Below are positions 1 through 64,000 of a DNA stretch of 64,000 bases, in pieces (within the stretch, counting starts at the first letter, position 1; each line of letters begins with the position of its first letter). A program made the position numbers and the translations under genes. This stretch comes from a virus. The stretch spans positions 29,151-93,150 of the IMG/VR virus record IMGVR_UViG_3300025121_000886. One strand, 5' to 3'. A model generated the notes under the pieces. The model ran no database searches, had not been told where the DNA came from, and was given only the letters and a program-made list of their open reading frames with translations.

Positions 1-18
1 AGATAAGGGGTTAATTTT

Positions 19-2271
19 ATGAAAAGAAGACAAAATGATCAAGATCAAGATATAGATTATGAGCTTCATGATTTTAGCAAAGATTTTCCAGATTATGCTA
101 AAAAATCGGATACTCGAAGAAAAGATGGATCAGAGGTATTCGATCCAGAAAAGATGGTTGATGAGGTTATCAAACACGGTTTTGATTCTTCTGTATTATC
201 TGAAATTGATGATTCTTATTTTAGAAATAGACGTGCTAAAAATGTTTTGGATTGGATTACCCAAAAAGAATATCTAGGGATAGCAACAGTATACCCCGTA
301 CAGGTAATGGCTTTATTGAAATTGTTTGCTGATTACTGCCCTAAATGTTCTGACTATAATTTTCTCAATAATCTTTTTGATGAAAGTCTCGATGAAATAA
401 GAGATAGAGTGCAGGTTTTTAAGGATGGTATATGCCCAAAATGTCATAGCACAAGACTTGATTTTATGCCTGATTATAACCCTAATGCTCGAAAAGATTA
501 TTTTTTACCAAAACCCATAGAACTCGTGGGTGTAGCAGGTCAACGTTCTGGAAAAACTTTTCTTGTGGCCGCAGCAGCTACTTATGTAGAGCATCTTTTT
601 GTAACCCTGCCTTTTCCAGCAAATTATTTTGGTCTAGGAAGTAGTACTACATTTTATATGACATTTTGTGCTGTTACGGCTACACAAGCATATGATAATT
701 TATGGAATGAGTTTAAGGGGATGTATCTTGATTCTTCTTGGTTTAAAGAATATAACCGATTTTTAATAGAGCAATCTAAACGTTTGGGTGTAAACCCACT
801 GGTCCGTATTTTGGATGCAGCCATTATTTATGTTAATAAGCGTATTTCATCCTCCGTAGCAGCCGCAGATACGAGGGCTCTTCGTGGTTATACTAGATTT
901 TTTGCAGCAATAGACGAATTGGGCTGGTTTGATGCAGAAGCATCCAGCCTAAAGATAAAAGCCAATGCTAATGGTACCTATGCAGCTTTATCACATTCAC
1001 TTCTTACCGTAAGAACTTCAGCTAATTATCTTATGACCAGAGGTGTTGTAAATCCTCCTACCGGATACATGTGTAATGTGTCTTCTCCAAGTTGTGTTAA
1101 TGATAAAATAATGCAACTTCTCAGGAGAAGTGATTTCGATACTACAAAGACAGCCTTTCATAAAGCCACCTGGGAGATGAATCCTAGAATAAAAGAGAAT
1201 GACCCCGATCTACAAGCAGAAAGAGAGGAGAATGAGGCAGACTTTGACCGTGATTATAGGGCGACTCCCCCAATAACAACAAATCCATTTATACCAGTTG
1301 GAACTGCTTTAAGCAATGTTTATAAATTTATTGATGAGGATGTAAATCCAGCAATAATATTGCCTGTTCTTTATCAAGATATAGATGGAGATAAAGGTGG
1401 TGGAGCACAGTTTTTATATTCAGAACTTCCAGAAATGCTAAATCTAGATAGGTCGGTACCTCGTTGTTTGGCCGTTGATGCTGGTGAGACAAATAACAGT
1501 TATGCTCTAACATTATTATCATTTTTACCGCACACAACGGTGGCTGTACCCGATCTCTTGATGGAATTATCCCCAAAATATCATAAACCTGAGGGGATGC
1601 CTGTTAAATTGGTGGTTAAATTTTCTTATGTTTTCGACTATGTTATAGAACCCTTGGTTAGATCATTAAATATAGTACATGTATTATTTGATAGGTGGAA
1701 TTCAGCACAACAAATATCAGAATTAGAGGATATTGTAGCAGATGCTGGTAAAAAGACTATTGTGACAAGACATTCTCTTGATTGGCAAGATATGAAAGGA
1801 GTTAGAGACAAAATAATTATGGGGAATGTCCGATCTTCAAAACCCCAAATGAGTTTTGAGGAAGCAATGAGAAATCCAGAAAATGTGGCTATGAAGGATC
1901 CTTTGGCTCATTTAATTTATCAGGTATTTGCCGTTAGAAACGTTGGTCACAAAGTGTATAAACCTATGAGTGGTACTGATGATCTCTGGAGATGTTTGGC
2001 TCTTGGGGTTAGATTTATGTTTCATGTTGATAGGAGAGAGGGGGATAATTCAGAGTTATATTTAAACTCTGGCTCAGTTGAATATAATAGACGAACCCCA
2101 AAGAGAGATAATAGAATTATCACTGTCTCTAGAAGCAATTATCTTTCTAATAGAGACAAGTTTCATAATAATAAAGGTGTTAACACAACAGTTTTGAGGA
2201 CATCTTCCAGCATAAGACGAGAAAGTCCTTTTATATCGGTTATTAATAATGAATATTATAACAATAGATAG
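19..2271 (+). CDS. terL: Terminase large subunit (DNA-packaging ATPase/nuclease)
   Basis: Motor that pumps phage DNA into the prohead and cuts it to length. Seen: Walker A GQRSGKT at about residues 174-180, Walker B with the catalytic acid in FFAAIDE (D299/E300), then an RNase H-like nuclease domain with acidic residues at D487 (LAVDAGE) and D558 (LFDRW) and a late DDLWRCLALG motif. At 750 residues it is longer than typical TerL; the extra N-terminal part holds two CPKC pairs (about C107/C110 and C139/C142) that could bind zinc. The start is preceded by AAGGGG. It opens the head module, immediately before a zinc-ribbon protein and the portal gene. Confidence 0.93.
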   Translation: MKRRQNDQDQDIDYELHDFSKDFPDYAKKSDTRRKDGSEVFDPEKMVDEVIKHGFDSSVLSEIDDSYFRNRRAKNVLDWITQKEYLGIATVYPVQVMALLKLFADYCPKCSDYNFLNNLFDESLDEIRDRVQVFKDGICPKCHSTRLDFMPDYNPNARKDYFLPKPIELVGVAGQRSGKTFLVAAAATYVEHLFVTLPFPANYFGLGSSTTFYMTFCAVTATQAYDNLWNEFKGMYLDSSWFKEYNRFLIEQSKRLGVNPLVRILDAAIIYVNKRISSSVAAADTRALRGYTRFFAAIDELGWFDAEASSLKIKANANGTYAALSHSLLTVRTSANYLMTRGVVNPPTGYMCNVSSPSCVNDKIMQLLRRSDFDTTKTAFHKATWEMNPRIKENDPDLQAEREENEADFDRDYRATPPITTNPFIPVGTALSNVYKFIDEDVNPAIILPVLYQDIDGDKGGGAQFLYSELPEMLNLDRSVPRCLAVDAGETNNSYALTLLSFLPHTTVAVPDLLMELSPKYHKPEGMPVKLVVKFSYVFDYVIEPLVRSLNIVHVLFDRWNSAQQISELEDIVADAGKKTIVTRHSLDWQDMKGVRDKIIMGNVRSSKPQMSFEEAMRNPENVAMKDPLAHLIYQVFAVRNVGHKVYKPMSGTDDLWRCLALGVRFMFHVDRREGDNSELYLNSGSVEYNRRTPKRDNRIITVSRSNYLSNRDKFHNNKGVNTTVLRTSSSIRRESPFISVINNEYYNNR

Positions 2272-2283
2272 GAGAATATTATC

Positions 2284-2658
2284 ATGCAAAAATTAATAGA
2301 CATTGTTTATAGAGCAGTCACAGGATCAAAAGCAGAGGTTATATATCGAGAATTGAAAGGAATGGGATATCCAGATAAAATAGAGGACAAGGAAGTTTCA
2401 GATATTGTTGCCATGTCTAAAGAATTAGATAATTCAGAAACCGAGCGTTTATCTTCTTTTGATAAATTGATGAGAACTTCTAGCAAAACATCAATTCTCG
2501 GTTCAGATAAATTTAATTTTATTTTTGACAATGAAAATAAAAGCACTAAAGCATGTAAAAACTGTGGTGGTGGGCTAAGTTCGATATCTTTAGCCTCCCA
2601 GAAAGCGGCATTATATTGTGAGGTGTGCAAAATAGCTTATAACCCAGAAGCAATTTAA
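2284..2658 (+). CDS. Small zinc-ribbon protein between terminase and portal
   Basis: Unrecognised 124-residue protein. The C-terminal quarter has CKNC and CEVC pairs (C91/C94 and C112/C115), a zinc-ribbon pattern. The N-terminal part is charged and predicted helical. It sits 12 bases after terL and 10 bases before the portal gene, so it is almost certainly co-transcribed with them and may have a packaging or head-assembly role (inference from position only). Start supported by GGAGAATATT. Confidence 0.75.
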   Translation: MQKLIDIVYRAVTGSKAEVIYRELKGMGYPDKIEDKEVSDIVAMSKELDNSETERLSSFDKLMRTSSKTSILGSDKFNFIFDNENKSTKACKNCGGGLSSISLASQKAALYCEVCKIAYNPEAI

Positions 2659-2668
2659 GGTTAAATTT

Positions 2669-4636
2669 ATGTTTTCTAAAAAACAGCATAATAGATATGG
2701 ATCGGCCTCTTATGGATCTAAAGATGTAAGGAGAGGGTCTTATAATATCAATCGTTTTAATCCACAACGGTTTTCCCTAGAAGCGGGTTCTATCGTAGAA
2801 CAGTCTCTTCCTAGAGACCCCGTGGGCTTAAATAAATTACACAAAATGATTTATTTAAGGGGGTCAATAGCTGGACCAGCCGTTGATCTGTATAAGACAC
2901 TTCCTTGGTCTGATTGGACTATCTCCGGTTTGAAAGATCCCAAAATAAAACGTATTTATGAAGATTGCTTAAATGCTTTAGATGTCAAGGGGTTGATGCC
3001 TCATATAACTGGTGAATATTTAATTTTTGGTAGAAGTATTGTTTCATTATTGTTTGATGAGACAAAGGGGTATTTTACAAGTTCAATAGTACAAGATCAA
3101 GATTTTTGTAGGATAACACCAATATTTGTCGAGGGATTTGACCCTAAAATTGATGTTATGCCTACACCGGGGATGAGACAATTTATAGCCTCAAAGGATC
3201 CCAGAGATTTAGAGGCTAAAAAACGTCTTCCTAAAGAATTGTTAAAGCAACTTCGAACAAATAGCTATATACCTTTAGAACCGGCTAATACTTTATTTTT
3301 ACCAAGAAGAGCATTTGGTACAGATCATCTAGGAACTTCTTATTATTCTAGATTGATAGATACCTGGGCTTTAAGGGTGGGTTTGATAAATGCTCAATTA
3401 ATACAGGTTAAAAGAAGAGCTGGTGCTATTCGTCATGCAGTTGTTGGCACGGATAATTGGGAGCCAAATTCAGATGAGATGGAAGATATTGCGGGTACAA
3501 TTTTGCAAGCAGATGAAGATCCTGTTGGGGCAGTTATTGTCACCAGACAGGGTGTAGAAATAGGGGAGGTTCCTGGTGCTGGCGGGGGTGCAGTATGGAA
3601 AATGGCTGATGAATGGTCATACATTATGGAGACAGAACTTAGATCTTTAGGTTTAAGTGAAACTTTTCTAACGGGTGATGCTACTTATGGTCAATTAGAG
3701 ATGGCAACATCAGCTTTTGTAGAACAATTACTTGCCCTCAGATGGTATTTAACCAAGAAAACTATTATTGATAAAATATTGACGACTGTAGCTAGAGTCA
3801 ACCAAATATATAAAACTACATCATCTGAGCTGGATTTAGGTATAAGGACAAGTGTGTCTTTACGTGCTAAAACTGAAGAAGTTGGTTTTGAGGATTTGTT
3901 GTTACCGAGGTTTGAATGGAATAAGAAATTTAAACCAATTTCTGATGAAACTTATATGGGTATTTTAGGTACTATGGAAGAGAAAGGTCTTCCTGTAACA
4001 CTTCAATCGTGGGCAACAGCTGGTGGATTTGATATAGATAGAGAAATGGATCTGTTACCAGAAGACATTAAATTAAGAAAAAAAGTCTCTGAGTATAAAA
4101 AGAAAATACCTAATTCGGGCGGTGATGATGAATTCGGTGGTGGAGATTTTGGAGGGGGTGGGGATGAGACAGAAGCTTCTCATAAATTACAGTCCAAAGA
4201 TCCTATGTGGAAAAATGGAAAATTTATAGATTTAGACATCAACACTTTTTCTAATATTTTAGCAAGAAGCTTTACAAGTAAAGAGTTACAGGAATTGTCC
4301 GCAAAAGATAATAGAAAGGAGATAATTTCTGAAAAAATAGGTCAGAGAAATGCTGAATTATCTGAAGTGATGTTAATGCGCTTAGGTGTTTTTAAACCAA
4401 GAGAAATTTCACCCGAGATAAATAATGAAGTTGTTAGGTGGATTATTGATTCAGATATATCAGGACAAGAGATGCTTAGAGAGTTATATAAATTATCTAA
4501 GATAAGTAGAAATGGTAAAACTGTTTCATCGAGAGAAATGTCCGGTTTGTTGTCATCAGCTGCATGTACCTGTGGTAAAGAAATTGGTGATCAGCCTGAT
4601 AAATCTCATTTATTGTTGTCTGGTGCAATAGATTAA
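2669..4636 (+). CDS. Portal protein
   Basis: Forms the ring at the head vertex through which DNA enters and leaves. Seen: 655 residues with portal-like order, an N-terminal alpha/beta part, a central segment around TDHLGTSYYSRLID followed by long helices, and an SETFLTGDATYGQLE stretch leading to the hydrophobic helix EQLLALRWYL, as in large myovirus portals. A glycine/acid-rich linker at about residues 480-505 precedes a C-terminal extension that ends in a CTCG motif. The identity rests on these features plus position between terL and the protease. The extension beyond the portal core is unusual and may be a separately folded or cleaved tail. Confidence 0.85.
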   Translation: MFSKKQHNRYGSASYGSKDVRRGSYNINRFNPQRFSLEAGSIVEQSLPRDPVGLNKLHKMIYLRGSIAGPAVDLYKTLPWSDWTISGLKDPKIKRIYEDCLNALDVKGLMPHITGEYLIFGRSIVSLLFDETKGYFTSSIVQDQDFCRITPIFVEGFDPKIDVMPTPGMRQFIASKDPRDLEAKKRLPKELLKQLRTNSYIPLEPANTLFLPRRAFGTDHLGTSYYSRLIDTWALRVGLINAQLIQVKRRAGAIRHAVVGTDNWEPNSDEMEDIAGTILQADEDPVGAVIVTRQGVEIGEVPGAGGGAVWKMADEWSYIMETELRSLGLSETFLTGDATYGQLEMATSAFVEQLLALRWYLTKKTIIDKILTTVARVNQIYKTTSSELDLGIRTSVSLRAKTEEVGFEDLLLPRFEWNKKFKPISDETYMGILGTMEEKGLPVTLQSWATAGGFDIDREMDLLPEDIKLRKKVSEYKKKIPNSGGDDEFGGGDFGGGGDETEASHKLQSKDPMWKNGKFIDLDINTFSNILARSFTSKELQELSAKDNRKEIISEKIGQRNAELSEVMLMRLGVFKPREISPEINNEVVRWIIDSDISGQEMLRELYKLSKISRNGKTVSSREMSGLLSSAACTCGKEIGDQPDKSHLLLSGAID

Positions 4637-4794
4637 TTTCAACACAGTCTCCTTTATTCCTCTTAAATATCTTTATTAGTCACCTCAAATGTTAAGACCT
4701 TGATTAATTCTTTTCTTAATAATTACAATATTAAAGACAAACACTAAGTTTTAATAATTATGTGATATGTGTTTTTAAAAAAGCGAGTGATTTC

Positions 4795-5544
4795 ATGAGC
4801 TATATGAATTTAGATAGATCAGGTTTTCAAGTTACAGGTGAATATCAATTATCCACCCAAATGTTCGAAGGATATAAATCAGAAATACAATCCAAAAGCG
4901 ATGGAACAAGAGTGGCTGTAGCTAAAGCAGATGGTATAGAATATGTATTAGATGTAGATTGGTTAAGAGCCGCATCGAAAACTTATCAAGTTTCAGATAA
5001 TATTAAGGATTTTGTCTTTGTGGAAGTCCCTGGATTGACAATAGATATCCCTAATAGAAATATGGATGAGTTTGGTTATGATGTTGTGACAGAGTTTTCT
5101 CCCAGATCAGGACGTTTTGTATTTAGAACATTTGTGGGAAAACCAACTTGCAAAGACCATAATAATAAAGATGTCACAAAAGCCGTGGGTATAAATTTTG
5201 ATTCTTTTTTGGTGCCCTGGTCTAATGGTTATTATAAGATAAAAACCTTGTCTGGTTTTGACCGGAGTAAGGACAGTATTCTTGCAAATGAGATACTTAC
5301 CAAAAAAAGAATTGGTTATAGCATGGGAGCTCTCGTTGGTGAGAGCCGTTGTTCTATATGCAATGCAGTTTCATGTGTTCCTGCTCACAAACAGTGCATA
5401 CACTTCCGCAACTATGGGAAGGGCAAACTTTTCCAGGGGAAGTTAATATATGATAGATGCAGATATGTTGAATTTATAGAGATGAGTTCTGTTCTGGACC
5501 CCGCTGACGTAACAGCCGTGGAAAATAAGCGGGTTTGGGAATAA
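4795..5544 (+). CDS. Putative head-maturation (prohead) protease
   Basis: Likely serine protease that trims scaffold and capsid precursors during head maturation. Seen: GKPTCKDHNNKDVTKA with candidate catalytic His122, followed about 50 residues later by IGYSMGALVGES with candidate Ser176; this His/SMG arrangement is typical of phage head-maturation proteases. A Cys/His cluster (C186, C189, C194, H198, C201) directly follows the serine and resembles the CSIC zinc motifs of related phage proteases. I chose ATG 4795 over an upstream GTG at 4762 because GCGAG lies just before it. Position between portal and scaffold/capsid genes supports the call. Confidence 0.75.
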   Translation: MSYMNLDRSGFQVTGEYQLSTQMFEGYKSEIQSKSDGTRVAVAKADGIEYVLDVDWLRAASKTYQVSDNIKDFVFVEVPGLTIDIPNRNMDEFGYDVVTEFSPRSGRFVFRTFVGKPTCKDHNNKDVTKAVGINFDSFLVPWSNGYYKIKTLSGFDRSKDSILANEILTKKRIGYSMGALVGESRCSICNAVSCVPAHKQCIHFRNYGKGKLFQGKLIYDRCRYVEFIEMSSVLDPADVTAVENKRVWE

Positions 5545-5598
5545 AAATTTTAGAATGAATAATTTTTCCACAAAACAATTATTAAGGAGTAATTACTA

Positions 5599-6987
5599 AT
5601 GATAACAAAATCTCCCGAGAACCTCAGAGAGTCAAGATTACAAAGGTTGGCTAATTATAATAGCCAAAAAAACGGGGTGGGAGGCAAGGATCAGAGGTCT
5701 GCAACAGGTTTTCCTATGAAATCAGTTACCTGGGACCCCGAGAAACAAGCCCCATCTTCTTCTGATTACTATGGAGCACCTCCTGATGCAGGTTTTGGTT
5801 ATGGTGCTGCAAAGTGTACAGGATGTTCTAAAGTTATGGCCATTAGGTTGAAACCTCGTGATATGGGTATTGTACCAAAAGGAACACCTATTGTTAGCGA
5901 GAATTCTCAACCAGCTATTTATGAATCTTCTTTTTGCCCAGAGTGCGGGAACGAACTTGAAGTCGTTTCTGAACTTAAGGGGTTTATGCCCTCTGTTGAT
6001 AAGTCAATAACTTATGGGAAATGTTCTGTTCATGGGGAACAGGTTACAGCGAATTCTAATGGTAAAGAAAAGTGTGGTTTTTGCACAGCTTGTGGTCAAC
6101 CGGTTAATGCTATTGAAGCATCGTTTACACAATTTATTCCTTTTCTTGAAAAAGCTCCTGAGAAAATTGCAGCAAATCAAGTATCAATGCAACTTTTCAA
6201 CAAAGATAGCAAGGATCCTCACTGGGTTATTATGTTATCGGGTGATCCCTATGCTAAAGTAACTCTTTCTGAACAGTCAAGACCAGATGAGATTAGACCT
6301 ATGTTTGTCTCTGAATCTTATAGAGATACAGTTTTAGAAGCATTGACAAAGATGCCAAGTTCACAGGTATTTGCTTCTATTAAAGCTAAGGTTTATTCAA
6401 CTGTTATAGATAAAGAATCTTTGGCTGGTTCTATTAAAGATAGACTTCTCAAAGAAGGAAATAAAAAAATTCATCGCATGGTTGAAAGACATAAATCATG
6501 TTTAAATCTTGCCATTGAAGCAAGTTACAAGAATTATGATATTGATAACCCTTTAAAAGCAGCTATTTGTCAAACATTGATAGATTTTGGGATTGATAAT
6601 GCTCATCGTCATGTAGAGGCTTCTTTCAAGATTGGTTTCAAACCATTTATAGATAAAATATTCGCCCTTGCCGAAAAGTATTCTAAGATGAGCGATGAAG
6701 GTCTTGAACATTTCGCTACCCTCTTAAGAGAATCTTCTGTCAGATTACCTGAAGATGTTATTGCTGAATCTTCTAGTGATGGAATTACTGCCAATTTTCA
6801 ACCTGAGATAGTAATTTCTAATACTGAAGAACAAGATTTAAAACACAGACTTACTAATGGAAATTTTCCAATAAGGATACAGGGAAGTAGAGACAATGCT
6901 CCAGCGTCTCTTAAAGACGATATCAGAGGAAAACTCCATCTTAATAAAAAGATGTATATGATCGAAGAATTGGACGAAGAAAAGTAG
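5599..6987 (+). CDS. Putative scaffold or inner-head protein with zinc motifs
   Basis: 462-residue protein of unknown function located where scaffolding or core genes usually sit. Seen: a CTGC...CPECG zinc-ribbon at about residues 74-115, a second Cys/His set (KCSVHGE...CGFCTACGQ) at about 138-170, then a mostly alpha-helical, charged C-terminal two-thirds. Strong AAGGAG before the ATG. The zinc modules are unusual for a scaffold, so it could instead be a head vertex or core protein. Possible substrate of the upstream protease (inference). Confidence 0.6.
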   Translation: MITKSPENLRESRLQRLANYNSQKNGVGGKDQRSATGFPMKSVTWDPEKQAPSSSDYYGAPPDAGFGYGAAKCTGCSKVMAIRLKPRDMGIVPKGTPIVSENSQPAIYESSFCPECGNELEVVSELKGFMPSVDKSITYGKCSVHGEQVTANSNGKEKCGFCTACGQPVNAIEASFTQFIPFLEKAPEKIAANQVSMQLFNKDSKDPHWVIMLSGDPYAKVTLSEQSRPDEIRPMFVSESYRDTVLEALTKMPSSQVFASIKAKVYSTVIDKESLAGSIKDRLLKEGNKKIHRMVERHKSCLNLAIEASYKNYDIDNPLKAAICQTLIDFGIDNAHRHVEASFKIGFKPFIDKIFALAEKYSKMSDEGLEHFATLLRESSVRLPEDVIAESSSDGITANFQPEIVISNTEEQDLKHRLTNGNFPIRIQGSRDNAPASLKDDIRGKLHLNKKMYMIEELDEEK

Positions 6988-7092
6988 AGTTGTGTTTTAA
7001 CTTAAATTAGTTGTGATGAAAAATGAAACAAGATAGTTATTTAAGCAGAAAAGATAAAAGATAAATCTTTTCTCAATATAAGGAGATTAAAA

Positions 7093-7854
7093 ATGTATGA
7101 TCTGAGAAAATCATGGTTTTCTAATAAGACTGAAAAAAGAGTGAGCCCTGGAAATAGTTTTACAGAGGAAGGGCAATGTGCTGTATTAGATACGGCTGTG
7201 ACCTATGAGTGTTATAAACAGAGTGCAGCTATGACTGATCATTTTGGTGGGTTTGCCTTGATTGATACTCAAAGTTATTCGGTTATGCCTAGAGTTGAAG
7301 ATAAAACAGTTCCATCTTCTGGAACATTGACGGTACAGATGGATAAAACAACCCCAGTACTGGCCTCTGTATCTATTCTGATAACTTATACAGATGGTAC
7401 TACCGGATGGATGGTATATGACGCCACACCAGATGATCCTGCGGACTATAATATTTCTGCATCTGGTCTCTTAACTTTTTATGATGATGTTTTAGTAAAA
7501 GGTGCAACGGTTAACATTCGTTATAAATACAGTCTTACTGTTGAGGAAGCTAATAGACTTTATTGGGAACGGTCAGTTAATAATAAAGCATCAGCAACTC
7601 TTGGGCAGTTTACATTAGGTTATGGTGAAGGTGAGATATTTACATCTGAGTATTATTCAGCTGCTGAAACTTCAACTGCTAATGCTAATTTTACAGCAGT
7701 TGGGAATTATGTAACCATCGGTGCATCTGGACTTATTGTTCCTTATGAAAATACGCTTGCTAATCGAGTGAATGCAATCGGTTATGTTATTAAACCCCCT
7801 ACAGCTTCCGACCCTCTTCTCGGGATACATTTTAGATCATATAGGGTTGTATGA
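7093..7854 (+). CDS. Putative capsid decoration/stabilising protein
   Basis: 253 residues, predicted mostly beta-strand, with many Thr/Ser/Gly turns and no catalytic motif. It lies upstream of the capsid gene, where beta-rich head decoration or stabilisation proteins often occur. It has its own AAGGAG site and is followed by a strong hairpin, suggesting separately tuned, possibly high expression. The function is inferred from composition and position; no family was recognised with certainty. Confidence 0.5.
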   Translation: MYDLRKSWFSNKTEKRVSPGNSFTEEGQCAVLDTAVTYECYKQSAAMTDHFGGFALIDTQSYSVMPRVEDKTVPSSGTLTVQMDKTTPVLASVSILITYTDGTTGWMVYDATPDDPADYNISASGLLTFYDDVLVKGATVNIRYKYSLTVEEANRLYWERSVNNKASATLGQFTLGYGEGEIFTSEYYSAAETSTANANFTAVGNYVTIGASGLIVPYENTLANRVNAIGYVIKPPTASDPLLGIHFRSYRVV

Positions 7855-7879
7855 TGATAGGATAAGATAGAATTTGCTT

Positions 7880-7947
7880 AATGATTTTATATAGTTTCAA
7901 CGGCCAATTTAATGTTGTAACCATTAAATTGGCCACAAAAAATCATT
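7880..7947. terminator. Nested perfect hairpin (terminator or RNA-processing site)
   Basis: A 13-bp perfect stem GGCCAATTTAATG / CATTAAATTGGCC (7902-7914 and 7922-7934) with a 7-base loop is nested in an outer 9-bp stem AATGATTTT / AAAATCATT (7880-7888 and 7939-7947). There is no classic U-run, so it may be a bidirectional or partial terminator or an mRNA-stabilising structure between head genes. Confidence 0.55.
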
Positions 7948-7985
7948 GATGTCTTAAGATTCTTTTTACAGATATGAGGTTTGAG

Positions 7986-8903
7986 ATGAATATCAAAAAA
8001 ATTTTCAATGCATTGGGTGATATGCATATAGTTTCAGCCAGACTCAAGACTCGCGGAGAAGATGGGTTAGCTTCTCGTATAGAACGTCTTGCAGATAAGA
8101 TGCTGAATGAGGTTGTTGATGAAGATGAAGCTTCAGACGACCGAAAGAATAGAGTAGCATCTATGTTTGAAGAGGGAGTCACACCAGAATTTGTAGATGC
8201 AGAAGACAGTTATTCTGGCGATGATTATTTAGAAGAATATCCCATAGACGACGAAGAATATATTGATGAGGAGTCTCCCGTTGAAGATTTATCGTTAGAT
8301 GAGTACCCGGTAGAAGACGAAGGTTTTATCGATGAAGAACTCCCGGTTGAAGATGAATATTATGAAGATGAAGACCTTAATCTTTCTGATGAATATGCTA
8401 CAGAAGACACATTTTCTGAAGACGAATATTTAGGAGACAATTATTCAGAAGATGAATATCCTATAGAGGATGAGAATTTAGATTATAATGATAACGAGGA
8501 TTTTGATCTTGAGAGTATTGATCTTCAAGCCAGTAGAGTATTTGATGTTTCTGGTAGAAGGATAAGATCGTCAGCTGATCTTAGAACAGCTGAAGTAGAT
8601 TTTACTCAAAGTGAGTTTATTACAGCAGCAGGAAAAAAACCGAGTAGATCTGAAGTTGCCCGTTCTTTTAGAAAGATGAAACAAAAAAAGGGAAAAAAAA
8701 AGACTTATGTCTGTTGTGAGAAACCTAGATTAAAGACCACTCTTAGCGGTGGGAAAAAGATATGGTATTCAAACTGCAAGTATAAAGCAAAATCTTCAAC
8801 TGGAAAACCAATGTTAGCAAGTGTTTTTCGAGTTGTAGGGAAGGACCCTAGAAAAAAACCCAGATTTATCATGATGCATAATAAAAAAATGAAGTATTGT
8901 TAA
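7986..8903 (+). CDS. Charge-polarised head-region protein (acidic repeats, basic C-terminus)
   Basis: 305 residues in three parts. An N-terminal helical-hairpin tag (VSARLKTRGEDGLASRIERL) is followed by about 110 very acidic residues built from imperfect repeats of the type EEYPIDDEEYIDEESPVED, and then by a strongly basic C-terminal domain of about 100 residues (KKPSRSEVARSFRKMKQKK onward) ending in KMKYC. I chose ATG 7986 over 7974 because GAGGTTTGAG lies just before it. It sits between the decoration candidate and the major capsid gene. A scaffold-like or DNA-mimic/DNA-binding head protein is possible; the function is unknown. Confidence 0.6.
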   Translation: MNIKKIFNALGDMHIVSARLKTRGEDGLASRIERLADKMLNEVVDEDEASDDRKNRVASMFEEGVTPEFVDAEDSYSGDDYLEEYPIDDEEYIDEESPVEDLSLDEYPVEDEGFIDEELPVEDEYYEDEDLNLSDEYATEDTFSEDEYLGDNYSEDEYPIEDENLDYNDNEDFDLESIDLQASRVFDVSGRRIRSSADLRTAEVDFTQSEFITAAGKKPSRSEVARSFRKMKQKKGKKKTYVCCEKPRLKTTLSGGKKIWYSNCKYKAKSSTGKPMLASVFRVVGKDPRKKPRFIMMHNKKMKYC

Positions 8904-9032
8904 CGTCTCAATTTTTGTAATTTTAGGATTAGAGTTATATAGCTGTGAGGCGAGTCCACGTTTGATTTATATATTAGCTTTTATCTAAGGATTTCAGAAA
9001 ATGAGCAAAATAAATATTAGGAGATTTATATA

Positions 9033-10193
9033 ATGGCACTTATTAATCCTTTCAATCCTTATTCTCAAAATAGAACAGCATCAACTGTTCCAGAATATGT
9101 TACTGATAACGGTGAACCAGTAATGGAAACGTTGCGCGCTGGTATTAAGAAACCTAGAAGTGGAAAAACTTCTTTTTCTAATTCTACTCCTCTTATTGCA
9201 AGCAATGGTGAACTTAACGCCACCAGTAAAAGGGACCTCATGAAGAATATGCTTACCATGAGGGATATGGTTCAACAGGGGAAAATCCGCAGATCTTCAG
9301 CTGATATAACCAGACAGAGATTAGCTGCTCACAAAGAACTTTTAAGACAAGCCTTCAATGAGAGAAATAGTCAAGTATTTGAAGCGATTGGACAAGTTAT
9401 TTCTGATGAAATCTATGAATCAATGGGAAGAGAAGGTTTTGCTCGAAATGTTTTAGCTTTCTGTCCTCTTGAAGGAGATGAAACAGCTCGTATTAAGATC
9501 AGAACCAAGGATGTTATTTCTTATGTTGTGACGGCGAACCCTGAAGTGGTTGCCTGTCATGTAAGAGCCCATTGGCTGTATCCACAAGAATTTTATTTGA
9601 TATGCACTCTTTTAGCAGAAAATAAAGATATTGCTCAAACCGGTGGTACTTTAATTGATGATAAATACCAAGACGGTATGGAAAGCATTTTTGTACAGGA
9701 AGATCTGGTATGGAAGACCCTTGCTGATTTAGCTGCTCCTGCACAGAATAACCTTTATGTTTTTAATACCTTAACACCTTCTACTTTCTCAGCCCTTAGA
9801 ACTCAGGTGTGGAGATGGGGTATTACACCTACGACAGCTATTATCTCTTTTGATCTGTGGGATGATATAATCACCGATTCAGAGTTTGCTAATTGGTGGT
9901 CAGAGGTAGCGAAACATGAAATCATTCTCACCGGAAAAATTGGTGGTCTCCTCGATGTAGAACTTAGAACAGATGGGTATCGTCAAGAAAATTTACAGGT
10001 TTTAAATCCTGGTGAAATTTATATGTGTGGTGCTCCAGAAAGTTTGGGAGCAATTTGTGAACGACAACCAGTAATTTCTAAACCAATTGATCAAGCTGTG
10101 TTACAACGACCACAAAGAGGATGGTATTTGGAAGCGATCGAGGGTATGGCTATTGCCAACTCGAAAGCTATCTCAAGAGGCTATCGAGTATAG
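9033..10193 (+). CDS. Major capsid protein (HK97-fold)
   Basis: Main shell protein. Seen: 386 residues; an N-terminal arm with basic and helical segments (possible cleavable delta-like region) up to about residue 110, then an alternating alpha/beta body with EFYLICTLLAENKDI and the TPTTAIISFDLWDDIITD segment, and a C-terminal TGKIGGLLDVELRTDGY...GEIYMCGAPESLGAI stretch typical of HK97-type capsid proteins of large myoviruses. Strong TAGGAGATTTATATA site and a downstream terminator hairpin fit a highly expressed single gene. Position after protease and scaffold supports the call. Confidence 0.82.
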   Translation: MALINPFNPYSQNRTASTVPEYVTDNGEPVMETLRAGIKKPRSGKTSFSNSTPLIASNGELNATSKRDLMKNMLTMRDMVQQGKIRRSSADITRQRLAAHKELLRQAFNERNSQVFEAIGQVISDEIYESMGREGFARNVLAFCPLEGDETARIKIRTKDVISYVVTANPEVVACHVRAHWLYPQEFYLICTLLAENKDIAQTGGTLIDDKYQDGMESIFVQEDLVWKTLADLAAPAQNNLYVFNTLTPSTFSALRTQVWRWGITPTTAIISFDLWDDIITDSEFANWWSEVAKHEIILTGKIGGLLDVELRTDGYRQENLQVLNPGEIYMCGAPESLGAICERQPVISKPIDQAVLQRPQRGWYLEAIEGMAIANSKAISRGYRV

Positions 10194-10242
10194 GCTTTAG
10201 TTGTTTTCCTTTAAAAGTTAAAAGAATGTTAAGATAGAAATC

Positions 10243-10262
10243 GGGGAGATATTTTTCTCCCC
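10243..10262 (+). terminator. Terminator hairpin after the major capsid gene
   Basis: GGGGAGA / TCTCCCC perfect 7-bp stem with a 6-base T-rich loop, followed by a pyrimidine-rich CCCCTCTCTTTTCTC run. It sits 50 bases after the capsid stop and 48 bases before the next start. Confidence 0.6.
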
Positions 10263-10309
10263 CCCTCTCTTTTCTCAAAAAATAATATTACATGCTTGAG
10301 GAGAAATTT

Positions 10310-10903
10310 ATGAAGTTAATTGAAAAAATAAATTTGGTGATGAAAAAAGCTCAAGCGCGCGGTGAGACAAATACAGTGATTGAACTTCAAAGAATAGCAT
10401 CTGAATTAAAACCGATAGATAACAGAAATATCGATAGAAGTTCAGAATCTAAGATTTCTAATTATGATGCTGATGCTGATGTCTTTATTAGAGAAATTAA
10501 GGAAGTTGCTAATTCACTGAAGGCCAAAGGCGAATTTGCTTATGCAAAGAATTTAACGGCTGCCGCTCAAGAATTTGTAGAACCACGCGAAGCTTCAACT
10601 TCTATAAACACAAAAGAAGATAGAGAAGCCAAAGAATGGGCAGGTCTTATATCAGAAGTAGCTGATGTGGATGAAAAATTGGCTAAAAAATTAATTACAG
10701 CCCTTTATGAAGTAGAGTCAGCTAAAAAGAGTAAAGCCAAAAAAAATAAAAAAGCTGAAGACGTAGAAGCTGAAGATGAAGAAGATACTTCTGAAGAAGA
10801 CGAGGATTATTCTGAAGAGGATGAAAAAGATTATTCAGAAGATGAAGAAGATACCGAAAAAGATGGAAAGAAAAAAGCTAAGAAAAAGGGAAGAGAAAAC
10901 TAG
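10310..10903 (+). CDS. Helical-hairpin tag protein with acidic/lysine-rich tail
   Basis: 197 residues. Two clear copies of the recurring hairpin motif are seen: INLVMKKAQARGETNTVIEL at the N-terminus and IKEVANSLKAKGEFAYAKNL at about residues 60-85; a third degenerate copy may follow. The last about 60 residues alternate lysine-rich and Asp/Glu-rich blocks. ATG 10310 was chosen because GAGGAG precedes it. The function is unknown; the position right after the capsid gene suggests a head-associated protein. Confidence 0.6.
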   Translation: MKLIEKINLVMKKAQARGETNTVIELQRIASELKPIDNRNIDRSSESKISNYDADADVFIREIKEVANSLKAKGEFAYAKNLTAAAQEFVEPREASTSINTKEDREAKEWAGLISEVADVDEKLAKKLITALYEVESAKKSKAKKNKKAEDVEAEDEEDTSEEDEDYSEEDEKDYSEDEEDTEKDGKKKAKKKGREN

Positions 10904-11017
10904 GTCGTCGTCCTTTTTTTAATCACAGCAGTATCTTAATCCCCCACCAATTTTAAGCAAGCCTATTTAAAAGATCATAAAATTAATTTTCAAATGAAAA
11001 TTCACGAGGTGGTAATT

Positions 11018-11401
11018 ATGCAAATAAGTTTAGAAGCAAATTATTATGAAGAGTCTGATTTTGTTTTGGGGAGAATGTGGGTTTTTGAGGGTGATTATTA
11101 TCACCCAGAATCAGTTAGAATAGGGGAATTTCAGTTTTTAACGAGTGAAAAAAAAGTTTTAACATCGGGTCAATTTGATCGTTATTATGGGAATAGCGAT
11201 GGATCATTTACTTTTATCCTAAACCATCCTAGAAGTAGAGATAATATCATTCTTAGGGTTGAACTCACTTTAGTTGATGGAACATTATTAAATAGGGAGG
11301 AGAGTGCAGGCTTTATTCCTAAAGAAGACAGGAATTTAGCAGAAAATATTGTCGATAGTGTTGAAAACATTTCACTCTCAGAGTTAGATTATTCTCTATA
11401 A
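11018..11401 (+). CDS. Hypothetical structural-region protein
   Basis: 127 residues, beta-rich, starting MQISLEANYYEESDFVLG. Start set at 11018, where GAGGTGG precedes ATG; an upstream ATG at 10994 lacks a good site. No recognisable motif. It lies in the head/neck cluster and could be a head-completion or minor capsid protein (position only). Confidence 0.55.
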   Translation: MQISLEANYYEESDFVLGRMWVFEGDYYHPESVRIGEFQFLTSEKKVLTSGQFDRYYGNSDGSFTFILNHPRSRDNIILRVELTLVDGTLLNREESAGFIPKEDRNLAENIVDSVENISLSELDYSL

Positions 11402-11486
11402 TCGTTTTTGTATATAAAATTTACTCGATTTTATAGGAATATCATATTAAAAAAATGCACGTTTAAAGTTGTGCTTGGAGGTTTAT

Positions 11487-12380
11487 ATGCACATAGAAAC
11501 TGAAAAATTAGCCGCTAAAAAGTTGGATTCTATTATTTATAAAATAGATAAGGTCGCATCAGATTTTGAAGAAAAAGGATACACAGATTTATCTACTATG
11601 TTAGATATGGTATCTCATGAGATATTGGCCGGTATTGAACCTTCTGAATCAAATCCTCCTATTGGATTGAAGGGTGCATCTAATGTTTTATTATGGCAAG
11701 ATATGATGAAAACTTATGGGGATGAAATAAAAAAATATCCAGACACACGAACACGTTGGGCTGCCGCTTTAGCTATTCTGGTTAATGTAGCAAAGCGTAA
11801 AGCTATCCCCATTCCTATTCCAGAACTTGTTAATATAGTAAACCCTAAGGCAGAGATTGTAACTGTTGTGCTGGAACTTGATCAAGAAGCTAAGAAGTTT
11901 TCAAGTAAAGTCATAACTTTTGTTAAATCTCAATTTCATGCAATTCCTTATAGAAATCTAAAAAAACAACCTGCTAATTGTGGTTTTGAGAAAAAAAATA
12001 AACTTTATTATTTTGGATATTATTTATGTCTTGAAATACCTCGGGGGAAAGAGGTACCTGTTCAAGATGTAGGGTCTGATTTAAGAGAAGCTTTAATGCA
12101 AAAATTTAGAATGAAATCTACTGAATTTGATGGAGCTCTCTATAAATTAACAGGTGAACGTGACGAGAATTATTCTTATATCACATTCACTGGTGAGGGG
12201 GAAGCCGCACAGGTCTGGTTAACCATGTATTTTTACTATTATTTTACAGAAGATCAAGTAAAAGCAATGTATGATTATATGTATGGGGTTGGTAAAAGCA
12301 CTCGTTTAACGAATGTTAATACTTTAACAAGAGCAATTCAACGTGTGTTAAACACCTGGATTAAACGAGGTATTGAATAA
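11487..12380 (+). CDS. Structural-region protein with N-terminal helical tag
   Basis: 297 residues. The N-terminus carries the recurring motif (IDKVASDFEEKGYTDLSTML, then DMVSHEIL). The rest is mixed alpha/beta with an aromatic-rich segment (YFGYYLCLEIPRGKE) and no known catalytic motif. ATG 11487 is preceded by TTGGAGG. Neighbouring genes suggest a neck, head-completion or internal head protein. Unrecognised family. Confidence 0.55.
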   Translation: MHIETEKLAAKKLDSIIYKIDKVASDFEEKGYTDLSTMLDMVSHEILAGIEPSESNPPIGLKGASNVLLWQDMMKTYGDEIKKYPDTRTRWAAALAILVNVAKRKAIPIPIPELVNIVNPKAEIVTVVLELDQEAKKFSSKVITFVKSQFHAIPYRNLKKQPANCGFEKKNKLYYFGYYLCLEIPRGKEVPVQDVGSDLREALMQKFRMKSTEFDGALYKLTGERDENYSYITFTGEGEAAQVWLTMYFYYYFTEDQVKAMYDYMYGVGKSTRLTNVNTLTRAIQRVLNTWIKRGIE

Positions 12381-12395
12381 ATTTAAAGGTAATGT

Positions 12396-12824
12396 ATGAT
12401 GTTACAAGCAGTTTTTAACCATTATCCCTATCAGATAGCTGTTTCTGGAAGCACAACTTTTTCATTAGAGAGTAAAGTCTCTGTTGAAACTTTGCTCTCA
12501 CCTTCTCTTATTTTTTGGAACACTTCTGCTTATGATGAAGTTAGAGTGGTATTTACCAGAAAATTAGATTTTGGGTCTGGTTTAGATCCTTTAGAAGATG
12601 GAACATTTGAAGAAGAAATGTATTCTGGATATGCTTCTCAAGGGAAATCAATTAAATTACCTATAGATGAGAGCATGATCCATGTTTATACAGAATATCC
12701 AATATTGTCCCATAATGTTTCTGTTTATAATGAGACGGGGGAGATAATAATTGTAAGGTTTCTGTTAACAGGATTTTATGATTCAGTAACAACCGCTACC
12801 ATAAACTCTTACAGGAGAGATTGA
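12396..12824 (+). CDS. Hypothetical structural-region protein
   Basis: 142 residues, predicted beta-rich, beginning MMLQAVFNHYPYQIAVSG. A dual ATGATG start follows AAAGGTAATGT. The stop overlaps the next gene region, so it is translationally close-coupled to the 422-residue protein that follows. Small beta-rich proteins at this place can be neck or tail-terminator components, but no family was recognised. Confidence 0.5.
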   Translation: MMLQAVFNHYPYQIAVSGSTTFSLESKVSVETLLSPSLIFWNTSAYDEVRVVFTRKLDFGSGLDPLEDGTFEEEMYSGYASQGKSIKLPIDESMIHVYTEYPILSHNVSVYNETGEIIIVRFLLTGFYDSVTTATINSYRRD

Positions 12825-12826
12825 TT

Positions 12827-14095
12827 ATGAAACAAGATAGTAAATTTTTTGAATGGTCAACAGCCATGAGAAAGGTTTTATCTTCTTTTATTAGAAGAGA
12901 TAATTTATTAGGTGATTCTCTAAAGATGTATCAAATTGGTCGTTTATATCAAGACAATTATATGATAAAATTATCAGAAACCTTGTTAGAATTAATCGAG
13001 GATGTTGATGATGTATTAGAAGGAAGAAGGTTTATGCGAAAACCTATCACAATACCTTCTAAATATATAAAAGGTTTAGATTATCCTGCTGCCGAAAAGA
13101 TGGTAGCTGATGCCATCCCGTGGATGAATAAGGATCAAGAAAAAATTATTATAAATAACCTTAAAAAAGCGGGTTATCCACGTCCTGATAAGCTTACCAA
13201 AAAGTTTCTGCAAGACTTGGTTACCTATCCGGTTTATGAGTTTTTTATACAGATTGATAAGGGTGTTTTATTTGATAAAGTGGTCTCTAAGATACCTCTT
13301 CCCAAAGCAGCTGGACTGAAAAAGCCTAAATTTGATGTAGCATTATTGGCATTCCATTCAAAAAGTGGCTACGGATTGTCTTTTTCTGCTGATATAACCA
13401 CTACTGGTGGCGAAGTTGAAGCAACTTTATTTCTTGATCACTGGTTTCTGAAGGATATTATAGATACTTGGGTTAAACCAGTTATTAGCAATATTAAAGA
13501 AGAAGGCGGTACTCCCGTTGAAACAGCCAGACATTATGCTAAAAAGATAGATGATGAAATACAGTTAAGAACAAAATCAATGACAAATTTATCTTTAGTT
13601 AATGCTGTAAAACCTGAAGTAATATCTGAGAATGAAAATATAATATTAAACATCACATATATTTTACAGTATCGATGTAAATCAGCTGATGTAGAATATA
13701 GAAAAAAGGAAATAACCGACTTTTTAAAGGCCGCTTCTGCTAGATTGGGAAGTGCTTCAGAAGTCACAAAGACTGCTATTAGAGCAGCTAAAGGATATCA
13801 GAGAGTGACAGCACAAAAATCTTTAACAGATTTGTGGGAGAAGGGTAGAGATGTCTTTTATTCAGTTAAGGTCTCTTTTTTAATTGGGGAAGAAAACAAG
13901 TTCGAAACTTTATTAAAGAAAACGATTGATGTAGCTATAGATGTATCGACCTTATTAGGTGTTTCCGGTGAAGAACGTGGATGGACAGATGATGATGAAA
14001 TTGAATGGGGTTATGAGGAAGAAGATACTGATGACTCTGATATTTCTGAAGATGAATTGGATGATTCTGGTGAGCTTATTGAAGAGGATATTTAA
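12827..14095 (+). CDS. Unknown structural-region protein with acidic C-terminus
   Basis: 422 residues. The N-terminal half is helical, and the middle contains IPLPKAAGLKKPKFDVALLA and a beta segment (KSGYGLSFSADITTTGGEVE). The last about 40 residues are highly acidic (DDDEIEWGYEEEDTDDSD). ATG 12827 follows AGGAGAGATTG, better than TTG 12821. The stop is 4 bases before the resolvase gene. Function unknown. Confidence 0.55.
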   Translation: MKQDSKFFEWSTAMRKVLSSFIRRDNLLGDSLKMYQIGRLYQDNYMIKLSETLLELIEDVDDVLEGRRFMRKPITIPSKYIKGLDYPAAEKMVADAIPWMNKDQEKIIINNLKKAGYPRPDKLTKKFLQDLVTYPVYEFFIQIDKGVLFDKVVSKIPLPKAAGLKKPKFDVALLAFHSKSGYGLSFSADITTTGGEVEATLFLDHWFLKDIIDTWVKPVISNIKEEGGTPVETARHYAKKIDDEIQLRTKSMTNLSLVNAVKPEVISENENIILNITYILQYRCKSADVEYRKKEITDFLKAASARLGSASEVTKTAIRAAKGYQRVTAQKSLTDLWEKGRDVFYSVKVSFLIGEENKFETLLKKTIDVAIDVSTLLGVSGEERGWTDDDEIEWGYEEEDTDDSDISEDELDDSGELIEEDI

Positions 14096-14098
14096 AAT

Positions 14099-14548
14099 AT
14101 GAAAACAAGAGTTTTGGGGATAGATCCGGGTGCTAAAAATTTTGCTTATGGTCTACTTGAGGATGGAAAATACTCCACTTCTGGAAAATTTGTACCAATA
14201 AATAAAGTTACCTATGAAGATTTATGTGCCTGGTCGTTACAAATTCATGATTTTTTAGCTTCTTTAAAATTAAATCCAGAATCTGATTGGATTGCTATAG
14301 AGCGATATGCACAGAGGGGGATGTATAAAAGTTTTTTTGAACCAATAAATTTGATGGTAGGAATTTTTATAAGAGAAGCTATGCCTATTATAATAGATTT
14401 ACAAATGGCGTCTACTTGGAAGACATGGATGAAGAAAACATATAAAATAGAACCAGTTCAGATTTATCCTGGGACAAATGATCATGAAGCTTGCGCTTTA
14501 TGTTTAGCCGAATATTCATATACAAAAGCATTGAAGGACGCCAATTAA
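14099..14548 (+). CDS. RuvC-like Holliday junction resolvase
   Basis: Nuclease of the RNase H fold that resolves branched DNA, probably clearing junctions before or during packaging. Seen: 149 residues, LGIDPGAKNFAYGLL with Asp9, WIAIERYA with Glu68, and a C-terminal NDHEACALCLAEY with acidic residues at 128/130, matching the RuvC catalytic acid order. It sits among late structural genes, consistent with junction resolution coupled to packaging. The stop overlaps the next start (TAATG). Confidence 0.88.
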   Translation: MKTRVLGIDPGAKNFAYGLLEDGKYSTSGKFVPINKVTYEDLCAWSLQIHDFLASLKLNPESDWIAIERYAQRGMYKSFFEPINLMVGIFIREAMPIIIDLQMASTWKTWMKKTYKIEPVQIYPGTNDHEACALCLAEYSYTKALKDAN

Positions 14549-15627
14549 TGGAAGTGTGTGATTATCAGATAAATAAAAGTGAATGTCTTAAAGTACACAA
14601 TTTATTTAATAATACACCTCAAAATTGTGATTTTATGGATTGTTCTTTAATTAATTTATTATCTTTTGTAGCTTCTCTAAAAGATACAGAAGTCTTAAAA
14701 AATATTTTAGATATGTTAGATATGTCCCATTTATTAGAAGTGTGCTTTTTAAGAAAAGATGAAAAATTTTTATGTCCTTGTCTGGGTTATGTGTTTATCC
14801 CATGCTCTGTTAAAAATTGTGATCAATGGATCGATCTTTCTGATTTTTTAAATTGTGGATTGTGTCTTCATGAAAAGATGTCTGGGAAACAGGGGGAACT
14901 CGGTTTGGGAATTTTAGCATATATCTTAAAAAAGGATATAAAATACACTAAAAAAACATTAGATTCAGCACTTAAAAAGATGTGGAAGACTGAGTTATAT
15001 AAGGAGATTGATCCAGAATTTGAAGTTTATCATATGGACGGTTTTTGTGTTAATTGTGAAAAGAAATTATCGTTTGATAATGCATTTAGAGTAGAAGGAT
15101 TGGTTTATTGTTCACAAGACTGTTATCTAGAAAAGCCTCCTATAGCCCTTAATCTTGAAAAGTATTTAGGGGTTTCTTTTAACACCTTAGTAGATGTGAT
15201 ATTAAAACGGTTTAAAGGGTTGGCATTAGTCTCTAAAGTTTTGGGATGTGAGGATATTTCTATTATTGGTGAAAAATGGAAATGGTATATTTTAAATAAT
15301 ATTCAACCAAGTTTGAACAATAATCAGCTTTTGTCTAGAAATTATACAAGAAGCGGTGATCTATTATTAGATCTGAAAAATAAATATGAAACACATCGAT
15401 GTTTATATGAAAAATGTGATAATACAAAAAGTGTTAGATTACAACAATTATATAAGATAGAAAATACAGCTAGAAATATTTTAGCGGTAGAGCGATGTGA
15501 TCATTGTAAAAAAAATGTAGATTGTAAACAATTAATTAATAATCATAATCGTATGTGCAATGAATTTGAGTGCAAAACGAATTTAAGGAGAATTTTAGAT
15601 GAACGATATGACCGAAAAAATGTTTGA
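14548..15627 (+). CDS. Zinc-rich protein, possible sigma-region-4-like regulator
   Basis: 359 residues with at least four Cys clusters: CPCLGYVFIPCSVKNC plus NCGLC (about residues 70-110), CVNCEKK...YCSQDC (about 170-195), HRCLYEKC, and CDHCKKNVDC...CNEFEC near the C-terminus. The first cluster (PCS..NC, tryptophan, NC.LC, then a helical stretch ending in LDSALKKM) resembles small phage/prokaryotic proteins that join a zinc motif to a sigma-70 region 4-like helix-turn-helix, but it is degenerate. A second possible helix-turn-helix is VSKVLGCEDISIIGEKWKWY. Translation is coupled to the resolvase. A transcription role is a hypothesis. Confidence 0.5.
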   Translation: MEVCDYQINKSECLKVHNLFNNTPQNCDFMDCSLINLLSFVASLKDTEVLKNILDMLDMSHLLEVCFLRKDEKFLCPCLGYVFIPCSVKNCDQWIDLSDFLNCGLCLHEKMSGKQGELGLGILAYILKKDIKYTKKTLDSALKKMWKTELYKEIDPEFEVYHMDGFCVNCEKKLSFDNAFRVEGLVYCSQDCYLEKPPIALNLEKYLGVSFNTLVDVILKRFKGLALVSKVLGCEDISIIGEKWKWYILNNIQPSLNNNQLLSRNYTRSGDLLLDLKNKYETHRCLYEKCDNTKSVRLQQLYKIENTARNILAVERCDHCKKNVDCKQLINNHNRMCNEFECKTNLRRILDERYDRKNV

Positions 15628-16360
15628 GCGTTTAACACACAAACTTGCTGAAACCAGAGGAAAAAGGTTGGATTTAGAAATCTGTGATGCTTCTGTTTTA
15701 TCTGAGCTTGGTGCTAAAGTATTAATGAGATACAGTTCGGCGGTTGGTATTCCTTCATTTGACTCAGTAAGAGAATTCTTTGCAAGTCAATATCAAGGAG
15801 AGTTAATACCCTCCCCTGAATATTTTAGATGTTTTCCAGAAAAAGAAGCCTTAGAAGTTGTGGTGAGCCGCCTTCAGGTAAAAAGGGAGTATAATGATCG
15901 AAATATCATGACTCCAATCGTTTCTGAAGTTAAATATATAGACGATGATAAAAATGTGTGGAGTGTTAAAGAAACTGAGGGAAAGAAGATTCTGATCAGA
16001 AATGAAAAACAGGATATTGAACAACTTTTAAAGATCAATGATTCCCCCGTACAGAATAAAACTGCCACACTTCATTATAAAGATGCTTCATCGGTTGGAA
16101 ATAGGGTGAATGTCGGGGATGAGATAAAAATATTTATGAATGGTATTGTTATTAGAGCAGTTGTTTCAACACAGCCAGCGCTTGGTATGCTTGAGGTTAT
16201 TGATAATAAAGGGAACAGATTTGCTATATCAGTTAATTCTGTATTAGAAGTTGTAACCCCCGGGGCAGAGACCAAGAAACAACTTAAAGATGAGGTGTAT
16301 GAGTATTTTGTTAAGGTCTATGGGCCTGATTATGCAGCTCAGATGGTAGAAAATGTATAA
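15599..16360 (+). CDS. Unknown protein with a C-terminal small beta-barrel-like segment
   Basis: 253 residues, overlapping the preceding gene by 29 bases; start supported by AAGGAGAATTTTAG. The N-terminal half is helical; residues of about 160-220 form a beta-rich stretch (RVNVGDEIKIFMNGIVIRAV) like a small barrel. No family recognised. Sits between the zinc-rich protein and a helix-turn-helix protein. Confidence 0.5.
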   Translation: MNDMTEKMFERLTHKLAETRGKRLDLEICDASVLSELGAKVLMRYSSAVGIPSFDSVREFFASQYQGELIPSPEYFRCFPEKEALEVVVSRLQVKREYNDRNIMTPIVSEVKYIDDDKNVWSVKETEGKKILIRNEKQDIEQLLKINDSPVQNKTATLHYKDASSVGNRVNVGDEIKIFMNGIVIRAVVSTQPALGMLEVIDNKGNRFAISVNSVLEVVTPGAETKKQLKDEVYEYFVKVYGPDYAAQMVENV

Positions 16361-16371
16361 GGCAATAAGTT

Positions 16372-17007
16372 ATGACGAAAAGTGAAATAAATATGGCCAC
16401 AGAAGTTCGTATAAAGGTATTATCTTTATATGAGGGTGGGAAAGAACTTGATGAAATTGCCAAAGAGCTAAAGTTAGGTCTTGGCGATATAGAGTCTATT
16501 ATATCAGATACTTCTAATATTGTAGCTGCGGATATTATTAATAGAGAAATAATTGATCTAAAAATATTGTTGAAGGTTGCAAAAACAAAGTATAAGAGCA
16601 GTATGGATTGGAAAGATGCTCAGGCTGTTACAGGAATATCAGCTGAATTGGAGAATTTATTAAGACATCAACGAGAACTTTATGACCCTAATATTGATTT
16701 TGAGGAGCATGATCGTAGGGTTGTGAGGAAAGTGGTTATGGAAATTATAAAAGCAACTTCTTCGGCAATTTCTAATGTAAAACAGGCCGCTTCTTTAACC
16801 TTGGATAATAAGCAACAAGAAACTTTAGAACGATTACTAAGTGAATGTATTAGGACGATAGGAAGAGAGTCCAAAAAAATATATTTTGATGGATTGACAG
16901 CTTTAGCAGAATATTTAGGTGCTTCTTTACCAAAACATATTCAAGACAAGACAGAAGAGAATATTGTGGCGATAGATTCAATTAGAGGGAGAAAGAGCAA
17001 GTCGTAA
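16372..17007 (+). CDS. Helix-turn-helix protein, possible small terminase-like
   Basis: 211 residues. The N-terminus LSLYEGGKELDEIAKELKLG is a clear helix-turn-helix pattern, followed by a long helical/coiled-coil region and a basic tail (RGRKSKS). This order is shared by small terminase subunits, which recognise packaging DNA, but also by regulators. It is far from terL, so the terminase idea is only an inference. Confidence 0.5.
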   Translation: MTKSEINMATEVRIKVLSLYEGGKELDEIAKELKLGLGDIESIISDTSNIVAADIINREIIDLKILLKVAKTKYKSSMDWKDAQAVTGISAELENLLRHQRELYDPNIDFEEHDRRVVRKVVMEIIKATSSAISNVKQAASLTLDNKQQETLERLLSECIRTIGRESKKIYFDGLTALAEYLGASLPKHIQDKTEENIVAIDSIRGRKSKS

Positions 17008-17117
17008 TTTGCCAAGTTTTATACCTACCTTTTTAATTTTCATCAAGACATATTATTTATTAAAAGAATAGCCATTCATCTAATAATCATTAAATTTTTA
17101 ACACGAGGAAAAAATTT

Positions 17118-18311
17118 ATGGCATCTTTAAGCAAGGCTACAAGAGGATCAACACATTCTTTTGAAGCTGTTTTCACAGGAAAAACACCTTATAATATAAA
17201 TAGATCACCAGTATTGACATTAACAGACCCCAATGGAATACAGACGGTTAATGTTGATCCCTCATCAGGAATAGAAATTTTAGGGAGTGACACCTATCGT
17301 TATAGATGGCCAGTTCCTTTAGACGCTGTTTTGACCACAGATTCAACAAAATGGCAAGCAGATTGGCAGATTATAACATCAGATGGTCAAGTTGATACTT
17401 GGACAGAGACTTTTGATGTGATAGATGCTGCTATAACTGAATCGTCTGAGAGAAAAAGGACTTATTTTACAATAGGTGGCAAAGGTATTCGGGTCATGAT
17501 CAGAACACAGACTTTATTGAATGACATTAAATTAAATGTTATTCATTCTACGAGCGATGATTATCCCGTTGTTACAGACGCTATTTTAGGGTCAAATACT
17601 TATAACATAAGGTTGACCATTGATGGTGATACTCATGTTTATTATTTTGATATACCTTCTACAAAACCAGCTACATCACCAGCTTCTGATTACATTGTCA
17701 ATGATTTGGCTATTGGTGAATATCAAGTTTTTTGGGATATTCAGGAGACAGTTACTTCCGAATATAATATGCTTTTTCAACTTTTGAGGGTAGCAAACAG
17801 GATATGGCTCAATTTTATACCTTCGATTAGAATGTTGATCGATAAACTTCAGAAAAGAGCTGGGACAGTCCAAGCATATGAAGACGCTGATGTTTATGAA
17901 TATCTACAACAAGGTTTGACCATTATAAATTCTATACATCCCACAACTTCATGGACAATCACACAGCTCCCTACAAATTTTTATAATTTTTTGGTGGCCA
18001 CGACTTCTGTACATGCTTTGAGCGCTCAGCATATCTTAGAGAGTGAGTTACAATTCTCATTCTCAGGTCAAACTATTTCTCTTGATTATGATCGTACTGG
18101 AAATCTTGAGAGCGCTTTGAGTAGATATTTAGATTGGATAAATACACATCTTACAAATTCTAAAATGGCTACATATCGCAGATCGTTCCCCACCGCTATA
18201 GTAGCTGGTCGTCCGGCTAGTTTGAGCATGAGGGAAAACAGGGTTGTGCGTATGGATTATCAATCTTCAGAAGATTTAAACAGATTGCTTTTAACCATGG
18301 GATTATTGTAA
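17118..18311 (+). CDS. Putative neck / head-tail connector protein
   Basis: 397 residues. The first about 200 residues are beta-rich, with an Ig-like pattern (SPVLTLTDPNGIQTVNVDPS). The C-terminal half is helical around SIRMLIDKLQKRAGTVQAY and DVYEYLQQGLTIINSI, then LVATTSVHALSAQHILESEL and FSFSGQTISLDYDRTGN, a layout seen in large-phage head-tail connector proteins. Strong ACGAGGAAAAAATTT before ATG. Call is by architecture and position. Confidence 0.5.
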   Translation: MASLSKATRGSTHSFEAVFTGKTPYNINRSPVLTLTDPNGIQTVNVDPSSGIEILGSDTYRYRWPVPLDAVLTTDSTKWQADWQIITSDGQVDTWTETFDVIDAAITESSERKRTYFTIGGKGIRVMIRTQTLLNDIKLNVIHSTSDDYPVVTDAILGSNTYNIRLTIDGDTHVYYFDIPSTKPATSPASDYIVNDLAIGEYQVFWDIQETVTSEYNMLFQLLRVANRIWLNFIPSIRMLIDKLQKRAGTVQAYEDADVYEYLQQGLTIINSIHPTTSWTITQLPTNFYNFLVATTSVHALSAQHILESELQFSFSGQTISLDYDRTGNLESALSRYLDWINTHLTNSKMATYRRSFPTAIVAGRPASLSMRENRVVRMDYQSSEDLNRLLLTMGLL

Positions 18312-18439
18312 TTTATGTTCAATGTTGTAGTGTTTATTTTTATTGAGATGGTCTTAATATATCTATTGGGGTTGTTTAGAAAAGGCTGAAAATATCATCG
18401 AAGTTTATCACAAGATTCATTAATAGAGGATATAATTTT

Positions 18440-18886
18440 ATGGATAACAAAAATATTTATAATTTATTAAAAGACATCAAAAAAGATGGCTTTTCTGAAG
18501 AGGCATCTCTTATAAATAAAGCATTAAAAAAATGGGGTGATAATCATAAGGTTATAGCCTCATTTGAGAATACATCTGAGCAAGAAACATTAAACTTAAG
18601 AACTTTGCGACAATGGATTTTAAATGATTACCGAAAAGTAGCATTTGAAATTCATAATGATGGAGTTTTGATTGACCCTGTTGATCAAGAATCTTTTATG
18701 CAAGGACCAGCTATGTTAATCACAGGTCATGGTTTTCGTCCTGTTGAGATAGCAGTTAATGTTTTTGGGGAGGTTGGTATTAATTATCAAGATGGTGCTT
18801 GGTCTAGGAGAAAGGTTCACTCTGAAAATATCATGTCTTTTTATGAGAAACTTAAAAGAATTTTGAATGGACGTAAGGGGGATTAA
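18440..18886 (+). CDS. Small protein with N-terminal helical tag
   Basis: 148 residues. The N-terminal 28 residues (IYNLLKDIKKDGFSEEASLI) match the recurring hairpin motif. The remainder contains TLRQWILNDYRKVAFEIHND and a Gly-rich beta segment (GPAMLITGHGFRPVEIAVNV). AGAGGATATAATTTT precedes the start. Unknown role. Confidence 0.55.
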   Translation: MDNKNIYNLLKDIKKDGFSEEASLINKALKKWGDNHKVIASFENTSEQETLNLRTLRQWILNDYRKVAFEIHNDGVLIDPVDQESFMQGPAMLITGHGFRPVEIAVNVFGEVGINYQDGAWSRRKVHSENIMSFYEKLKRILNGRKGD

Positions 18887-18904
18887 GGGGTATTAGTCTT
18901 TGTT

Positions 18905-18912
18905 CTGTAAAT
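18905..18912 (+). promoter_or_regulatory. CTGTAAA-type intergenic motif
   Basis: CTGTAAAT 54 bases before the start at 18959; one of the recurrent intergenic copies proposed as a phage promoter or operator element. No sigma70 -35 box is seen upstream. Confidence 0.3.
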
Positions 18913-18958
18913 ATATGTTTTGGTTGTGAATATATTAATCCAAAACAAGGAGATACCG

Positions 18959-19894
18959 ATGATTGCTAAAAGATTATCACCTGAGATGTTAGATTCTCTC
19001 TTAGAAAAGAAAAAAACGATTTATGTAAGAAATAAAACAAATCCCCGGGGTATAGTTTCAGTAATGTTTATTATTCCCAATGTTCAAAAAACAATTACAA
19101 AAATGGTATATGTATCTGCTTATCCACAGGCAATTACTGATGAAGTTCCTCATAGTACTGTGGGTGAATCTTATGATTTTAGAAGATATTTGATGAAGGG
19201 TATTCTTGAACTCGTTGACCCCGATGAAGCAAAAAAAGAATTGACTGCTGATGCTTTAAAAGAGTTACAGGGTTTAAGAATGAGAGATCAGAATTTTAAG
19301 AGACGGACAGTTGTAGCACCAAGAGTTATAACTGGTATAGGAGATCGTGTTGAAGAATTAACAGAATTTGAACCTCCTAAAGGATGGCATACATCAGAAC
19401 CACCTAGAGGGGGAGGCTATGACGGAAAAGCGGCGATAGATATGTTGGTCTCAAACAATCTTCCAAAAACGGAAGCTACCAATTTGATCAGAAAGGGCTA
19501 TGTAGCCCCTAAGGTAGAGATGGGCTTTGAATTTGATAATATATCTTCAGTAGATATAAATCCACGGGTGATGGATATCGTGATGCAGTCTGAAAGTGGC
19601 GGAATGAAGGTAAAAGAAGCTATTGGATTATTGAGGGGATTAGAGGATCTTTTTACCGAGGCAGATATAGGTTACCTTATTTCTAAGGGTGTTCCTGAAT
19701 TGAAAGCTTACGCTGAAGGTTTATTAGCACAGATGGATAAAAATACCGCTCCAATAAAAGAGGAAGCAAAAGAAGATATTATAAATGTAGAAGAGGTAAA
19801 AGAAGACCCTGTTGAAACTTTTCAGGAAGAGAATGATATTATAACCGGGATAACAGAAGAACAGACGACTAATAAGAGACATAAACGAAGATAG
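18959..19894 (+). CDS. Unknown virion-region protein
   Basis: 311 residues starting MIAKRLSPEMLDSLLEKKKT behind AAGGAGATACCG. The N-terminal part is beta-rich, the middle carries a Pro/Gly linker (EFEPPKGWHTSEPPRGGG), the second half is helical, and the C-terminus is acidic then basic (TNKRHKRR). The repeated phrasing of IDMLVSNNLPKTEATNLIRKG suggests small helical modules. Possibly a tail or baseplate component because the next gene looks baseplate-like. Confidence 0.5.
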   Translation: MIAKRLSPEMLDSLLEKKKTIYVRNKTNPRGIVSVMFIIPNVQKTITKMVYVSAYPQAITDEVPHSTVGESYDFRRYLMKGILELVDPDEAKKELTADALKELQGLRMRDQNFKRRTVVAPRVITGIGDRVEELTEFEPPKGWHTSEPPRGGGYDGKAAIDMLVSNNLPKTEATNLIRKGYVAPKVEMGFEFDNISSVDINPRVMDIVMQSESGGMKVKEAIGLLRGLEDLFTEADIGYLISKGVPELKAYAEGLLAQMDKNTAPIKEEAKEDIINVEEVKEDPVETFQEENDIITGITEEQTTNKRHKRR

Positions 19895-19913
19895 TTTGTT
19901 TTTTGGAAAAAAT

Positions 19914-20642
19914 ATGGCTGAAATAACTGAGATAAATCAGAAACTTATAGATGCAATAAACGAAGGAAAAAAGGTTGTTGAACAAACTGATCGTGCTTAT
20001 TTGGGGGAGAGAGAACCTTTTGTTATCACCTCTGAACTTTGGCTCAGGCAGAGCACAAAACAATATATTTTCCTCTTTAATAATCCAGGAAGTTTAGAAA
20101 TTCAGTTAAGTCAAAGGATGGCCGAGCAGAAAACACATTCCGGGACAATCTTACATGTTTGGCCGTCTAATGACAGAGAAAGTTCTTATGATGAACCTGT
20201 TTTAACGATGGAATTTCAAACAGGGAGTACTTGGTTGATAATTGTCCCAGATCCTAGAGACCCTAAGAGTCAAAAGAGAATAATGAGCGCTGGTTTAAAA
20301 AATTATTATGACTTTTTAGGGTTTTTATCTCAGCCAAAAATACTTGATGATGGTGAAGAGAACGTACATATCATAATTATGAACACCATTAATTTTCCAC
20401 AGTTAACGGTATGGGGACAATTTCAGAAAGATGGTCCTACATATAGAGAAACAGTTGATTCAGCGGGTAAAATAGATGGTTGGTCTGTCCCATTTACTGT
20501 TTATCATTCATATCCTCCTCTACATAGGGCGGATTTGATGAAAAAGACATATGAGGATCAATTTGGTTCTGTAGCACCCATAAAATATAGAAGTGTGGGT
20601 AATACCGGTTCTAGAATTAGAAAGTCAGGTATTCAGAGATAA
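19914..20642 (+). CDS. Putative baseplate / tail-associated protein
   Basis: 242 residues. Distinct regions are FVITSELWLRQSTKQYIFLF, then LKNYYDFLGFLSQPKILDDG, and INFPQLTVWGQFQKDGPTYR followed by WSVPFTVYHSYPPLHRAD. These aromatic-rich beta segments are reminiscent of baseplate hub or tail initiator proteins of large myoviruses, but this is pattern resemblance only. ATG 19914 preferred over TTG 19896. It is the last protein gene before the tRNA. Confidence 0.45.
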   Translation: MAEITEINQKLIDAINEGKKVVEQTDRAYLGEREPFVITSELWLRQSTKQYIFLFNNPGSLEIQLSQRMAEQKTHSGTILHVWPSNDRESSYDEPVLTMEFQTGSTWLIIVPDPRDPKSQKRIMSAGLKNYYDFLGFLSQPKILDDGEENVHIIIMNTINFPQLTVWGQFQKDGPTYRETVDSAGKIDGWSVPFTVYHSYPPLHRADLMKKTYEDQFGSVAPIKYRSVGNTGSRIRKSGIQR

Positions 20643-20647
20643 AATAT

Positions 20648-20720
20648 TGCGGGGTGGACCAGCTGGTAGGTCAGAAGACTCATAATCTTCGTGTCGAGGG
20701 TTCGACTCCCTCCCCCGCAA
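20648..20720 (+). tRNA. tRNA with CAT anticodon (Met elongator or Ile2)
   Basis: Full cloverleaf seen: acceptor TGCGGGG / CCCCGCA, D-arm GACC / GGTC, anticodon stem GAAGA / TCTTC with loop CTCATAA (CAT at 20681-20683), T-arm GAGGG / CCCTC with loop TTCGACT, discriminator A. No encoded CCA. The U1-A72 pair and lack of a GGG/CCC anticodon stem argue against initiator tRNA; it is elongator Met or lysidine-modified Ile. Confidence 0.9.
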
Positions 20721-20760
20721 CTAACAATAATTCTTCCTATTAATCTCATTTTTTTTATAT

Positions 20761-20768
20761 CTGTAAAA
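20761..20768 (+). promoter_or_regulatory. CTGTAAA-type intergenic motif
   Basis: CTGTAAAA between the tRNA and the gene at 20830, about 62 bases before its start. Same motif as the other intergenic copies. Confidence 0.3.
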
Positions 20769-20829
20769 TATCTACATCAAATCTTTAATTTTCATCAACA
20801 AACAATTCAAAATAATAGGTGTGGTTGCT

Positions 20830-21183
20830 ATGTCTTTAAAAGATTATATTGGAAAATACGATGTGAATATCACAGAAAATAAGGATGGTTCAATAAATTT
20901 TAAGGTTAAAAGACTTCTTGAGTTCTCAGGTGAATGGTTAGAAGCACCAAATTATACTATTCCAGCATGGACGATGGAGGAAGCTTTCGCTTATGAGAAA
21001 AAACTTATTATGTTTACTCTATCTGATCTAAGAGGAAAAGCTGATAGACTTCAGGTTGAGTATGAGAAAGAAAAGAAAAAAAGGGATGAAGAAGAAAGAA
21101 AACGGCTCAAAAAATCTGGAAAGGTGTCGGGGATACTCTCTATTTCTGAAACGATTGGGGGTGAACTCACCCTCGAAGAATAA
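20830..21183 (+). CDS. Small coiled-coil protein
   Basis: 117 residues. MSLKDYIGKYDVNITENKDG starts a beta segment; residues of about 60-100 form a charged coiled coil (EYEKEKKKRDEEERKRLKK). ATG 20830 follows AGGTGTGG, better than the GTG at 20821. It is the last phage gene before the tnpB element. Unknown function. Confidence 0.55.
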   Translation: MSLKDYIGKYDVNITENKDGSINFKVKRLLEFSGEWLEAPNYTIPAWTMEEAFAYEKKLIMFTLSDLRGKADRLQVEYEKEKKKRDEEERKRLKKSGKVSGILSISETIGGELTLEE

Positions 21184-21232
21184 TAAACATTTTTAAGATT
21201 TATCATTTAAAAAGTTATAAAATTCCTCAAAA

Positions 21233-21253
21233 CCCCGACCGCTTGCGGTGGGG
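21233..21253 (+). repeat. Left-end imperfect hairpin of the tnpB element
   Basis: CCCC, bulged G, ACCGC, TT loop, GCGGT, GGGG: an imperfect subterminal palindrome as in IS200/IS605 left ends, recognised as single-stranded DNA by TnpA. Confidence 0.6.
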
Positions 21254-21281
21254 ATATACATAAAAATAATTAAAATAATGT

Positions 21282-21310
21282 TTGACTTTCAGTAAATATC
21301 TTAATATACT
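21282..21310 (+). promoter_or_regulatory. Sigma70-type promoter of tnpB with overlapping palindrome
   Basis: TTGACT (21282-21287), 17-base spacer, TATACT (21305-21310). The -10 box runs into a perfect inverted repeat CTTAATATT-T-AATATTAAG (21309-21327), a possible operator. It drives the tnpB start at 21349 with a short leader containing AGGA. Confidence 0.65.
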
Positions 21311-21348
21311 TAATATTTAATATTAAGTAATTTTTAGGAAATAGTATT

Positions 21349-22593
21349 TTGTATAAAACGCAATCAAATCAGATTAAGAATATGAATAAAGACACCTATA
21401 ATCTTTTAAGAAGGTTGTGTTGGCATTCAGCGCGTTTGTACAATTACGGTCTATATACTGTAAGACAGAATTATTTTGAGACGAAGACATATTTACCTTA
21501 TGTGCAAAATTATCATTATTGTAAGACCAATGAGAATTTTAAGGTTTTACCAGCAGCTGTAGCACAGCAGACGTTAAAGGTTGTAGATAGGAGCTTTAAG
21601 TCTCTTTTTGGGCTTTTGAATGCTAAGAAGCACAGTAAATATCAGAGTCGTGTGTCTATCCCACATTATTTACCAAAAGATGGATATTTTCAGGTCATGA
21701 TACCTAACAATGGGTTTCAGATTAAGGGTAATGAGATAAACATAGGTATATCGAGGTTTTTGAAGGAAGATACTGGGATTAAAAATATAGTATTAGATTT
21801 TCCGACACAGATTAATGCTAAAGATGTAATAGAAGTAAGGATAATACCGCAACAGAAGGCACATTACTTTAAAATGGAGGTGGTATATGAGGTAAAAGAA
21901 CAAGAATTAAAGCTAGAGCATAAAAATGTTTTATCGATTGATATAGGTCTAAATAATTTAGCGACATGTTTTGATACAAAGAACAATAGGGCTTTCATCT
22001 TAGATGGAAGGCGTTTAAAATCAATAAATTACTATTGGAATAAACAAAACAGTAAGCTACAAAGTATCAAAGATAAACAAAACATCAGGAATTATACGAA
22101 ACAACAATTTTTACTGAAGAGGAAGAGAGAAAATAGGATTAAAGACATAATAAGAAAGAGCTCTAAGTATATTTCTGATTATTGTATTAAGAATGACATA
22201 GGGACGATAATTATAGGACACAATAAAGGTTGGAAGCAAGACATTAATCTTGGAAGGGTGAATAATCAGAAGTTTGTACAGGTACCTTTTGGATATTTGA
22301 TGTCAAGCCTTGAGTCTAAATGTGAAGAGTTTGGTATGAAGTATTCAGAGATACAAGAGTCCCATACTTCTCTATGTTCGGCTTTAGATAATGAGGAAGT
22401 TAAACATCATGATGTTTATATGGGGAAGCGTATATACAGAGGGCTTTTTAGAAGTAGAGAAGGAAAGCTCGTTAATGCTGATGTTAATGGTGCTCTAAAT
22501 ATTGCTAGGAAGTCAAAAGTAACTGCAATGGAGGTAACTTCTGAGCAGGTAATGGGTATTGTGGCATACCCTGTAAGAATAAGGGTATTTTAG
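21349..22593 (+). CDS. tnpB: TnpB-family RNA-guided nuclease (IS605 OrfB)
   Basis: Transposon-encoded RNA-guided DNA nuclease that helps retain the element. Seen: 414 residues; RuvC-like catalytic triad in SIDIGLNNLAT (D198), EIQESHTS (E337) and NADVNGALNI (D378). The usual four-Cys zinc finger between the last two motifs is reduced to one Cys (TSLCSALDNEE), as in a distinct TnpB subgroup. Start is a TTG with AGGA about 10 bases upstream; the next candidate is ATG 21382. The 3' end probably overlaps the guide (omega) RNA. It reads in the same direction as the flanking late genes. Confidence 0.9.
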   Translation: MYKTQSNQIKNMNKDTYNLLRRLCWHSARLYNYGLYTVRQNYFETKTYLPYVQNYHYCKTNENFKVLPAAVAQQTLKVVDRSFKSLFGLLNAKKHSKYQSRVSIPHYLPKDGYFQVMIPNNGFQIKGNEINIGISRFLKEDTGIKNIVLDFPTQINAKDVIEVRIIPQQKAHYFKMEVVYEVKEQELKLEHKNVLSIDIGLNNLATCFDTKNNRAFILDGRRLKSINYYWNKQNSKLQSIKDKQNIRNYTKQQFLLKRKRENRIKDIIRKSSKYISDYCIKNDIGTIIIGHNKGWKQDINLGRVNNQKFVQVPFGYLMSSLESKCEEFGMKYSEIQESHTSLCSALDNEEVKHHDVYMGKRIYRGLFRSREGKLVNADVNGALNIARKSKVTAMEVTSEQVMGIVAYPVRIRVF

Positions 22594-22638
22594 ACAAACT
22601 TCTTACGAAGCCTTGGGGCTTGCCCCAAGGTATGTCAC
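22566..22638 (+). ncRNA. Probable omega-RNA 3' part and right end of the tnpB element
   Basis: A 7-bp stem ATACCCT / AGGGTAT (22566-22588) overlaps the end of tnpB, and a perfect 9-bp stem CCTTGGGGC / GCCCCAAGG (22611-22630) follows, then TATGTCAC. In IS605-type elements the guide RNA derives from exactly this 3' region and the guide is templated by DNA just past the end. The RNA ends are inferred. Confidence 0.5.
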
Positions 22639-22749
22639 TAGGGATTGATCTTCTTAGAATTGTCTAATACAACTTTAGTTGTGTCCCGTAAAATAAGGTC
22701 TTAAGATTAAAAATTTTAGCAAGGACAAACAATTTTACAGGAATTTTTT

Positions 22750-24147
22750 ATGAAAAAGAAAAAAATGAAGATAAATAAAGATATCCTAGAAAGAACCTCA
22801 AATATTCTTACTGAAGATATCGATACAGAAAATATTGGGACATTTATTGAAGATACTCTAAAAGAGTCTCTAACGTCAAAAGATCGTCTATTAAACTCTT
22901 CTAATATGAACCCGGAAATGAGAAAAAATAAAATGAGGAGCATTGGTATAAAAAGAGACTTAATGTTAGATCAAAAAATGTTTACAAAGCCCAATACTCT
23001 AGATGAATATAAAGATTATTTTCTGAATAATCTTGGAAATAAAGCGACTGCATTAGAATTTTTCAAAAAATTATATGAAGATTCCATGTTAAAAATAAAA
23101 GAACTCATACCCGATTATGCTGAATATTGGCCAACATCTCAACATTATTCTTCCTGGATAGAGGGCTCACCATCTGGAATCGTAGATCATTTTACTGCCA
23201 GCTCTACTGCATCAAGTGTACTTCGTTGGTTTTCTTCCTATGATCAATGGTTGATTGGTTCAAAAAAACGAGCATCAGGCGCGTGTACTTCTTTTCTTGT
23301 TGATATAACTGGCGAGATATTCTGTCTTCTAAAGTTTTGGGAAGGAGAAGCAGACTGGCACGAACCTCTCGTCAACAGGAAATTTATAGGAATTGAACAC
23401 GTTTCCTGTGGTGAATTAAAAGAAAAAGATGGAGAATTTTATTGGTGGCCTAAGAATTGGGGCTCAAAATACCCTTTTCAAGAAACTTTATCTCCATTAA
23501 AATTGACTTCTCCCTGGAGGGGGGCAACCTATTTTCAACCCTATACCACAGAACAAATACTTTCAAACATTTCTATAAAAAGGGCATTAATAGCCTATTA
23601 TGGAAGTCAATTAAATGTAAGAAATTTTATAGATCATGCTGTATTAAGAACAGATAAAATGGATATGAGCCCAGTTTGGCCATTACAACAAATAAATAGT
23701 ATCGTTCTCAATAAATCTATGAATAAAAAGAGCATAACTCTTCTCTTTGAAAGCACTCTACAAAAAGATATTTCAATAGATCATCCAATAAAATTTGAAT
23801 ATCCTATACCTTCTTCTAAAAATGTTCAAGTTATTCGAGAAGATGAGTCTATTCTTGAGACGGTGACTACAAGATTAGAGCATTATTCAAGTTATTTAGA
23901 ACCTATAAGATGGATACAAAGAATGTTGTTCGATATGAAATATCTGGGATCAGAATTGGCTATAAATGGGGTCATTGGAAGTATTGAAACAGTAAATGCC
24001 ATAAAAAGAGTTCAAAAAGAAAGTTTATATCCAATAACCGGAATTATGGATGAAAACATTAAAGAACGCATAAGATTATTGTATCAAGACTTTTGCTCAA
24101 AAAAAGAGTTACAGAGAAAAAAAGACCAAGCACCTTTACAGAAATGA
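22750..24147 (+). CDS. N-acetylmuramoyl-L-alanine amidase with peptidoglycan-binding domain
   Basis: Cell-wall hydrolase, endolysin or tail-associated lysin. Seen: 465 residues; an N-terminal extension of about 120 residues, then an Amidase_2/PGRP-like domain with IVDHFTAS (His147), ASGACTSFLVDITGEI, ADWHEP (His204) and FIGIEHV (Glu216), and a C-terminal PG-binding helical domain (PIRWIQRMLFDMKYLG...INGVIGSIETVNAIKRVQ) at about 375-420. The long N-terminal extension and location just ahead of tail-fibre genes fit a virion-associated enzyme as well as a lysis enzyme. No holin is adjacent. Confidence 0.82.
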   Translation: MKKKKMKINKDILERTSNILTEDIDTENIGTFIEDTLKESLTSKDRLLNSSNMNPEMRKNKMRSIGIKRDLMLDQKMFTKPNTLDEYKDYFLNNLGNKATALEFFKKLYEDSMLKIKELIPDYAEYWPTSQHYSSWIEGSPSGIVDHFTASSTASSVLRWFSSYDQWLIGSKKRASGACTSFLVDITGEIFCLLKFWEGEADWHEPLVNRKFIGIEHVSCGELKEKDGEFYWWPKNWGSKYPFQETLSPLKLTSPWRGATYFQPYTTEQILSNISIKRALIAYYGSQLNVRNFIDHAVLRTDKMDMSPVWPLQQINSIVLNKSMNKKSITLLFESTLQKDISIDHPIKFEYPIPSSKNVQVIREDESILETVTTRLEHYSSYLEPIRWIQRMLFDMKYLGSELAINGVIGSIETVNAIKRVQKESLYPITGIMDENIKERIRLLYQDFCSKKELQRKKDQAPLQK

Positions 24148-24158
24148 GGTATATATAA

Positions 24159-24611
24159 ATGGCCTATGAAATGTTAGCCCTATTAACCAATGTGGCCAAG
24201 ACATATTATATGGAACAATCATTGAATGGAAAATCTTTTAAAGTGGATCATTTTGTTGTAGGACGATATGGTCATGACCTTACCGACCCAAAACAAGCTT
24301 TAACTCCTAGACCCGAGATGACCTTAGATATCTATAATGAAGAACTTGGTAAAGTCTATGGCCCCACCGACCTTACTGGACAATATGACGTAGATGATGC
24401 CCCATTTTGTAAAGAATATGTTTGCACACTCCCCCGGTCCACTCTTGTATCTGAAATAAGTTCTATTGGATTAGTTGCTACTGTTGTTTATGTTCCTCCA
24501 AGTGGAACAGGTGCTCTAGGAGATCAATTCTTGTATGCATACACAAATTTTCCATTAAAGGTTAAGACTGATCTGGATCTCATGGTTTTTAACCTCCAAG
24601 TTCAATATTAG
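24159..24611 (+). CDS. Tail-collar-like (DUF3751-like) protein
   Basis: 150 residues. The opening MAYEMLALLTNVAKTYYMEQ and FKVDHFVVGRYGHD follow the start pattern of phage tail-collar fibre N-terminal domains, which link fibres to the baseplate. It is a diverged paralogue of the protein at 28036. GAGGTATATATAA precedes the start. It lies directly before the large spike. Confidence 0.6.
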   Translation: MAYEMLALLTNVAKTYYMEQSLNGKSFKVDHFVVGRYGHDLTDPKQALTPRPEMTLDIYNEELGKVYGPTDLTGQYDVDDAPFCKEYVCTLPRSTLVSEISSIGLVATVVYVPPSGTGALGDQFLYAYTNFPLKVKTDLDLMVFNLQVQY

Positions 24612-24623
24612 ACGGAGAAAAAA

Positions 24624-27600
24624 ATGAGTATTAAAGCTTTTATAGAGTTCGGGTCAAAGGACAGTCCTGAATATTGGAATAAACAACACAAGGACATAAT
24701 ACAGAAGGGTATTTATACAAGTTATACTCTAACAACTGCATCCAGTCCACCTACAATAACAGTCCCAGCATTTTCGGCCATGACTTCACAAGGTATGACT
24801 GTCATTAATGACGCTGATGTTATATTAACCTTAGCAGATGACGGAGTTAACTGCGTATACCTAAGAGCCATTTACAATGCATTGGCAGCAGCAACCATAA
24901 CTTTAACCTCAGACCTTGAAGTAGTATATAACGCTATCCCCCTTGAACAAACAATACTTTTTGCAAAGGTTACAACATCGGGGGGAAGTATAGGAAGTGT
25001 AAGTTTAGCCGAGGCAGAAGTTATAGATGCCGTTGGAAGAAAATTCTGGAGAGACCCTGTGGACACAACCCTCCCGGCTGTTGGTGTTAGCCGAACGGGT
25101 GATCTTGTACTAAAAAAAGATGATAAGGGTATTTATTATTTTAATGGTACAAGCTGGGAAAATATTTTAAATATAAGTGCTCAATGGAAACCTTCTGTAG
25201 CTAATTATGCAAGTCTACCCTCTGTAGGATCATCAACAGATGGCGATGCTGTCGTTGTTAGAGATGAAAATCTGATATACACCCTCGATCCAGCAGATAG
25301 TAAATGGAGACCTATATCAAGTTGGTTACCCCCCGTTGCTAATGAAGGTGATTTACCTATTTTAGGAAGTGCTATTCCACCTAAAACAAATGATTTACGT
25401 CTGGTGGTTGATGAAAGAGAAGTTCATACTCATGGTGGTGATGGTGATTGGCATCCCTTAAATCAATGGAGAACCCCCAAAACAAAAGCTCAAATAGACA
25501 TTTTAACTGGCTCAAATGGTGATGCTAGAGTAGCTACAGACGAGGGAGAAATATATGTTAGATATAGCTCTTCCTGGAAAAAAATAGGAGCTAATGGAAC
25601 TTATCTAACTGTCGGGAATACGACAGGTGATTATATTGGATCAACACAAGCACCTGTCCAAGATGCTATAGGTGCATTACCTTCTACTGGTGGTAGAATT
25701 GTTATTAAACGAGGTACATATACCTTTGACCTACCAGTTTCTATATCAAAACCAAATGTTACAATAGAAGCTGAAACACCTGGATCAGTAAATATTATAG
25801 CAAGTTCACCAATAACCACTCTATTTTCGGTATCTGCTGTCAATTTTAGGATGTATGGGATAAAATTAGATTTAACAGATTCAACATATACTTCTACAAC
25901 AGGAGCGATTTTATTTGGTGGTGCAAGTAGTTCTGAGACAGAAGGTGGAGAAATAATTGACTGTGTATTCGATAAACCATATATAGCTATCAATCTAAAT
26001 CACACTTCTTGTAACAATTCTCTTCCTATAATAATTCAGAGGTGTCAATTTAAAGACGTTCAATCTACATCCGGTGCTGTAGTAATAAAAGCTTCTTTCA
26101 CTCGTGGTGTAATCATATCAGAATGTGATTTTTATTCAAATATTTCTGGAATAAAATTTATAAGCTGTTATCAATCCAAAATAATCAATAATATAGCTCA
26201 TGGAACAACATCAAATAACGGTACATATTTTATTCATGGTGATAATTGCTATAATATTGAAGTAGACGGAAATGATATATACAATACTGATTCTACAGTA
26301 AAATCAAGTGGTTCTATCTATTTTACCAAGGGGACTATATCCCCCATTTGTTATGGAATATCGATAACAAACAATAAAATAAAAGTCAACACTGGTGGAT
26401 GTGCTCAAATAGAAATTTATGGCAACGGATTAGACGATGAGGGGTTTAACATATCTGAAAATGAACTGTATGGTGTTTCCACAAGAGGTATTAAAATAAA
26501 TGCATGTAAAAGGGCAATAATATCTAATAATTATATTGCTTGTGGAAAAACAAATTCTATAGATATCACAAATAGTAACAATATATTGATCAATGATAAT
26601 ATATTAAAGCCCGAAAACAATTCTGGTACAAAAGGAATTTCTATTGATTCTTATTCATATAATGTTATTGCATCCAATAACAGTATCAATTTATCAATAG
26701 GTAAAGGTATAGAATGCTATGCAGATCACAGTATTATCTCAAATAATACTATTATTGATAATACCGAATCAGCTATTTATATGGGATCTGATGGATATTA
26801 TATTGTATCTAACAACAAAATAAGAACAACTGCCTCCACAGAATCATTGGTAGTATTAGAATCATCTGGGGGTGATATTTATGCTGTGACTGTCTCTGGA
26901 AATAATATAACTTCTGATATCACAGTAGGGACAGGTATATATGGTATATATGCACCGGGTGATCTATATAATTCTCTCATAAATAATAATATCTTCAATC
27001 TGTCTTCTACTTCCGGTAACTTTGAGGCGGCAATATCTTGTAATAATATAATAACAACGTGCATTAATAAGAATACAACCAAGGGAAGTGATCTAAATTA
27101 CGGGATAAGAATTCTAAATAGCACGGGTGGCTTAATTTATCGATCCTCGATTAGTGAGAACATAATCAATTTCACAACCTTAGAAGGTATAATATTTTCA
27201 GATATTTATGCTTCTTCTATAAATTTTAATGATATATGCGGATATTCATCGGATCAGTATGGAATAGCCATGTTAGAAGATGGAACACATTCCATACTCT
27301 ATGGTAAAGAAGCTACCTTAATAGGAAACAAGATAAATAATTATGCACATGGAGGAATGTATTTACTTATAGAAACTGATGCAATAATAAGTCAAAATAC
27401 CATTTATACTTTTTCCAGAGATACAACACCGAGTGGACGCGGTATCTATATTATGTCCCATTTAACGGGAAGAGCTGGTGGAAATACTGCATATAATATC
27501 AGAATAGTAAATAACATAATCCATGATGGATATACAGGTATATATGCTTCCATCTCTGATTCAATAATAAGTGGAAATTCTATTTATGACATTGTTAACT

Positions 27601-28022
27601 TTGGTGTTGAATTACCCCACTCTTTAGACGATGGTGAGCACAGTGCTATTAAAAGAAATGTGATAATAACCGGAAATAGCTTCTCAGATATTGATAATAA
27701 AGCTATCTGTGATTGGTCACATATAAGTTTTATAACAATCTCCAATAACACTTTTTATTTATTGTACTCTGGGACGAAAGCTATTTTCTTCACCAATGAT
27801 GGACATGGAATTACCATAAATGGGAATACCTTTTATGTAGATGATAAGGCCATTGACTTTAATAGTACTGATAATTTTATTGGTTTTACTGCAATAGGTA
27901 ATGTGTTTAGTAAAACACTGGTTTTACATACTCATAATTTACCCGATCCAGTTACTACAAAGTCAATAACTTTAGCCAGAATGGAAGATTGTAATGTATT
28001 TGAAGTATCTTTAATATCTTAA
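24624..28022 (+). CDS. Large tail spike/fibre with parallel beta-helix
   Basis: 1132 residues. The N-terminal about 180 residues look like a virion-attachment domain; residues of about 180-330 contain repeated short beta modules (GIYYFNGTSWENIL, VVVRDENLIYTLDPADSKWR). From about 340 onward is a right-handed beta-helix of the NosD/pectate-lyase kind, with many NN(x)I and ISxNxI rungs (GGRIVIKRGTYTF; IISNNYIAC; VVSNNKIRT). Such spikes bind or degrade surface polysaccharides. No catalytic site could be assigned by eye. CGGAGA before the start. Confidence 0.82.
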   Translation: MSIKAFIEFGSKDSPEYWNKQHKDIIQKGIYTSYTLTTASSPPTITVPAFSAMTSQGMTVINDADVILTLADDGVNCVYLRAIYNALAAATITLTSDLEVVYNAIPLEQTILFAKVTTSGGSIGSVSLAEAEVIDAVGRKFWRDPVDTTLPAVGVSRTGDLVLKKDDKGIYYFNGTSWENILNISAQWKPSVANYASLPSVGSSTDGDAVVVRDENLIYTLDPADSKWRPISSWLPPVANEGDLPILGSAIPPKTNDLRLVVDEREVHTHGGDGDWHPLNQWRTPKTKAQIDILTGSNGDARVATDEGEIYVRYSSSWKKIGANGTYLTVGNTTGDYIGSTQAPVQDAIGALPSTGGRIVIKRGTYTFDLPVSISKPNVTIEAETPGSVNIIASSPITTLFSVSAVNFRMYGIKLDLTDSTYTSTTGAILFGGASSSETEGGEIIDCVFDKPYIAINLNHTSCNNSLPIIIQRCQFKDVQSTSGAVVIKASFTRGVIISECDFYSNISGIKFISCYQSKIINNIAHGTTSNNGTYFIHGDNCYNIEVDGNDIYNTDSTVKSSGSIYFTKGTISPICYGISITNNKIKVNTGGCAQIEIYGNGLDDEGFNISENELYGVSTRGIKINACKRAIISNNYIACGKTNSIDITNSNNILINDNILKPENNSGTKGISIDSYSYNVIASNNSINLSIGKGIECYADHSIISNNTIIDNTESAIYMGSDGYYIVSNNKIRTTASTESLVVLESSGGDIYAVTVSGNNITSDITVGTGIYGIYAPGDLYNSLINNNIFNLSSTSGNFEAAISCNNIITTCINKNTTKGSDLNYGIRILNSTGGLIYRSSISENIINFTTLEGIIFSDIYASSINFNDICGYSSDQYGIAMLEDGTHSILYGKEATLIGNKINNYAHGGMYLLIETDAIISQNTIYTFSRDTTPSGRGIYIMSHLTGRAGGNTAYNIRIVNNIIHDGYTGIYASISDSIISGNSIYDIVNFGVELPHSLDDGEHSAIKRNVIITGNSFSDIDNKAICDWSHISFITISNNTFYLLYSGTKAIFFTNDGHGITINGNTFYVDDKAIDFNSTDNFIGFTAIGNVFSKTLVLHTHNLPDPVTTKSITLARMEDCNVFEVSLIS

Positions 28023-28035
28023 AAGGTTAAAAAAT

Positions 28036-28476
28036 ATGGCAGAATACGCGGTATTAACAACAAATGGGAGAACATATTTCAGCAAAACCTCTGAAGGTTG
28101 GGCAGTTTATGTCTATAGATTTTCTATAGGGACAGGGGGACATAATCCAACGACCTATGAGCCCTTAGAAATAACCGATATAGATATTGATGATTTAACC
28201 ACTCCCATTGAAATATCTCCAAGTATCACAAAAAAATTGATAACGGCTGTAACTCGACCAAATGATAATAGTATTGCAGCTTTATGTAAGATAGAAGAAG
28301 ATGAAGCTCTAGAAAATAAACTATCTGAGATAGGTATCTGGGCAAACATTTATGATGATTCACAAATTCTCCAAGATGAATATCTCATTGCTGTCGTTCA
28401 TTTCCCTCCCATATACAGAAAAGGTGCTCCCCATACACAAGTCACTTGTTCTTGGAATGTAATCATAAGTTTCTAA
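28036..28476 (+). CDS. Tail-collar-like protein, paralogue of the 24159 protein
   Basis: 146 residues. MAEYAVLTTNGRTYFSKTSE and VYRFSIGTGGHNPTTYEPLE align in layout with the 24159 protein and with DUF3751-like collar domains. The C-terminal end (TQVTCSWNVIISF) parallels its paralogue. It brackets the large spike from the other side, suggesting each fibre has its own adaptor (inference). Confidence 0.6.
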   Translation: MAEYAVLTTNGRTYFSKTSEGWAVYVYRFSIGTGGHNPTTYEPLEITDIDIDDLTTPIEISPSITKKLITAVTRPNDNSIAALCKIEEDEALENKLSEIGIWANIYDDSQILQDEYLIAVVHFPPIYRKGAPHTQVTCSWNVIISF

Positions 28477-28487
28477 CGAGGTTTTCT

Positions 28488-28865
28488 ATGTCATTTAAAC
28501 TCCCCAAAAAAGAAGTTCTTTTTGAGCTATCTAAAATAGCTCAAGATTTAGAACACCTAAATAAACCAAATTTAGCTGAAAAACTTGATATGGCCTGTAA
28601 TATATTAGATGTTTCTCCTAAAGATGAGGACATAAAAAAACTGTTTCTCAAATATTTTTCAGAGGCTTCAAGTCATTTTAATTCTATTAGTGATTTTTAT
28701 AACCCTGATTTTCATACAAAGCAGATTAATAATATAAGAAAATTATTAGATAAGATAGAAAATGAACTCAAAAATCCATTAACTTCTTATAATCATGAAA
28801 ATAAAATAGTTAGTTATACCATATTAAACCTATTCAGCTTAATTTTAAAAGAAGCATCTGATTAA
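28488..28865 (+). CDS. Small helical-tag protein
   Basis: 125 residues, helical. The N-terminal motif LSKIAQDLEHLNKPNLAEKL is a clear copy of the recurring hairpin. The rest is helix-rich without motifs. ATG 28488 follows CGAGG. Located between collar-like and fibre genes; unknown function. Confidence 0.55.
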   Translation: MSFKLPKKEVLFELSKIAQDLEHLNKPNLAEKLDMACNILDVSPKDEDIKKLFLKYFSEASSHFNSISDFYNPDFHTKQINNIRKLLDKIENELKNPLTSYNHENKIVSYTILNLFSLILKEASD

Positions 28866-28915
28866 CTTCTTTTTAAATTGACTTGACAAGTAAACAAATA
28901 CATTAGGAGAACATT

Positions 28916-29557
28916 ATGAGTTTACAACAATTAACAATAGACAACCTCGGAACAAAAACAGTTGAATTGGGCGGGAAGACAATAACAGGAGGGGGAAGCA
29001 GCACGATTGACAGACAATGGCTTTCTCTTACTGATTGTAAAGGAAATTATCCTGATCTGGCTACTCAAATATCTGGTCTTATCACATCGGGAGAAATTAG
29101 AGTGACTTTAGAAGGTTTAACTTTAACCGCTGCAAACCTCCTTGTGTTAAAAGATATGGAGTCTACCATTATCAATTTCACCTCAGATTATGTAGAACAT
29201 GCGGCTCTTGCAGCCGATGTATCCTTAAATTCTATTTCTTTTCCATATGCCATGTATCTGATAGGATTTAAAGCCTTGTCTATAAATGGTGTTGATACCG
29301 CTGTAGCAGATTATAAACAATTCGATATTATGCAAACAACCGGAGGGGCTACAGCGACGATATTTACAGCCACCACAGAAGCGACAACCACAACTTATGG
29401 TATGGGAACATTAACTGCAAATACAGTTATAACCAAAACTATATCAACACAAGTTATTACTGTGGCTGGATCAGTATTAAGATTTTTAGTTGGTGATGTA
29501 GGTGTTACTGGTAAACAATTCAATGGAATTTTAATTGCCCAATTTATAAGAGCTTAA
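28916..29557 (+). CDS. Fibre-family protein, copy 1 of 3
   Basis: 213 residues, Thr/Ala/Gly-rich beta protein. The N-terminal module (NLGTKTVELGGKTITGGGSS then WLSLTDCKGNYPDLATQISG) is shared with the next gene; the C-terminal half (TATIFTATTEATTTTYGMGT) looks like a beta-sandwich. Strong AGGAGAACATT before ATG. Probably a tail fibre tip, receptor-binding or adhesive decoration protein. Confidence 0.55.
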   Translation: MSLQQLTIDNLGTKTVELGGKTITGGGSSTIDRQWLSLTDCKGNYPDLATQISGLITSGEIRVTLEGLTLTAANLLVLKDMESTIINFTSDYVEHAALAADVSLNSISFPYAMYLIGFKALSINGVDTAVADYKQFDIMQTTGGATATIFTATTEATTTTYGMGTLTANTVITKTISTQVITVAGSVLRFLVGDVGVTGKQFNGILIAQFIRA

Positions 29558-29577
29558 CCCCAGAGAGGTAAAAATAA

Positions 29578-30261
29578 ATGTCTACAGTAATAACACAGCC
29601 TATAAACGGAAGTTACCTCAAGGTAACAAATAAATCAAACCAAGAACTGACTCTTATGAACCAAAAGTTAGCTCCTTATGGGGGTTATATCTACATACAA
29701 AGAAATTGGATATCTCTGTGTGATTTGGTTGGAAATTATCCTGATCTTGTAAATAAATTGACTGATCTTGTAACCTCAGATAAAGTAGAAGTTCTTTTCG
29801 ATGGATTTTATTTAACCACCGAAAATATTCTGGCTTTAAAAGATATGGTAACAAAAATTGATTACCATTTCACGAAATCTGTATCACATTCTGCTGTGGC
29901 TGCTGCCATAAAACTTTTTATATTTTGGTTACCTTATGATTGGAATTTTATTGGATTAAAAATAATTCCAAAAGCATCCTTAACAGTAGATGTCACTAAT
30001 GTAGCCTATAAATCATTGGCTATAACTCAATATGACACCTCCACACCGGGAGCAACGGTTTTAGATACAATAACCACAAGAACAGCAACAACAGCTATAA
30101 ATAGAACTGGTGATTTTACTATTAATGTTCCTTGGTCTTACACTTTTGCTACACAACAAGCTATAGCCAAAGAAGATTTTGTTTATATTACAGCTACAAA
30201 TGTTGATGCTGGAAGAGCTTTAAGTGCTGAGATAGAACTTATTTATATAAGACAAGGGTAA
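29578..30261 (+). CDS. Fibre-family protein, copy 2 of 3
   Basis: 227 residues, tandem paralogue of the preceding gene: NWISLCDLVGNYPDLVNKLT and ILALKDMVTKIDYHFTKSV match its WLSLTDCKGNYPDLATQISG and LVLKDMESTIINFTSDYVE. The C-terminal half is beta-rich (TGDFTINVPWSYTFATQQ). Tandem copies with a conserved N-terminus and divergent C-terminus fit receptor-binding diversification. Confidence 0.55.
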   Translation: MSTVITQPINGSYLKVTNKSNQELTLMNQKLAPYGGYIYIQRNWISLCDLVGNYPDLVNKLTDLVTSDKVEVLFDGFYLTTENILALKDMVTKIDYHFTKSVSHSAVAAAIKLFIFWLPYDWNFIGLKIIPKASLTVDVTNVAYKSLAITQYDTSTPGATVLDTITTRTATTAINRTGDFTINVPWSYTFATQQAIAKEDFVYITATNVDAGRALSAEIELIYIRQG

Positions 30262-30331
30262 TATTTATATTCTCGATATTCTTAACTTCATAAGTTTTTG
30301 AGAACTTTGCCAATATAGAGGGGGAAAAATA

Positions 30332-31042
30332 ATGTCTGAAGAATATAAAATTATAAATTTTACTGACACAACAGTTCATGTTGCTGGGAAGGATATATCT
30401 GTAGGTGGTTATAAATTATACGATTCTAAGGTAATAGAAGATCCTAAAATACAGGCAAAGATCGAAGCTTTAAGAGTCTCTGGACACATTGTTGTAGAAT
30501 ATCAGGGAGTACAGATTACTGAGGATATTTTCTCAAAAAGTTACAGGCGTCCGGGTGCTCAAATACATGGAACATCTTTTCCAACCACACCACATACAGG
30601 CCAAGTATTTTTAAGAACTGATCTCAATATCTATTATTATTGGGATGGAACAACTTGGTCTGCCTTTTCCTCTCTAGGTTCAGGATTACCTAAAATAGTA
30701 ACAGTATGTCATGCTGGCCTAGTAGAAAAAACTGTAACAACCTATTTATTAGGGTCTGCAACATCGGGTATACCCCTACAAGCATGTAAATTAGACTTTG
30801 TTAATATAACAGCTTATGTTGCACCTGGAGCTGGACAGAGCATAACTGTAAGTGTTATAAACATAACAACGGCTTCTACAAAAACTTATTTATTGGAAAA
30901 TGATGAAAAATATCATGAATACATAATAGTTGCGGCAAATCTAACATTTTCAGCAGATGATGAATTGGTGATATCAACGACATCTACAGATGGAAGTATC
31001 GGTCAAGATATAAATATTGCACTTCGTTTTAATGAACCATAA
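30332..31042 (+). CDS. Fibre-family protein, copy 3 of 3, with extra module
   Basis: 236 residues. The N-terminus (NFTDTTVHVAGKDISVGGYK...KIQAKIEALRVSGHIVVEY) corresponds to the anchor module of the two upstream paralogues. A short linker module FLRTDLNIYYYWDGTTWSAF resembles repeats in the large spike. The C-terminus is a beta-sandwich-like domain (GQSITVSVINITTASTKTYL). GAGGGGGAAAAATA before ATG. Confidence 0.55.
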   Translation: MSEEYKIINFTDTTVHVAGKDISVGGYKLYDSKVIEDPKIQAKIEALRVSGHIVVEYQGVQITEDIFSKSYRRPGAQIHGTSFPTTPHTGQVFLRTDLNIYYYWDGTTWSAFSSLGSGLPKIVTVCHAGLVEKTVTTYLLGSATSGIPLQACKLDFVNITAYVAPGAGQSITVSVINITTASTKTYLLENDEKYHEYIIVAANLTFSADDELVISTTSTDGSIGQDINIALRFNEP

Positions 31043-31061
31043 ATAATTTAAGGAAAATAAT

Positions 31062-31556
31062 ATGAATATAAATAGTTCATTCTCAACGGTAATAAATGGA
31101 CTTAAAGTTAAAGGAAAACATTCTTTAGCAAAAAAAGTTCAGGAAAAAATGAAAAAGTTAATGGCAGATGTTATAAAAACTGCTGGCTTTAAATTCACAA
31201 GGATATGGATAGATAGTCATCATGGACCCTCTTTAGCTATTAATTTCAAAGATGAATTACATTATGTAGGTGGTGCGAACTCAAGAGATATGGAAGTTGT
31301 TGTTCAAGGAAATGATTTGTATATTGATACACATGTTCCAAATCAAGACATAAGGTCTTGTGAACTTCATGAACTTGGTAAAGGTGATATCCTCAGAGCT
31401 GAAATATTTGAAAGAGGAAGTGATCAATATGGAGAAAAAGTAGAAATATACTCTTGTACCAGAGAAATGACCTTCCAGGGCGAAGATTATACAGAAGAGA
31501 TTGCTAATATGGATACAAAAGAATTTATAGATTATGCAGAAAACTATATGTTTTAA
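31062..31556 (+). CDS. Helical-tag protein in the fibre cluster
   Basis: 164 residues. Tag motif at the N-terminus (TVINGLKVKGKHSLAKKVQE). The rest contains WIDSHHGPSLAINFKDELHY and an acidic end (EEIANMDTKEFIDYAENYMF). No known family. AAGGAAAATAAT before ATG. Confidence 0.55.
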   Translation: MNINSSFSTVINGLKVKGKHSLAKKVQEKMKKLMADVIKTAGFKFTRIWIDSHHGPSLAINFKDELHYVGGANSRDMEVVVQGNDLYIDTHVPNQDIRSCELHELGKGDILRAEIFERGSDQYGEKVEIYSCTREMTFQGEDYTEEIANMDTKEFIDYAENYMF

Positions 31557-31597
31557 CATAATTCTAAAATTTTTATGTCAAATATTGGAGAAATTAT

Positions 31598-32041
31598 ATG
31601 AATCAATTAAATACCCTAAAAGATATATTTAGAACAGCCCAGATGCTTGAAAAAGATGGTCATGGTATAGAATCTATAAAACTATACTCTAACATTTTGA
31701 ATATGCTTGGAGAGAAAGATCCCTGCAATAAAATCATAAAAGATATTGAGGAAAAATATGAATCATATCAAGACCATTTTCAGAAAACAGGGTCTGAAAA
31801 AGTTAGTCCTAATCAAAAAAAGAGACAGTCTTTACAAAAAAGCATAGACAAAATTGTAGAGATCATAAGTGCTATGAGAGCAGCTAGAAAACCTTTATTA
31901 GCTAAATTACATGGCAGTATTTTACCAAAACTTGCTTTAGGACTTCGTTTAAAATTAAAGATATTAGCTGATAAAATAAAAAAGTTAGAAGAAAAAGTAG
32001 AAAAGTTACGAGAACAAAAGAAAAAAATTGCTGACAAATAA
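31598..32041 (+). CDS. Helical-tag plus coiled-coil protein
   Basis: 147 residues. N-terminal tag (FRTAQMLEKDGHGIESIKLY), then a charged linker and a C-terminal coiled coil (KLKILADKIKKLEEKVEKLR). It lies 6 bases before the glycosyltransferase. Could be a structural adaptor or chaperone; unknown. Confidence 0.55.
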   Translation: MNQLNTLKDIFRTAQMLEKDGHGIESIKLYSNILNMLGEKDPCNKIIKDIEEKYESYQDHFQKTGSEKVSPNQKKRQSLQKSIDKIVEIISAMRAARKPLLAKLHGSILPKLALGLRLKLKILADKIKKLEEKVEKLREQKKKIADK

Positions 32042-32046
32042 TTGAA

Positions 32047-32805
32047 ATGTTCTCAATCTTAATCCCAACCTGTATTCAAAGACTTTCTATAACAAAAGAT
32101 TTAATACTTCAGATCATAAAGACAAATCCACAAACCATAAAAGATAATCTATTAAAAATATACATGACATTACACATCCCCCGTCTTGATAAGCATAATG
32201 CCAAGATTATAGAAGAATTATCTTATATAAAAGAGATAAAAATAATCTACCCCAAAAATACTCACATCTCAAAAAACTTAAATATTATGTTAACAACAGC
32301 CTTACATGAAAATATATCAGATGAATTATATCTCATTAAAATAGATGACGACACATATCCACTAGAAAATGATTGGTTAAATGTATATAGAGAAGTATAT
32401 AATAGAATACCGGGTGTCGGAGTATTATATTCTTGTAAAACTTTAACTGAAATATATGAAAGGCTTCTTAATAATATTGGAATAACAAGTCAAGAAAAAA
32501 GCGGTATGCTTATGTTTTTCAATAGAAAAATAATTAATAAATTGGGTGGTTTTCAGGAATTGCTTGATCCTTATGGTAATGAAGACCTCGATTTCTTACT
32601 TCGTTCTGAACTTTCCGGTCTTAATAATTATGGAGTTCTTAGAACGGGAGATCACGGTATCTCAGTAAAACATGGAAAAGAAGTATATCCCAAATTAAAC
32701 AGTTGCTTTGATAAAAACGCTAGAGAATTAGCACAAGAAAAATTTCAGAGTATAAAAAAAGAATATCTGACAAAAAACAGATCAACAAAAATATATTTGG
32801 AGTGA
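32047..32805 (+). CDS. GT-A fold glycosyltransferase (family 2-like)
   Basis: Sugar transferase. Seen: 252 residues, N-terminal SILIPTCIQR nucleotide-sugar fold start, LYLIKIDDDTYPLEN with the DDD metal-binding motif at 100-102, a GNEDLDFLLRSELSG segment corresponding to the ED catalytic motif, and a late HG pair (KHGKEV). It sits among tail-fibre genes, so glycosylation of a virion protein is a reasonable guess; host-envelope or DNA modification are alternatives. No strong ribosome site; probably translationally coupled. Confidence 0.78.
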   Translation: MFSILIPTCIQRLSITKDLILQIIKTNPQTIKDNLLKIYMTLHIPRLDKHNAKIIEELSYIKEIKIIYPKNTHISKNLNIMLTTALHENISDELYLIKIDDDTYPLENDWLNVYREVYNRIPGVGVLYSCKTLTEIYERLLNNIGITSQEKSGMLMFFNRKIINKLGGFQELLDPYGNEDLDFLLRSELSGLNNYGVLRTGDHGISVKHGKEVYPKLNSCFDKNARELAQEKFQSIKKEYLTKNRSTKIYLE

Positions 32806-32807
32806 TT

Positions 32808-33329
32808 ATGGGAAATAATATAAAAACAATAGAATTTGAAAATTTTTTGGTGTCTAAAAAAGACATGCTAGAAGGTCTAAAATCAATAAAAACGGGAAGA
32901 TCTAGCAATGAGCCATTATCGTTACCCTCTAAAGTGATAGAAATTCCGGACAGAAAAGTATTTTTATACATAGGCTGTATAAAAAAATTGGTGTCCATGA
33001 TGCTCTATGGAAAATTGTCTACAAAGTGTGAAATGCTTGATATGAACGAGTCCCAATATTATGAGGTACCTTCTAAGGGAGAAGCATTCATTTTCGATCC
33101 TGATGAAAGATATGGTGGTCTAGAAAAGATTATGAAGATGTCTGATCTCGATGCATTATCAGCACAGATAAAATTAAATAAACCCCTTAAGAAAATAAAA
33201 CCCCGTCAAGCAAATTATGATAAAAAACCAACTCTTAGCGACATAGTCTATGAACTTGAAATACGTGGGAAGACTGTTTTAGCCGATAAACTCCAAGAAA
33301 AAATTCAGGATATTAAAGAGGAGATATAA
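32808..33329 (+). CDS. Unknown protein with C-terminal helical tag
   Basis: 173 residues. Start set at ATG 32808 with GGAGTG upstream, 2 bases after the glycosyltransferase stop. The tag motif (DIVYELEIRGKTVLADKLQE) is at the extreme C-terminus, unlike other members. The central segment VFLYIGCIKKLVSMMLYGKL is hydrophobic. Immediately upstream of the second spike; could be a spike chaperone or adaptor (inference). Confidence 0.55.
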   Translation: MGNNIKTIEFENFLVSKKDMLEGLKSIKTGRSSNEPLSLPSKVIEIPDRKVFLYIGCIKKLVSMMLYGKLSTKCEMLDMNESQYYEVPSKGEAFIFDPDERYGGLEKIMKMSDLDALSAQIKLNKPLKKIKPRQANYDKKPTLSDIVYELEIRGKTVLADKLQEKIQDIKEEI

Positions 33330-33330
33330 T

Positions 33331-35499
33331 ATGGGATTACATCCAGTAACTGGTAGAGATATGGGAAGTTCATGCCTATTAATCGTAGGCACAGATACTC
33401 AAACAGCTCAATATAAGACAATGAATGCAGCTTTAACAGAAGCAGCGAGAATAAAGGCAGAAGACCCCACAAAATATGTTACCTTAATGCTTCTCCCCGG
33501 GAGTTATAATGCTCCAACTTTGACCGTTCCAGACAAAACTTGTATAACTGGCATTCCTGGAGGTGATGGAGAATCTATAAAAATATTATCTGGTAATTCT
33601 CCGTGGGTCATAAATGGAAATTATATAACACTCCAAAATTTGACAATAGATGCTACAAATACGTCAGGTATGGTCTTATTAGCTATACACACATCTGCAA
33701 CAAATGTTTTTGTTAAATCATTAAAATTTGTATGCACCAAGGCAAATACCACCTTAATGTCTGTAACAGAATCAACGCGGATTCAATTACAAGATATTAA
33801 CTTTGATATATCAAATACTGGTGGAGATGTTCTTTTGGTAAATGGATCATCTGCTGATGTAATATTAAAAAATATAGCTGGTAGATCATCCGCTTTAATG
33901 GATAATGGCTTTAACATACAGGAAGCTAGTATTATTGATATCGATGGTTGTAATTTAGACATAGACTGTGCTGGAGCAGTAGCTAGGTTAGCTAATATAG
34001 CTAATTTATATCTACAAAACTCCAAATTCTCTGGGGGGAGTAGAGGTATTAAGATAGAAAACTGCCCTGCTTTTGTCGGAAATGGGATCAATGTAAAAAA
34101 TAATACAGTTTTTAACATAGCTGTTGATGAATCATCCACAGCAAACTCCTCTACTGGGATGATATCCGTCCTGGGTGACATAAATCCCAATAAAATATAC
34201 AATAACAGTAATGGTGCATCTATCGCTGCTATGACAAAAAGAGAAGACTCAATTGATCGTATTCAATACTTAATTGGGTCTCAAGTTGTTGGAAATCAAA
34301 AAACACCATCAGAGCTATTTGTAGGTGAAGGATGTCCAGATCCCAGTAATTTAACGATTTACCAACGAGACCCCACCAGTATATTTCATAGAATTGACTC
34401 CGGTGGATATGGCGATGCCATAACTTTTGACTCCGAGACTGCTGGAAATTGTCTTTATATTGGTTCAACATTTGTTAGAGGTGCTGAGGCAAAGAGAAAA
34501 CATTATGGCTTTCAATATGAGCTGTCTCAAACAATGTTGGGTGGTACTATTGTATTTGAATACTATGATGGAGCAACCTGGCAAGAATTTGATACAATGA
34601 CAACGAGCAGTTCATTTGTCAATCCAAGTGAATTATCTTCTAGAATAGGAAGTTTTGGAAACAATCCTTTTCTGAGACAAGACAAATTAGAAGAATTATA
34701 CTATTCATTACAACCGTTATCATCAGAATGGGAAGATAACTCTGAACCGGGAGTCACCTTCAAGTTTATGAGGATTAGAATAACATCTCTATTGACAAGA
34801 AAACCCATATTCAAATACATTAGATTACATTGCAACTCTTCTTGTATTAGAGGGAATGGTACAATACAATATTATGGTAATAGCCGAGTATGGCAACCTC
34901 TTTGGAGTAGCAGAGACTTTATAGAGCGTAGAAGAGACACCTTTGGTTCTGATCTAGCTGATGTTCAAATAGGTGGTGTTTTAACAGGGTGGGATCATCA
35001 ACATGGTGCTAAGCTAAGAAATGCATCAGCTGATGAAATATATGGAACATTTACGGTAACAGAGGGTTTAGATACAAGCACTCCTCTTAAATTAGCTGTG
35101 TGGTATCAAATATCTGGGGTTTTGGGGGGGAGTAATCCTATTCAATTAAAATTTGATTACATTAGACGCGGTATAAAAGAAGCTAAATTTCCAGATGGTA
35201 CATCAGTCCGTGTGGACTCTGAATCCATAGATACTGCTGGTATTGCTCAAAATATTGGAACAATATCAATTCCAAAACCAGCGGACACGAATAAAATATT
35301 TAGATATGTCTTATTCTCAGACAATAATAATAGCGGTTTAAAATTAAAAGATTATTATCCAGGAGACCTCGTTTTCTTCAGATTGACCAGAGTATTATCT
35401 GGTGGATATACAGGAATTTTAAACATACATGCTGTGGAAGTATATGGATCATTTTATTTGATTGGTGCTAATAATCTGGCTGTAAATCTTATAAATTAA
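33331..35499 (+). CDS. Second tail spike with beta-helix
   Basis: 722 residues. Residues of about 15-110 have the pectate-lyase entry pattern (YKTMNAALTEAARIKAEDPT, then LMLLPGSYNAPTLTVPDKTC), followed by helix rungs to about 290. The second half is a series of beta-sandwich-like segments (YGFQYELSQTMLGGTIVFEY; FKFMRIRITSLLTRKPIFKY). It probably binds or cleaves host surface glycans. AGGAGATATAAT before the start. Confidence 0.78.
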   Translation: MGLHPVTGRDMGSSCLLIVGTDTQTAQYKTMNAALTEAARIKAEDPTKYVTLMLLPGSYNAPTLTVPDKTCITGIPGGDGESIKILSGNSPWVINGNYITLQNLTIDATNTSGMVLLAIHTSATNVFVKSLKFVCTKANTTLMSVTESTRIQLQDINFDISNTGGDVLLVNGSSADVILKNIAGRSSALMDNGFNIQEASIIDIDGCNLDIDCAGAVARLANIANLYLQNSKFSGGSRGIKIENCPAFVGNGINVKNNTVFNIAVDESSTANSSTGMISVLGDINPNKIYNNSNGASIAAMTKREDSIDRIQYLIGSQVVGNQKTPSELFVGEGCPDPSNLTIYQRDPTSIFHRIDSGGYGDAITFDSETAGNCLYIGSTFVRGAEAKRKHYGFQYELSQTMLGGTIVFEYYDGATWQEFDTMTTSSSFVNPSELSSRIGSFGNNPFLRQDKLEELYYSLQPLSSEWEDNSEPGVTFKFMRIRITSLLTRKPIFKYIRLHCNSSCIRGNGTIQYYGNSRVWQPLWSSRDFIERRRDTFGSDLADVQIGGVLTGWDHQHGAKLRNASADEIYGTFTVTEGLDTSTPLKLAVWYQISGVLGGSNPIQLKFDYIRRGIKEAKFPDGTSVRVDSESIDTAGIAQNIGTISIPKPADTNKIFRYVLFSDNNNSGLKLKDYYPGDLVFFRLTRVLSGGYTGILNIHAVEVYGSFYLIGANNLAVNLIN

Positions 35500-35514
35500 T
35501 AGAAACAACTAACT

Positions 35515-35522
35515 CTGTAAAA
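35515..35522 (+). promoter_or_regulatory. CTGTAAA-type intergenic motif
   Basis: CTGTAAAA in the 46-base gap after the second spike, 31 bases before the start at 35546. It may mark the start of a new transcription unit. Confidence 0.3.
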
Positions 35523-35545
35523 CAAACAATGGATGGAGAAAAGAT

Positions 35546-35788
35546 ATGAAAAATCTTATGGAAAAAATAGGTAATATCTTAGAAAAAAAGGGTGATCCTC
35601 TGGCAAGATACACAAAAAGATATGCAGCAGAAGATGGGGGAAAGAGAGATGAGTATATGAAACTCTTCAAAGATACTCTGGAGAAATTCAAGGTAAACAG
35701 CCCATCAGAATTAGATGAAGGAGAAAAAATAAAGTTTTTTAAGGAAATCGATAAAAACTGGACATCTAAAGAAGAAAAAAAGGATTGA
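35546..35788 (+). CDS. Small helical-tag protein with KRDEY box
   Basis: 80 residues. N-terminal tag MEKIGNILEKKGDPLARYTK, then GKRDEYMKLFKDTLEKFKVN and a KFFKEIDKNW end. The KRDEYxKxF box recurs after the tag in the protein at 55972. Short phage proteins ending in KKKFFxEIDKxW-like sequences are common in large phages, but their role is unknown. GGAGAAAAGAT before ATG. Confidence 0.6.
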   Translation: MKNLMEKIGNILEKKGDPLARYTKRYAAEDGGKRDEYMKLFKDTLEKFKVNSPSELDEGEKIKFFKEIDKNWTSKEEKKD

Positions 35789-35802
35789 GAAAAAAATAGT
35801 TT

Positions 35803-36141
35803 ATGTATATCAATGATGATAAAAAAGCAATTCTTTCAGATAATGAGCTTAAAACAGGGGATGTGTTTTGTCCACTCTGCTTAAACTTTTTGATCGAAAA
35901 TACGACCCATTTTAAATGTTTTAAGTGCAATAATTCAATATTATTTGAGAATATTATTAATTTTCCGATAAAATGGAAGTTAACGATAGACGCTTCTAAG
36001 ATATCTAAGACGATTCCTTTTAAAAACGACAAATATCTAAACATAAAAAACATTATTCATAATGTGCTAGAATCTCTTGAAAAAGAGACCACAAATGATT
36101 ATATTAATATTAAAAATAAATTAAAAAATATAATAGAATAG
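35803..36141 (+). CDS. Zinc-ribbon miniprotein
   Basis: 112 residues. FCPLCLNFL and FKCFKCNNS give a four-Cys zinc ribbon at about residues 24-45; the rest is helical (NIKNIIHNVLESLEKE). Unknown role; part of a small accessory operon. Confidence 0.55.
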   Translation: MYINDDKKAILSDNELKTGDVFCPLCLNFLIENTTHFKCFKCNNSILFENIINFPIKWKLTIDASKISKTIPFKNDKYLNIKNIIHNVLESLEKETTNDYINIKNKLKNIIE

Positions 36142-36150
36142 GAGAACAAA

Positions 36151-36570
36151 ATGCCTATAGAATGCACTTGTAAAAAATTTGGTAGAGATAGATGCCGAGT
36201 ACACCCCACAATAAAAAGTATAGTAAGAGGAGAACAACGTTCTCTAGAAAACATAGAAATGATTAGAAAAAGTTCTGTGGCAATGAAACAGAGAGAGGCT
36301 GAGGAAAACAAAGCAAAATATGAAAATAAAAAGATAGAAATAGAAGAGAATCAGAAAATATTAGTTGCACATGGTGTAAAAAAAGCACCTGAAAAGAACT
36401 TAGAAGTTGTTGAAAAAATAACTCCAAAAAAACCTGAAAATAAAAAGGTGATAGAAGTCCCAAAAAATGAAAAACCTAAGAATAAAACTGATAAAATAAA
36501 AGAAAAAGAAGTAGAAGTAAAAATCCCCGATAAAAAAGAAGATGATATACCCATCAGTTTTGAGGAATAA
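36151..36570 (+). CDS. Cys/His N-terminus, highly charged protein
   Basis: 139 residues. MPIECTCKKFGRDRCRVHPT gives a C-C-C-H set, followed by a coiled coil and a long Lys/Glu/Pro-rich low-complexity tail. GGAGAACAAA precedes ATG. Likely largely disordered; unknown role. Confidence 0.5.
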   Translation: MPIECTCKKFGRDRCRVHPTIKSIVRGEQRSLENIEMIRKSSVAMKQREAEENKAKYENKKIEIEENQKILVAHGVKKAPEKNLEVVEKITPKKPENKKVIEVPKNEKPKNKTDKIKEKEVEVKIPDKKEDDIPISFEE

Positions 36571-36576
36571 AAAAAC

Positions 36577-36966
36577 ATGATCGATTTTATGATTAGCATA
36601 TTAGCTGTATGTGGCTTTTCTTATCTAATGGTAGACAGCGATATATTCACAAAATACAGAGACATACTCTCTGAAAAAAGTAGTTTTTTTGAGGGATTGT
36701 TTCAATGTTATTATTGCTCTGGTTTATATTCTGGGATAATCGTATATTTATTGGGTTGGCTAGAAGGATCACATAATTTTTCAGCATTCTCTTTGATAAA
36801 ATTCTCGGTAGCCTCAATAATTATCTCTGGAGTATTTGAAGAATTTAGAGATAATAGCTCTAGTATACGACTTGGTATATTTGAGACATTAAAACGATTT
36901 CCTATAAAAAGACGCCCAATTGCTAAAAAAATAGAGAATATGGATCAAAAAGTTGTCAATAATTAA
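36577..36966 (+). CDS. DUF1360-like small membrane protein
   Basis: 129 residues with about two to three membrane segments (MISILAVCGFSYLMV; YSGIIVYLLGW; FSVASIIISGVFEEF) and the signature CYYCSGLYSG, matching the CPxCTGFW-type motif of DUF1360 phage/Bacillus proteins. A lysis or membrane role is possible but unproven. TGAGGAATAAAAAAC before ATG. Confidence 0.65.
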   Translation: MIDFMISILAVCGFSYLMVDSDIFTKYRDILSEKSSFFEGLFQCYYCSGLYSGIIVYLLGWLEGSHNFSAFSLIKFSVASIIISGVFEEFRDNSSSIRLGIFETLKRFPIKRRPIAKKIENMDQKVVNN

Positions 36967-37798
36967 TTCAATACGTGAAGTCATAATCAAAACTATTATA
37001 AACAAAGATGCTAATTGTTTTTCTTTCGCATCTGCTTTTAATAGCGATAATCCCCCCACGACAAAAAATAAATTAAGCATCCATAGATTATTGGAAGATA
37101 ACTCTATTGAATTTAAAAAATATTTGTTGTGTGTAGGAAGAGATTTAGCTGTAGAAGATAATGACACTGTTTTTATCGCTTTTTTAGCTAAAGGAGTAGA
37201 AAACTGTTGGAAGATCATATACATATCTAAAAGAAAAATAATTAACACAGAAGTATTATATGTAAACAACTCTGAACAAGTATTTTTATTAGATCCTTCT
37301 AAACATAATTTGATAAATACCTGGGTATCAGAAGAATTATTAAAAGGGATTCTTATCGATGATTTTAATTTTTCTGAAAATGTATTTCTGACGATAAATA
37401 CTTTAATAGAACCAGAAAAAGAACCTTCAGGAAATCTCCCCAATATATACAGACATAAAAATATAATATTTACCTATGACTGTCGTGGATCATGTATAGC
37501 AACACCATGTGATGAAGATGGTCTATTTGATCTACCTCAACAAATATTAAATGATGCAATTCCATTATTGTTCACAGAAGGAGACTCCAGTGAAATAGCT
37601 GTTTTATTAACAGACTCCATGTATGTAGATTATGGAGCATATTTATTATTTTTTTCTACAAAAAAGAAAAAGCCGGACATATATTTTTGTGAAAATTATG
37701 AAGATCATGATTGGAAGAAATTGAATCAGAGAGAAGTTTCCCGCCTACCCAATAATATCAAAACTCTAAAAAACGTATTCAAGCAAAGTGTCAATTAA
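36953..37798 (+). CDS. Unknown protein overlapping the membrane protein gene
   Basis: 281 residues, starting at a TTG inside the end of the preceding gene (14-base overlap); no strong ribosome site, so coupled translation is likely and the start is uncertain. Mixed alpha/beta with few Met residues; segments TVFIAFLAKGVENCWKIIYI and IAVLLTDSMYVDYGAYLLFF. No family recognised. Confidence 0.45.
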   Translation: MSIINSIREVIIKTIINKDANCFSFASAFNSDNPPTTKNKLSIHRLLEDNSIEFKKYLLCVGRDLAVEDNDTVFIAFLAKGVENCWKIIYISKRKIINTEVLYVNNSEQVFLLDPSKHNLINTWVSEELLKGILIDDFNFSENVFLTINTLIEPEKEPSGNLPNIYRHKNIIFTYDCRGSCIATPCDEDGLFDLPQQILNDAIPLLFTEGDSSEIAVLLTDSMYVDYGAYLLFFSTKKKKPDIYFCENYEDHDWKKLNQREVSRLPNNIKTLKNVFKQSVN

Positions 37799-37848
37799 AT
37801 CAATTAAACAATCCAAAGAACAAGAATAGACTAATAATAAAAAGGTTG

Positions 37849-37882
37849 AGGTTATTTCTTAAAAAGAGACCACAAATAACCT
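37849..37882 (+). terminator. Weak hairpin in the 37.8-37.97 kb gap
   Basis: AGGTTATTT / AAATAACCT perfect 9-bp stem (37849-37857, 37874-37882) with a 16-base loop, followed by TTATTTT. Possible terminator or structured leader before the gene at 37975. The rest of this gap shows only AT-rich DNA. Confidence 0.35.
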
Positions 37883-37974
37883 TATTTTAAGGTCTATAAA
37901 AATGGTTATATTTTTCACTTCTTTTATAAAAAATTTATGATATTATAGGATCATAAGAAATTAAGGAGTTTTCC

Positions 37975-38361
37975 ATGAGATATTCCAAGGACATTCTGGA
38001 AGATATGGCTGTGATGATCAGGGAATCTGGTCTAATAGCTGAATCTCATAAGATATTAGACATTATCGAAAATTTTGGTTTAGGGGCGGGGACAAAAAGG
38101 TTAATAATTGCGGAGGATACTGAAAATATTAAAGTGAAAAACCCCGGAATTCTGGAAATACCACAAGGTAAATCATTTTTAAGTACCCCCACCACACATT
38201 TTATAAAGCTGGTGAATAAAAAGGGGAAAAAAGCGGTACAACTCGCTTTATTGAACCTTGAACGATGGAATTCAGCTTCTAATAAAAAAGGTGATCCGGA
38301 TATCAGGAAGAAAGCGAAAGAAGTTATAGATATGATAAAAAAGATGAAAATACCTAAATAA
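37975..38361 (+). CDS. Helical-tag protein
   Basis: 128 residues. Tag at the N-terminus (ILEDMAVMIRESGLIAESHK, then ILDIIENFG). The remainder has a short beta part and a basic C-terminal helix (KKAKEVIDMIKKMKIPK). Very good TAAGGAGTTTTCC site. A TATTAT box lies about 30 bases upstream without a -35 match. Confidence 0.6.
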   Translation: MRYSKDILEDMAVMIRESGLIAESHKILDIIENFGLGAGTKRLIIAEDTENIKVKNPGILEIPQGKSFLSTPTTHFIKLVNKKGKKAVQLALLNLERWNSASNKKGDPDIRKKAKEVIDMIKKMKIPK

Positions 38362-38385
38362 TAATTTACCAAAAGGAGAATTAAT

Positions 38386-38697
38386 ATGAGACATGCTAGA
38401 TACATGAGACCCAGAACAGAACGAAGAGCAGAAGACGAATCAGATGAAATTTTGACAAAGAAAGAGAATGAACTTAAAAAGTTGAAAACCGCCGTTGACA
38501 AGATATTTGATGAAGATCTTCGAGATACCTTCCATGAGGCTTTGAAGAAAAAGCTTCTTGAGATAAAAAAGAAGGTTGATCCAGAATTATTCGAGATGAT
38601 AACGGACGAAGTCGGTGATGACGCTCTTTTAGGCTATATAAAGGGAAATCTCTCTGTCTTATCTGAAGTTCCTAAAGCTGTTTGTGAAGACCTTTAA
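38386..38697 (+). CDS. Small charged helical protein
   Basis: 103 residues, basic start (MRHARYMRPRTERRAEDES) then amphipathic helices (DLRDTFHEALKKKLLEIKKK). AAAGGAGAATTAAT before ATG. Unknown function. Confidence 0.55.
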   Translation: MRHARYMRPRTERRAEDESDEILTKKENELKKLKTAVDKIFDEDLRDTFHEALKKKLLEIKKKVDPELFEMITDEVGDDALLGYIKGNLSVLSEVPKAVCEDL

Positions 38698-38717
38698 TCT
38701 ACCGAAATACCCCCTTC

Positions 38718-38725
38718 CTGTAAAA
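38718..38725 (+). promoter_or_regulatory. CTGTAAA-type intergenic motif
   Basis: CCTGTAAAATAA, 62 bases before the start at 38780. One of the best matches to the recurrent motif. Confidence 0.35.
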
Positions 38726-38779
38726 TAATATTTTAAAAGACAATCCCTTGACTTAAAATCATCAAAAATCGAGCAGAAG

Positions 38780-39124
38780 ATGTATCAAAGATTAGAAATC
38801 AATCAAAAGGTGTTTCTCCAAAAAATACCAGAGACCATAAAGGAATTCAAGAAAGAAGCACCCTTAGAAAATGGCGTAATAACAGAGGTGAATAATATTT
38901 ATTTTAAGGTCAACGATCGGTATAGATTTTTCACAGAAACACATAAACAGGTGAAAAAAGCATATCATAAACCTTACAAAGTGTATTTCTCAGAAGTTGA
39001 ATACAGAGAAGATGCTAAAAGAAAATCTCTGCTAAATGAATTTCTAGAAAAAATCGACCGTCTTCTAGAAAATGATTCTCTGACAATTGAGCAGATAAAA
39101 AATTTGATTAGAGCGATAGCCTAA
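38780..39124 (+). CDS. Small hypothetical protein
   Basis: 114 residues. MYQRLEINQKVFLQKIPETI opens a short beta/helix region; the last 40 residues are helical (LLNEFLEKIDRLLENDSLTI). Weak ribosome site AGCAGAAG. No known family. Confidence 0.5.
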   Translation: MYQRLEINQKVFLQKIPETIKEFKKEAPLENGVITEVNNIYFKVNDRYRFFTETHKQVKKAYHKPYKVYFSEVEYREDAKRKSLLNEFLEKIDRLLENDSLTIEQIKNLIRAIA

Positions 39125-39213
39125 AAAGACTAAGACTCTTTACCTCCCATATTATTTTAATAAGAAACATTGTGTTTTTTAAGTTAAATAACTCAACAAT
39201 TATATGGAGGTAA

Positions 39214-39396
39214 ATGTCTATGGCTACAAAAACAGCATATAAACGGCAAACAAAAAGAAAACATAAGCCAACAAGTAAAGGTAAACAAAAATATAAACAA
39301 TTAAAAAAGACTTTAAAAGGGCCAAAAAAGCTTCACGTTCTTAAAGTTAGAAAAATTTGGATGAAAAAAAATAAAAATAAGCTAAAGAAAAAATAG
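39214..39396 (+). CDS. Very basic small protein
   Basis: 60 residues, about 45 percent Lys/Arg (AYKRQTKRKHKPTSKGKQKY), ending NKLKKK. Good TGGAGGTAA site. Such proteins can bind nucleic acid and may be packaged with DNA or act on the host nucleoid; unproven. Confidence 0.5.
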   Translation: MSMATKTAYKRQTKRKHKPTSKGKQKYKQLKKTLKGPKKLHVLKVRKIWMKKNKNKLKKK

Positions 39397-39464
39397 CCCA
39401 AAGTTTATAACTCATCTCATTTATCTAATAGCACACCATACCATATAAAACATCCAAAAAATTT

Positions 39465-39472
39465 CTGTAAAA
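39465..39472 (+). promoter_or_regulatory. CTGTAAA-type intergenic motif
   Basis: CTGTAAAA 66 bases before the start of the first methyltransferase fusion (39531), in a 134-base gap that otherwise shows no feature. Confidence 0.3.
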
Positions 39473-39530
39473 ACCTCATAGATATTATCTCACATTAAAT
39501 AATACACCTCTATGATAAAGGATTTTTCTT

Positions 39531-41231
39531 ATGTTAGGAGAATTTGATCCTATCCTACAAGAAGCTCTAGGAAAAGAATATTGGAGGGTTTATCACCCCT
39601 TTTATAAAGATAAAAAAAATAAACCACCCGAGTATGATGAAGGTCTTGTACTTCCAATCGATTACTTCACAAAAATATTAGGTGAACACCATATAGAACA
39701 CAAAGGATTACGCGTTTTAGAACTTGGTTGTGCTACTGGTATATCAGTCAATATTATGAGAAAAACTGGGATAAATGCTTTCGGTATCGAAATTTCTAAT
39801 TATATTCTCAATCAAGATCAATTAATCCCACCTGAAGTGAAACCATATATCTATCATATGGATATCAGAAATCTTGATATTTTTCCGGATAAAGCTTTCG
39901 ATTTATGCTGGAGCAATTCTATTGTACACATCCCACCTGAAAACATTCAAAAACATTTAACAGACATATCAAGAATATCTGAATATTTCTTTGTACATAC
40001 AATTTGTGAGGAAGATCCTTTCGGACGCTATCTATTATCCTGTGAAAATGAAAAGAGAGAGAGAATGATCTGGCATGGATTAAAATCTTGGCCTTGGTGG
40101 AAATATCAATTTGCTAAGGCTGGTTGGTGCCATCTAGGAGTAACATTTCCCCCTTATTGGAGTGGTTGGAATTTATTCTGTAACACAGCCTTTGAGAAGA
40201 GGTATATAAAGGGAGCAAATGAACTTCTTCTAAACGAAACAATAAAAGAAAACTCAGAGAGTAAGTATCCAAGACAAGGAGATATACTCTCTTTATTCAT
40301 CGGTGAAGAATCCCTGAGAATAAAAGGAGCTAATTCTATTGATTTTTCCTCATCTTTTGCCAATGGTCTAAAACCACTCTATGATCGATATGTTTATAGA
40401 CCTAAAAAATATATCTGGGGTGACAAAACTGTTATGATCCTAGATAATGAAATGGGGGATAATTATATAGATGAATTGGCAGAACTGACAAAAATTCATG
40501 GTAATATATTAGGTGTAACCCCAAATATAGCAAAAAAACTTCAAAAGATAGATAATTTTTATAGATATACCTTAAGAGAACCCTTATTTTCTGTAAAGAA
40601 TATCTTAGCCTTGAGAAGTCAAAGATATTATGAAATCAGAGCAGGAAAGAAACTATATGAAAATAGATTGATGTATAAAAATATCTTTTCTGAAGACCTC
40701 GATATCCCTAAAATTCTAGAATTTATCTACAAAAGCTGGGAGATCATTTTGGAGAAAGATGTTTCTTATAACGTACGTATTAACATAGCTGATTATACTC
40801 CCTGGTATAAATATCTCTATAATAGCCTAAAATTTGTGGATAAAAATGATTTATTAAACACAATACCCACATTTAAGATATTAGAAAAATATGTAGACAA
40901 CCCCGAATGTATTATTTTAGACCCCTCTATGATACATGGGGAAGTTATTTATGATAAAGACAACATTGTTGCTCTATGGTTAACATACAGGGCAACCCCC
41001 AAAGTTTCTATGCAAGCAATCAGATTTTCTGATCTTACCTATAAATTTTTATCCGATTACATAATCTATAGATCTGCATTAAATCAACCAGATGAAGTCG
41101 AGTTCATAAATGATATGGGGGTCACAAAAGAAGAAAAATTATTTGATTTTAAAAATCGATATGCTGAGATGTATACAAAAAATATAATACTTCAATACAG
41201 ACATCGAAGAAAAGGAGAAAATAAAGAATGA
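39531..41231 (+). CDS. SAM methyltransferase fused to an acyl/aminoacyl-transferase-like domain, copy 1
   Basis: 566 residues. Residues of about 55-200 are a class I SAM methyltransferase: motif I VLELGCATG (about 63-70), GIEIS (85-89), MDIRNLDIF (110-118) and FDLCWSNSIVHIP. From about residue 270 a second domain carries LALRSQRYYEIRAGKKLYEN and ends in DEVEFINDMGVTKEEKLFDF; this last pattern (vNDxG..., then FKxRY) resembles the GNAT-like domain of DUF2156/LPG-synthase and FemAB-type aminoacyl transferases. The stop overlaps the start of its paralogue (ATGA). The substrate is unknown; DNA-base, glycan or protein modification are all possible. Confidence 0.72.
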   Translation: MLGEFDPILQEALGKEYWRVYHPFYKDKKNKPPEYDEGLVLPIDYFTKILGEHHIEHKGLRVLELGCATGISVNIMRKTGINAFGIEISNYILNQDQLIPPEVKPYIYHMDIRNLDIFPDKAFDLCWSNSIVHIPPENIQKHLTDISRISEYFFVHTICEEDPFGRYLLSCENEKRERMIWHGLKSWPWWKYQFAKAGWCHLGVTFPPYWSGWNLFCNTAFEKRYIKGANELLLNETIKENSESKYPRQGDILSLFIGEESLRIKGANSIDFSSSFANGLKPLYDRYVYRPKKYIWGDKTVMILDNEMGDNYIDELAELTKIHGNILGVTPNIAKKLQKIDNFYRYTLREPLFSVKNILALRSQRYYEIRAGKKLYENRLMYKNIFSEDLDIPKILEFIYKSWEIILEKDVSYNVRINIADYTPWYKYLYNSLKFVDKNDLLNTIPTFKILEKYVDNPECIILDPSMIHGEVIYDKDNIVALWLTYRATPKVSMQAIRFSDLTYKFLSDYIIYRSALNQPDEVEFINDMGVTKEEKLFDFKNRYAEMYTKNIILQYRHRRKGENKE

Positions 41232-42850
41232 TAGGTGAATTTGACGAAAAAACACAATCCGCTTTTAATTCATACTATTTTGACAATTATTCTAAAGAAG
41301 GATATGGGGGAGAACGATCGGTTTTAAATATAGAAAACTTTTTATTAGTCCTTAAACAAGCAAAAATAATAATACCCGATAGAAAAAAGTTTAGAATATT
41401 AGAATTGGGTTGTGCTGATGGCAGAACAGTAAAAGAGTTAAGAGATTTAGGCTTTGATGCTTACGGTATTGAAATAAGTCAACATATGCTAAAAAAGGTT
41501 GAGCCTGAAATAAAAAAGTATATTTACTTTATGGATATCAGAAATCTAGAAATATTTAAAGATGATTCTTTCGATCTGGTGTATAGCAACAGTCTAATGT
41601 ATCTTAATCCAGAGGAACTTGATAATCATCTGGATGAACTTCATAGAATAAGCAAATACATTTTTGCACATATTCTATGCAAGGAAGATGCTTTTGTAAA
41701 ATATTTAGAGAAAGAAGATTCAGAAAAACTGTATTCTTATATCTCAAACTATAAAGAATTTCCAGAGATGGAATTCCTTTTTGCTACACATGGGTGGGAG
41801 TATGAAACACATATAATGCCAGAAGGATGGTCCGGATGGAATCTTTTTTGTAAAAATAGTTATGGAAAAGGGATGAGTAGATTAAAAACATATCTAGCTT
41901 CATCTGGAATATCTGAATTTACCGTGTTTGCCAGAGATTCTTTACAAAAAAGAAAAAAATCTGGGATAGAAACTTCCAGAAATATAACAGCTGGTCTCTG
42001 CATGAATAGAGCATTACAGTTTTGTAGATATCAATATCAATTTTTCATCCTAGATCAAGGATTTCATCCTCTTGTAACTGATCCTAATCAAATTACAGAA
42101 GGGGCTAAAGAATATTTAAAAAATTTAGATATAACTTCAATTTATGGAATTCCTGAAAAATTTGTAGATATTTTCACAGAATGTGGTTATAGAATAATTA
42201 ATGAAATGAAAGACCCTCTGTTTTCAATATCCAAGATATTAGAGGCATCTGGAAATAAATATCAAGAGATAAGAACCGCAAGAAAATTATATGAAGATGT
42301 CAACCCCCCTACACATAGCACAAAGCACATAAATCAGCTAAACTTCAGAAGTTTTTTTAGAGATAATGAAAAAGGCTATCTTGAATTACAAGATTTTGTA
42401 AAAAGACAAATAATAGAAATATCTAAGAAGCCAGATTTTACTATATTTTCTCTAAGAATATTGTCTAATGTATATTTAACTTATAAAAAGATATTGGAAG
42501 ATTTATATCACGAAATAAATTGTCCAGATACCTATAATTTACACGAATCTTGTATATTTGATACAAGCTGTGTAAATGGAGAGATTACCACAGATTCTGA
42601 TAAAATAATAGGATTTTGGTTAACCGCTCAAATGAATTCTGATACAGCCCTTCAAATATTTAGATTAGCAGATAGGTATTATACTTATTTAGCTGATTAT
42701 CTGGTTTATAGATCAGCCTGGGGACAGTTAAGGGATGTAGAATATATGAATGACATTGGTTTATTAGAAGAAGAACAACAAAACTTAAATATTTTTAAAG
42801 AAAGATATAAAGAGAAAGAAGTCATTTGCTTCAAAGCGGTAAAAATCTGA
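41228..42850 (+). CDS. SAM methyltransferase fused to an acyl/aminoacyl-transferase-like domain, copy 2
   Basis: 540 residues, tandem paralogue with the same two-domain plan: ILELGCADG (about 57-65), YGIEISQHML, MDIRNLEIFKDDSFDLVYSN, and in the second domain SGNKYQEIRTARKLYEDVN and DVEYMNDIGLLEEEQQNLNI. Sequence identity to copy 1 is clear but moderate, implying separate substrates or subunits of one complex. The 4-base overlap implies equal, coupled expression. Last gene of the + block; its stop faces the convergent zinc protein 3 bases away. Confidence 0.72.
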   Translation: MIGEFDEKTQSAFNSYYFDNYSKEGYGGERSVLNIENFLLVLKQAKIIIPDRKKFRILELGCADGRTVKELRDLGFDAYGIEISQHMLKKVEPEIKKYIYFMDIRNLEIFKDDSFDLVYSNSLMYLNPEELDNHLDELHRISKYIFAHILCKEDAFVKYLEKEDSEKLYSYISNYKEFPEMEFLFATHGWEYETHIMPEGWSGWNLFCKNSYGKGMSRLKTYLASSGISEFTVFARDSLQKRKKSGIETSRNITAGLCMNRALQFCRYQYQFFILDQGFHPLVTDPNQITEGAKEYLKNLDITSIYGIPEKFVDIFTECGYRIINEMKDPLFSISKILEASGNKYQEIRTARKLYEDVNPPTHSTKHINQLNFRSFFRDNEKGYLELQDFVKRQIIEISKKPDFTIFSLRILSNVYLTYKKILEDLYHEINCPDTYNLHESCIFDTSCVNGEITTDSDKIIGFWLTAQMNSDTALQIFRLADRYYTYLADYLVYRSAWGQLRDVEYMNDIGLLEEEQQNLNIFKERYKEKEVICFKAVKI

Positions 42851-42853
42851 TAT

Positions 42854-43393
42854 TTAGATGAAACCCAACCAAGAAACACTCGTTTTATTTTGATCATATA
42901 ATATTTCTAAAATATGAGTATCTTCTTCCCCACATTGTTCACACAAAAACTCGATATTAATACAATCATCTCCAGCACACTCTTTTGGTTCAAACCTTGA
43001 GGTTAGCACACCCCCACGATTAAAAATAGAGACCGTTCCTGGACCAGCCTCTTTATCCCTGAAGAATGATTTAACTGATTTCTGAGTTAAATTTATGCCT
43101 CCACATCGAGGACATAATAAAGCATCACCTTTCAACTGTATTGATTTTGATACGGGTATTAGCATCTTTTTTTCAAACCAACCATTTTTCAAAATAACCC
43201 ATTTCCCACCTTTATAATCAACACGCTTGTCTATTACTGCTCTTTCTTGATCTTCATTCATGACTTTTTCAGGACATTCTGTGGGCAAAGAACTTTCTGC
43301 TCCCCCACAAACGGTACAGTGTTTTAACCCACCATCACAAATAAAACAAGAATCAAGTTGACAACCAATGTGTTCTTCAAAAATATGTTCCAT
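42854..43393 (-). CDS. Two-module zinc-binding protein
   Basis: 179 residues. N-terminal module CFICDGGLKHCTVCGGAESS then LPTECPEKVM is a zinc motif common in small phage proteins. The C-terminal module has LLCPRCGGINLTQ and CAGDDC...FLCEQCGEED, a second zinc ribbon. AAAGGATAAAAG before ATG. Possibly nucleic-acid binding; unknown role. Confidence 0.65.
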   Translation of the reverse strand: MEHIFEEHIGCQLDSCFICDGGLKHCTVCGGAESSLPTECPEKVMNEDQERAVIDKRVDYKGGKWVILKNGWFEKKMLIPVSKSIQLKGDALLCPRCGGINLTQKSVKSFFRDKEAGPGTVSIFNRGGVLTSRFEPKECAGDDCINIEFLCEQCGEEDTHILEILYDQNKTSVSWLGFI

Positions 43394-43422
43394 CTTTTAT
43401 CCTTTATTAAAAATTTAAAGTT

Positions 43423-43755
43423 TTAAAACCATTGCCCCCACCTGAACCAGCCGTCCTTCATATCCCCCCACCATCGCTCTATATTATCTTCATCCATACG
43501 ATGGGATCTATCTTTTATTGCCTCTAAACATAACTCCCAAACCACCTTGTTCATCAATCCACATGCTCCTTTACCATAAAACTTTTTTCTTAAATATCCT
43601 TTACTCTCCAAAACTTTTAGGTAATCAACAACACCTGTAATAGATATTTTAAAATGTTCTTTTATTTCTCGATAAATTGGGGCTATATTCTTTTCCTCTA
43701 TTGTTTTTATTATAAAGTCAAGAACAGCCCGCTGATGATCCGTTAAAGGTTTCAC
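43423..43755 (-). CDS. LexA-type winged-helix DNA-binding protein, no protease domain
   Basis: 110 residues. LTDHQRAVLDFIIKTIEEKN, APIYREIKEHFKISITGVVD and YLKVLESKGYLRKKF match the LexA N-terminal winged helix. The S24 peptidase part is absent; instead there is a Trp-rich tail (RWWGDMKDGWFRWGQWF). GTG start behind AAGGAGAAAATTT. Likely a regulator that could bind host SOS operators or phage sites. Confidence 0.8.
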   Translation of the reverse strand: MKPLTDHQRAVLDFIIKTIEEKNIAPIYREIKEHFKISITGVVDYLKVLESKGYLRKKFYGKGACGLMNKVVWELCLEAIKDRSHRMDEDNIERWWGDMKDGWFRWGQWF

Positions 43756-43817
43756 AAATTTTCTCCTTATGAAAATATTGAATTTATAGAAAACAACAAA
43801 AATTTTTCAGAATCTAT

Positions 43818-44024
43818 CTATATACAACCGTCGATATCACAATATCCAACCCTAACAAGTTCTTTAAATTCAGCTTCCGTCAACTCTTTACAAGTGACAT
43901 TTGATTTATCTTCTTCTGAAATACCGCTATCTTCCACAAATTTATTCATGGCACTTTTCTTATTCGTTGCTTCATATACACCCATAGGTGTATTGTTCAA
44001 TTCGATCTGAAATCTCTTTTTCAT
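43818..44024 (-). CDS. Small hypothetical protein
   Basis: 68 residues, RFQIELNNTPMGVYEATNKK...AEFKELVRVGYCDIDGCI. Good AAAGGAAAAATATT site. Unrecognised. First gene of a leftward unit with the LexA-like and zinc genes. Confidence 0.5.
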   Translation of the reverse strand: MKKRFQIELNNTPMGVYEATNKKSAMNKFVEDSGISEEDKSNVTCKELTEAEFKELVRVGYCDIDGCI

Positions 44025-44228
44025 AATATTTTTCCTTTAAATAATTTTATAAATAACTTTTTGGTTACAATTGCCCTTTTATCTTATTTTACAGGAAAAC
44101 CCTTTAAAAAGAAGTGCTAAATTAACAGACTAACAAAAATAAATTGTGATAACCCAAAAAACTGTAAAGAGTCAATATACAAAGGGAGATACCAAACATA
44201 AATAATTAAAAATATAAAGGGAGATGAT
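44025..44228. promoter_or_regulatory. Divergent regulatory region upstream of the type IIG gene
   Basis: 204 bases between divergent genes. Contains CTGTAAAA on the - strand (44087-44094), CTGTAAAG on the + strand (44162-44169), the 13-mer AGCACTTCTTTTT on the - strand (44106-44118) also found at 55880, a possible TTAACA-17-TGTGAT promoter (44122-44150), and two AAAGGGAGAT copies, the second serving as ribosome site for the GTG start at 44229. Confidence 0.45.
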
Positions 44229-47200
44229 GTGAAATTTAACCCAAATTTAGAAGCTTACATAAAATCTATATCTATAAAATTTTCTCGAAAAGAAACAAGT
44301 GAAATGGGCTACCGCTCTGATTTTGAAGTTTTAATTAAAAATATTTTAGAACCGATCATAAATAACCTCAAAATAGATCATGATGCCAAGGCTCAAGAAG
44401 GAAACAAGCCAGACTTTATCCTTTCAGAGGGTGATTTACCAATTTTATACATAGAAACAAAAAATATAGGGGTATCTTTAGATAAATCAGAAAAATCTAA
44501 GCAATTAAATCGATATTATAATTATACAAACCTGATTCTAACCGATTATATCGAATTCAGATTTTATAGAAATGGATATCAATATAACAAACCAATAAAA
44601 ATTGCTCACTATGATATAAAAAACCGAACCTTGCTACCAATAGCAGAAAACTTTAAAGATGTCATAGATACAATAATAAACATGGCAAAATCCTATAAAG
44701 AACCTATTAGATCAAGCAAACGTCTTGCCGAAATAATGGGAGGAAAAGCAAAAAGAATCCGGGATGAAATAAAAAGCTATGTTTTTGAAGAAACAAAAAA
44801 AAATGAAAACATCTTAAAATTATACAAAATAATAAAAGATCAACTTGTTTCAAATTTAACCATAGATTCATTTGCTGATATGTATGCACAGACCATTGTC
44901 TATGGCTTATTTATAGCGAAGTTTAATAATGATATAAAAAATAGTTTTAATAGACAGATAGCCAGAGACCTAATTCCAGAATCAAACTCTTTATTAAGAC
45001 ACTTTTTTGATCATATTACAGGTGCTGATTTTGATAAAAGATTAGAGTATATTGTTAATGAATTATGTGATTTGTTTTCATGTACCGACATAAAAAAAAT
45101 AATGATGGAAGATTACTCTAAAGATGACTTTGACTGTGATCCTATAATACACTTTTATGAAAACTTTCTGCAAGAATATGATATTAATATCAAAAAAAAG
45201 TTTGGAGCATTTTATACACCTTCCCCAATAGTCAATTTTATTGTTAAATCTGTTGATTATCTTTTACAGAATGAGTTTGATATTAAATTAGGTATAGCGA
45301 GTACATTAAAACTCGAAAATGGAGACCACCGAGTTCAAATATTAGATCCTTCTGTAGGTACAGGAACTTTTCTTGACAAAGTTATTTCAATTATTCATGA
45401 AAAGCTATGTAAATCAAGTCAAGGAGGAAGATGGACAAAATATGTTAATGATAATGTTCTCCCACGTATACACGGCTTTGAAATTATGATGACTCCTTAT
45501 ATAATTGCACATTTAAAATTAAGAATGACTTTATACCAAACAAAATGTGAAACCATAGACAATAAAATTAATATTTATTTGACAAACTCTTTAGATGAAA
45601 AAGTTTTACAAAAAGAATTATTTTCCGATTTCGGTTTTTTGGGAAGTATTGCAATGGAATCAAAAGAAGCCGCAGTAATAAAGAATGAGAAACCAATCAT
45701 GGTTGTTATTGGAAACCCACCGTATAGTGTAAGTTCTTCAAATAAAGGTAAATGGATACAGAATTTAATCAAGGACTATAAGAAAGACCTTGGTGAACGA
45801 AAGATAAACCTTGATGATGACTATATCAAATTCATTCGCTTCGCCGAACATTTCATAGAAAAAAACAACGGTGGTATCGTGGCGATGATAACTAATAATT
45901 CATTTATAGACGGTATTACCCATCGCCAAATGAGGAAACATCTCCTTGACACATTTGATGATATTTACATCTTTGATCTTCACGGCAGTTCAAAGAAAAA
46001 AGAAAAAGCGCCTGATGGGGGGAAGGATGAGAATGTATTTGATATTCAACAAGGAGTGTCGATTTCTATATTTATACGCAGAGTAGGAGAAAAGAAAGGT
46101 CTCGCCATTGTTCATCATACTGAGTTATACGGCAAGAGGGCGGATAAATTTCATATGCTCAACGAAAGCGATATACAGACAGTTAAGTGGAAGAATCTTG
46201 ATTACTCCGAACCATATTATTTCTTTGTGCCGAAAGATTTTGGGTTGGAAGAGGAATACGGAAAGGGATTTAAGATTGATGAGTTGTTTAGAGTCTCGAA
46301 TTCCGGTGTAAAGACAGACCGGGACACGTTGTTTATTGATATGGATAAGAGTGTATTGGAAAAGCGGATTCAAAAACTTCTTTCAGAAGATTATGATGAG
46401 AATTTCAAACAAGAATTTCGTGTCTTCAATTCGGGAAGTTATAAATTAACGGAAAAAGTGAAGGGGAAATCGTTTGATGAGAATTATGTACAGCCTGTCC
46501 AATATAGACCATTCGATTATCAGTGGATTTATTATGATCCTTCTTTGGTCAGTCGTCCTGCAAATAAAGTAATGTCGCATATTGTCGGAAAAGAAAATAT
46601 GGCCATTGTTACTGCTCGTCAATTTGGTGGTGGCTCACATTTTATCTGTCTTATCACAAAAACTGTATCTGAGATTAGTTCTCAACCTTATGCCCCATAT
46701 ACCCTTTTTCCTATTTATCTCTACTCCAAAGACGGCTCGTGTGTACCAAATATCAAAAAAGAAATTGTCGATGAGATTGAAAATATTGTCGGTAAAGTAT
46801 CTCCTGAAAATATCTTCGATTATATTTACGCCGTTCTCCACTCCCCCAGTTATCGAGAAAAATATAAGGAATTTCTGAAAATTGATTTTCCACGGGTATC
46901 ATATCCGAAAGACGCTGAAAGTTTTAAAGAGCTTATCGCCTTTGGTGCTGAATTACGTTCACTCCACCTCCTTGAATCCCCAAAGGTAAACCAATTCATC
47001 ACTACGTATCCCATTGAAGGCTCAGATACCATTGAAAAATTAGCTTACAAAGACGGCAATGTATTTATTAACAAAGATCAGTACTTTGGCAACGTTCCAG
47101 AGATTGCATGGAATTTTTACATTGGAGGCTATCAACCAGCACAAAAATGGTTAAAAGACCGAAAAGAACGAGTCCTCAATAATGAAGATATTGAACATTA

Positions 47201-47276
47201 TCAGAAAATCATTGTAGCACTAACAGAAACGGATAGAATCATGAAGAAAATAGATCAAGCATTTATCTGTCCATAA
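44229..47276 (+). CDS. Type IIG/ISP-like restriction-modification enzyme
   Basis: Single-chain nuclease plus adenine methyltransferase. Seen: 1015 residues. N-terminal PD-(D/E)XK nuclease with PDFIL (D62) and YIETKN (E76, K78); helical linker; N6-adenine methyltransferase with GAFYTP (326-331), motif I ILDPSVGTGTFL (371-382) and motif IV GNPPYS (495-500); then a target-recognition region to the end. GTG start behind AAAGGGAGATGAT. Up to about 45,770 the codons are AT-rich like the phage; from about 45,780 they become clearly richer in G and C, suggesting recent acquisition or recombination of the specificity half. Could methylate phage DNA and cut competitors. Confidence 0.88.
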   Translation: MKFNPNLEAYIKSISIKFSRKETSEMGYRSDFEVLIKNILEPIINNLKIDHDAKAQEGNKPDFILSEGDLPILYIETKNIGVSLDKSEKSKQLNRYYNYTNLILTDYIEFRFYRNGYQYNKPIKIAHYDIKNRTLLPIAENFKDVIDTIINMAKSYKEPIRSSKRLAEIMGGKAKRIRDEIKSYVFEETKKNENILKLYKIIKDQLVSNLTIDSFADMYAQTIVYGLFIAKFNNDIKNSFNRQIARDLIPESNSLLRHFFDHITGADFDKRLEYIVNELCDLFSCTDIKKIMMEDYSKDDFDCDPIIHFYENFLQEYDINIKKKFGAFYTPSPIVNFIVKSVDYLLQNEFDIKLGIASTLKLENGDHRVQILDPSVGTGTFLDKVISIIHEKLCKSSQGGRWTKYVNDNVLPRIHGFEIMMTPYIIAHLKLRMTLYQTKCETIDNKINIYLTNSLDEKVLQKELFSDFGFLGSIAMESKEAAVIKNEKPIMVVIGNPPYSVSSSNKGKWIQNLIKDYKKDLGERKINLDDDYIKFIRFAEHFIEKNNGGIVAMITNNSFIDGITHRQMRKHLLDTFDDIYIFDLHGSSKKKEKAPDGGKDENVFDIQQGVSISIFIRRVGEKKGLAIVHHTELYGKRADKFHMLNESDIQTVKWKNLDYSEPYYFFVPKDFGLEEEYGKGFKIDELFRVSNSGVKTDRDTLFIDMDKSVLEKRIQKLLSEDYDENFKQEFRVFNSGSYKLTEKVKGKSFDENYVQPVQYRPFDYQWIYYDPSLVSRPANKVMSHIVGKENMAIVTARQFGGGSHFICLITKTVSEISSQPYAPYTLFPIYLYSKDGSCVPNIKKEIVDEIENIVGKVSPENIFDYIYAVLHSPSYREKYKEFLKIDFPRVSYPKDAESFKELIAFGAELRSLHLLESPKVNQFITTYPIEGSDTIEKLAYKDGNVFINKDQYFGNVPEIAWNFYIGGYQPAQKWLKDRKERVLNNEDIEHYQKIIVALTETDRIMKKIDQAFICP

Positions 47277-47292
47277 AAAACGTGAGAGCATA

Positions 47293-47508
47293 ATGAAAAA
47301 TATCGAGTTAGAAACCAACCCCCACATAAACAAACTTCTTAAAATAAAACAAATAATAAAAGAAGGTTGCCTATGTATTTATTGTATCAAAAGAAACAGT
47401 AGGGGTAAAAATCGATATGATCGAGGGGAAAATGTCGGAAGAAGCAGAAAAACCAACAGAAATTGGAAAAAATACAGAAAACAACAATGGAAAACAAAAA
47501 ATCATTGA
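47293..47508 (+). CDS. Small basic ORF downstream of the restriction enzyme
   Basis: 71 residues, MKNIELETNPHINKLLKIKQ then a Cys pair (CLCIYC) and a Lys/Arg/Asn-rich end. CGTGAGAG precedes ATG. The second half looks like the wrong frame relative to a possible ORF at 47432, so this may be a frameshifted remnant. Low confidence. Confidence 0.3.
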   Translation: MKNIELETNPHINKLLKIKQIIKEGCLCIYCIKRNSRGKNRYDRGENVGRSRKTNRNWKKYRKQQWKTKNH

Positions 47509-47575
47509 ATTCTTTTCATACTTAAAACAGCTTCAACCGGAACTCTATATTCTCTCTCTGGTGCATGATATGTAA
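47432..47575 (+). CDS. Possible small ORF overlapping a convergent gene
   Basis: 47 residues, MSEEAEKPTEIGKNTENNNG then KQKIIEFFSYLKQLQPELYI. Strong GAGGGGAAA just before ATG. It overlaps the 3' end of the convergent ART-like gene by 74 bases. It may be a separate small protein or the true continuation of the 47293 ORF after a frameshift. Confidence 0.3.
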   Translation: MSEEAEKPTEIGKNTENNNGKQKIIEFFSYLKQLQPELYILSLVHDM

Positions 47576-48701
47576 TACCCTTTGTGGTCATATCGATGTC
47601 ACATTCTAAAATTCCAGCGTCTTTGACATTTTTATTTTTATATTGTCTCAAAGCATCCCCTCTAATTCCCGATGAAATAACTGGATTTCTCCTCAATTTG
47701 GACACCCAAAAATAATGAGTATAATACTCAAATACTTCTTCTGAATTCTCAGGGGGATAATTGTGTATTGTTCCCTCATCATATGCAGTTTTAGGATCAA
47801 GACCCTCAGAAATATACCATTTTCTAATATCATCCCATTTGAGATCACCATTAGCGATCATTATCACCTCTTTTAACACCCTCAAAATATCCCGAGCTAT
47901 ATAAAGATCTGTGGTGAATGATATTTTATCTGAATCACCTAACCCTAAACCTCTTCTATCATCAGGAACTTCCTTCTTAAACCAATTTTTTATAATATCA
48001 TCTGCATGAATTGTAGCATGGTATAATTTCTCAACCTTGTCTGGATCGGGTTTGTATTCCAAATCCATCTTCTGTAACCTGTACTCTTCATTTATTTTAG
48101 ATTGTAATTCAGGTATAAATTTGGCTATATCCTGAAATAAACTTGTCATCTTCTTAATAAGATCAAGATACTCTTTTTTATTTTTATCAGTATTATATTC
48201 TCCAAAATTCTCTTCTAGAGCATCTTTATATTTAAAAAGATAATCATCAATAAATTTTAGATCAAATCTAGATTTTAATAATTTTACGGATCCTTCAAGT
48301 TCTGAATATTTATTAGAAGCATTAGATTCATATGCCTTAAATAAATAGCGTAATACCCCTCTAATTTCATCACAGACCTTCGATAATATTAAAATAGGGG
48401 TTCTGTTAAGGTCGCCTCCATTTTTTATCGTATCATCAATGAAAAGCTCAAAATTACTATTCTCCTCATATTTAGCTACAACATCCACAGACAACTCTGC
48501 TAATAAAGAAGCATATTTTTCTAGCTTTTTAGCATTATTCTTAAGATAAACAAACCATTTTCTCGGGGGGTTAACCACCTTGGCAAACTTAATAAGTTTG
48601 TCATATCCCATATCTTCCAATATATTCAACATTTTTGTGAATTTATTCATAGGCTCAAAAACCTTTTTTAGCAAATTGATTATTAAATTTAAAAAGTTCA
48701 T
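47502..48701 (-). CDS. ADP-ribosyltransferase-like protein with helical tag
   Basis: Up to 399 residues. An N-terminal tag (MLNILEDMGYDKLIKFAKVV) and a long helical domain are followed by a C-terminal fold of ADP-ribosyltransferase/PARP-like type: KLYHATIHADDI with His228, GLGLGDSDKISFTTDLYIAR, and PEREYRVPVEAVLSM near the end with candidate Glu382/384. Start is either ATG 48701 or ATG 48650 (the latter puts the tag at the N-terminus and has GAG upstream). It lies next to a DNA methyltransferase and a macro-domain gene in one leftward group. An ART call is by motif pattern; NAD use is unproven. Confidence 0.6.
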   Translation of the reverse strand: MNFLNLIINLLKKVFEPMNKFTKMLNILEDMGYDKLIKFAKVVNPPRKWFVYLKNNAKKLEKYASLLAELSVDVVAKYEENSNFELFIDDTIKNGGDLNRTPILILSKVCDEIRGVLRYLFKAYESNASNKYSELEGSVKLLKSRFDLKFIDDYLFKYKDALEENFGEYNTDKNKKEYLDLIKKMTSLFQDIAKFIPELQSKINEEYRLQKMDLEYKPDPDKVEKLYHATIHADDIIKNWFKKEVPDDRRGLGLGDSDKISFTTDLYIARDILRVLKEVIMIANGDLKWDDIRKWYISEGLDPKTAYDEGTIHNYPPENSEEVFEYYTHYFWVSKLRRNPVISSGIRGDALRQYKNKNVKDAGILECDIDMTTKGITYHAPEREYRVPVEAVLSMKRIQ

Positions 48702-48788
48702 GTTTTTTAAATAAATTCTATGAGAAATATTTGTTAGTCTTATACTAAAAAATTAAATAAATTTAAAGAGAAATTTGACTTGTTTTAA

Positions 48789-49991
48789 TCAATCAAACAG
48801 TTTTTTCATCGAGGTAATAACAACATTCAATAAATTATTTTTCTTATCCCTAAGCTTTTCTCGGGCTATTCTATTTTCTGCCAACTTTATATAATTTGGA
48901 TTTAACTCTATCCCAATATAATCCTTTCCTTGATCTTTAGCTACAATACCGACCGTCCCACTCCCAAAGAAAGGATCTAAGACAACCCCCGGTCTAAAAC
49001 CGACATCACAGTTACAACAAGCCTCTTCTCTAAAAGGAACATCACATTTTAGGCATACTTTTTCCGGACACCCTGCATCTAAGGGAGATATTATCAATTT
49101 TTTTGGAAAAGTGGCAAAATGCGACCCTCCCTGAAAACTCTCTGTATTTATATCCCACACCGATCTTTTATTTTTACCTTTGGGGTTTGGACGCATATTT
49201 CTATCATGATAAATTTTTTGACCTGTACCTTCATCCCACAAGCTAACACCTTTGGCATTCAAATTATCCCCACCCCATCTATCTAAGGGTTTTGTATATG
49301 GATCAAATTGTTGTTTAAAAAAATAATTTTTATTCTTAGAGAAAAAGAATAGATATTCAAAGTCAACAGTGTACCTATTAGAAACCGGACTGGGTATACA
49401 ATTAGGCTTTCTCCAAATAATAGTATTTCTGAGCAAAAAACCTTTTTTAATCATACCCAATGCAAAAAGAAATGGTATTCCTACTAAAGATTGTGTTCTA
49501 ACAGGAGTCTCATTAACACCACCCCTATAACCTTGTAATTTACCCCAACTCCCCCCATAGGTATCCCCAATGTTTACCCAACAAGTCCCATCATCTCGTA
49601 AAACACGACATACTCCATCAAAAATATCACATAAATTATCAATAAATAAATCAGGGTTTGGCTCATTTCCTAAAGAACCCAGCCAAGCTTTACAGTATAC
49701 ACAAAATCTTCCATGATCGATAAATACCTCATTAATACTCTTTTTTTGATTACCTACAGTCGCACTTGACCCTGAGCTGTTCCCACGCTGTCTCGACATC
49801 ATCTCCCCTCCCCAAACATGCTTACAAGAAACATCCCCACCCCATATTAAAGGTTCTGTCTTGTAATTTCTCAAGCCCCAATAAGGAGGAGACGTGATAC
49901 ACGTATTAATACTATTATCTGGAATGTTTTCTAATACCTCCAGAGAATTTCCTTGATGTATTTTATTTAAAAACTCTTTAATATCTCTCAT
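48789..49991 (-). CDS. DNA methyltransferase (amino-group, TSPPY type)
   Basis: Modifies adenine-N6 or cytosine-N4. Seen: 400 residues; motif IV TSPPYWGL (33-40) comes first and motif I DPFFGSGTVG (339-348) near the end, the beta-type order. A zinc-like insertion (FCVYC at 97-100) and a second one (CLKCDVPF, CCNCDVGF) split the usual fold. Overlaps the macro-domain stop by one base (TAATG), so the two are translationally coupled. Without a matching nuclease here it probably protects phage DNA against host restriction. Confidence 0.9.
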   Translation of the reverse strand: MRDIKEFLNKIHQGNSLEVLENIPDNSINTCITSPPYWGLRNYKTEPLIWGGDVSCKHVWGGEMMSRQRGNSSGSSATVGNQKKSINEVFIDHGRFCVYCKAWLGSLGNEPNPDLFIDNLCDIFDGVCRVLRDDGTCWVNIGDTYGGSWGKLQGYRGGVNETPVRTQSLVGIPFLFALGMIKKGFLLRNTIIWRKPNCIPSPVSNRYTVDFEYLFFFSKNKNYFFKQQFDPYTKPLDRWGGDNLNAKGVSLWDEGTGQKIYHDRNMRPNPKGKNKRSVWDINTESFQGGSHFATFPKKLIISPLDAGCPEKVCLKCDVPFREEACCNCDVGFRPGVVLDPFFGSGTVGIVAKDQGKDYIGIELNPNYIKLAENRIAREKLRDKKNNLLNVVITSMKKLFD

Positions 49992-50476
49992 TAAACAACT
50001 TCCACTTTTTCAGACTTTTTCTTTTCGAGCAAGACCAGCGTATGTTTCTCATCTTTGAACTCTTCATCAATCATCTTCTTAATAAATTTCCAATCTCCAC
50101 CAGCTAAACCAGCACCAATCTTAGGATATGCTATACGCTTTCCATGAAAAGTTTCTTTAACTTTCCGTAAACAACTCCTTAACGCTTCATAAGAAACTCT
50201 TCTACCATTGCCACCCTTATAATGAAATTGTGTATAACAATTTACAACCATAAATTTATGGCCATTGCGCTCAACAAGAGCATAAGATATTTTTCCCAAC
50301 TTTTTGGGATCACCCTTTGGGGTCTTTAAATCTGCCAAAAAAGCTTCTTTAAAAGTGTTTTTAATCTCTAACGCTATACCTGCACCCATTGTACAATAGC
50401 AATTACAACCATGTAATATAATATCAAAATCACCATTGGAAGCCATTTCTAACAAGTTTCCTGTGACAACCTCCAT
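49991..50476 (-). CDS. Macro domain protein (ADP-ribose binding/hydrolysing)
   Basis: 161 residues, whole protein is one macro domain. Seen: VVTGNLLEM start, LHGCNCYCTMGAGIALEIK at about 21-39 (substrate-binding loop), and YPKIGAGLAGGDWKFIKKM in the second half. Family members bind or remove ADP-ribose from proteins, nucleic acids or ADP-ribose-1''-phosphate. Coupled to the methyltransferase and next to the ART-like gene; may remove ADP-ribose marks placed by host defence (DarT-type) or by the phage itself (inference). Confidence 0.88.
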   Translation of the reverse strand: MEVVTGNLLEMASNGDFDIILHGCNCYCTMGAGIALEIKNTFKEAFLADLKTPKGDPKKLGKISYALVERNGHKFMVVNCYTQFHYKGGNGRRVSYEALRSCLRKVKETFHGKRIAYPKIGAGLAGGDWKFIKKMIDEEFKDEKHTLVLLEKKKSEKVEVV

Positions 50477-50477
50477 A

Positions 50478-50672
50478 CTATTTCTCCTTAGATTGATTAA
50501 AAGAACTAATAAAATTATTCTTTGAAAAATTATGATAAAGATATTCTTTAGAAATACCCAATCCTAGACAAATATTAGAGAACTGTGTATCACACATAAG
50601 TTGAACTCTTCGCAAAGCAGTTATAGCATCTAATTCATATTCTGATATATTTATCGTTTTAACTTCTTCCAT
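50478..50672 (-). CDS. Small hypothetical protein
   Basis: 64 residues, MEEVKTINISEYELDAITAL start, SNICLGLGISKEYLYHNF centre. AAAGGATATTTA before ATG. First gene of the leftward macro/methyltransferase group; may be a regulator, but no clear DNA-binding motif. Confidence 0.5.
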   Translation of the reverse strand: MEEVKTINISEYELDAITALRRVQLMCDTQFSNICLGLGISKEYLYHNFSKNNFISSFNQSKEK

Positions 50673-50709
50673 TAAATATCCTTTCTCTAATATTGATCTC
50701 AGACTTTAT

Positions 50710-50739
50710 ATTTACAGAATATAAGCCATTCCTGTAAAT
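50710..50739. promoter_or_regulatory. Divergent inverted CTGTAAAT pair
   Basis: ATTTACAG (50710-50717) and CTGTAAAT (50732-50739) form an inverted pair between divergent genes, each pointing to one of them: 39 bases before the - gene at 50672 and 53 before the + gene at 50785. TTTACA of one arm is 18 bases from TAAATA of the other, so both arms can also be read as overlapping weak -35/-10 pairs. Best candidate for a functional phage promoter element. Confidence 0.45.
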
Positions 50740-50784
50740 ATAAAATAAATAATATAAAATATATCACATCTAAAGGAAAAACAC

Positions 50785-51252
50785 ATGCCCCAATTTAATC
50801 AAAAAACAGCTACAAGACAAACACCCCAATATTTTCAATGTTTAAATGGTTACAGTTCAGGAAATATCTTAACAGATGCCATAATAGGTCGTTATTACAC
50901 TTGGATCGGTGAATGGATACAAAGCCCAGAGGATGTAAAAGACCGAGATAAAAATCCCGTGATGAGATTACATCCCCTCTGTGATGATGAATATCAACAT
51001 TCTATAATTGGCGATATTTCCGATTTTAAGCCATTAACCACAAAAGAAGAAATTGAGGATATGTGGGTTATCACCTCTAGAAATGTTGTTGAATCAAATG
51101 TCGAAATAAAATTCACCTTTTTAGAAAAAATAAACATCTTATTGTTTGGAAAAATGTATATCCATGAAAAAATATGTTTAGATTGTCCAAGCTATGATCT
51201 CAAAAAGATAATAACTAACATAACCATCCCCAATGTCTTTAACAAAAAATAA
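50785..51252 (+). CDS. Unknown protein
   Basis: 155 residues. MPQFNQKTATRQTPQYFQCL start; AIIGRYYTWIGEWIQSPEDV and FTFLEKINILLFGKMYIHEK centre. AAAGGAAAAACAC before ATG. No family recognised. Forms a short rightward unit with the next gene. Confidence 0.5.
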   Translation: MPQFNQKTATRQTPQYFQCLNGYSSGNILTDAIIGRYYTWIGEWIQSPEDVKDRDKNPVMRLHPLCDDEYQHSIIGDISDFKPLTTKEEIEDMWVITSRNVVESNVEIKFTFLEKINILLFGKMYIHEKICLDCPSYDLKKIITNITIPNVFNKK

Positions 51253-51278
51253 GCTCATAACATAAAAGGAGATAATTC

Positions 51279-51710
51279 ATGAACCTTGAAAATGTCAATT
51301 TAAACGAGATAAAGCAGAAGATAACCAAATCTGATTTTTTTGATGAATTAATAGAACGAGCTCCTTATATTCTTAAATCACTCCTGGCTGGGGAATATCT
51401 TGAAATAAAAGAAGATGGTATAACTACAATATATGTAATCGATAACCATGGCACATTATGTCTAATTGGGGATAAAGATGGAGAACCCTACTTATTAGGA
51501 TTACATGCAGATTTCAAAGACCTTCTTGATCTTTGTCTGAAAGCCTCTAACGAAGAGGTTCACAGACATCTCATGAATTTAAACTTACAGGGAAATATAG
51601 AAAAAGGAAAATTAAATGAGATAAAGAGAACATTATCATCTGAAAGGATGAAAATGGAATGGGTGAGAGAACAAGAATATAAAAAATTAGAAAACTTATA
51701 TACTCTTTAA
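51279..51710 (+). CDS. Unknown protein
   Basis: 143 residues. Segments FFDELIERAPYILKSLLAGE, ITTIYVIDNHGTLCLIGDKD and a helical, charged C-terminus. AAAGGAGATAATTC before ATG. Its stop faces the convergent gene at 51730. Confidence 0.5.
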   Translation: MNLENVNLNEIKQKITKSDFFDELIERAPYILKSLLAGEYLEIKEDGITTIYVIDNHGTLCLIGDKDGEPYLLGLHADFKDLLDLCLKASNEEVHRHLMNLNLQGNIEKGKLNEIKRTLSSERMKMEWVREQEYKKLENLYTL

Positions 51711-51729
51711 ATCTTCTTATAAAAATTAT

Positions 51730-52635
51730 CTAACATCTTTCCATATAAATCCCAGATTTCATCAATTGATTTCCATCTTTATCCATATAAACAACCGATT
51801 TACAAACAGATATCATCATATCTGCTAGTGCCCTAACCCCTATTATATCCACGAGAGATTCTATAGCCTTTAGATTTTTAAGACTGTCTAAATATTGATC
51901 ATATTTTTCTGATAGCAGAATATTTTTAGAAAAGGTATTAATGCCGAAAATAAAATCGCTGAACTTAGCACCTTCCAGTTCATTCTCAAATTTTATAGAT
52001 TCACCGGAGGGGAAGATCATAATGTAATACCCAATTGGATATGGTATATAGTCAATGGCCCTATCTAAAGAATCTCTGATATATTTTCCATCTCGATGAA
52101 ATGTTACTCTAATACGTTTTTCCTCTACAGATTCAATTCTATTTGAGACAATATCACCATCCAATAAATTTATGATTATATTTTTATATAACTCACTTGA
52201 ACGGGCTTCAGAATTAATGCTATTCCCCACAATACCATGAAACAATAGATAAATTTTATATAACTTAACAATATATTTATCATCGGTATCATCTAATGAA
52301 AATCTATAAAAATATTCTTTACATAAATCACACAACATATTGCATAAAGTTTGGGCTATAGGATAGCTATAGGCATAAATTTCACCAGAAGCATGTGCAA
52401 AGGCCACGTTTTGTCTAAGAACATGTTCTAATTTTTGGATAGAACATATAAACTTTTTATTTTCTTCTAAATCTTTTTCTAACCCTTCACCAGTTACTTT
52501 TCTTGAATATGTTCCGTCCTTAACATTCGTCAACTTTTCTTTAAAAATGTCCTCTAATCCAGAGACCAATCGAGTCATATAAATATAGTCCTTGGATGTC
52601 AAGAATATCATATTTTTTTCTTTGTCAAAATTCAT
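51730..52635 (-). CDS. Unknown mostly helical protein
   Basis: 301 residues. LTSKDYIYMTRLVSGLEDIF start, helical centre (CNMLCDLCKEYFYRFSLDD), beta part (IRVTFHRDGKYIRDSLDRAI) and C-terminal CKSVVYMDKDGNQLMKSGIY. AGGATAAGCA before ATG. No family recognised. Confidence 0.5.
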   Translation of the reverse strand: MNFDKEKNMIFLTSKDYIYMTRLVSGLEDIFKEKLTNVKDGTYSRKVTGEGLEKDLEENKKFICSIQKLEHVLRQNVAFAHASGEIYAYSYPIAQTLCNMLCDLCKEYFYRFSLDDTDDKYIVKLYKIYLLFHGIVGNSINSEARSSELYKNIIINLLDGDIVSNRIESVEEKRIRVTFHRDGKYIRDSLDRAIDYIPYPIGYYIMIFPSGESIKFENELEGAKFSDFIFGINTFSKNILLSEKYDQYLDSLKNLKAIESLVDIIGVRALADMMISVCKSVVYMDKDGNQLMKSGIYMERC

Positions 52636-52696
52636 TGCTTATCCTTTCTATTATCTTAAATTTTTTTAAAATTAAAACATAAAATCATCATCCTCT

Positions 52697-53041
52697 TTAG
52701 GGTAGAGGTGATTTATTGGATTCCTCACAGAGTTCTTCCTTTCTCTTCTTGATATTTGAGACCAGAATATCAAAAGTGCGATCAATATAATCAACAATTG
52801 CTAAAGCTACAGCTGATGATTTAACTGCCCTTTCTCTTATTTTAGCAATATTCATCTCATCGATGTTTTTATCAAAAAGAATAGACAAAATCTCTCTATC
52901 TAACTGCCCAACCTGTTCCCCTAAAATTACAGACCAAGTTGCAAGATCATGATCGGTCACACCCCATTTTAAGTCTTGTCTTTCTCGCTCATCAATGACG
53001 GAAAGTGTGCCCTTAGTAATTTTTTCATACAAAGTATGCAT
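52697..53041 (-). CDS. MazG-like (dNTP pyrophosphohydrolase-like) protein, degenerate active site
   Basis: 114 residues. VIDERERQDLKWGVTDHDLA, then WSVILGEQVGQLDREIL, follow the phage dATP/dGTP pyrophosphohydrolase pattern (ERxRQ..KWG..H....W..IL.EE.GE). The usual EExxE metal motif reads EQVGQ here, so two metal-binding acids are Gln and activity is doubtful. AGGTGATATT before ATG. Confidence 0.65.
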   Translation of the reverse strand: MHTLYEKITKGTLSVIDERERQDLKWGVTDHDLATWSVILGEQVGQLDREILSILFDKNIDEMNIAKIRERAVKSSAVALAIVDYIDRTFDILVSNIKKRKEELCEESNKSPLP

Positions 53042-53108
53042 AATATCACCTCAATGTTTAAAATATTTTTGTGTTCTATAAATTTTCGGGTATGCTCTTA
53101 AATTGATA

Positions 53109-53116
53109 CTTTACAG
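53109..53116 (-). promoter_or_regulatory. CTGTAAA-type intergenic motif
   Basis: CTGTAAAG on the - strand, about 68 bases before the MazG-like start at 53041, with TTGCCC 17 bases ahead of TAAAGT. Confidence 0.3.
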
Positions 53117-53136
53117 AAATTTTTTTTGGAGGGCAA

Positions 53137-54210
53137 TTAAAGAAAATTTTTGTAGGCTCTGTGAAAGTTATCAAAGTGTGCATAATCACCTGTCAAAAAG
53201 GACAAACATTTTTTTAGGATCAATGCTGCTGTCATCTCAGTTATATTTTGATCTTTTATTGGACAAATTTCAACAATGTCCATTCCAATAATATTTATAC
53301 ATCTATCTCGACCTGTACCTAAATAAAAAAGTCGTTTTAAAATATACATTAATTGACTCCACAATAAACCACCATTTGGAGAAGGTAATCCCACATTTGG
53401 GGCAATACTGGTATGAAGTGCGCTCATATCTATTGAAATATAAACGTCACCTTTTAATTTATTTAAGATATCATCATAACATCGATTTTCAGGCCGTTCT
53501 TGACTTAATAAGCCCAATTTATCATAGGGGATATCTATGATGTCTTCTTCTGAAGATCGTATTATTTTTAGCTCTTCTTCAGATAAATTTCTTTGACCTA
53601 TAAACATCAATTTATAACCAAGCTCATGAACTCTCCTCATAACACAACCGTGTGTGAATGCACTGTTCTTCCCATCATGAAATAAGATATTCTCAGAATC
53701 CTTCAGATTATACCTAGAATCAATGCTCACTACTGTCGTATCTTTTATATTCTTGATTATATTTGACTTCTTAAGTATATTCAAAAAGGTGTATGTGACA
53801 GTATGTTCCCCACCTATTCCTATAAAAAATGGTGTAAAAAATCTTTCTTCTGAATTTCTTGAAATAACCCTATTCTTTGAGGGATTCTTCCACTTCCCAA
53901 ACTTTTCACTCATATCCTTTATTAAATTATTCAAAATAGTTTCAGGATAGTCTGATGAACGGTGCATAAAGCTTCTATCTTCTGAAAAAACTGATTGGTG
54001 CAAAGCCAAGTTCTCAAAGGGGTTTTGACGCGTGATCTCGTCTAAAAGATCAATTTTAAAAGAAGCATTATAAACAGCTAAAGGACCACCTAAAACACCT
54101 CTAGAATCTGAAGTATACTTCTCATAAGGTACTGAAAAAACAATCACATCAGATTCATTTATTGGATTATTTTTCTGCCCAAAAATTGTAAAACCGTGTT
54201 CATAAAACAT
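53137..54210 (-). CDS. Ureohydrolase (arginase/agmatinase) family protein with lost metal ligands
   Basis: 357 residues. Family signatures are present in order: FFIGIGGEHTVTY (His136), VVSIDSRYNLKDSE where the family has DAHxDxxD, FTHGCVMRRV where the family has SHGxxxRR, and ISIDMSALHTSIAPNVGLPS then PNGGLLWSQL where the family has DxDxxDPxxAPGxxxPxPGGL. First Asp residues remain (D164, D261) but the His/Asp partners are Arg/Asn/Ser, so normal Mn-dependent hydrolysis is unlikely. Possibly a binding protein or an enzyme with altered chemistry. Good GGGAGGAATAGA site. Confidence 0.75.
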   Translation of the reverse strand: MFYEHGFTIFGQKNNPINESDVIVFSVPYEKYTSDSRGVLGGPLAVYNASFKIDLLDEITRQNPFENLALHQSVFSEDRSFMHRSSDYPETILNNLIKDMSEKFGKWKNPSKNRVISRNSEERFFTPFFIGIGGEHTVTYTFLNILKKSNIIKNIKDTTVVSIDSRYNLKDSENILFHDGKNSAFTHGCVMRRVHELGYKLMFIGQRNLSEEELKIIRSSEEDIIDIPYDKLGLLSQERPENRCYDDILNKLKGDVYISIDMSALHTSIAPNVGLPSPNGGLLWSQLMYILKRLFYLGTGRDRCINIIGMDIVEICPIKDQNITEMTAALILKKCLSFLTGDYAHFDNFHRAYKNFL

Positions 54211-54247
54211 TCTATTCCTCCCAAATTTCTATAGTATAAAAATAATA

Positions 54248-54658
54248 TCAATCATCCTCAAGCCGAGAATTTTCTTTTATATATTTCATTGCTCCTTCAG
54301 GATGAATGTTAGGTATTTCAATAAAAGAAACATCTAAGGGGGTACAAGAATTACTCAGTTGAATGTTACATTTACTTAATATTTGATAAAAACCCCCCAA
54401 CCAACTAAAAACACCATTTCCCTTAGAATCTTTATAAATCAATATATCGCCGAGATCATCTCTACCTTGTTTTAGATTACATATCAGGGCATATGCCTCT
54501 TTGCTCATCCCTAAAAACTTCTCTGTGTCTATAACAACACAACCTAGATTACCATTACCGCACGGAATAAAATTGCCATCTTTTTCAAATTCTTGAGTTT
54601 CTATTATCAAAGAACTTTCATAAGCCGTTACCTTCACCTTCAACTTTGGTTCTTCCAT
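54248..54658 (-). CDS. Unknown small protein
   Basis: 136 residues, beta-rich (KLKVKVTAYESSLIIETQEF; GCVVIDTEKFLGMSKEAYAL). ATG 54658 with GGAG seven bases upstream is preferred over TTG 54670. Overlaps the end of the upstream zinc-ribbon gene by 19 bases. Confidence 0.5.
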   Translation of the reverse strand: MEEPKLKVKVTAYESSLIIETQEFEKDGNFIPCGNGNLGCVVIDTEKFLGMSKEAYALICNLKQGRDDLGDILIYKDSKGNGVFSWLGGFYQILSKCNIQLSNSCTPLDVSFIEIPNIHPEGAMKYIKENSRLEDD

Positions 54659-54858
54659 AACATTCTCCAATTAATTTTAAACCAATCATAAATTTTTATA
54701 AAATATTCATTGTATTTTACAGGTTTGACCCCAAACTGCTTTTCTACAACCTCAATATCAATCTCATACCCACATAAAAAATTGCTGCATTTAAAAACAG
54801 TCAATAAAGAAAACAACTTCCGATGACAAATAGGACACAATAAATCATGTTTATACAT
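54640..54858 (-). CDS. Zinc-ribbon miniprotein
   Basis: 72 residues. LLCPICHRKLF and FKCSNFLCGYEID give a four-Cys ribbon, followed by a helix with several Trp. GAGGTTTTT before ATG. Confidence 0.55.
   Translation of the reverse strand: MYKHDLLCPICHRKLFSLLTVFKCSNFLCGYEIDIEVVEKQFGVKPVKYNEYFIKIYDWFKINWRMLWKNQS
54715..54722 (-). promoter_or_regulatory. CTGTAAA-type motif
   Basis: CCTGTAAAATA on the - strand inside the end of the zinc-ribbon gene, 57 bases before the next start at 54658. Confidence 0.25.
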
Positions 54859-54901
54859 AAAAACCTCTGAAACTGTATCAATTCAACAACCAAAATATAT
54901 A

Positions 54902-55045
54902 CTATTGTTCATTATTCAATATCTTCCCAGAAACAGCTGAAAGATCAAGGCTTTTTTCAGAAACAGAAGACCCTAATAATAAATGAAGTTTGTTCTCAGC
55001 AATCTTACATTCAGCATAAGGATAGTATTTCTGAACTTCTTCCAT
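54902..55045 (-). CDS. 47-residue small protein
   Basis: Short gene MEEVQKYYPYAECKIAENKL then HLLLGSSVSEKSLDLSAVSG, with AGAGGATC just before ATG at 55045. Its length, strand and packed position between neighbours support a real gene; function unknown. Confidence 0.55.
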   Translation of the reverse strand: MEEVQKYYPYAECKIAENKLHLLLGSSVSEKSLDLSAVSGKILNNEQ

Positions 55046-55051
55046 GATCCT

Positions 55052-55207
55052 CTACAAACTCCCACATGCTCTTATAAACTTATTTTTAAGACCTTTATCT
55101 GCTAAACTTAATAGATCTTCTGGGGTCAACCCTTTTTCCATAAACCTAACAATATCACCATTATCAGCCGGAAAACGAACCAACCACTCAGCATTTTTCT
55201 TATCCAC
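55052..55207 (-). CDS. 51-residue small protein, GTG start
   Basis: Starts at GTG 55207 behind AAGGGAGAATTTT: VDKKNAEWLVRFPADNGDIV, then RFMEKGLTPEDLLSLADKGL and ending RACGSL. Ends 6 bases before the next small gene. Reads like a genuine small protein with a helical C-terminus. Confidence 0.6.
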   Translation of the reverse strand: MDKKNAEWLVRFPADNGDIVRFMEKGLTPEDLLSLADKGLKNKFIRACGSL

Positions 55208-55218
55208 AAAATTCTCCC

Positions 55219-55836
55219 TTATAATAATTTTCTTGATTGAAAATATTTAAACTGTTCTTTTAATAAATCTTCATCTGTATATTCTAAGCTTAGAGCAATG
55301 CCCACCTCCGATATACTTTTAAAGAATCTTTCTGAAGGAAGTTTCTTTAAGCATTTTCTTGATACATTTTCCCATTCAGCAACGGCAGGTTTTACAAATG
55401 GATTTTCAACGGCATCACAACGACCAATACCACGGGAAATGACTTTATTTCTATTATAATCTGTATAACATGATGAATAACAAGATTCGATGGAATAAAT
55501 CCATAAAAACTCACCTGTAGATCGAGTTTTTTTATTAACATAATTTACCCACGATCCACATTCCGGCTTTAACTCTCTCCCTTCCATCACATTGGGGAGT
55601 CCCATATAACACGAATAAATTAAATTTTTTATATCAGTAATATCTGAATGAAAATCGATATTGATAATCTTATCCCAAACATTTTTGTTAATAAAAGGTA
55701 ATAAATATTCATGTGAATCAACGATTTTAATAGGAATATTTAAAGAGATTAACTTATCAAAAAATGAGGTATAAGAAAATGTTTTGACATTCCAAAAGTC
55801 ACAATCAACAGATAAATAAACCTTTTCAGAATTCAC
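55219..55836 (-). CDS. UPF0489 / peptide-arginase-like protein
   Basis: 205 residues. YLSVDCDFWN (D11, D13), IKIVDSHEYL (D40, H42) and IINIDFHSDI (D61, H63, D65) form an Asp/His set like the metal site of UPF0489-type arginase-fold proteins, some of which act as peptide arginases that turn Arg to ornithine. The remainder (GRCDAVENPF) has no clear family match. GTG start behind AGAGGAATATTAGT. It lies near the degenerate ureohydrolase, so two arginase-fold genes share one cluster. Confidence 0.5.
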   Translation of the reverse strand: MNSEKVYLSVDCDFWNVKTFSYTSFFDKLISLNIPIKIVDSHEYLLPFINKNVWDKIINIDFHSDITDIKNLIYSCYMGLPNVMEGRELKPECGSWVNYVNKKTRSTGEFLWIYSIESCYSSCYTDYNRNKVISRGIGRCDAVENPFVKPAVAEWENVSRKCLKKLPSERFFKSISEVGIALSLEYTDEDLLKEQFKYFQSRKLL

Positions 55837-55971
55837 ACTAATATTCCTCTATAGGTATATTATTTTATTGATATAAAACAGCACTTCTTTTTTAAGAAAA
55901 ATGTGCTAAACTTTAAAATATAAGCACCTATTATTATTTTACAGATATCATCTAAAAAAAGGAAAATGATC
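55837..55971. promoter_or_regulatory. Divergent regulatory region with AGCACTTCTTTTT
   Basis: Contains AGCACTTCTTTTT (55880-55892), the same 13-mer found upstream of the gene at 44024; a partial mirror AAAAATGTGCT follows it. CTGTAAAA on the - strand lies at 55937-55944. The + gene at 55972 is preceded by AAAGGAAAATGATC. Confidence 0.35.
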
Positions 55972-56421
55972 ATGCCCAATATTGAAACAATAATTGACAC
56001 TTTAGAAGAAGATGGTTTTCACAAAGAAGCATATATGGCGAATAAAGCAATAAACAAATTAAGAGAATCAGCCACGAAACCTTCAATAATGTCCTATGAC
56101 AAAAGAGACGAATATGTTAAAATGTTTAGGGAAAACATTAAAGCACCAGTTATTGCACCAAGAATCATGTCTCTTGGCGGTGAAGATCGTTTTAGCATAT
56201 CACTTAAATTATCATTAGAACCAAGAGAATCTTGGATAAATGGGATTTATGAAAATTCTAAATATCTCAGTTTCTTTTTAGAAAATGATGGAGAATTGGA
56301 ATTACATTCATGGGGTTTTTCCAAAAAAACCACAAAAGTTTTCAGAAAGACACATGTCAAGTCTGTAGAAGATGCCATCAAGAAAATCAATATTTATATT
56401 TCACAAATTTCTCAAAATTAA
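55972..56421 (+). CDS. Helical-tag protein with KRDEY box
   Basis: 149 residues. Tag (IETIIDTLEEDGFHKEAYMA), then MSYDKRDEYVKMFRENIKAP, then a beta-rich part (DRFSISLKLSLEPRESWING). ATG 55972 with AAGGAAA 9 bases upstream preferred over ATG 55966. The tag-KRDEY order matches the protein at 35546, about 20 kb away. Isolated + gene in a leftward region. Confidence 0.6.
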   Translation: MPNIETIIDTLEEDGFHKEAYMANKAINKLRESATKPSIMSYDKRDEYVKMFRENIKAPVIAPRIMSLGGEDRFSISLKLSLEPRESWINGIYENSKYLSFFLENDGELELHSWGFSKKTTKVFRKTHVKSVEDAIKKINIYISQISQN

Positions 56422-56463
56422 TAGAGGTCAATATATAAAAGTATATCACCCCCCTAAAAAACA

Positions 56464-56488
56464 AAGGGCAAGTATTAACCTGCCCCTT
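56464..56488. terminator. Bidirectional terminator-like hairpin
   Basis: AAGGGCA, 10-base loop, TGCCCCTT (one bulged C), between the convergent + gene ending 56421 and - gene ending 56614. The remaining DNA in this gap is AT-rich without other signals. Confidence 0.5.
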
Positions 56489-56613
56489 ATCTATCTAAAA
56501 ACATGATAATTTTTTTATACGAAAACTACTCACCTAAAATTAGATCAAAATTATTTTAAAATACAACCATTATGTTTATCATGTTTCTATCTTCTCAAAA
56601 TATTTTCAAAACT

Positions 56614-57207
56614 TCAAACCGTTCCAGTTTTTCGATAACTTTTTACTGATCGGCTCATATCTCTATACATTGAGCTAACACCCAAACTTGTAGCCTCGAA
56701 ACCACTTGATGTAGGTATATTTAAAGAGTTTCCAACATCAAAAGCGTCTTGATTTGCCCCCAAATATATAAATTGCCATCTATAGGTCTCTGTCTGCAAC
56801 TTTATCATTTCTCCAACTTTAGCCTGTGTATAATCAGTACTTGCATTCTCATGACCATCCGTATTAATGAGAACAATAACTCTCTCAGGACGTTCTGTTT
56901 CAGGGGTCTCTGCTAATATCTTTCCATAATCATCAATTGTTTTGCCAATGGCATCATAAAGCGGGGTATCCCCCATCGTGATATAATCATCTAAAGTCAA
57001 TGGCTTTACCTCTTTGATATCAACCCGATCTACGACCTTGACATAACCCTTTCCAGAAAAAAGAATAAGCGAAAATTTAGCTTCACCCGGTTCTTTTTTC
57101 TGTTCCTCAATAAAAGTATTGAGACCACCCACAGCATCACCCCTAATGCTTTCCATCGAACCAGATCGATCACCAATTATAATAACTTCTGTTAAACCTA
57201 TCTTCAT
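56614..57207 (-). CDS. von Willebrand factor A (VWA) domain protein
   Basis: 197 residues, a single VWA domain. MIDAS residues: IIGDRSGSME (DxSxS at about 13-17), MGDTPLYDAIG (Thr) and INTDGHEN (Asp). Binds metal and mediates protein-protein contacts. GGAGTTTTTT before ATG. In phages VWA proteins accompany tellurite-resistance-like or defence modules; here it is alone, next to the nucleoside hydrolase. Confidence 0.88.
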   Translation of the reverse strand: MKIGLTEVIIIGDRSGSMESIRGDAVGGLNTFIEEQKKEPGEAKFSLILFSGKGYVKVVDRVDIKEVKPLTLDDYITMGDTPLYDAIGKTIDDYGKILAETPETERPERVIVLINTDGHENASTDYTQAKVGEMIKLQTETYRWQFIYLGANQDAFDVGNSLNIPTSSGFEATSLGVSSMYRDMSRSVKSYRKTGTV

Positions 57208-57254
57208 AAAAAACTCCTTAATTATATTAATTATTAAACGAAAACTTTAGATTT

Positions 57255-58145
57255 TTAATATCCAATACCGCATAATGTCTCAACGAATTTGTCTGTATTG
57301 ATATTTACAGATATAAAAGTATTCGTCCCATCTTTTAAGCGCGATCCCCAAAATCGCTTATTTTCCACAAATAATTCTACCTCTTTAAACTCACAAACAT
57401 CCCTGTCTATCAAACAACATGCTGCCAGAGGATCATGAAACTTTTTACCTGTAGGACATTTATCAAGATAGAAATCCATACCATCATAAACCATACGAAT
57501 ACCAGGATTTGCATTTTTATGAGATTCAACCTGAGCATGTAATTTTTTATCATAAAATACAGCATGTGTCACATTTTTAGACACAAGATATCGTTTTTTA
57601 ATAAGATCGGTTTTGAGCATAAAAAGTGCCTGGGGTATCCCACCATTAAAATTATAAGTTTGAACCGTTTCCATACCTTTAAAACGGGGGCAATAAACGG
57701 GTGCAATATTATCACCTGCAAAACCACCTTGACCAAACCACATACTTAGTGGAACAGAAGACAATTCTAAAAGAGCGTCATAAGGATTGTGTAAAGCTGC
57801 ACCTGTGATTATAATTAGATTAGGATAGACAATTCTCTCACAATTTATAACATCGGCCGCTCGACCATCAGGTACATATGGTTTCCATTCTCCCAATAAA
57901 TTATGATGAAAAGCCGATACACAAGATTTACCTTTATAATTTGGAATTCTGCTTCCTATAGAGATCAATTTTGATCTATCGGGCAAAAGTATGTTTAGAA
58001 TATGTCTAATAAGCCCGCACTGCTCATCAGAACCAGGATTGGCAGTAACCGCCCGAACATTTACATTTGGATGCCCTGCTAAGAAGCATAGCATAAAATA
58101 ATCATCTGGATCCTGTGTTTCCATATCTATGATTACATCTAACAT
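57255..58145 (-). CDS. Inosine-uridine-type nucleoside hydrolase
   Basis: Splits nucleosides into base and ribose, or acts on related N-ribosyl compounds. Seen: 296 residues; N-terminal VIIDMETQDPDDYFML (Asp-rich Ca site), VNVRAVTANPGSDEQC, central ITGAALHNPYDALLELS, and late GKKFHDPLAACCLID with the catalytic-region HDPLA. ATG 58145 has AAGGAGAATTTT, better than an upstream GTG-like start. Likely nucleotide salvage, degradation of modified nucleosides, or NAD-related chemistry. It lies near macro/ART genes but not in the same unit. Confidence 0.85.
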   Translation of the reverse strand: MLDVIIDMETQDPDDYFMLCFLAGHPNVNVRAVTANPGSDEQCGLIRHILNILLPDRSKLISIGSRIPNYKGKSCVSAFHHNLLGEWKPYVPDGRAADVINCERIVYPNLIIITGAALHNPYDALLELSSVPLSMWFGQGGFAGDNIAPVYCPRFKGMETVQTYNFNGGIPQALFMLKTDLIKKRYLVSKNVTHAVFYDKKLHAQVESHKNANPGIRMVYDGMDFYLDKCPTGKKFHDPLAACCLIDRDVCEFKEVELFVENKRFWGSRLKDGTNTFISVNINTDKFVETLCGIGY

Positions 58146-58155
58146 AAAATTCTCC

Positions 58156-58341
58156 TTAAATGATACTTCCACCCAATAAATAGGCTTGAGTCAATTTTTC
58201 ATCGTGGACGGTCGCATTAAAAAAATGAGCTTTTTCTTTCTCATACTCTTTTTCACATTTTTCTGAACACACAAAATCCCCATCCCGACTTATTAATATA
58301 CCTTTTGTGTGGAAATTTCTTTGACATTGAAAACATTTCAT
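58156..58341 (-). CDS. Zinc-finger miniprotein
   Basis: 61 residues. MKCFQCQRNF and FVCSEKCEKEYEKE give a treble-clef-like four-Cys site. AAGGAGAATTTTA before ATG. Ends 11 bases before the nucleoside hydrolase start. Confidence 0.55.
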   Translation of the reverse strand: MKCFQCQRNFHTKGILISRDGDFVCSEKCEKEYEKEKAHFFNATVHDEKLTQAYLLGGSII

Positions 58342-58381
58342 TAAAATTCTCCTTAGATATATAAAGTTTAGAAAATATATC

Positions 58382-58600
58382 TCATAATTTACAGGAATAA
58401 GATTTTAGAAAATTACCACTCACGTCTTTTGCTAAGTCCACCTTATGAAAATTACAAAAACCCCTAGAGGAATCTAACTCATTACATAAAAAGCATCTAG
58501 CATCCCCGCGAATTAAAACCCCATAGAGATATGCGCCGGGCTTCACATATTTATCAACATCAATCTTTTTAAGATCTTTAGAAGAGACGAATCCATCCAT
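58382..58600 (-). CDS. Zinc-finger miniprotein
   Basis: 72 residues. DARCFLCNELDSSRGFCNFH gives a CxxC...CxxH site; ends SYSCKL. AAGGAGAAATAAG before ATG. Unknown role. Confidence 0.55.
   Translation of the reverse strand: MDGFVSSKDLKKIDVDKYVKPGAYLYGVLIRGDARCFLCNELDSSRGFCNFHKVDLAKDVSGNFLKSYSCKL
58387..58394 (-). promoter_or_regulatory. CTGTAAA-type motif
   Basis: CCTGTAAATTA on the - strand overlapping the end of the gene at 58382 and lying 46 bases before the zinc-finger gene start at 58341. Confidence 0.25.
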
Positions 58601-58601
58601 C

Positions 58602-58922
58602 TTATTTCTCCTTCACTTGATTAAACTCATTATTTTTCTTATCTAAATTATCCGAGAAATGTTTGCCACATTTAGCACATAAAATAGGATTTCCTTTATC
58701 TGAAAATGCCAAGGCTACAAAACCCTCCTGATCTCCCACAAATTTAATTTTACAGCATTGACAAAACATTCGTTTTTTATAAGCAACCCCATCTTTTTTA
58801 AACATCTGCTCTGAGGATTTGACCCATTCCTTAATACTACAAAAATCAAGTTTAACCCTTTCGATTTTGTAGATTGTTATCCGAGTTTCCGTGAAAAAAG
58901 TATCACCAATTTCATTTTTCAT
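58602..58922 (-). CDS. Zinc-binding protein
   Basis: 106 residues. Two CxxC pairs, MFCQCCKIKF and ILCAKCGKHF, give a zinc ribbon in the second half; the first half is beta/helix (ITIYKIERVKLDFCSIKEWV). ATG 58922 with AAAGGCG upstream preferred over TTG 58928. Overlaps the preceding gene end by 11 bases. Confidence 0.5.
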   Translation of the reverse strand: MKNEIGDTFFTETRITIYKIERVKLDFCSIKEWVKSSEQMFKKDGVAYKKRMFCQCCKIKFVGDQEGFVALAFSDKGNPILCAKCGKHFSDNLDKKNNEFNQVKEK

Positions 58923-59124
58923 CTTCAACGCCTTTCTTTAGATTATCCTCTAAAATCTTTTCTTTGTATCTTTCTATGAAACTTTCAAAACCGACCACAT
59001 AATCTTTTAGGGCTTGCATTAAACTCTTAAAACGTTTTTTATACTCTAGCTTGTTCAACTTCACTTTTTTTTCGTTTAATTGCTCCAGATAGTAATAAAT
59101 ACTCACAACTAATTTATTTTTCAA
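58912..59124 (-). CDS. Helical protein downstream of the IS remnant
   Basis: 70 residues, charged and helical (KKVKLNKLEYKKRFKSLMQA). It starts at a TTG 59124 just after an IS right-end hairpin, with GGTGAAATC upstream, so its original 5' end may have been altered by the insertion. Confidence 0.45.
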   Translation of the reverse strand: MKNKLVVSIYYYLEQLNEKKVKLNKLEYKKRFKSLMQALKDYVVGFESFIERYKEKILEDNLKKGVEDEK

Positions 59125-59145
59125 GCAGATTTCACCAGTTAAGGT

Positions 59146-59180
59146 TGTGACACTCCACGGGGCAAGCCCCGTGGCTTCTT
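59146..59180 (-). repeat. IS200/IS605-type right-end hairpin, copy 2
   Basis: On the - strand: CCACGGGGC TT GCCCCGTGG (perfect 9-bp stem, 59155-59174) followed by AGTGTCAC. Shares GGGGCTTGCCCC and the TGTCAC end with the right ends at 22611-22638 and 63652-63681. It directly follows a tnpB remnant. Confidence 0.75.
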
Positions 59181-59181
59181 C

Positions 59182-59530
59182 TTAATTATTTAAGAATTCT
59201 TTTTCTTGTTTCATTGACCGCAACCTATATTCAATAGGTTTTACACAATCTCCACAAGCGTATATTCCCGTATGCCCTACGGTATCTTTTATCTTATTTA
59301 TTCCTATCTCTTTTATATTCTTAGATGCATTCAAATCTCTATCTATGTTCAAACCACAAACAGGACAATTGTAAACTCTCTCTTCTAAAGGCATCTCTTT
59401 TAAATTTTTACAATTGTTACACATCTTCGATGTTGGCTCAAATCTTCCTATCTTCATAAAATACTTAGAATTCCATAATGCCTTATACTCTAACTGTCTC
59501 GAAAACTCTGACCATGAAACATCTGATAAT
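59182..59530 (-). pseudogene. tnpB remnant (C-terminal part)
   Basis: In-frame similarity to TnpB from about 59530: ELSDVSWSEFSRQLEYKALW, NSKYFMKIGRFEPTSKMCNN with the zinc finger MCNNC...NCPVCG, and NIDRDLNASKNIKEIG containing the last RuvC Asp. A TGA precedes ELSDVSW, so the first two-thirds are missing. It belongs to the zinc-finger-containing subgroup, unlike the intact TnpB at 21349, showing that two TnpB lineages share similar right ends. Confidence 0.8.
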
Positions 59531-59698
59531 TCTCAATAAATATTTTGGACAACGACCTTTCTCCTCCAAATAAGCGATAATCTCCTTCTGAGAATTCAAT
59601 TTGAGCAACATATACTGTATTGGATCATATATAAATTTTGGCAACGATTTATATCGTTCTAGCACTTTAACTTTTTCATACCATCTATTTTTTAACAC
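59483..59698 (-). pseudogene. Chimeric ORF: truncated phage gene read through into the tnpB remnant
   Basis: GTG start at 59698 behind AGGGAG. The first about 50 residues (WYEKVKVLERYKSLPKFIYD and so on) are of unknown phage type; the last about 20 (LLRIIRCFMVRVFETVRV) are the tnpB remnant read in another frame. So the IS insertion truncated a phage gene and supplied a new stop. Confidence 0.6.
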
Positions 59699-59731
59699 AG
59701 TAAACTCCCTATCTCTTTTTAGATAACCGTC

Positions 59732-60142
59732 TTAGCACATATCAGTTGAAGAATAAAATTCTCTGATCATATCTTCACTCTGCCGACGCTCCCTAGATAA
59801 CTTCGCTCCCTCCTCTTTCTTTCGATCAAGTTTGCTTAGACTCTCTTTAAACAACTTTCTCTCTTTTTCTTTCTCGATACCTTCCTTCACCCTTCTAATA
59901 GAATTATCCTCAATCAGTTTATAGATTCTAGCAGCTAACCACTTCGAGGAATTAAATATGTTATTATTTAGAGATGGGATGGTATCAATATTCTCACAAG
60001 CCCTTTCCTCTAAATCTTTTATTATACACTCCATCGACCCACATGGAACATAATCCCTTATAATAAAATATAATAGGTTAACAAGAGGATCATTGGAATT
60101 TTTCTCATCAGATTCTTTTTCTTTTAATTGTTCATTATCCAT
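59732..60142 (-). CDS. Charged helical protein
   Basis: 136 residues. Central NLLYFIIRDYVPCGSMECII and a Lys/Glu/Arg-rich C-terminal helix (EKEKERKLFKESLSKLDRKK). Overlaps the GNAT gene end. Unknown function. Confidence 0.5.
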   Translation of the reverse strand: MDNEQLKEKESDEKNSNDPLVNLLYFIIRDYVPCGSMECIIKDLEERACENIDTIPSLNNNIFNSSKWLAARIYKLIEDNSIRRVKEGIEKEKERKLFKESLSKLDRKKEEGAKLSRERRQSEDMIREFYSSTDMC

Positions 60143-60575
60143 AATTTTTTGGCCTTTTTAATATTAAAAATTTTTTATCATCTTCGTGCTCTTTTTGAAT
60201 CGACAAACCGATCTTCTTATAAATATACCGAGCAATATTATTACTCTTCCTAACATACACAAAATCTATTCTATCAACAGAATCTAATAAGACAAAGGAC
60301 AATCCCTTTCTTCTATGTTTAGGATCTATCCATAAAACGATTAACTCTCTATCAGATATATCATAAGAAATTATACCAGCTAACTCGTTCTCAACACCTT
60401 TCTTGACTATTTTCTTGGTTATAATACCCTCAAGAAAACCAGAGATTAAGATTTTATGTCTTTCTTGTTCTTTTCTCCGCTGAAGAAATTTGCATGAGGG
60501 AAACCGATCTAAATCCTCTCTTATAAAAAAACTGATCTGATAATCTTCCAACATTAAACTATTATTATTCAACAC
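60135..60575 (-). CDS. GNAT-family acetyltransferase-like protein
   Basis: 146 residues. ELIVLWIDPKHRRKGLSFVL matches the GNAT acetyl-CoA loop, preceded by a beta-strand (LAGIISYDISDR) and followed by the late VYVRKSNNIARYIYKKIGL. Start at GTG 60575 behind AGAAGGATAC; a later ATG is at 60554. The substrate is unknown; small-molecule or protein acetylation is possible. Confidence 0.78.
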   Translation of the reverse strand: MLNNNSLMLEDYQISFFIREDLDRFPSCKFLQRRKEQERHKILISGFLEGIITKKIVKKGVENELAGIISYDISDRELIVLWIDPKHRRKGLSFVLLDSVDRIDFVYVRKSNNIARYIYKKIGLSIQKEHEDDKKFLILKRPKNYG

Positions 60576-60602
60576 GTATCCTTCTAAATTTTAGCGCGAA
60601 AC

Positions 60603-60824
60603 TCAAAATGTAATATGAGAAACACCTGCCACTAGAGTGGGATTGCATTCATATTCACTCTTAAAATCTTGCTCTGTCTGTTTTCCTAAAGTTACGTATA
60701 CTTTAGGCCCTTGAAGAAAATAAGAAGCTTCCGGGAAAAATTCTCTAATTTTAATAAGATGATCAACCAGAGCAGAGGTAATGTCTTTAAATGCACCTTT
60801 TAATTCTGGAGACGCCTTATCCAA
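60603..60824 (-). CDS. Small hypothetical protein
   Basis: 73 residues. ELKGAFKDITSALVDHLIKI and ASYFLQGPKVYVTLGKQTEQ. It starts at a TTG overlapping the end of the upstream gene by 25 bases, without a clear ribosome site, so translation may be coupled or arise by frameshift. Confidence 0.4.
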   Translation of the reverse strand: MDKASPELKGAFKDITSALVDHLIKIREFFPEASYFLQGPKVYVTLGKQTEQDFKSEYECNPTLVAGVSHITF

Positions 60825-61003
60825 CTACTTAAACATGCTTTCATAGTTTTATAGCATTTCACTTCTGAAATATTATCTTTATCCCCTTCTTTAATCCACA
60901 CCTCCATCTCCCTTAAGTCAAAGGGTAAATTATATTCTAAGGTATATCGAGCTATTTTAACATCCCCATTTTTTGTGATAACTTTTCCTATACATTCGAT
61001 CAT
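60800..61003 (-). CDS. Small hypothetical protein
   Basis: 67 residues, ECIGKVITKNGDVKIARYTL then DLREMEVWIKEGDKDNISEV. GAGGTGGTAA before ATG. Together with the next ORF it may form one functional pair. Confidence 0.5.
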   Translation of the reverse strand: MIECIGKVITKNGDVKIARYTLEYNLPFDLREMEVWIKEGDKDNISEVKCYKTMKACLSSWIRRLQN

Positions 61004-61011
61004 TTACCACC

Positions 61012-61425
61012 TCATTTTATTTTCAGTAGAAGACTTCCACTCAAACTCTTTAGGGTCTCAAAAAGATTAATTTCCATCGCTTTTACAGCAGCATCCTCGT
61101 ATAAAATATTCCCTTTAGAAGCTTCATATAAGAGAGTATTTATAATCTGAAGTTCTCTCTTATTTAATTCAACTTCTATAATCTCTTTTACAGACCAATC
61201 CTTACTCATTGCCTCTCTTATTTCTAGAGAAGAGATTATCCTAGAAAAATTTGTATCAACACCTTTTAGAATTTTTTGTTTATCCTCAGCTAAACAAAAT
61301 TTACAGGAATTACATATATTCACCTCTTTATAATAAGTTAAAACTCTCTTTATAAAAGCTGAAAACCAAGTAATTTCTGATTTTGTCATTAAAAAAGTTA
61401 TCTTATAATCGTCTTTGATCTTCAT
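61012..61425 (-). CDS. Helical protein with central Cys cluster
   Basis: 137 residues. ICNSCKFCLAED gives three Cys at about 38-44; the rest is helical (REAMSKDWSVKEIIEVELNK). GGAGGATAG before ATG. Unknown function. Confidence 0.5.
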   Translation of the reverse strand: MKIKDDYKITFLMTKSEITWFSAFIKRVLTYYKEVNICNSCKFCLAEDKQKILKGVDTNFSRIISSLEIREAMSKDWSVKEIIEVELNKRELQIINTLLYEASKGNILYEDAAVKAMEINLFETLKSLSGSLLLKIK

Positions 61426-61486
61426 CTATCCTCCCTATTTAATCAAATACCTAACTATATTTTTCACGCGTAACACTTCTCATCTT

Positions 61487-62530
61487 TTAATATTCATCAT
61501 GCATTGATGGTGTGCTATCAAAAAACTCTAAAGGTTCTTTTAAAGCTGCTAATAAACCTTCAAATTGAAAATTCAAATCATTTTCTTCAATAGGCTCATC
61601 AAAATACTTTTTGAAAACCTGTGAAAAAAAATAGGTTGGAACTTGTTTAAATTCAACCTCATTTTTACCCCGATGTTCAATGACAAAAAACGGGTGTGGT
61701 TTCATCTGTCTAATTCTTACATTCTCTACTTTTACAGAATTATACTTATTAGGAAGATCAAAGGAACATACTCTTGGAAAAACAAGAGCATCTGAGCCAA
61801 GCCTACCCAATAAATATTTAGCAGTTTCGGGGGCATTTACTCGAATGCTATCATATAACTCTTCTAGAAAAAACCGCTGTAATCTTTGAATTCTCTTTGG
61901 GTTCAAATTCCCAAAAATGACCTGCCTCAGATATTTAGAGTCTTTAAGATATTGACTTCCCCCAGCCACTTTATTCACCAATTCAGAATATGTAGACACT
62001 CCCCCAATTGCTTCAGGAATATAAGTTTTTAATACATTAAAATTGGCATTAGAGATATCTAAGATTGTGAATTCATTAAAACCTTTGACTTCATATTCCT
62101 CATCTTTGCCCGTGACCTTATATATATCTACTTCCTTTAACATATATGGTGAAGTTTCTCTCAAGGATTTCATTGGATACACATCATTCATATCGATCAA
62201 ACAAAATTTCTTATAAGCAGCTTGTTCTTTAATAAAATCCACAACCTTAAAAACAAGTTGTTGACCATAGGCAAATATATCTTGGCTTACACTTCTCTGA
62301 TCTTCGACAGTTTTTAGAGCATTTTCAAACTTATCTATAATATTTACACCCCTTCTTAAATATTCGAAGAGAGACAATTCAAAATAAGGTGATACAAACA
62401 ATTGAATTGGTATATCAAAATCATGACAAATACGCTTTCTTTCCCTCAATGTAAGAGAATTTATTGAAGAACACATCTCAACCATATCTAAAAGTTCGAA
62501 AGTAGTCAATTTTTGTCTGTTGAATCTCAT
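61487..62530 (-). CDS. Large unknown protein of the early block
   Basis: 347 residues. Helical N-terminus (LRERKRICHDFDIPIQLFVS), centre LKEVDIYKVTGKDEEYEVKG, and later ALVFPRVCSFDLPNKYNSVK, VRIRQMKPHPFFVIEHRGKN. No family recognised. GGAGAGTGATAC before ATG. Largest - strand gene near the window end. Confidence 0.55.
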   Translation of the reverse strand: MRFNRQKLTTFELLDMVEMCSSINSLTLRERKRICHDFDIPIQLFVSPYFELSLFEYLRRGVNIIDKFENALKTVEDQRSVSQDIFAYGQQLVFKVVDFIKEQAAYKKFCLIDMNDVYPMKSLRETSPYMLKEVDIYKVTGKDEEYEVKGFNEFTILDISNANFNVLKTYIPEAIGGVSTYSELVNKVAGGSQYLKDSKYLRQVIFGNLNPKRIQRLQRFFLEELYDSIRVNAPETAKYLLGRLGSDALVFPRVCSFDLPNKYNSVKVENVRIRQMKPHPFFVIEHRGKNEVEFKQVPTYFFSQVFKKYFDEPIEENDLNFQFEGLLAALKEPLEFFDSTPSMHDEY

Positions 62531-62533
62531 GTA

Positions 62534-62734
62534 TCACTCTCCATTAAAACCGATTTTTTTGGATATTTCTCTTGTCATCCCACCCAACTTTTTAAATTTG
62601 TCTTCTATGAGATTTAATATTTCAAGCTCAAAACTATTTTTAGGTGACTTCAAAAATCTATGCCAACGACAAATCATTTCGTGATCGGCTTCTAAGACAC
62701 GCTCTTTATCTGGATATTTCATAAAATACCTCAT
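62534..62734 (-). CDS. Small conserved-looking phage protein
   Basis: 62-66 residues (ATG 62734, or ATG 62722 behind GAGGTATTTT). YPDKERVLEADHEMICRWHR, RFLKSPKNSFELEILNLIED and GGMTREISKKIGFN form a layout seen in many phages (…ICRWxRFLxSP…GGxxxEISKxIG…), role unknown. The 62722 start is better placed for the ribosome site. Confidence 0.6.
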   Translation of the reverse strand: MRYFMKYPDKERVLEADHEMICRWHRFLKSPKNSFELEILNLIEDKFKKLGGMTREISKKIGFNGE

Positions 62735-62949
62735 ATCTTGTAATAAAAATTTCTAATTATTTTTAGATAATCTTCATTAAATTTTTTTGTATCTATTGAA
62801 TTTAATGAAAAACTTTTTTTATATTGAGCAACAAACTGTTTCATTTCCGATTTAAACCGAGAATCCACCAAGTCCATGATACCGGTTCCATCCCCAAATA
62901 TTAACCGTTCAACTCGTTTTATCTTTTTGTCAATTTCTTTTTTATTCAA
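62731..62949 (-). CDS. Small hypothetical protein
   Basis: 72 residues. DKKIKRVERLIFGDGTGIMD then QFVAQYKKSFSLNSIDTKKF. TTG start at 62949 behind AGGAGG. Overlaps the next gene (ATGA). Confidence 0.5.
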   Translation of the reverse strand: MNKKEIDKKIKRVERLIFGDGTGIMDLVDSRFKSEMKQFVAQYKKSFSLNSIDTKKFNEDYLKIIRNFYYKI

Positions 62950-63275
62950 AAAGTGTCCTCCTTATATTTTTTGTGGTATAACCCTAGACATTTCCCACCT
63001 TTACAGTCGCAGGAGACCTCAATACATCTAGGAAGATTATAATCATATTGCTTTTTAGCAGATAAGTTCGGACATCTTAAAAGTTCTTTAATATTCTCAA
63101 ATAAACCTATTTCAAAATAAGGATCAGATCGACTTCTTATTACGGATGTATATGTTCCAGCACTTTTTAGGTGTCTTCCTGCATGGGTCAAATAAATATA
63201 AGCATCATCTGGAATCAGAATAAAAAACTCTTTTCTGAGACGATCAAAAAATCTTTCTGATAATTTCTTTTTCAT
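62946..63275 (-). CDS. Small protein with C-terminal Cys cluster
   Basis: 109 residues. DRLRKEFFILIPDDAYIYLT, HLKSAGTYTSVIRSRSDPYF and a C-terminal CIEVSCDCKGGKCLGLYHKK zinc-like cluster. ATG 63275 overlaps the upstream stop. Confidence 0.5.
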   Translation of the reverse strand: MKKKLSERFFDRLRKEFFILIPDDAYIYLTHAGRHLKSAGTYTSVIRSRSDPYFEIGLFENIKELLRCPNLSAKKQYDYNLPRCIEVSCDCKGGKCLGLYHKKYKEDTF

Positions 63276-63622
63276 CTTTTAATATCTTGATCCTGTTTTG
63301 AAATAGACGCTACCAGATAGCCTAATAGCTTAACAAGACGATCAAACCACACTTCAGACATTTCTACGCCAAGAGGAAGATAATCTTCAAATTCATCGGG
63401 CGATATCACAATAAAAGAATGTACCCCCTCTTTTTCTGTATAGATATCCAAAATTATTTTTGCAGTAGATGAGCCATTCTCTATAGGTTCTAGAGAAAAA
63501 TTGATCTTCTTAGCCTCTAATAATAACTTTTCTAGAGTATCAGCCTTATCTTTTAAAAAATGTTCTCTGATACCGAATTCCTCTAAAGTGTCCATTATTT
63601 GACCTACCAAAAAACTGTCCAC
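63272..63622 (-). CDS. Small hypothetical protein
   Basis: 116 residues from GTG 63622, behind a perfect AAAGGAGATATTTTT; an upstream TTG is less likely. GQIMDTLEEFGIREHFLKDK and VHSFIVISPDEFEDYLPLGV. Unknown function. Confidence 0.55.
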   Translation of the reverse strand: MDSFLVGQIMDTLEEFGIREHFLKDKADTLEKLLLEAKKINFSLEPIENGSSTAKIILDIYTEKEGVHSFIVISPDEFEDYLPLGVEMSEVWFDRLVKLLGYLVASISKQDQDIKR

Positions 63623-63643
63623 AAAAATATCTCCTTTCAAATT

Positions 63644-63991
63644 TTAATGCCGTGACATACCTCGGGGCAAGCCCCAAGGCTTATAACGATTTAATTCTTC
63701 AATTATAATATCATACATTTCATTAAATGATTTCAGTTCATACACCGTATGAGTAGCTTTATTATATAATTCCAAGGTTTTTTCAATATTTCTATACAAC
63801 AAAGAATTTATATAAATTTCCTTTTTATCCGCTGCCTCAAAAAATTTTTTGAGCTTGGCATATTTTTCTACAAAATTCATAGGTATTCTCCCCAAAAATA
63901 AAGTGTGTGCTCTTTTCTCATTAACTGTCGAAAAACCAAAAGACAATAACATATCTTCATCGTGTATTCTACGAGAAATATAAAAGGCCAT
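63644..63991 (-). CDS. Helical protein whose C-terminus is IS-derived
   Basis: 115 residues. Helical body (MNFVEKYAKLKKFFEAADKK; YNKATHTVYELKSFNEMYDI). The last about 14 residues, YKPWGLPRGMSRH, are encoded by the IS right-end hairpin, so the original C-terminus was probably cut off or replaced by the insertion. Complete ATG at 63991. Confidence 0.5.
   Translation of the reverse strand: MAFYISRRIHDEDMLLSFGFSTVNEKRAHTLFLGRIPMNFVEKYAKLKKFFEAADKKEIYINSLLYRNIEKTLELYNKATHTVYELKSFNEMYDIIIEELNRYKPWGLPRGMSRH
63652..63681 (-). repeat. IS200/IS605-type right-end hairpin, copy 3
   Basis: On the - strand AGCCTTGGGGCTTGCCCC then GAGGTATGTCAC, one base from the right end of the intact element (22611-22638). 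No tnpB accompanies it, so only the right end or a non-autonomous derivative remains. Confidence 0.7.
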
Positions 63992-64000
63992 AAAGATATC

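What the first reader, a model, noticed from the sequence alone, without database searches (positions are those of the whole stretch)
39531..42850. Tandem methyltransferase fused to acyl/aminoacyl-transferase-like domain
Two adjacent, overlapping genes encode the same rare architecture: a class I SAM methyltransferase followed by a domain whose last part (vNDxG then FKxRY) resembles LPG-synthase/FemAB/GNAT enzymes. Duplicated fusion enzymes in a phage imply a two-step or two-subunit modification pathway, perhaps of a hypermodified DNA base, a glycan or a protein. I know of no described phage system with this pair.
Basis: partly seen in the sequence, partly recalled or inferred. Interest (0 to 1): 0.65.

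Follow-up and report, generated by a model that had tools for sequence, protein, structure and literature searches.

The report
Paired phage methyltransferase–tandem-acyltransferase fusion enzymes
A large bacterial virus carries two neighbouring sister genes, each joining a methyl-transferring enzyme to a distant relative of a family whose characterised members attach amino acids taken from tRNA to lipids; we found this combination nowhere else, and what it modifies is unknown.

Summary
ORFs 39531-41231 (566 aa) and 41228-42850 (540 aa) overlap by ATGA and are full-length paralogues (32% identity, E 1e-75). Each has an intact class I SAM-methyltransferase domain (about residues 1-220). The C-terminal part has no Pfam, NCBIfam, PHROG or PDB sequence hit. 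Profile-profile comparison places it in a divergent branch of LPG_synthase_C/DUF2156 (stand-alone, COG4866-like; solved relative 2HQY). P0002 scores P = 2.7e-6 over 187 columns and the pair P = 2e-5 over 214; against a smaller profile no shuffle (0 of 200) reached the real score. Among about 1,280 bacterial genomes, roughly 100 relatives of the C-terminal domain looked stand-alone, with no methyltransferase fused in those inspected. No phage or IMG/VR relative of the fusion was found. Function is unproven. I favour a two-step tailoring enzyme pair (acyl or aminoacyl transfer plus methylation) acting on a glycan, lipid headgroup or small molecule. DNA hypermodification is not excluded, but no such pathway gene was seen. 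New architecture of known folds; moderate interest.

The parts
39531..41231 (+). Gene A (P0001, 566 aa): class I SAM methyltransferase fused to divergent DUF2156/LPG_synthase_C-like tandem-GNAT domain
39531..40190 (+). Methyltransferase domain of gene A (residues ~1-220): motif I VLELGCATG, acidic end of strand 2 GIEIS, motif IV DLCWSNS; signature WSGWNLFC at the end
   Evidence: Pfam Methyltransf_11 E=1.4e-8; alignment with P0002
40563..41165 (+). DUF2156-like C-terminal domain of gene A (residues ~345-545); contains PLFSVKNILALRSQRYYEIR and VEFINDMGVTKEEKLFDFKNRY
   Evidence: pair profile vs DUF2156: P=2e-5, 214 columns; gapless 77-column match; gene A alone is weak (P=0.056)
41228..42850 (+). 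Gene B (P0002, 540 aa): same architecture, overlaps gene A by ATGA
41228..41887 (+). Methyltransferase domain of gene B (residues ~1-220): ILELGCADG, GIEIS, DLVYSNS, WSGWNLFC
   Evidence: Pfam Methyltransf_25 E=2.9e-12
42059..42766 (+). DUF2156-like C-terminal domain of gene B (residues ~278-513); the final motif NDIGLLEEEQQNLNIFKERY runs to about residue 528
   Evidence: hhalign P=2.3e-5 (183 columns), P=2.7e-6 with wider profile; 0/200 shuffles, top of 53 window ORFs

Best explanation
The two genes are an ancient tandem duplication of a bifunctional soluble tailoring enzyme. The N-terminal Rossmann methyltransferase transfers a methyl group from SAM. The C-terminal part is a divergent DUF2156 (LPG_synthase_C, 2HQY-like) tandem-GNAT acyl/aminoacyl transferase that moves an acyl group, most plausibly an amino acid from aminoacyl-tRNA, to an OH or NH2 of a small acceptor such as a sugar, lipid headgroup or other metabolite. 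One active site may then methylate what the other has attached, or its acceptor. The overlapping co-translated pair probably makes a heteromer or two enzymes of different specificity, used to alter the host surface or the virion. Shown by sequence: gene order, duplication, methyltransferase domain, DUF2156-family relationship of the C-terminus. Inferred only: donor, acceptor, order of steps, complex formation and biological role.
For: Methyltransferase: Pfam/NCBIfam/PHROG hits, SAM motifs intact in both copies. C-terminus: hhalign vs 12 stand-alone DUF2156 proteins P=2.3e-5, 0/200 shuffles, best of 53 window ORFs by twofold score; P=2.7e-6 (88% probability) with 21 more diverse members; the score rises with profile diversity. 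Collinear alignment over both GNAT halves with N, D, G, L, K, Y invariant. The family is Pfam LPG_synthase_C with solved structure 2HQY. Characterised DUF2156 enzymes use aa-tRNA to aminoacylate lipids (PMC9437257; PMC5898192; PMC11630815). Overlapping start/stop. The methyltransferase of Pelagibacter phage HTVC008M, a weak match, sits in a cluster with carbamoyltransferase and sugar-nucleotide dehydrogenase, and this window has a galactosyltransferase-like gene, which leans towards glycan tailoring.
Against: No PF09924 hit at gathering level or even at E=10 in a direct search. Gene A alone is weak. Several residues nearly invariant in the stand-alone family (YxY, H and E of IHVEKAD) are not conserved, so donor or acceptor may differ, or activity may be lost. 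The stand-alone (COG4866-like) subfamily itself has no known function that I found. AlphaFold models failed (pLDDT 33 and 35), so the fold has no structural confirmation. No adjacent partner gene names a substrate; the genes are flanked by unknowns.
Confidence: 0.4

Rival explanations
1. DNA base hypermodification: the pair modifies phage nucleotides or DNA, adding an aminoacyl/acyl group to a base and methylating it, to evade restriction.
For: GNAT-fold enzymes do modify phage DNA (Mom and other GNAT systems in jumbo phages, PMC7824862). The phage is a jumbo-phage relative and DNA methyltransferases lie near by (Type IIG/ISP enzyme 44229-47276, N6_N4 methyltransferase 48789-49991).
Against: The C-terminus is DUF2156-type, not matched to Mom by any family search. 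No thymidylate synthase, hydroxymethyl-dU kinase, glutamyl/putrescinyl transferase or other hypermodification gene was seen among the proteins I scanned, though only 93 kb of a probably longer genome is held and many proteins have no hit. The methyltransferase domain has no DNA-methylase family hit (best are small-molecule methyltransferases).
Confidence: 0.12
2. Protein modification: the enzymes acylate/aminoacylate and methylate a host or virion protein (as the GNAT Rac does to RNA polymerase), possibly the small lysine-rich protein encoded just upstream (39214-39396).
For: Phage GNATs acting on host proteins are known (PMC7824862); a 60-aa very basic ORF lies 134 bases upstream.
Against: The link to the basic protein is only adjacency. 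Characterised DUF2156 enzymes act on lipids.
Confidence: 0.18
3. The C-terminal domain has lost catalysis and only binds the acceptor or the partner protein; the chemistry is methylation by both N-terminal domains.
For: The methyltransferase part is more conserved between paralogues (44%) than the C-terminal part (35%). H and E of the IHVEKAD motif and the YxY motif of the stand-alone family are replaced in both copies.
Against: Asn, Asp, Gly, Lys and Tyr of the most conserved motif are kept in both copies despite 32% overall identity.
Confidence: 0.2
4. The C-terminal similarity is chance and the domain is an unrelated new fold.
For: No direct HMM or BLAST hit to PF09924; structure prediction failed.
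Against: Profile-profile P down to 2.7e-6, none of 200 shuffles close, collinear over two sub-domains, paralogue-pair profile gives a 77-column gapless match.
Confidence: 0.1

Closest known systems
LPG_synthase_C / DUF2156 (PF09924), stand-alone 2HQY-like subfamily
   Same: Collinear profile match over about 185-215 columns including both GNAT halves; N..DxG....L..K..Y signature kept
   Different: Below Pfam threshold; fused to a methyltransferase; extra insert before the last GNAT half; YxY and IHVEKAD residues replaced; stand-alone members are ~300 aa without partner domain
MprF / LysX / ErdS aminoacyl-tRNA-dependent lipid aminoacyltransferases
   Same: Same Pfam superfamily of the catalytic domain; LysX and ErdS also show DUF2156 fused to another enzyme (PMC9437257)
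   Different: No flippase membrane domain, no aminoacyl-tRNA synthetase domain; profile match to the MprF-type branch is much weaker (score 17.8)
Mom and other GNAT DNA-modification enzymes of (jumbo) phages
   Same: GNAT superfamily enzymes in phage genomes (PMC7824862)
   Different: No sequence match; methyltransferase fusion and tandem GNAT of DUF2156 type not described for them
Methyltransferase of Pelagibacter phage HTVC008M (AGE60493.1)
   Same: Best annotated phage match to the methyltransferase domain (tblastn E 2e-5)
   Different: 242 aa, methyltransferase only, in a cluster with carbamoyltransferase and sugar genes

Membership tests
Class I SAM methyltransferase (Methyltransf_11/25) | Rossmann SAM-binding motif I (E/DxGxxxG), acidic residue after strand 2, motif IV | tested here: met
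   Pfam above cut-off in both proteins; motifs ELGCATG/ELGCADG, GIEIS, DLxxSNS conserved
LPG_synthase_C / DUF2156 (PF09924) | Direct HMM score above gathering cut-off (27.5 bits) | tested here: not met
   No hit at E<=10 in either C-terminus or the 93-kb record
LPG_synthase_C / DUF2156 (PF09924) | Significant collinear profile-profile similarity to family members | tested here: met
   hhalign P=2.3e-5, P=2.7e-6 and 2e-5 with wider profile; shuffle and decoy controls
LPG_synthase_C / DUF2156 (PF09924) | C-terminal signature N-R-E-x-D-x-G..GLR..K..Y | tested here: inconclusive
   N, D, G, L, K, Y invariant in alignment A5; R/E of NREED and GLR not kept
LPG_synthase_C / DUF2156 (PF09924) | Two tandem GNAT folds in the structure | tested here: inconclusive
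   AlphaFold pLDDT 33-35, unusable
MprF-type lipid aminoacyltransferase | N-terminal multi-TM flippase domain | tested here: not met
   N-terminus is a soluble methyltransferase
MprF-type lipid aminoacyltransferase | aa-tRNA-dependent transfer to a lipid | not testable with these tools
   needs biochemistry
FemAB/FemX peptidyl transferases | Pfam FemAB family match | tested here: not met
   No such Pfam match in either C-terminus
Mom-type DNA acyltransferase | Match to Mom families in PHROGs/Pfam | tested here: not met
   No Mom or other family match in C-termini

The most novel reading that the evidence does not exclude
A phage-encoded, aminoacyl-tRNA-fed modification pathway in which one polypeptide both attaches an amino acid and methylates, run by two paralogous subunits, installing a previously unknown methyl-aminoacyl mark on phage DNA, a virion glycan or a host lipid.
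Probability: 0.15. Interest if true: 0.8.

Novelty: new variant of a known kind. Interest (0 to 1): 0.5.

Why it matters
DUF2156-type transferases are known from bacteria, archaea and fungi, where characterised members move amino acids from tRNA onto lipids. Finding the domain in a jumbo-phage relative, fused to a methyltransferase and duplicated, would mean that a virus diverts charged tRNA (or acyl donors) to a tailoring reaction. It also gives a ready test of what the uncharacterised stand-alone 2HQY-like branch does.

Tried and rejected
AlphaFold2 on the full pair and on the C-termini only: pLDDT 33-35, so no fold search was run. IMG/VR scans with single proteins, pair alignments and hand-made patterns (WSGWNLFC, VE[FY]xND[IM]G) gave only unrelated methyltransferases, chance matches or a ferritin-like protein family. 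Genome scans with the pair alignment or the WSGWNLFC pattern: no relatives. PDB search with the C-terminal pair profile: no meaningful hit. MprF-type DUF2156 as the closest branch: rejected, score 17.8 against 28.9 for the stand-alone branch. Six long open frames (411-953 aa) around stand-alone DUF2156 genes in one phylum plus one fetched match locus (L125) were inspected for a fused methyltransferase: they are GC-rich read-through, not fusions. Hits of DUF2156 in the 'phages' collection are unannotated faecal contigs, probably bacterial. Defence-system membership: only generic methyltransferase overlap with mad2.

Full report
What is there. The window lies at 29151-93150 of a 93,150-base virus record. 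Its large terminase is about 30% identical to those of Lu11-, PaBG- and NCTB-like jumbo phages, with portal and major capsid hits. GC is 33% and most genes have Shine-Dalgarno-like sites (42 of 51), so the host is probably not a Bacteroidota; it is otherwise unknown. The second starts inside the stop of the first (ATGA). They form an isolated two-gene unit: 134 bases without a listed gene upstream of 39531, and a convergent gene starting 4 bases downstream (42854-43393, minus strand).

The duplication. P0001 and P0002 align end to end (183 of 577 columns identical, E 1e-75). Identity is 44% in the methyltransferase part, 21% in the middle, 35% in the C-terminal part. Both SAM sites look intact: motif I ELGCATG/ELGCADG, GIEIS, and a shared WSGWNLFC signature. 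Neither copy looks like a dead relic.

The C-terminal domain. Direct searches of Pfam, NCBIfam, PHROGs and PDB gave nothing, and PF09924 does not reach E 10 in the record. By eye the segments PLFSIxKILEASGNKYQEIR and VEYMNDIG...FKERY resembled the DUF2156/LPG_synthase_C signatures YVYxxEDLxxLxGRKYxxKRNH and INREEDxGxEGLRKAKxSY. I therefore collected family members from whole genomes and compared profiles. The C-terminal part of P0002 scores 42.7 (P=2.3e-5) over 183 collinear columns against 12 stand-alone members. None of 200 shuffles exceeded 22.5, and the best other window ORF scored 21.5. The two-row profile gives a gapless 77-column match to the last GNAT half, score 28.9, 0 of 200 column shuffles. 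With nine further, more divergent members the pair scores P=2e-5 over 214 columns and P0002 P=2.7e-6 over 187. I did not repeat the shuffle control with that wider profile. In a joint alignment N, D, G, L, K and Y of the terminal motif are invariant. The stand-alone members hit PF09924 and the solved structure 2HQY, a conserved hypothetical protein. I conclude (about 85-90%) that the C-terminus is a divergent DUF2156-type domain. P0001 alone is too diverged to show this by itself (P=0.056), and AlphaFold failed.

How rare is the fusion. Profile A5 was run against five phylum samples (199, 200, 296, 287 and 297 genomes). About 100 sound matches were found and most are single-domain frames of roughly 300 aa. 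Of the longer frames I inspected six fetched regions and one match locus; the upstream parts are GC-rich read-through without a methyltransferase. The remaining longer frames were not inspected. The sample with no match at all (200 genomes) has no positive control. Phage records hold only methyltransferase-domain relatives. IMG/VR scans depend on short exact patterns, so distant relatives could be missed.

What it may do. Characterised DUF2156 enzymes transfer amino acids from aminoacyl-tRNA to lipids (MprF, LysX, ErdS). The stand-alone branch nearest to this domain has no function that I found (one search found no paper under the COG4866 label, which I supply from memory). The methyltransferase's best curated-family matches are small-molecule and phospholipid methyltransferases, all far below their cut-offs. 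The best-scoring annotated phage methyltransferase sits in a sugar/carbamoyl gene cluster. I therefore prefer tailoring of a glycan, lipid headgroup or metabolite, by acyl or aminoacyl transfer plus methylation. This is an inference; donor, acceptor and order of steps are not shown. DNA hypermodification, protein modification and a non-catalytic C-terminus remain open.

Verdict. It is a new architecture built from known folds, of moderate interest.

Noticed in passing
39214-39396 (+): 60-aa extremely lysine-rich ORF with a strong Shine-Dalgarno site, 134 bases upstream of the pair; no family hit. Possible DNA-binding protein or substrate.
   Followed up: partly
44229-47276 (+): 1015-aa Type IIG/ISP-like restriction-methylation enzyme (Type_ISP_C E 5e-85; PADLOC REase_MTase_IIG E 4e-271) carried by the phage; no helicase family hit.
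   Followed up: partly
49991-50476 (-): Macro-domain protein resembling the DarG antitoxin (PADLOC E 3.6e-14), next to a DNA methylase at 48789-49991.
   Followed up: no
53137-54210 (-): Arginase-family protein in a phage (PF00491 E 7e-31); nucleoside hydrolase-like protein at 57255-58172.
   Followed up: no
38780-39124 (+): Phage_ProQ_C_like domain protein (Pfam 34.2 bits, above cut-off).
   Followed up: no
L007:3185-4036 (record position 3185-4036, outside the window): Thg1-type tRNA-His guanylyltransferase in the same phage record (PF04446 E 1.5e-27).
   Followed up: no
L063, L067, L061: Stand-alone DUF2156 (2HQY-like) genes in three bacterial genomes are followed directly by a GNAT (Acetyltransf_9) gene, in two of them with SCP2_2 (Eis-like); a possible conserved functional pair.
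   Followed up: partly
21349-22593 (+): Transposase gene (phrog_506 E 1e-36) inserted among structural genes.
   Followed up: no
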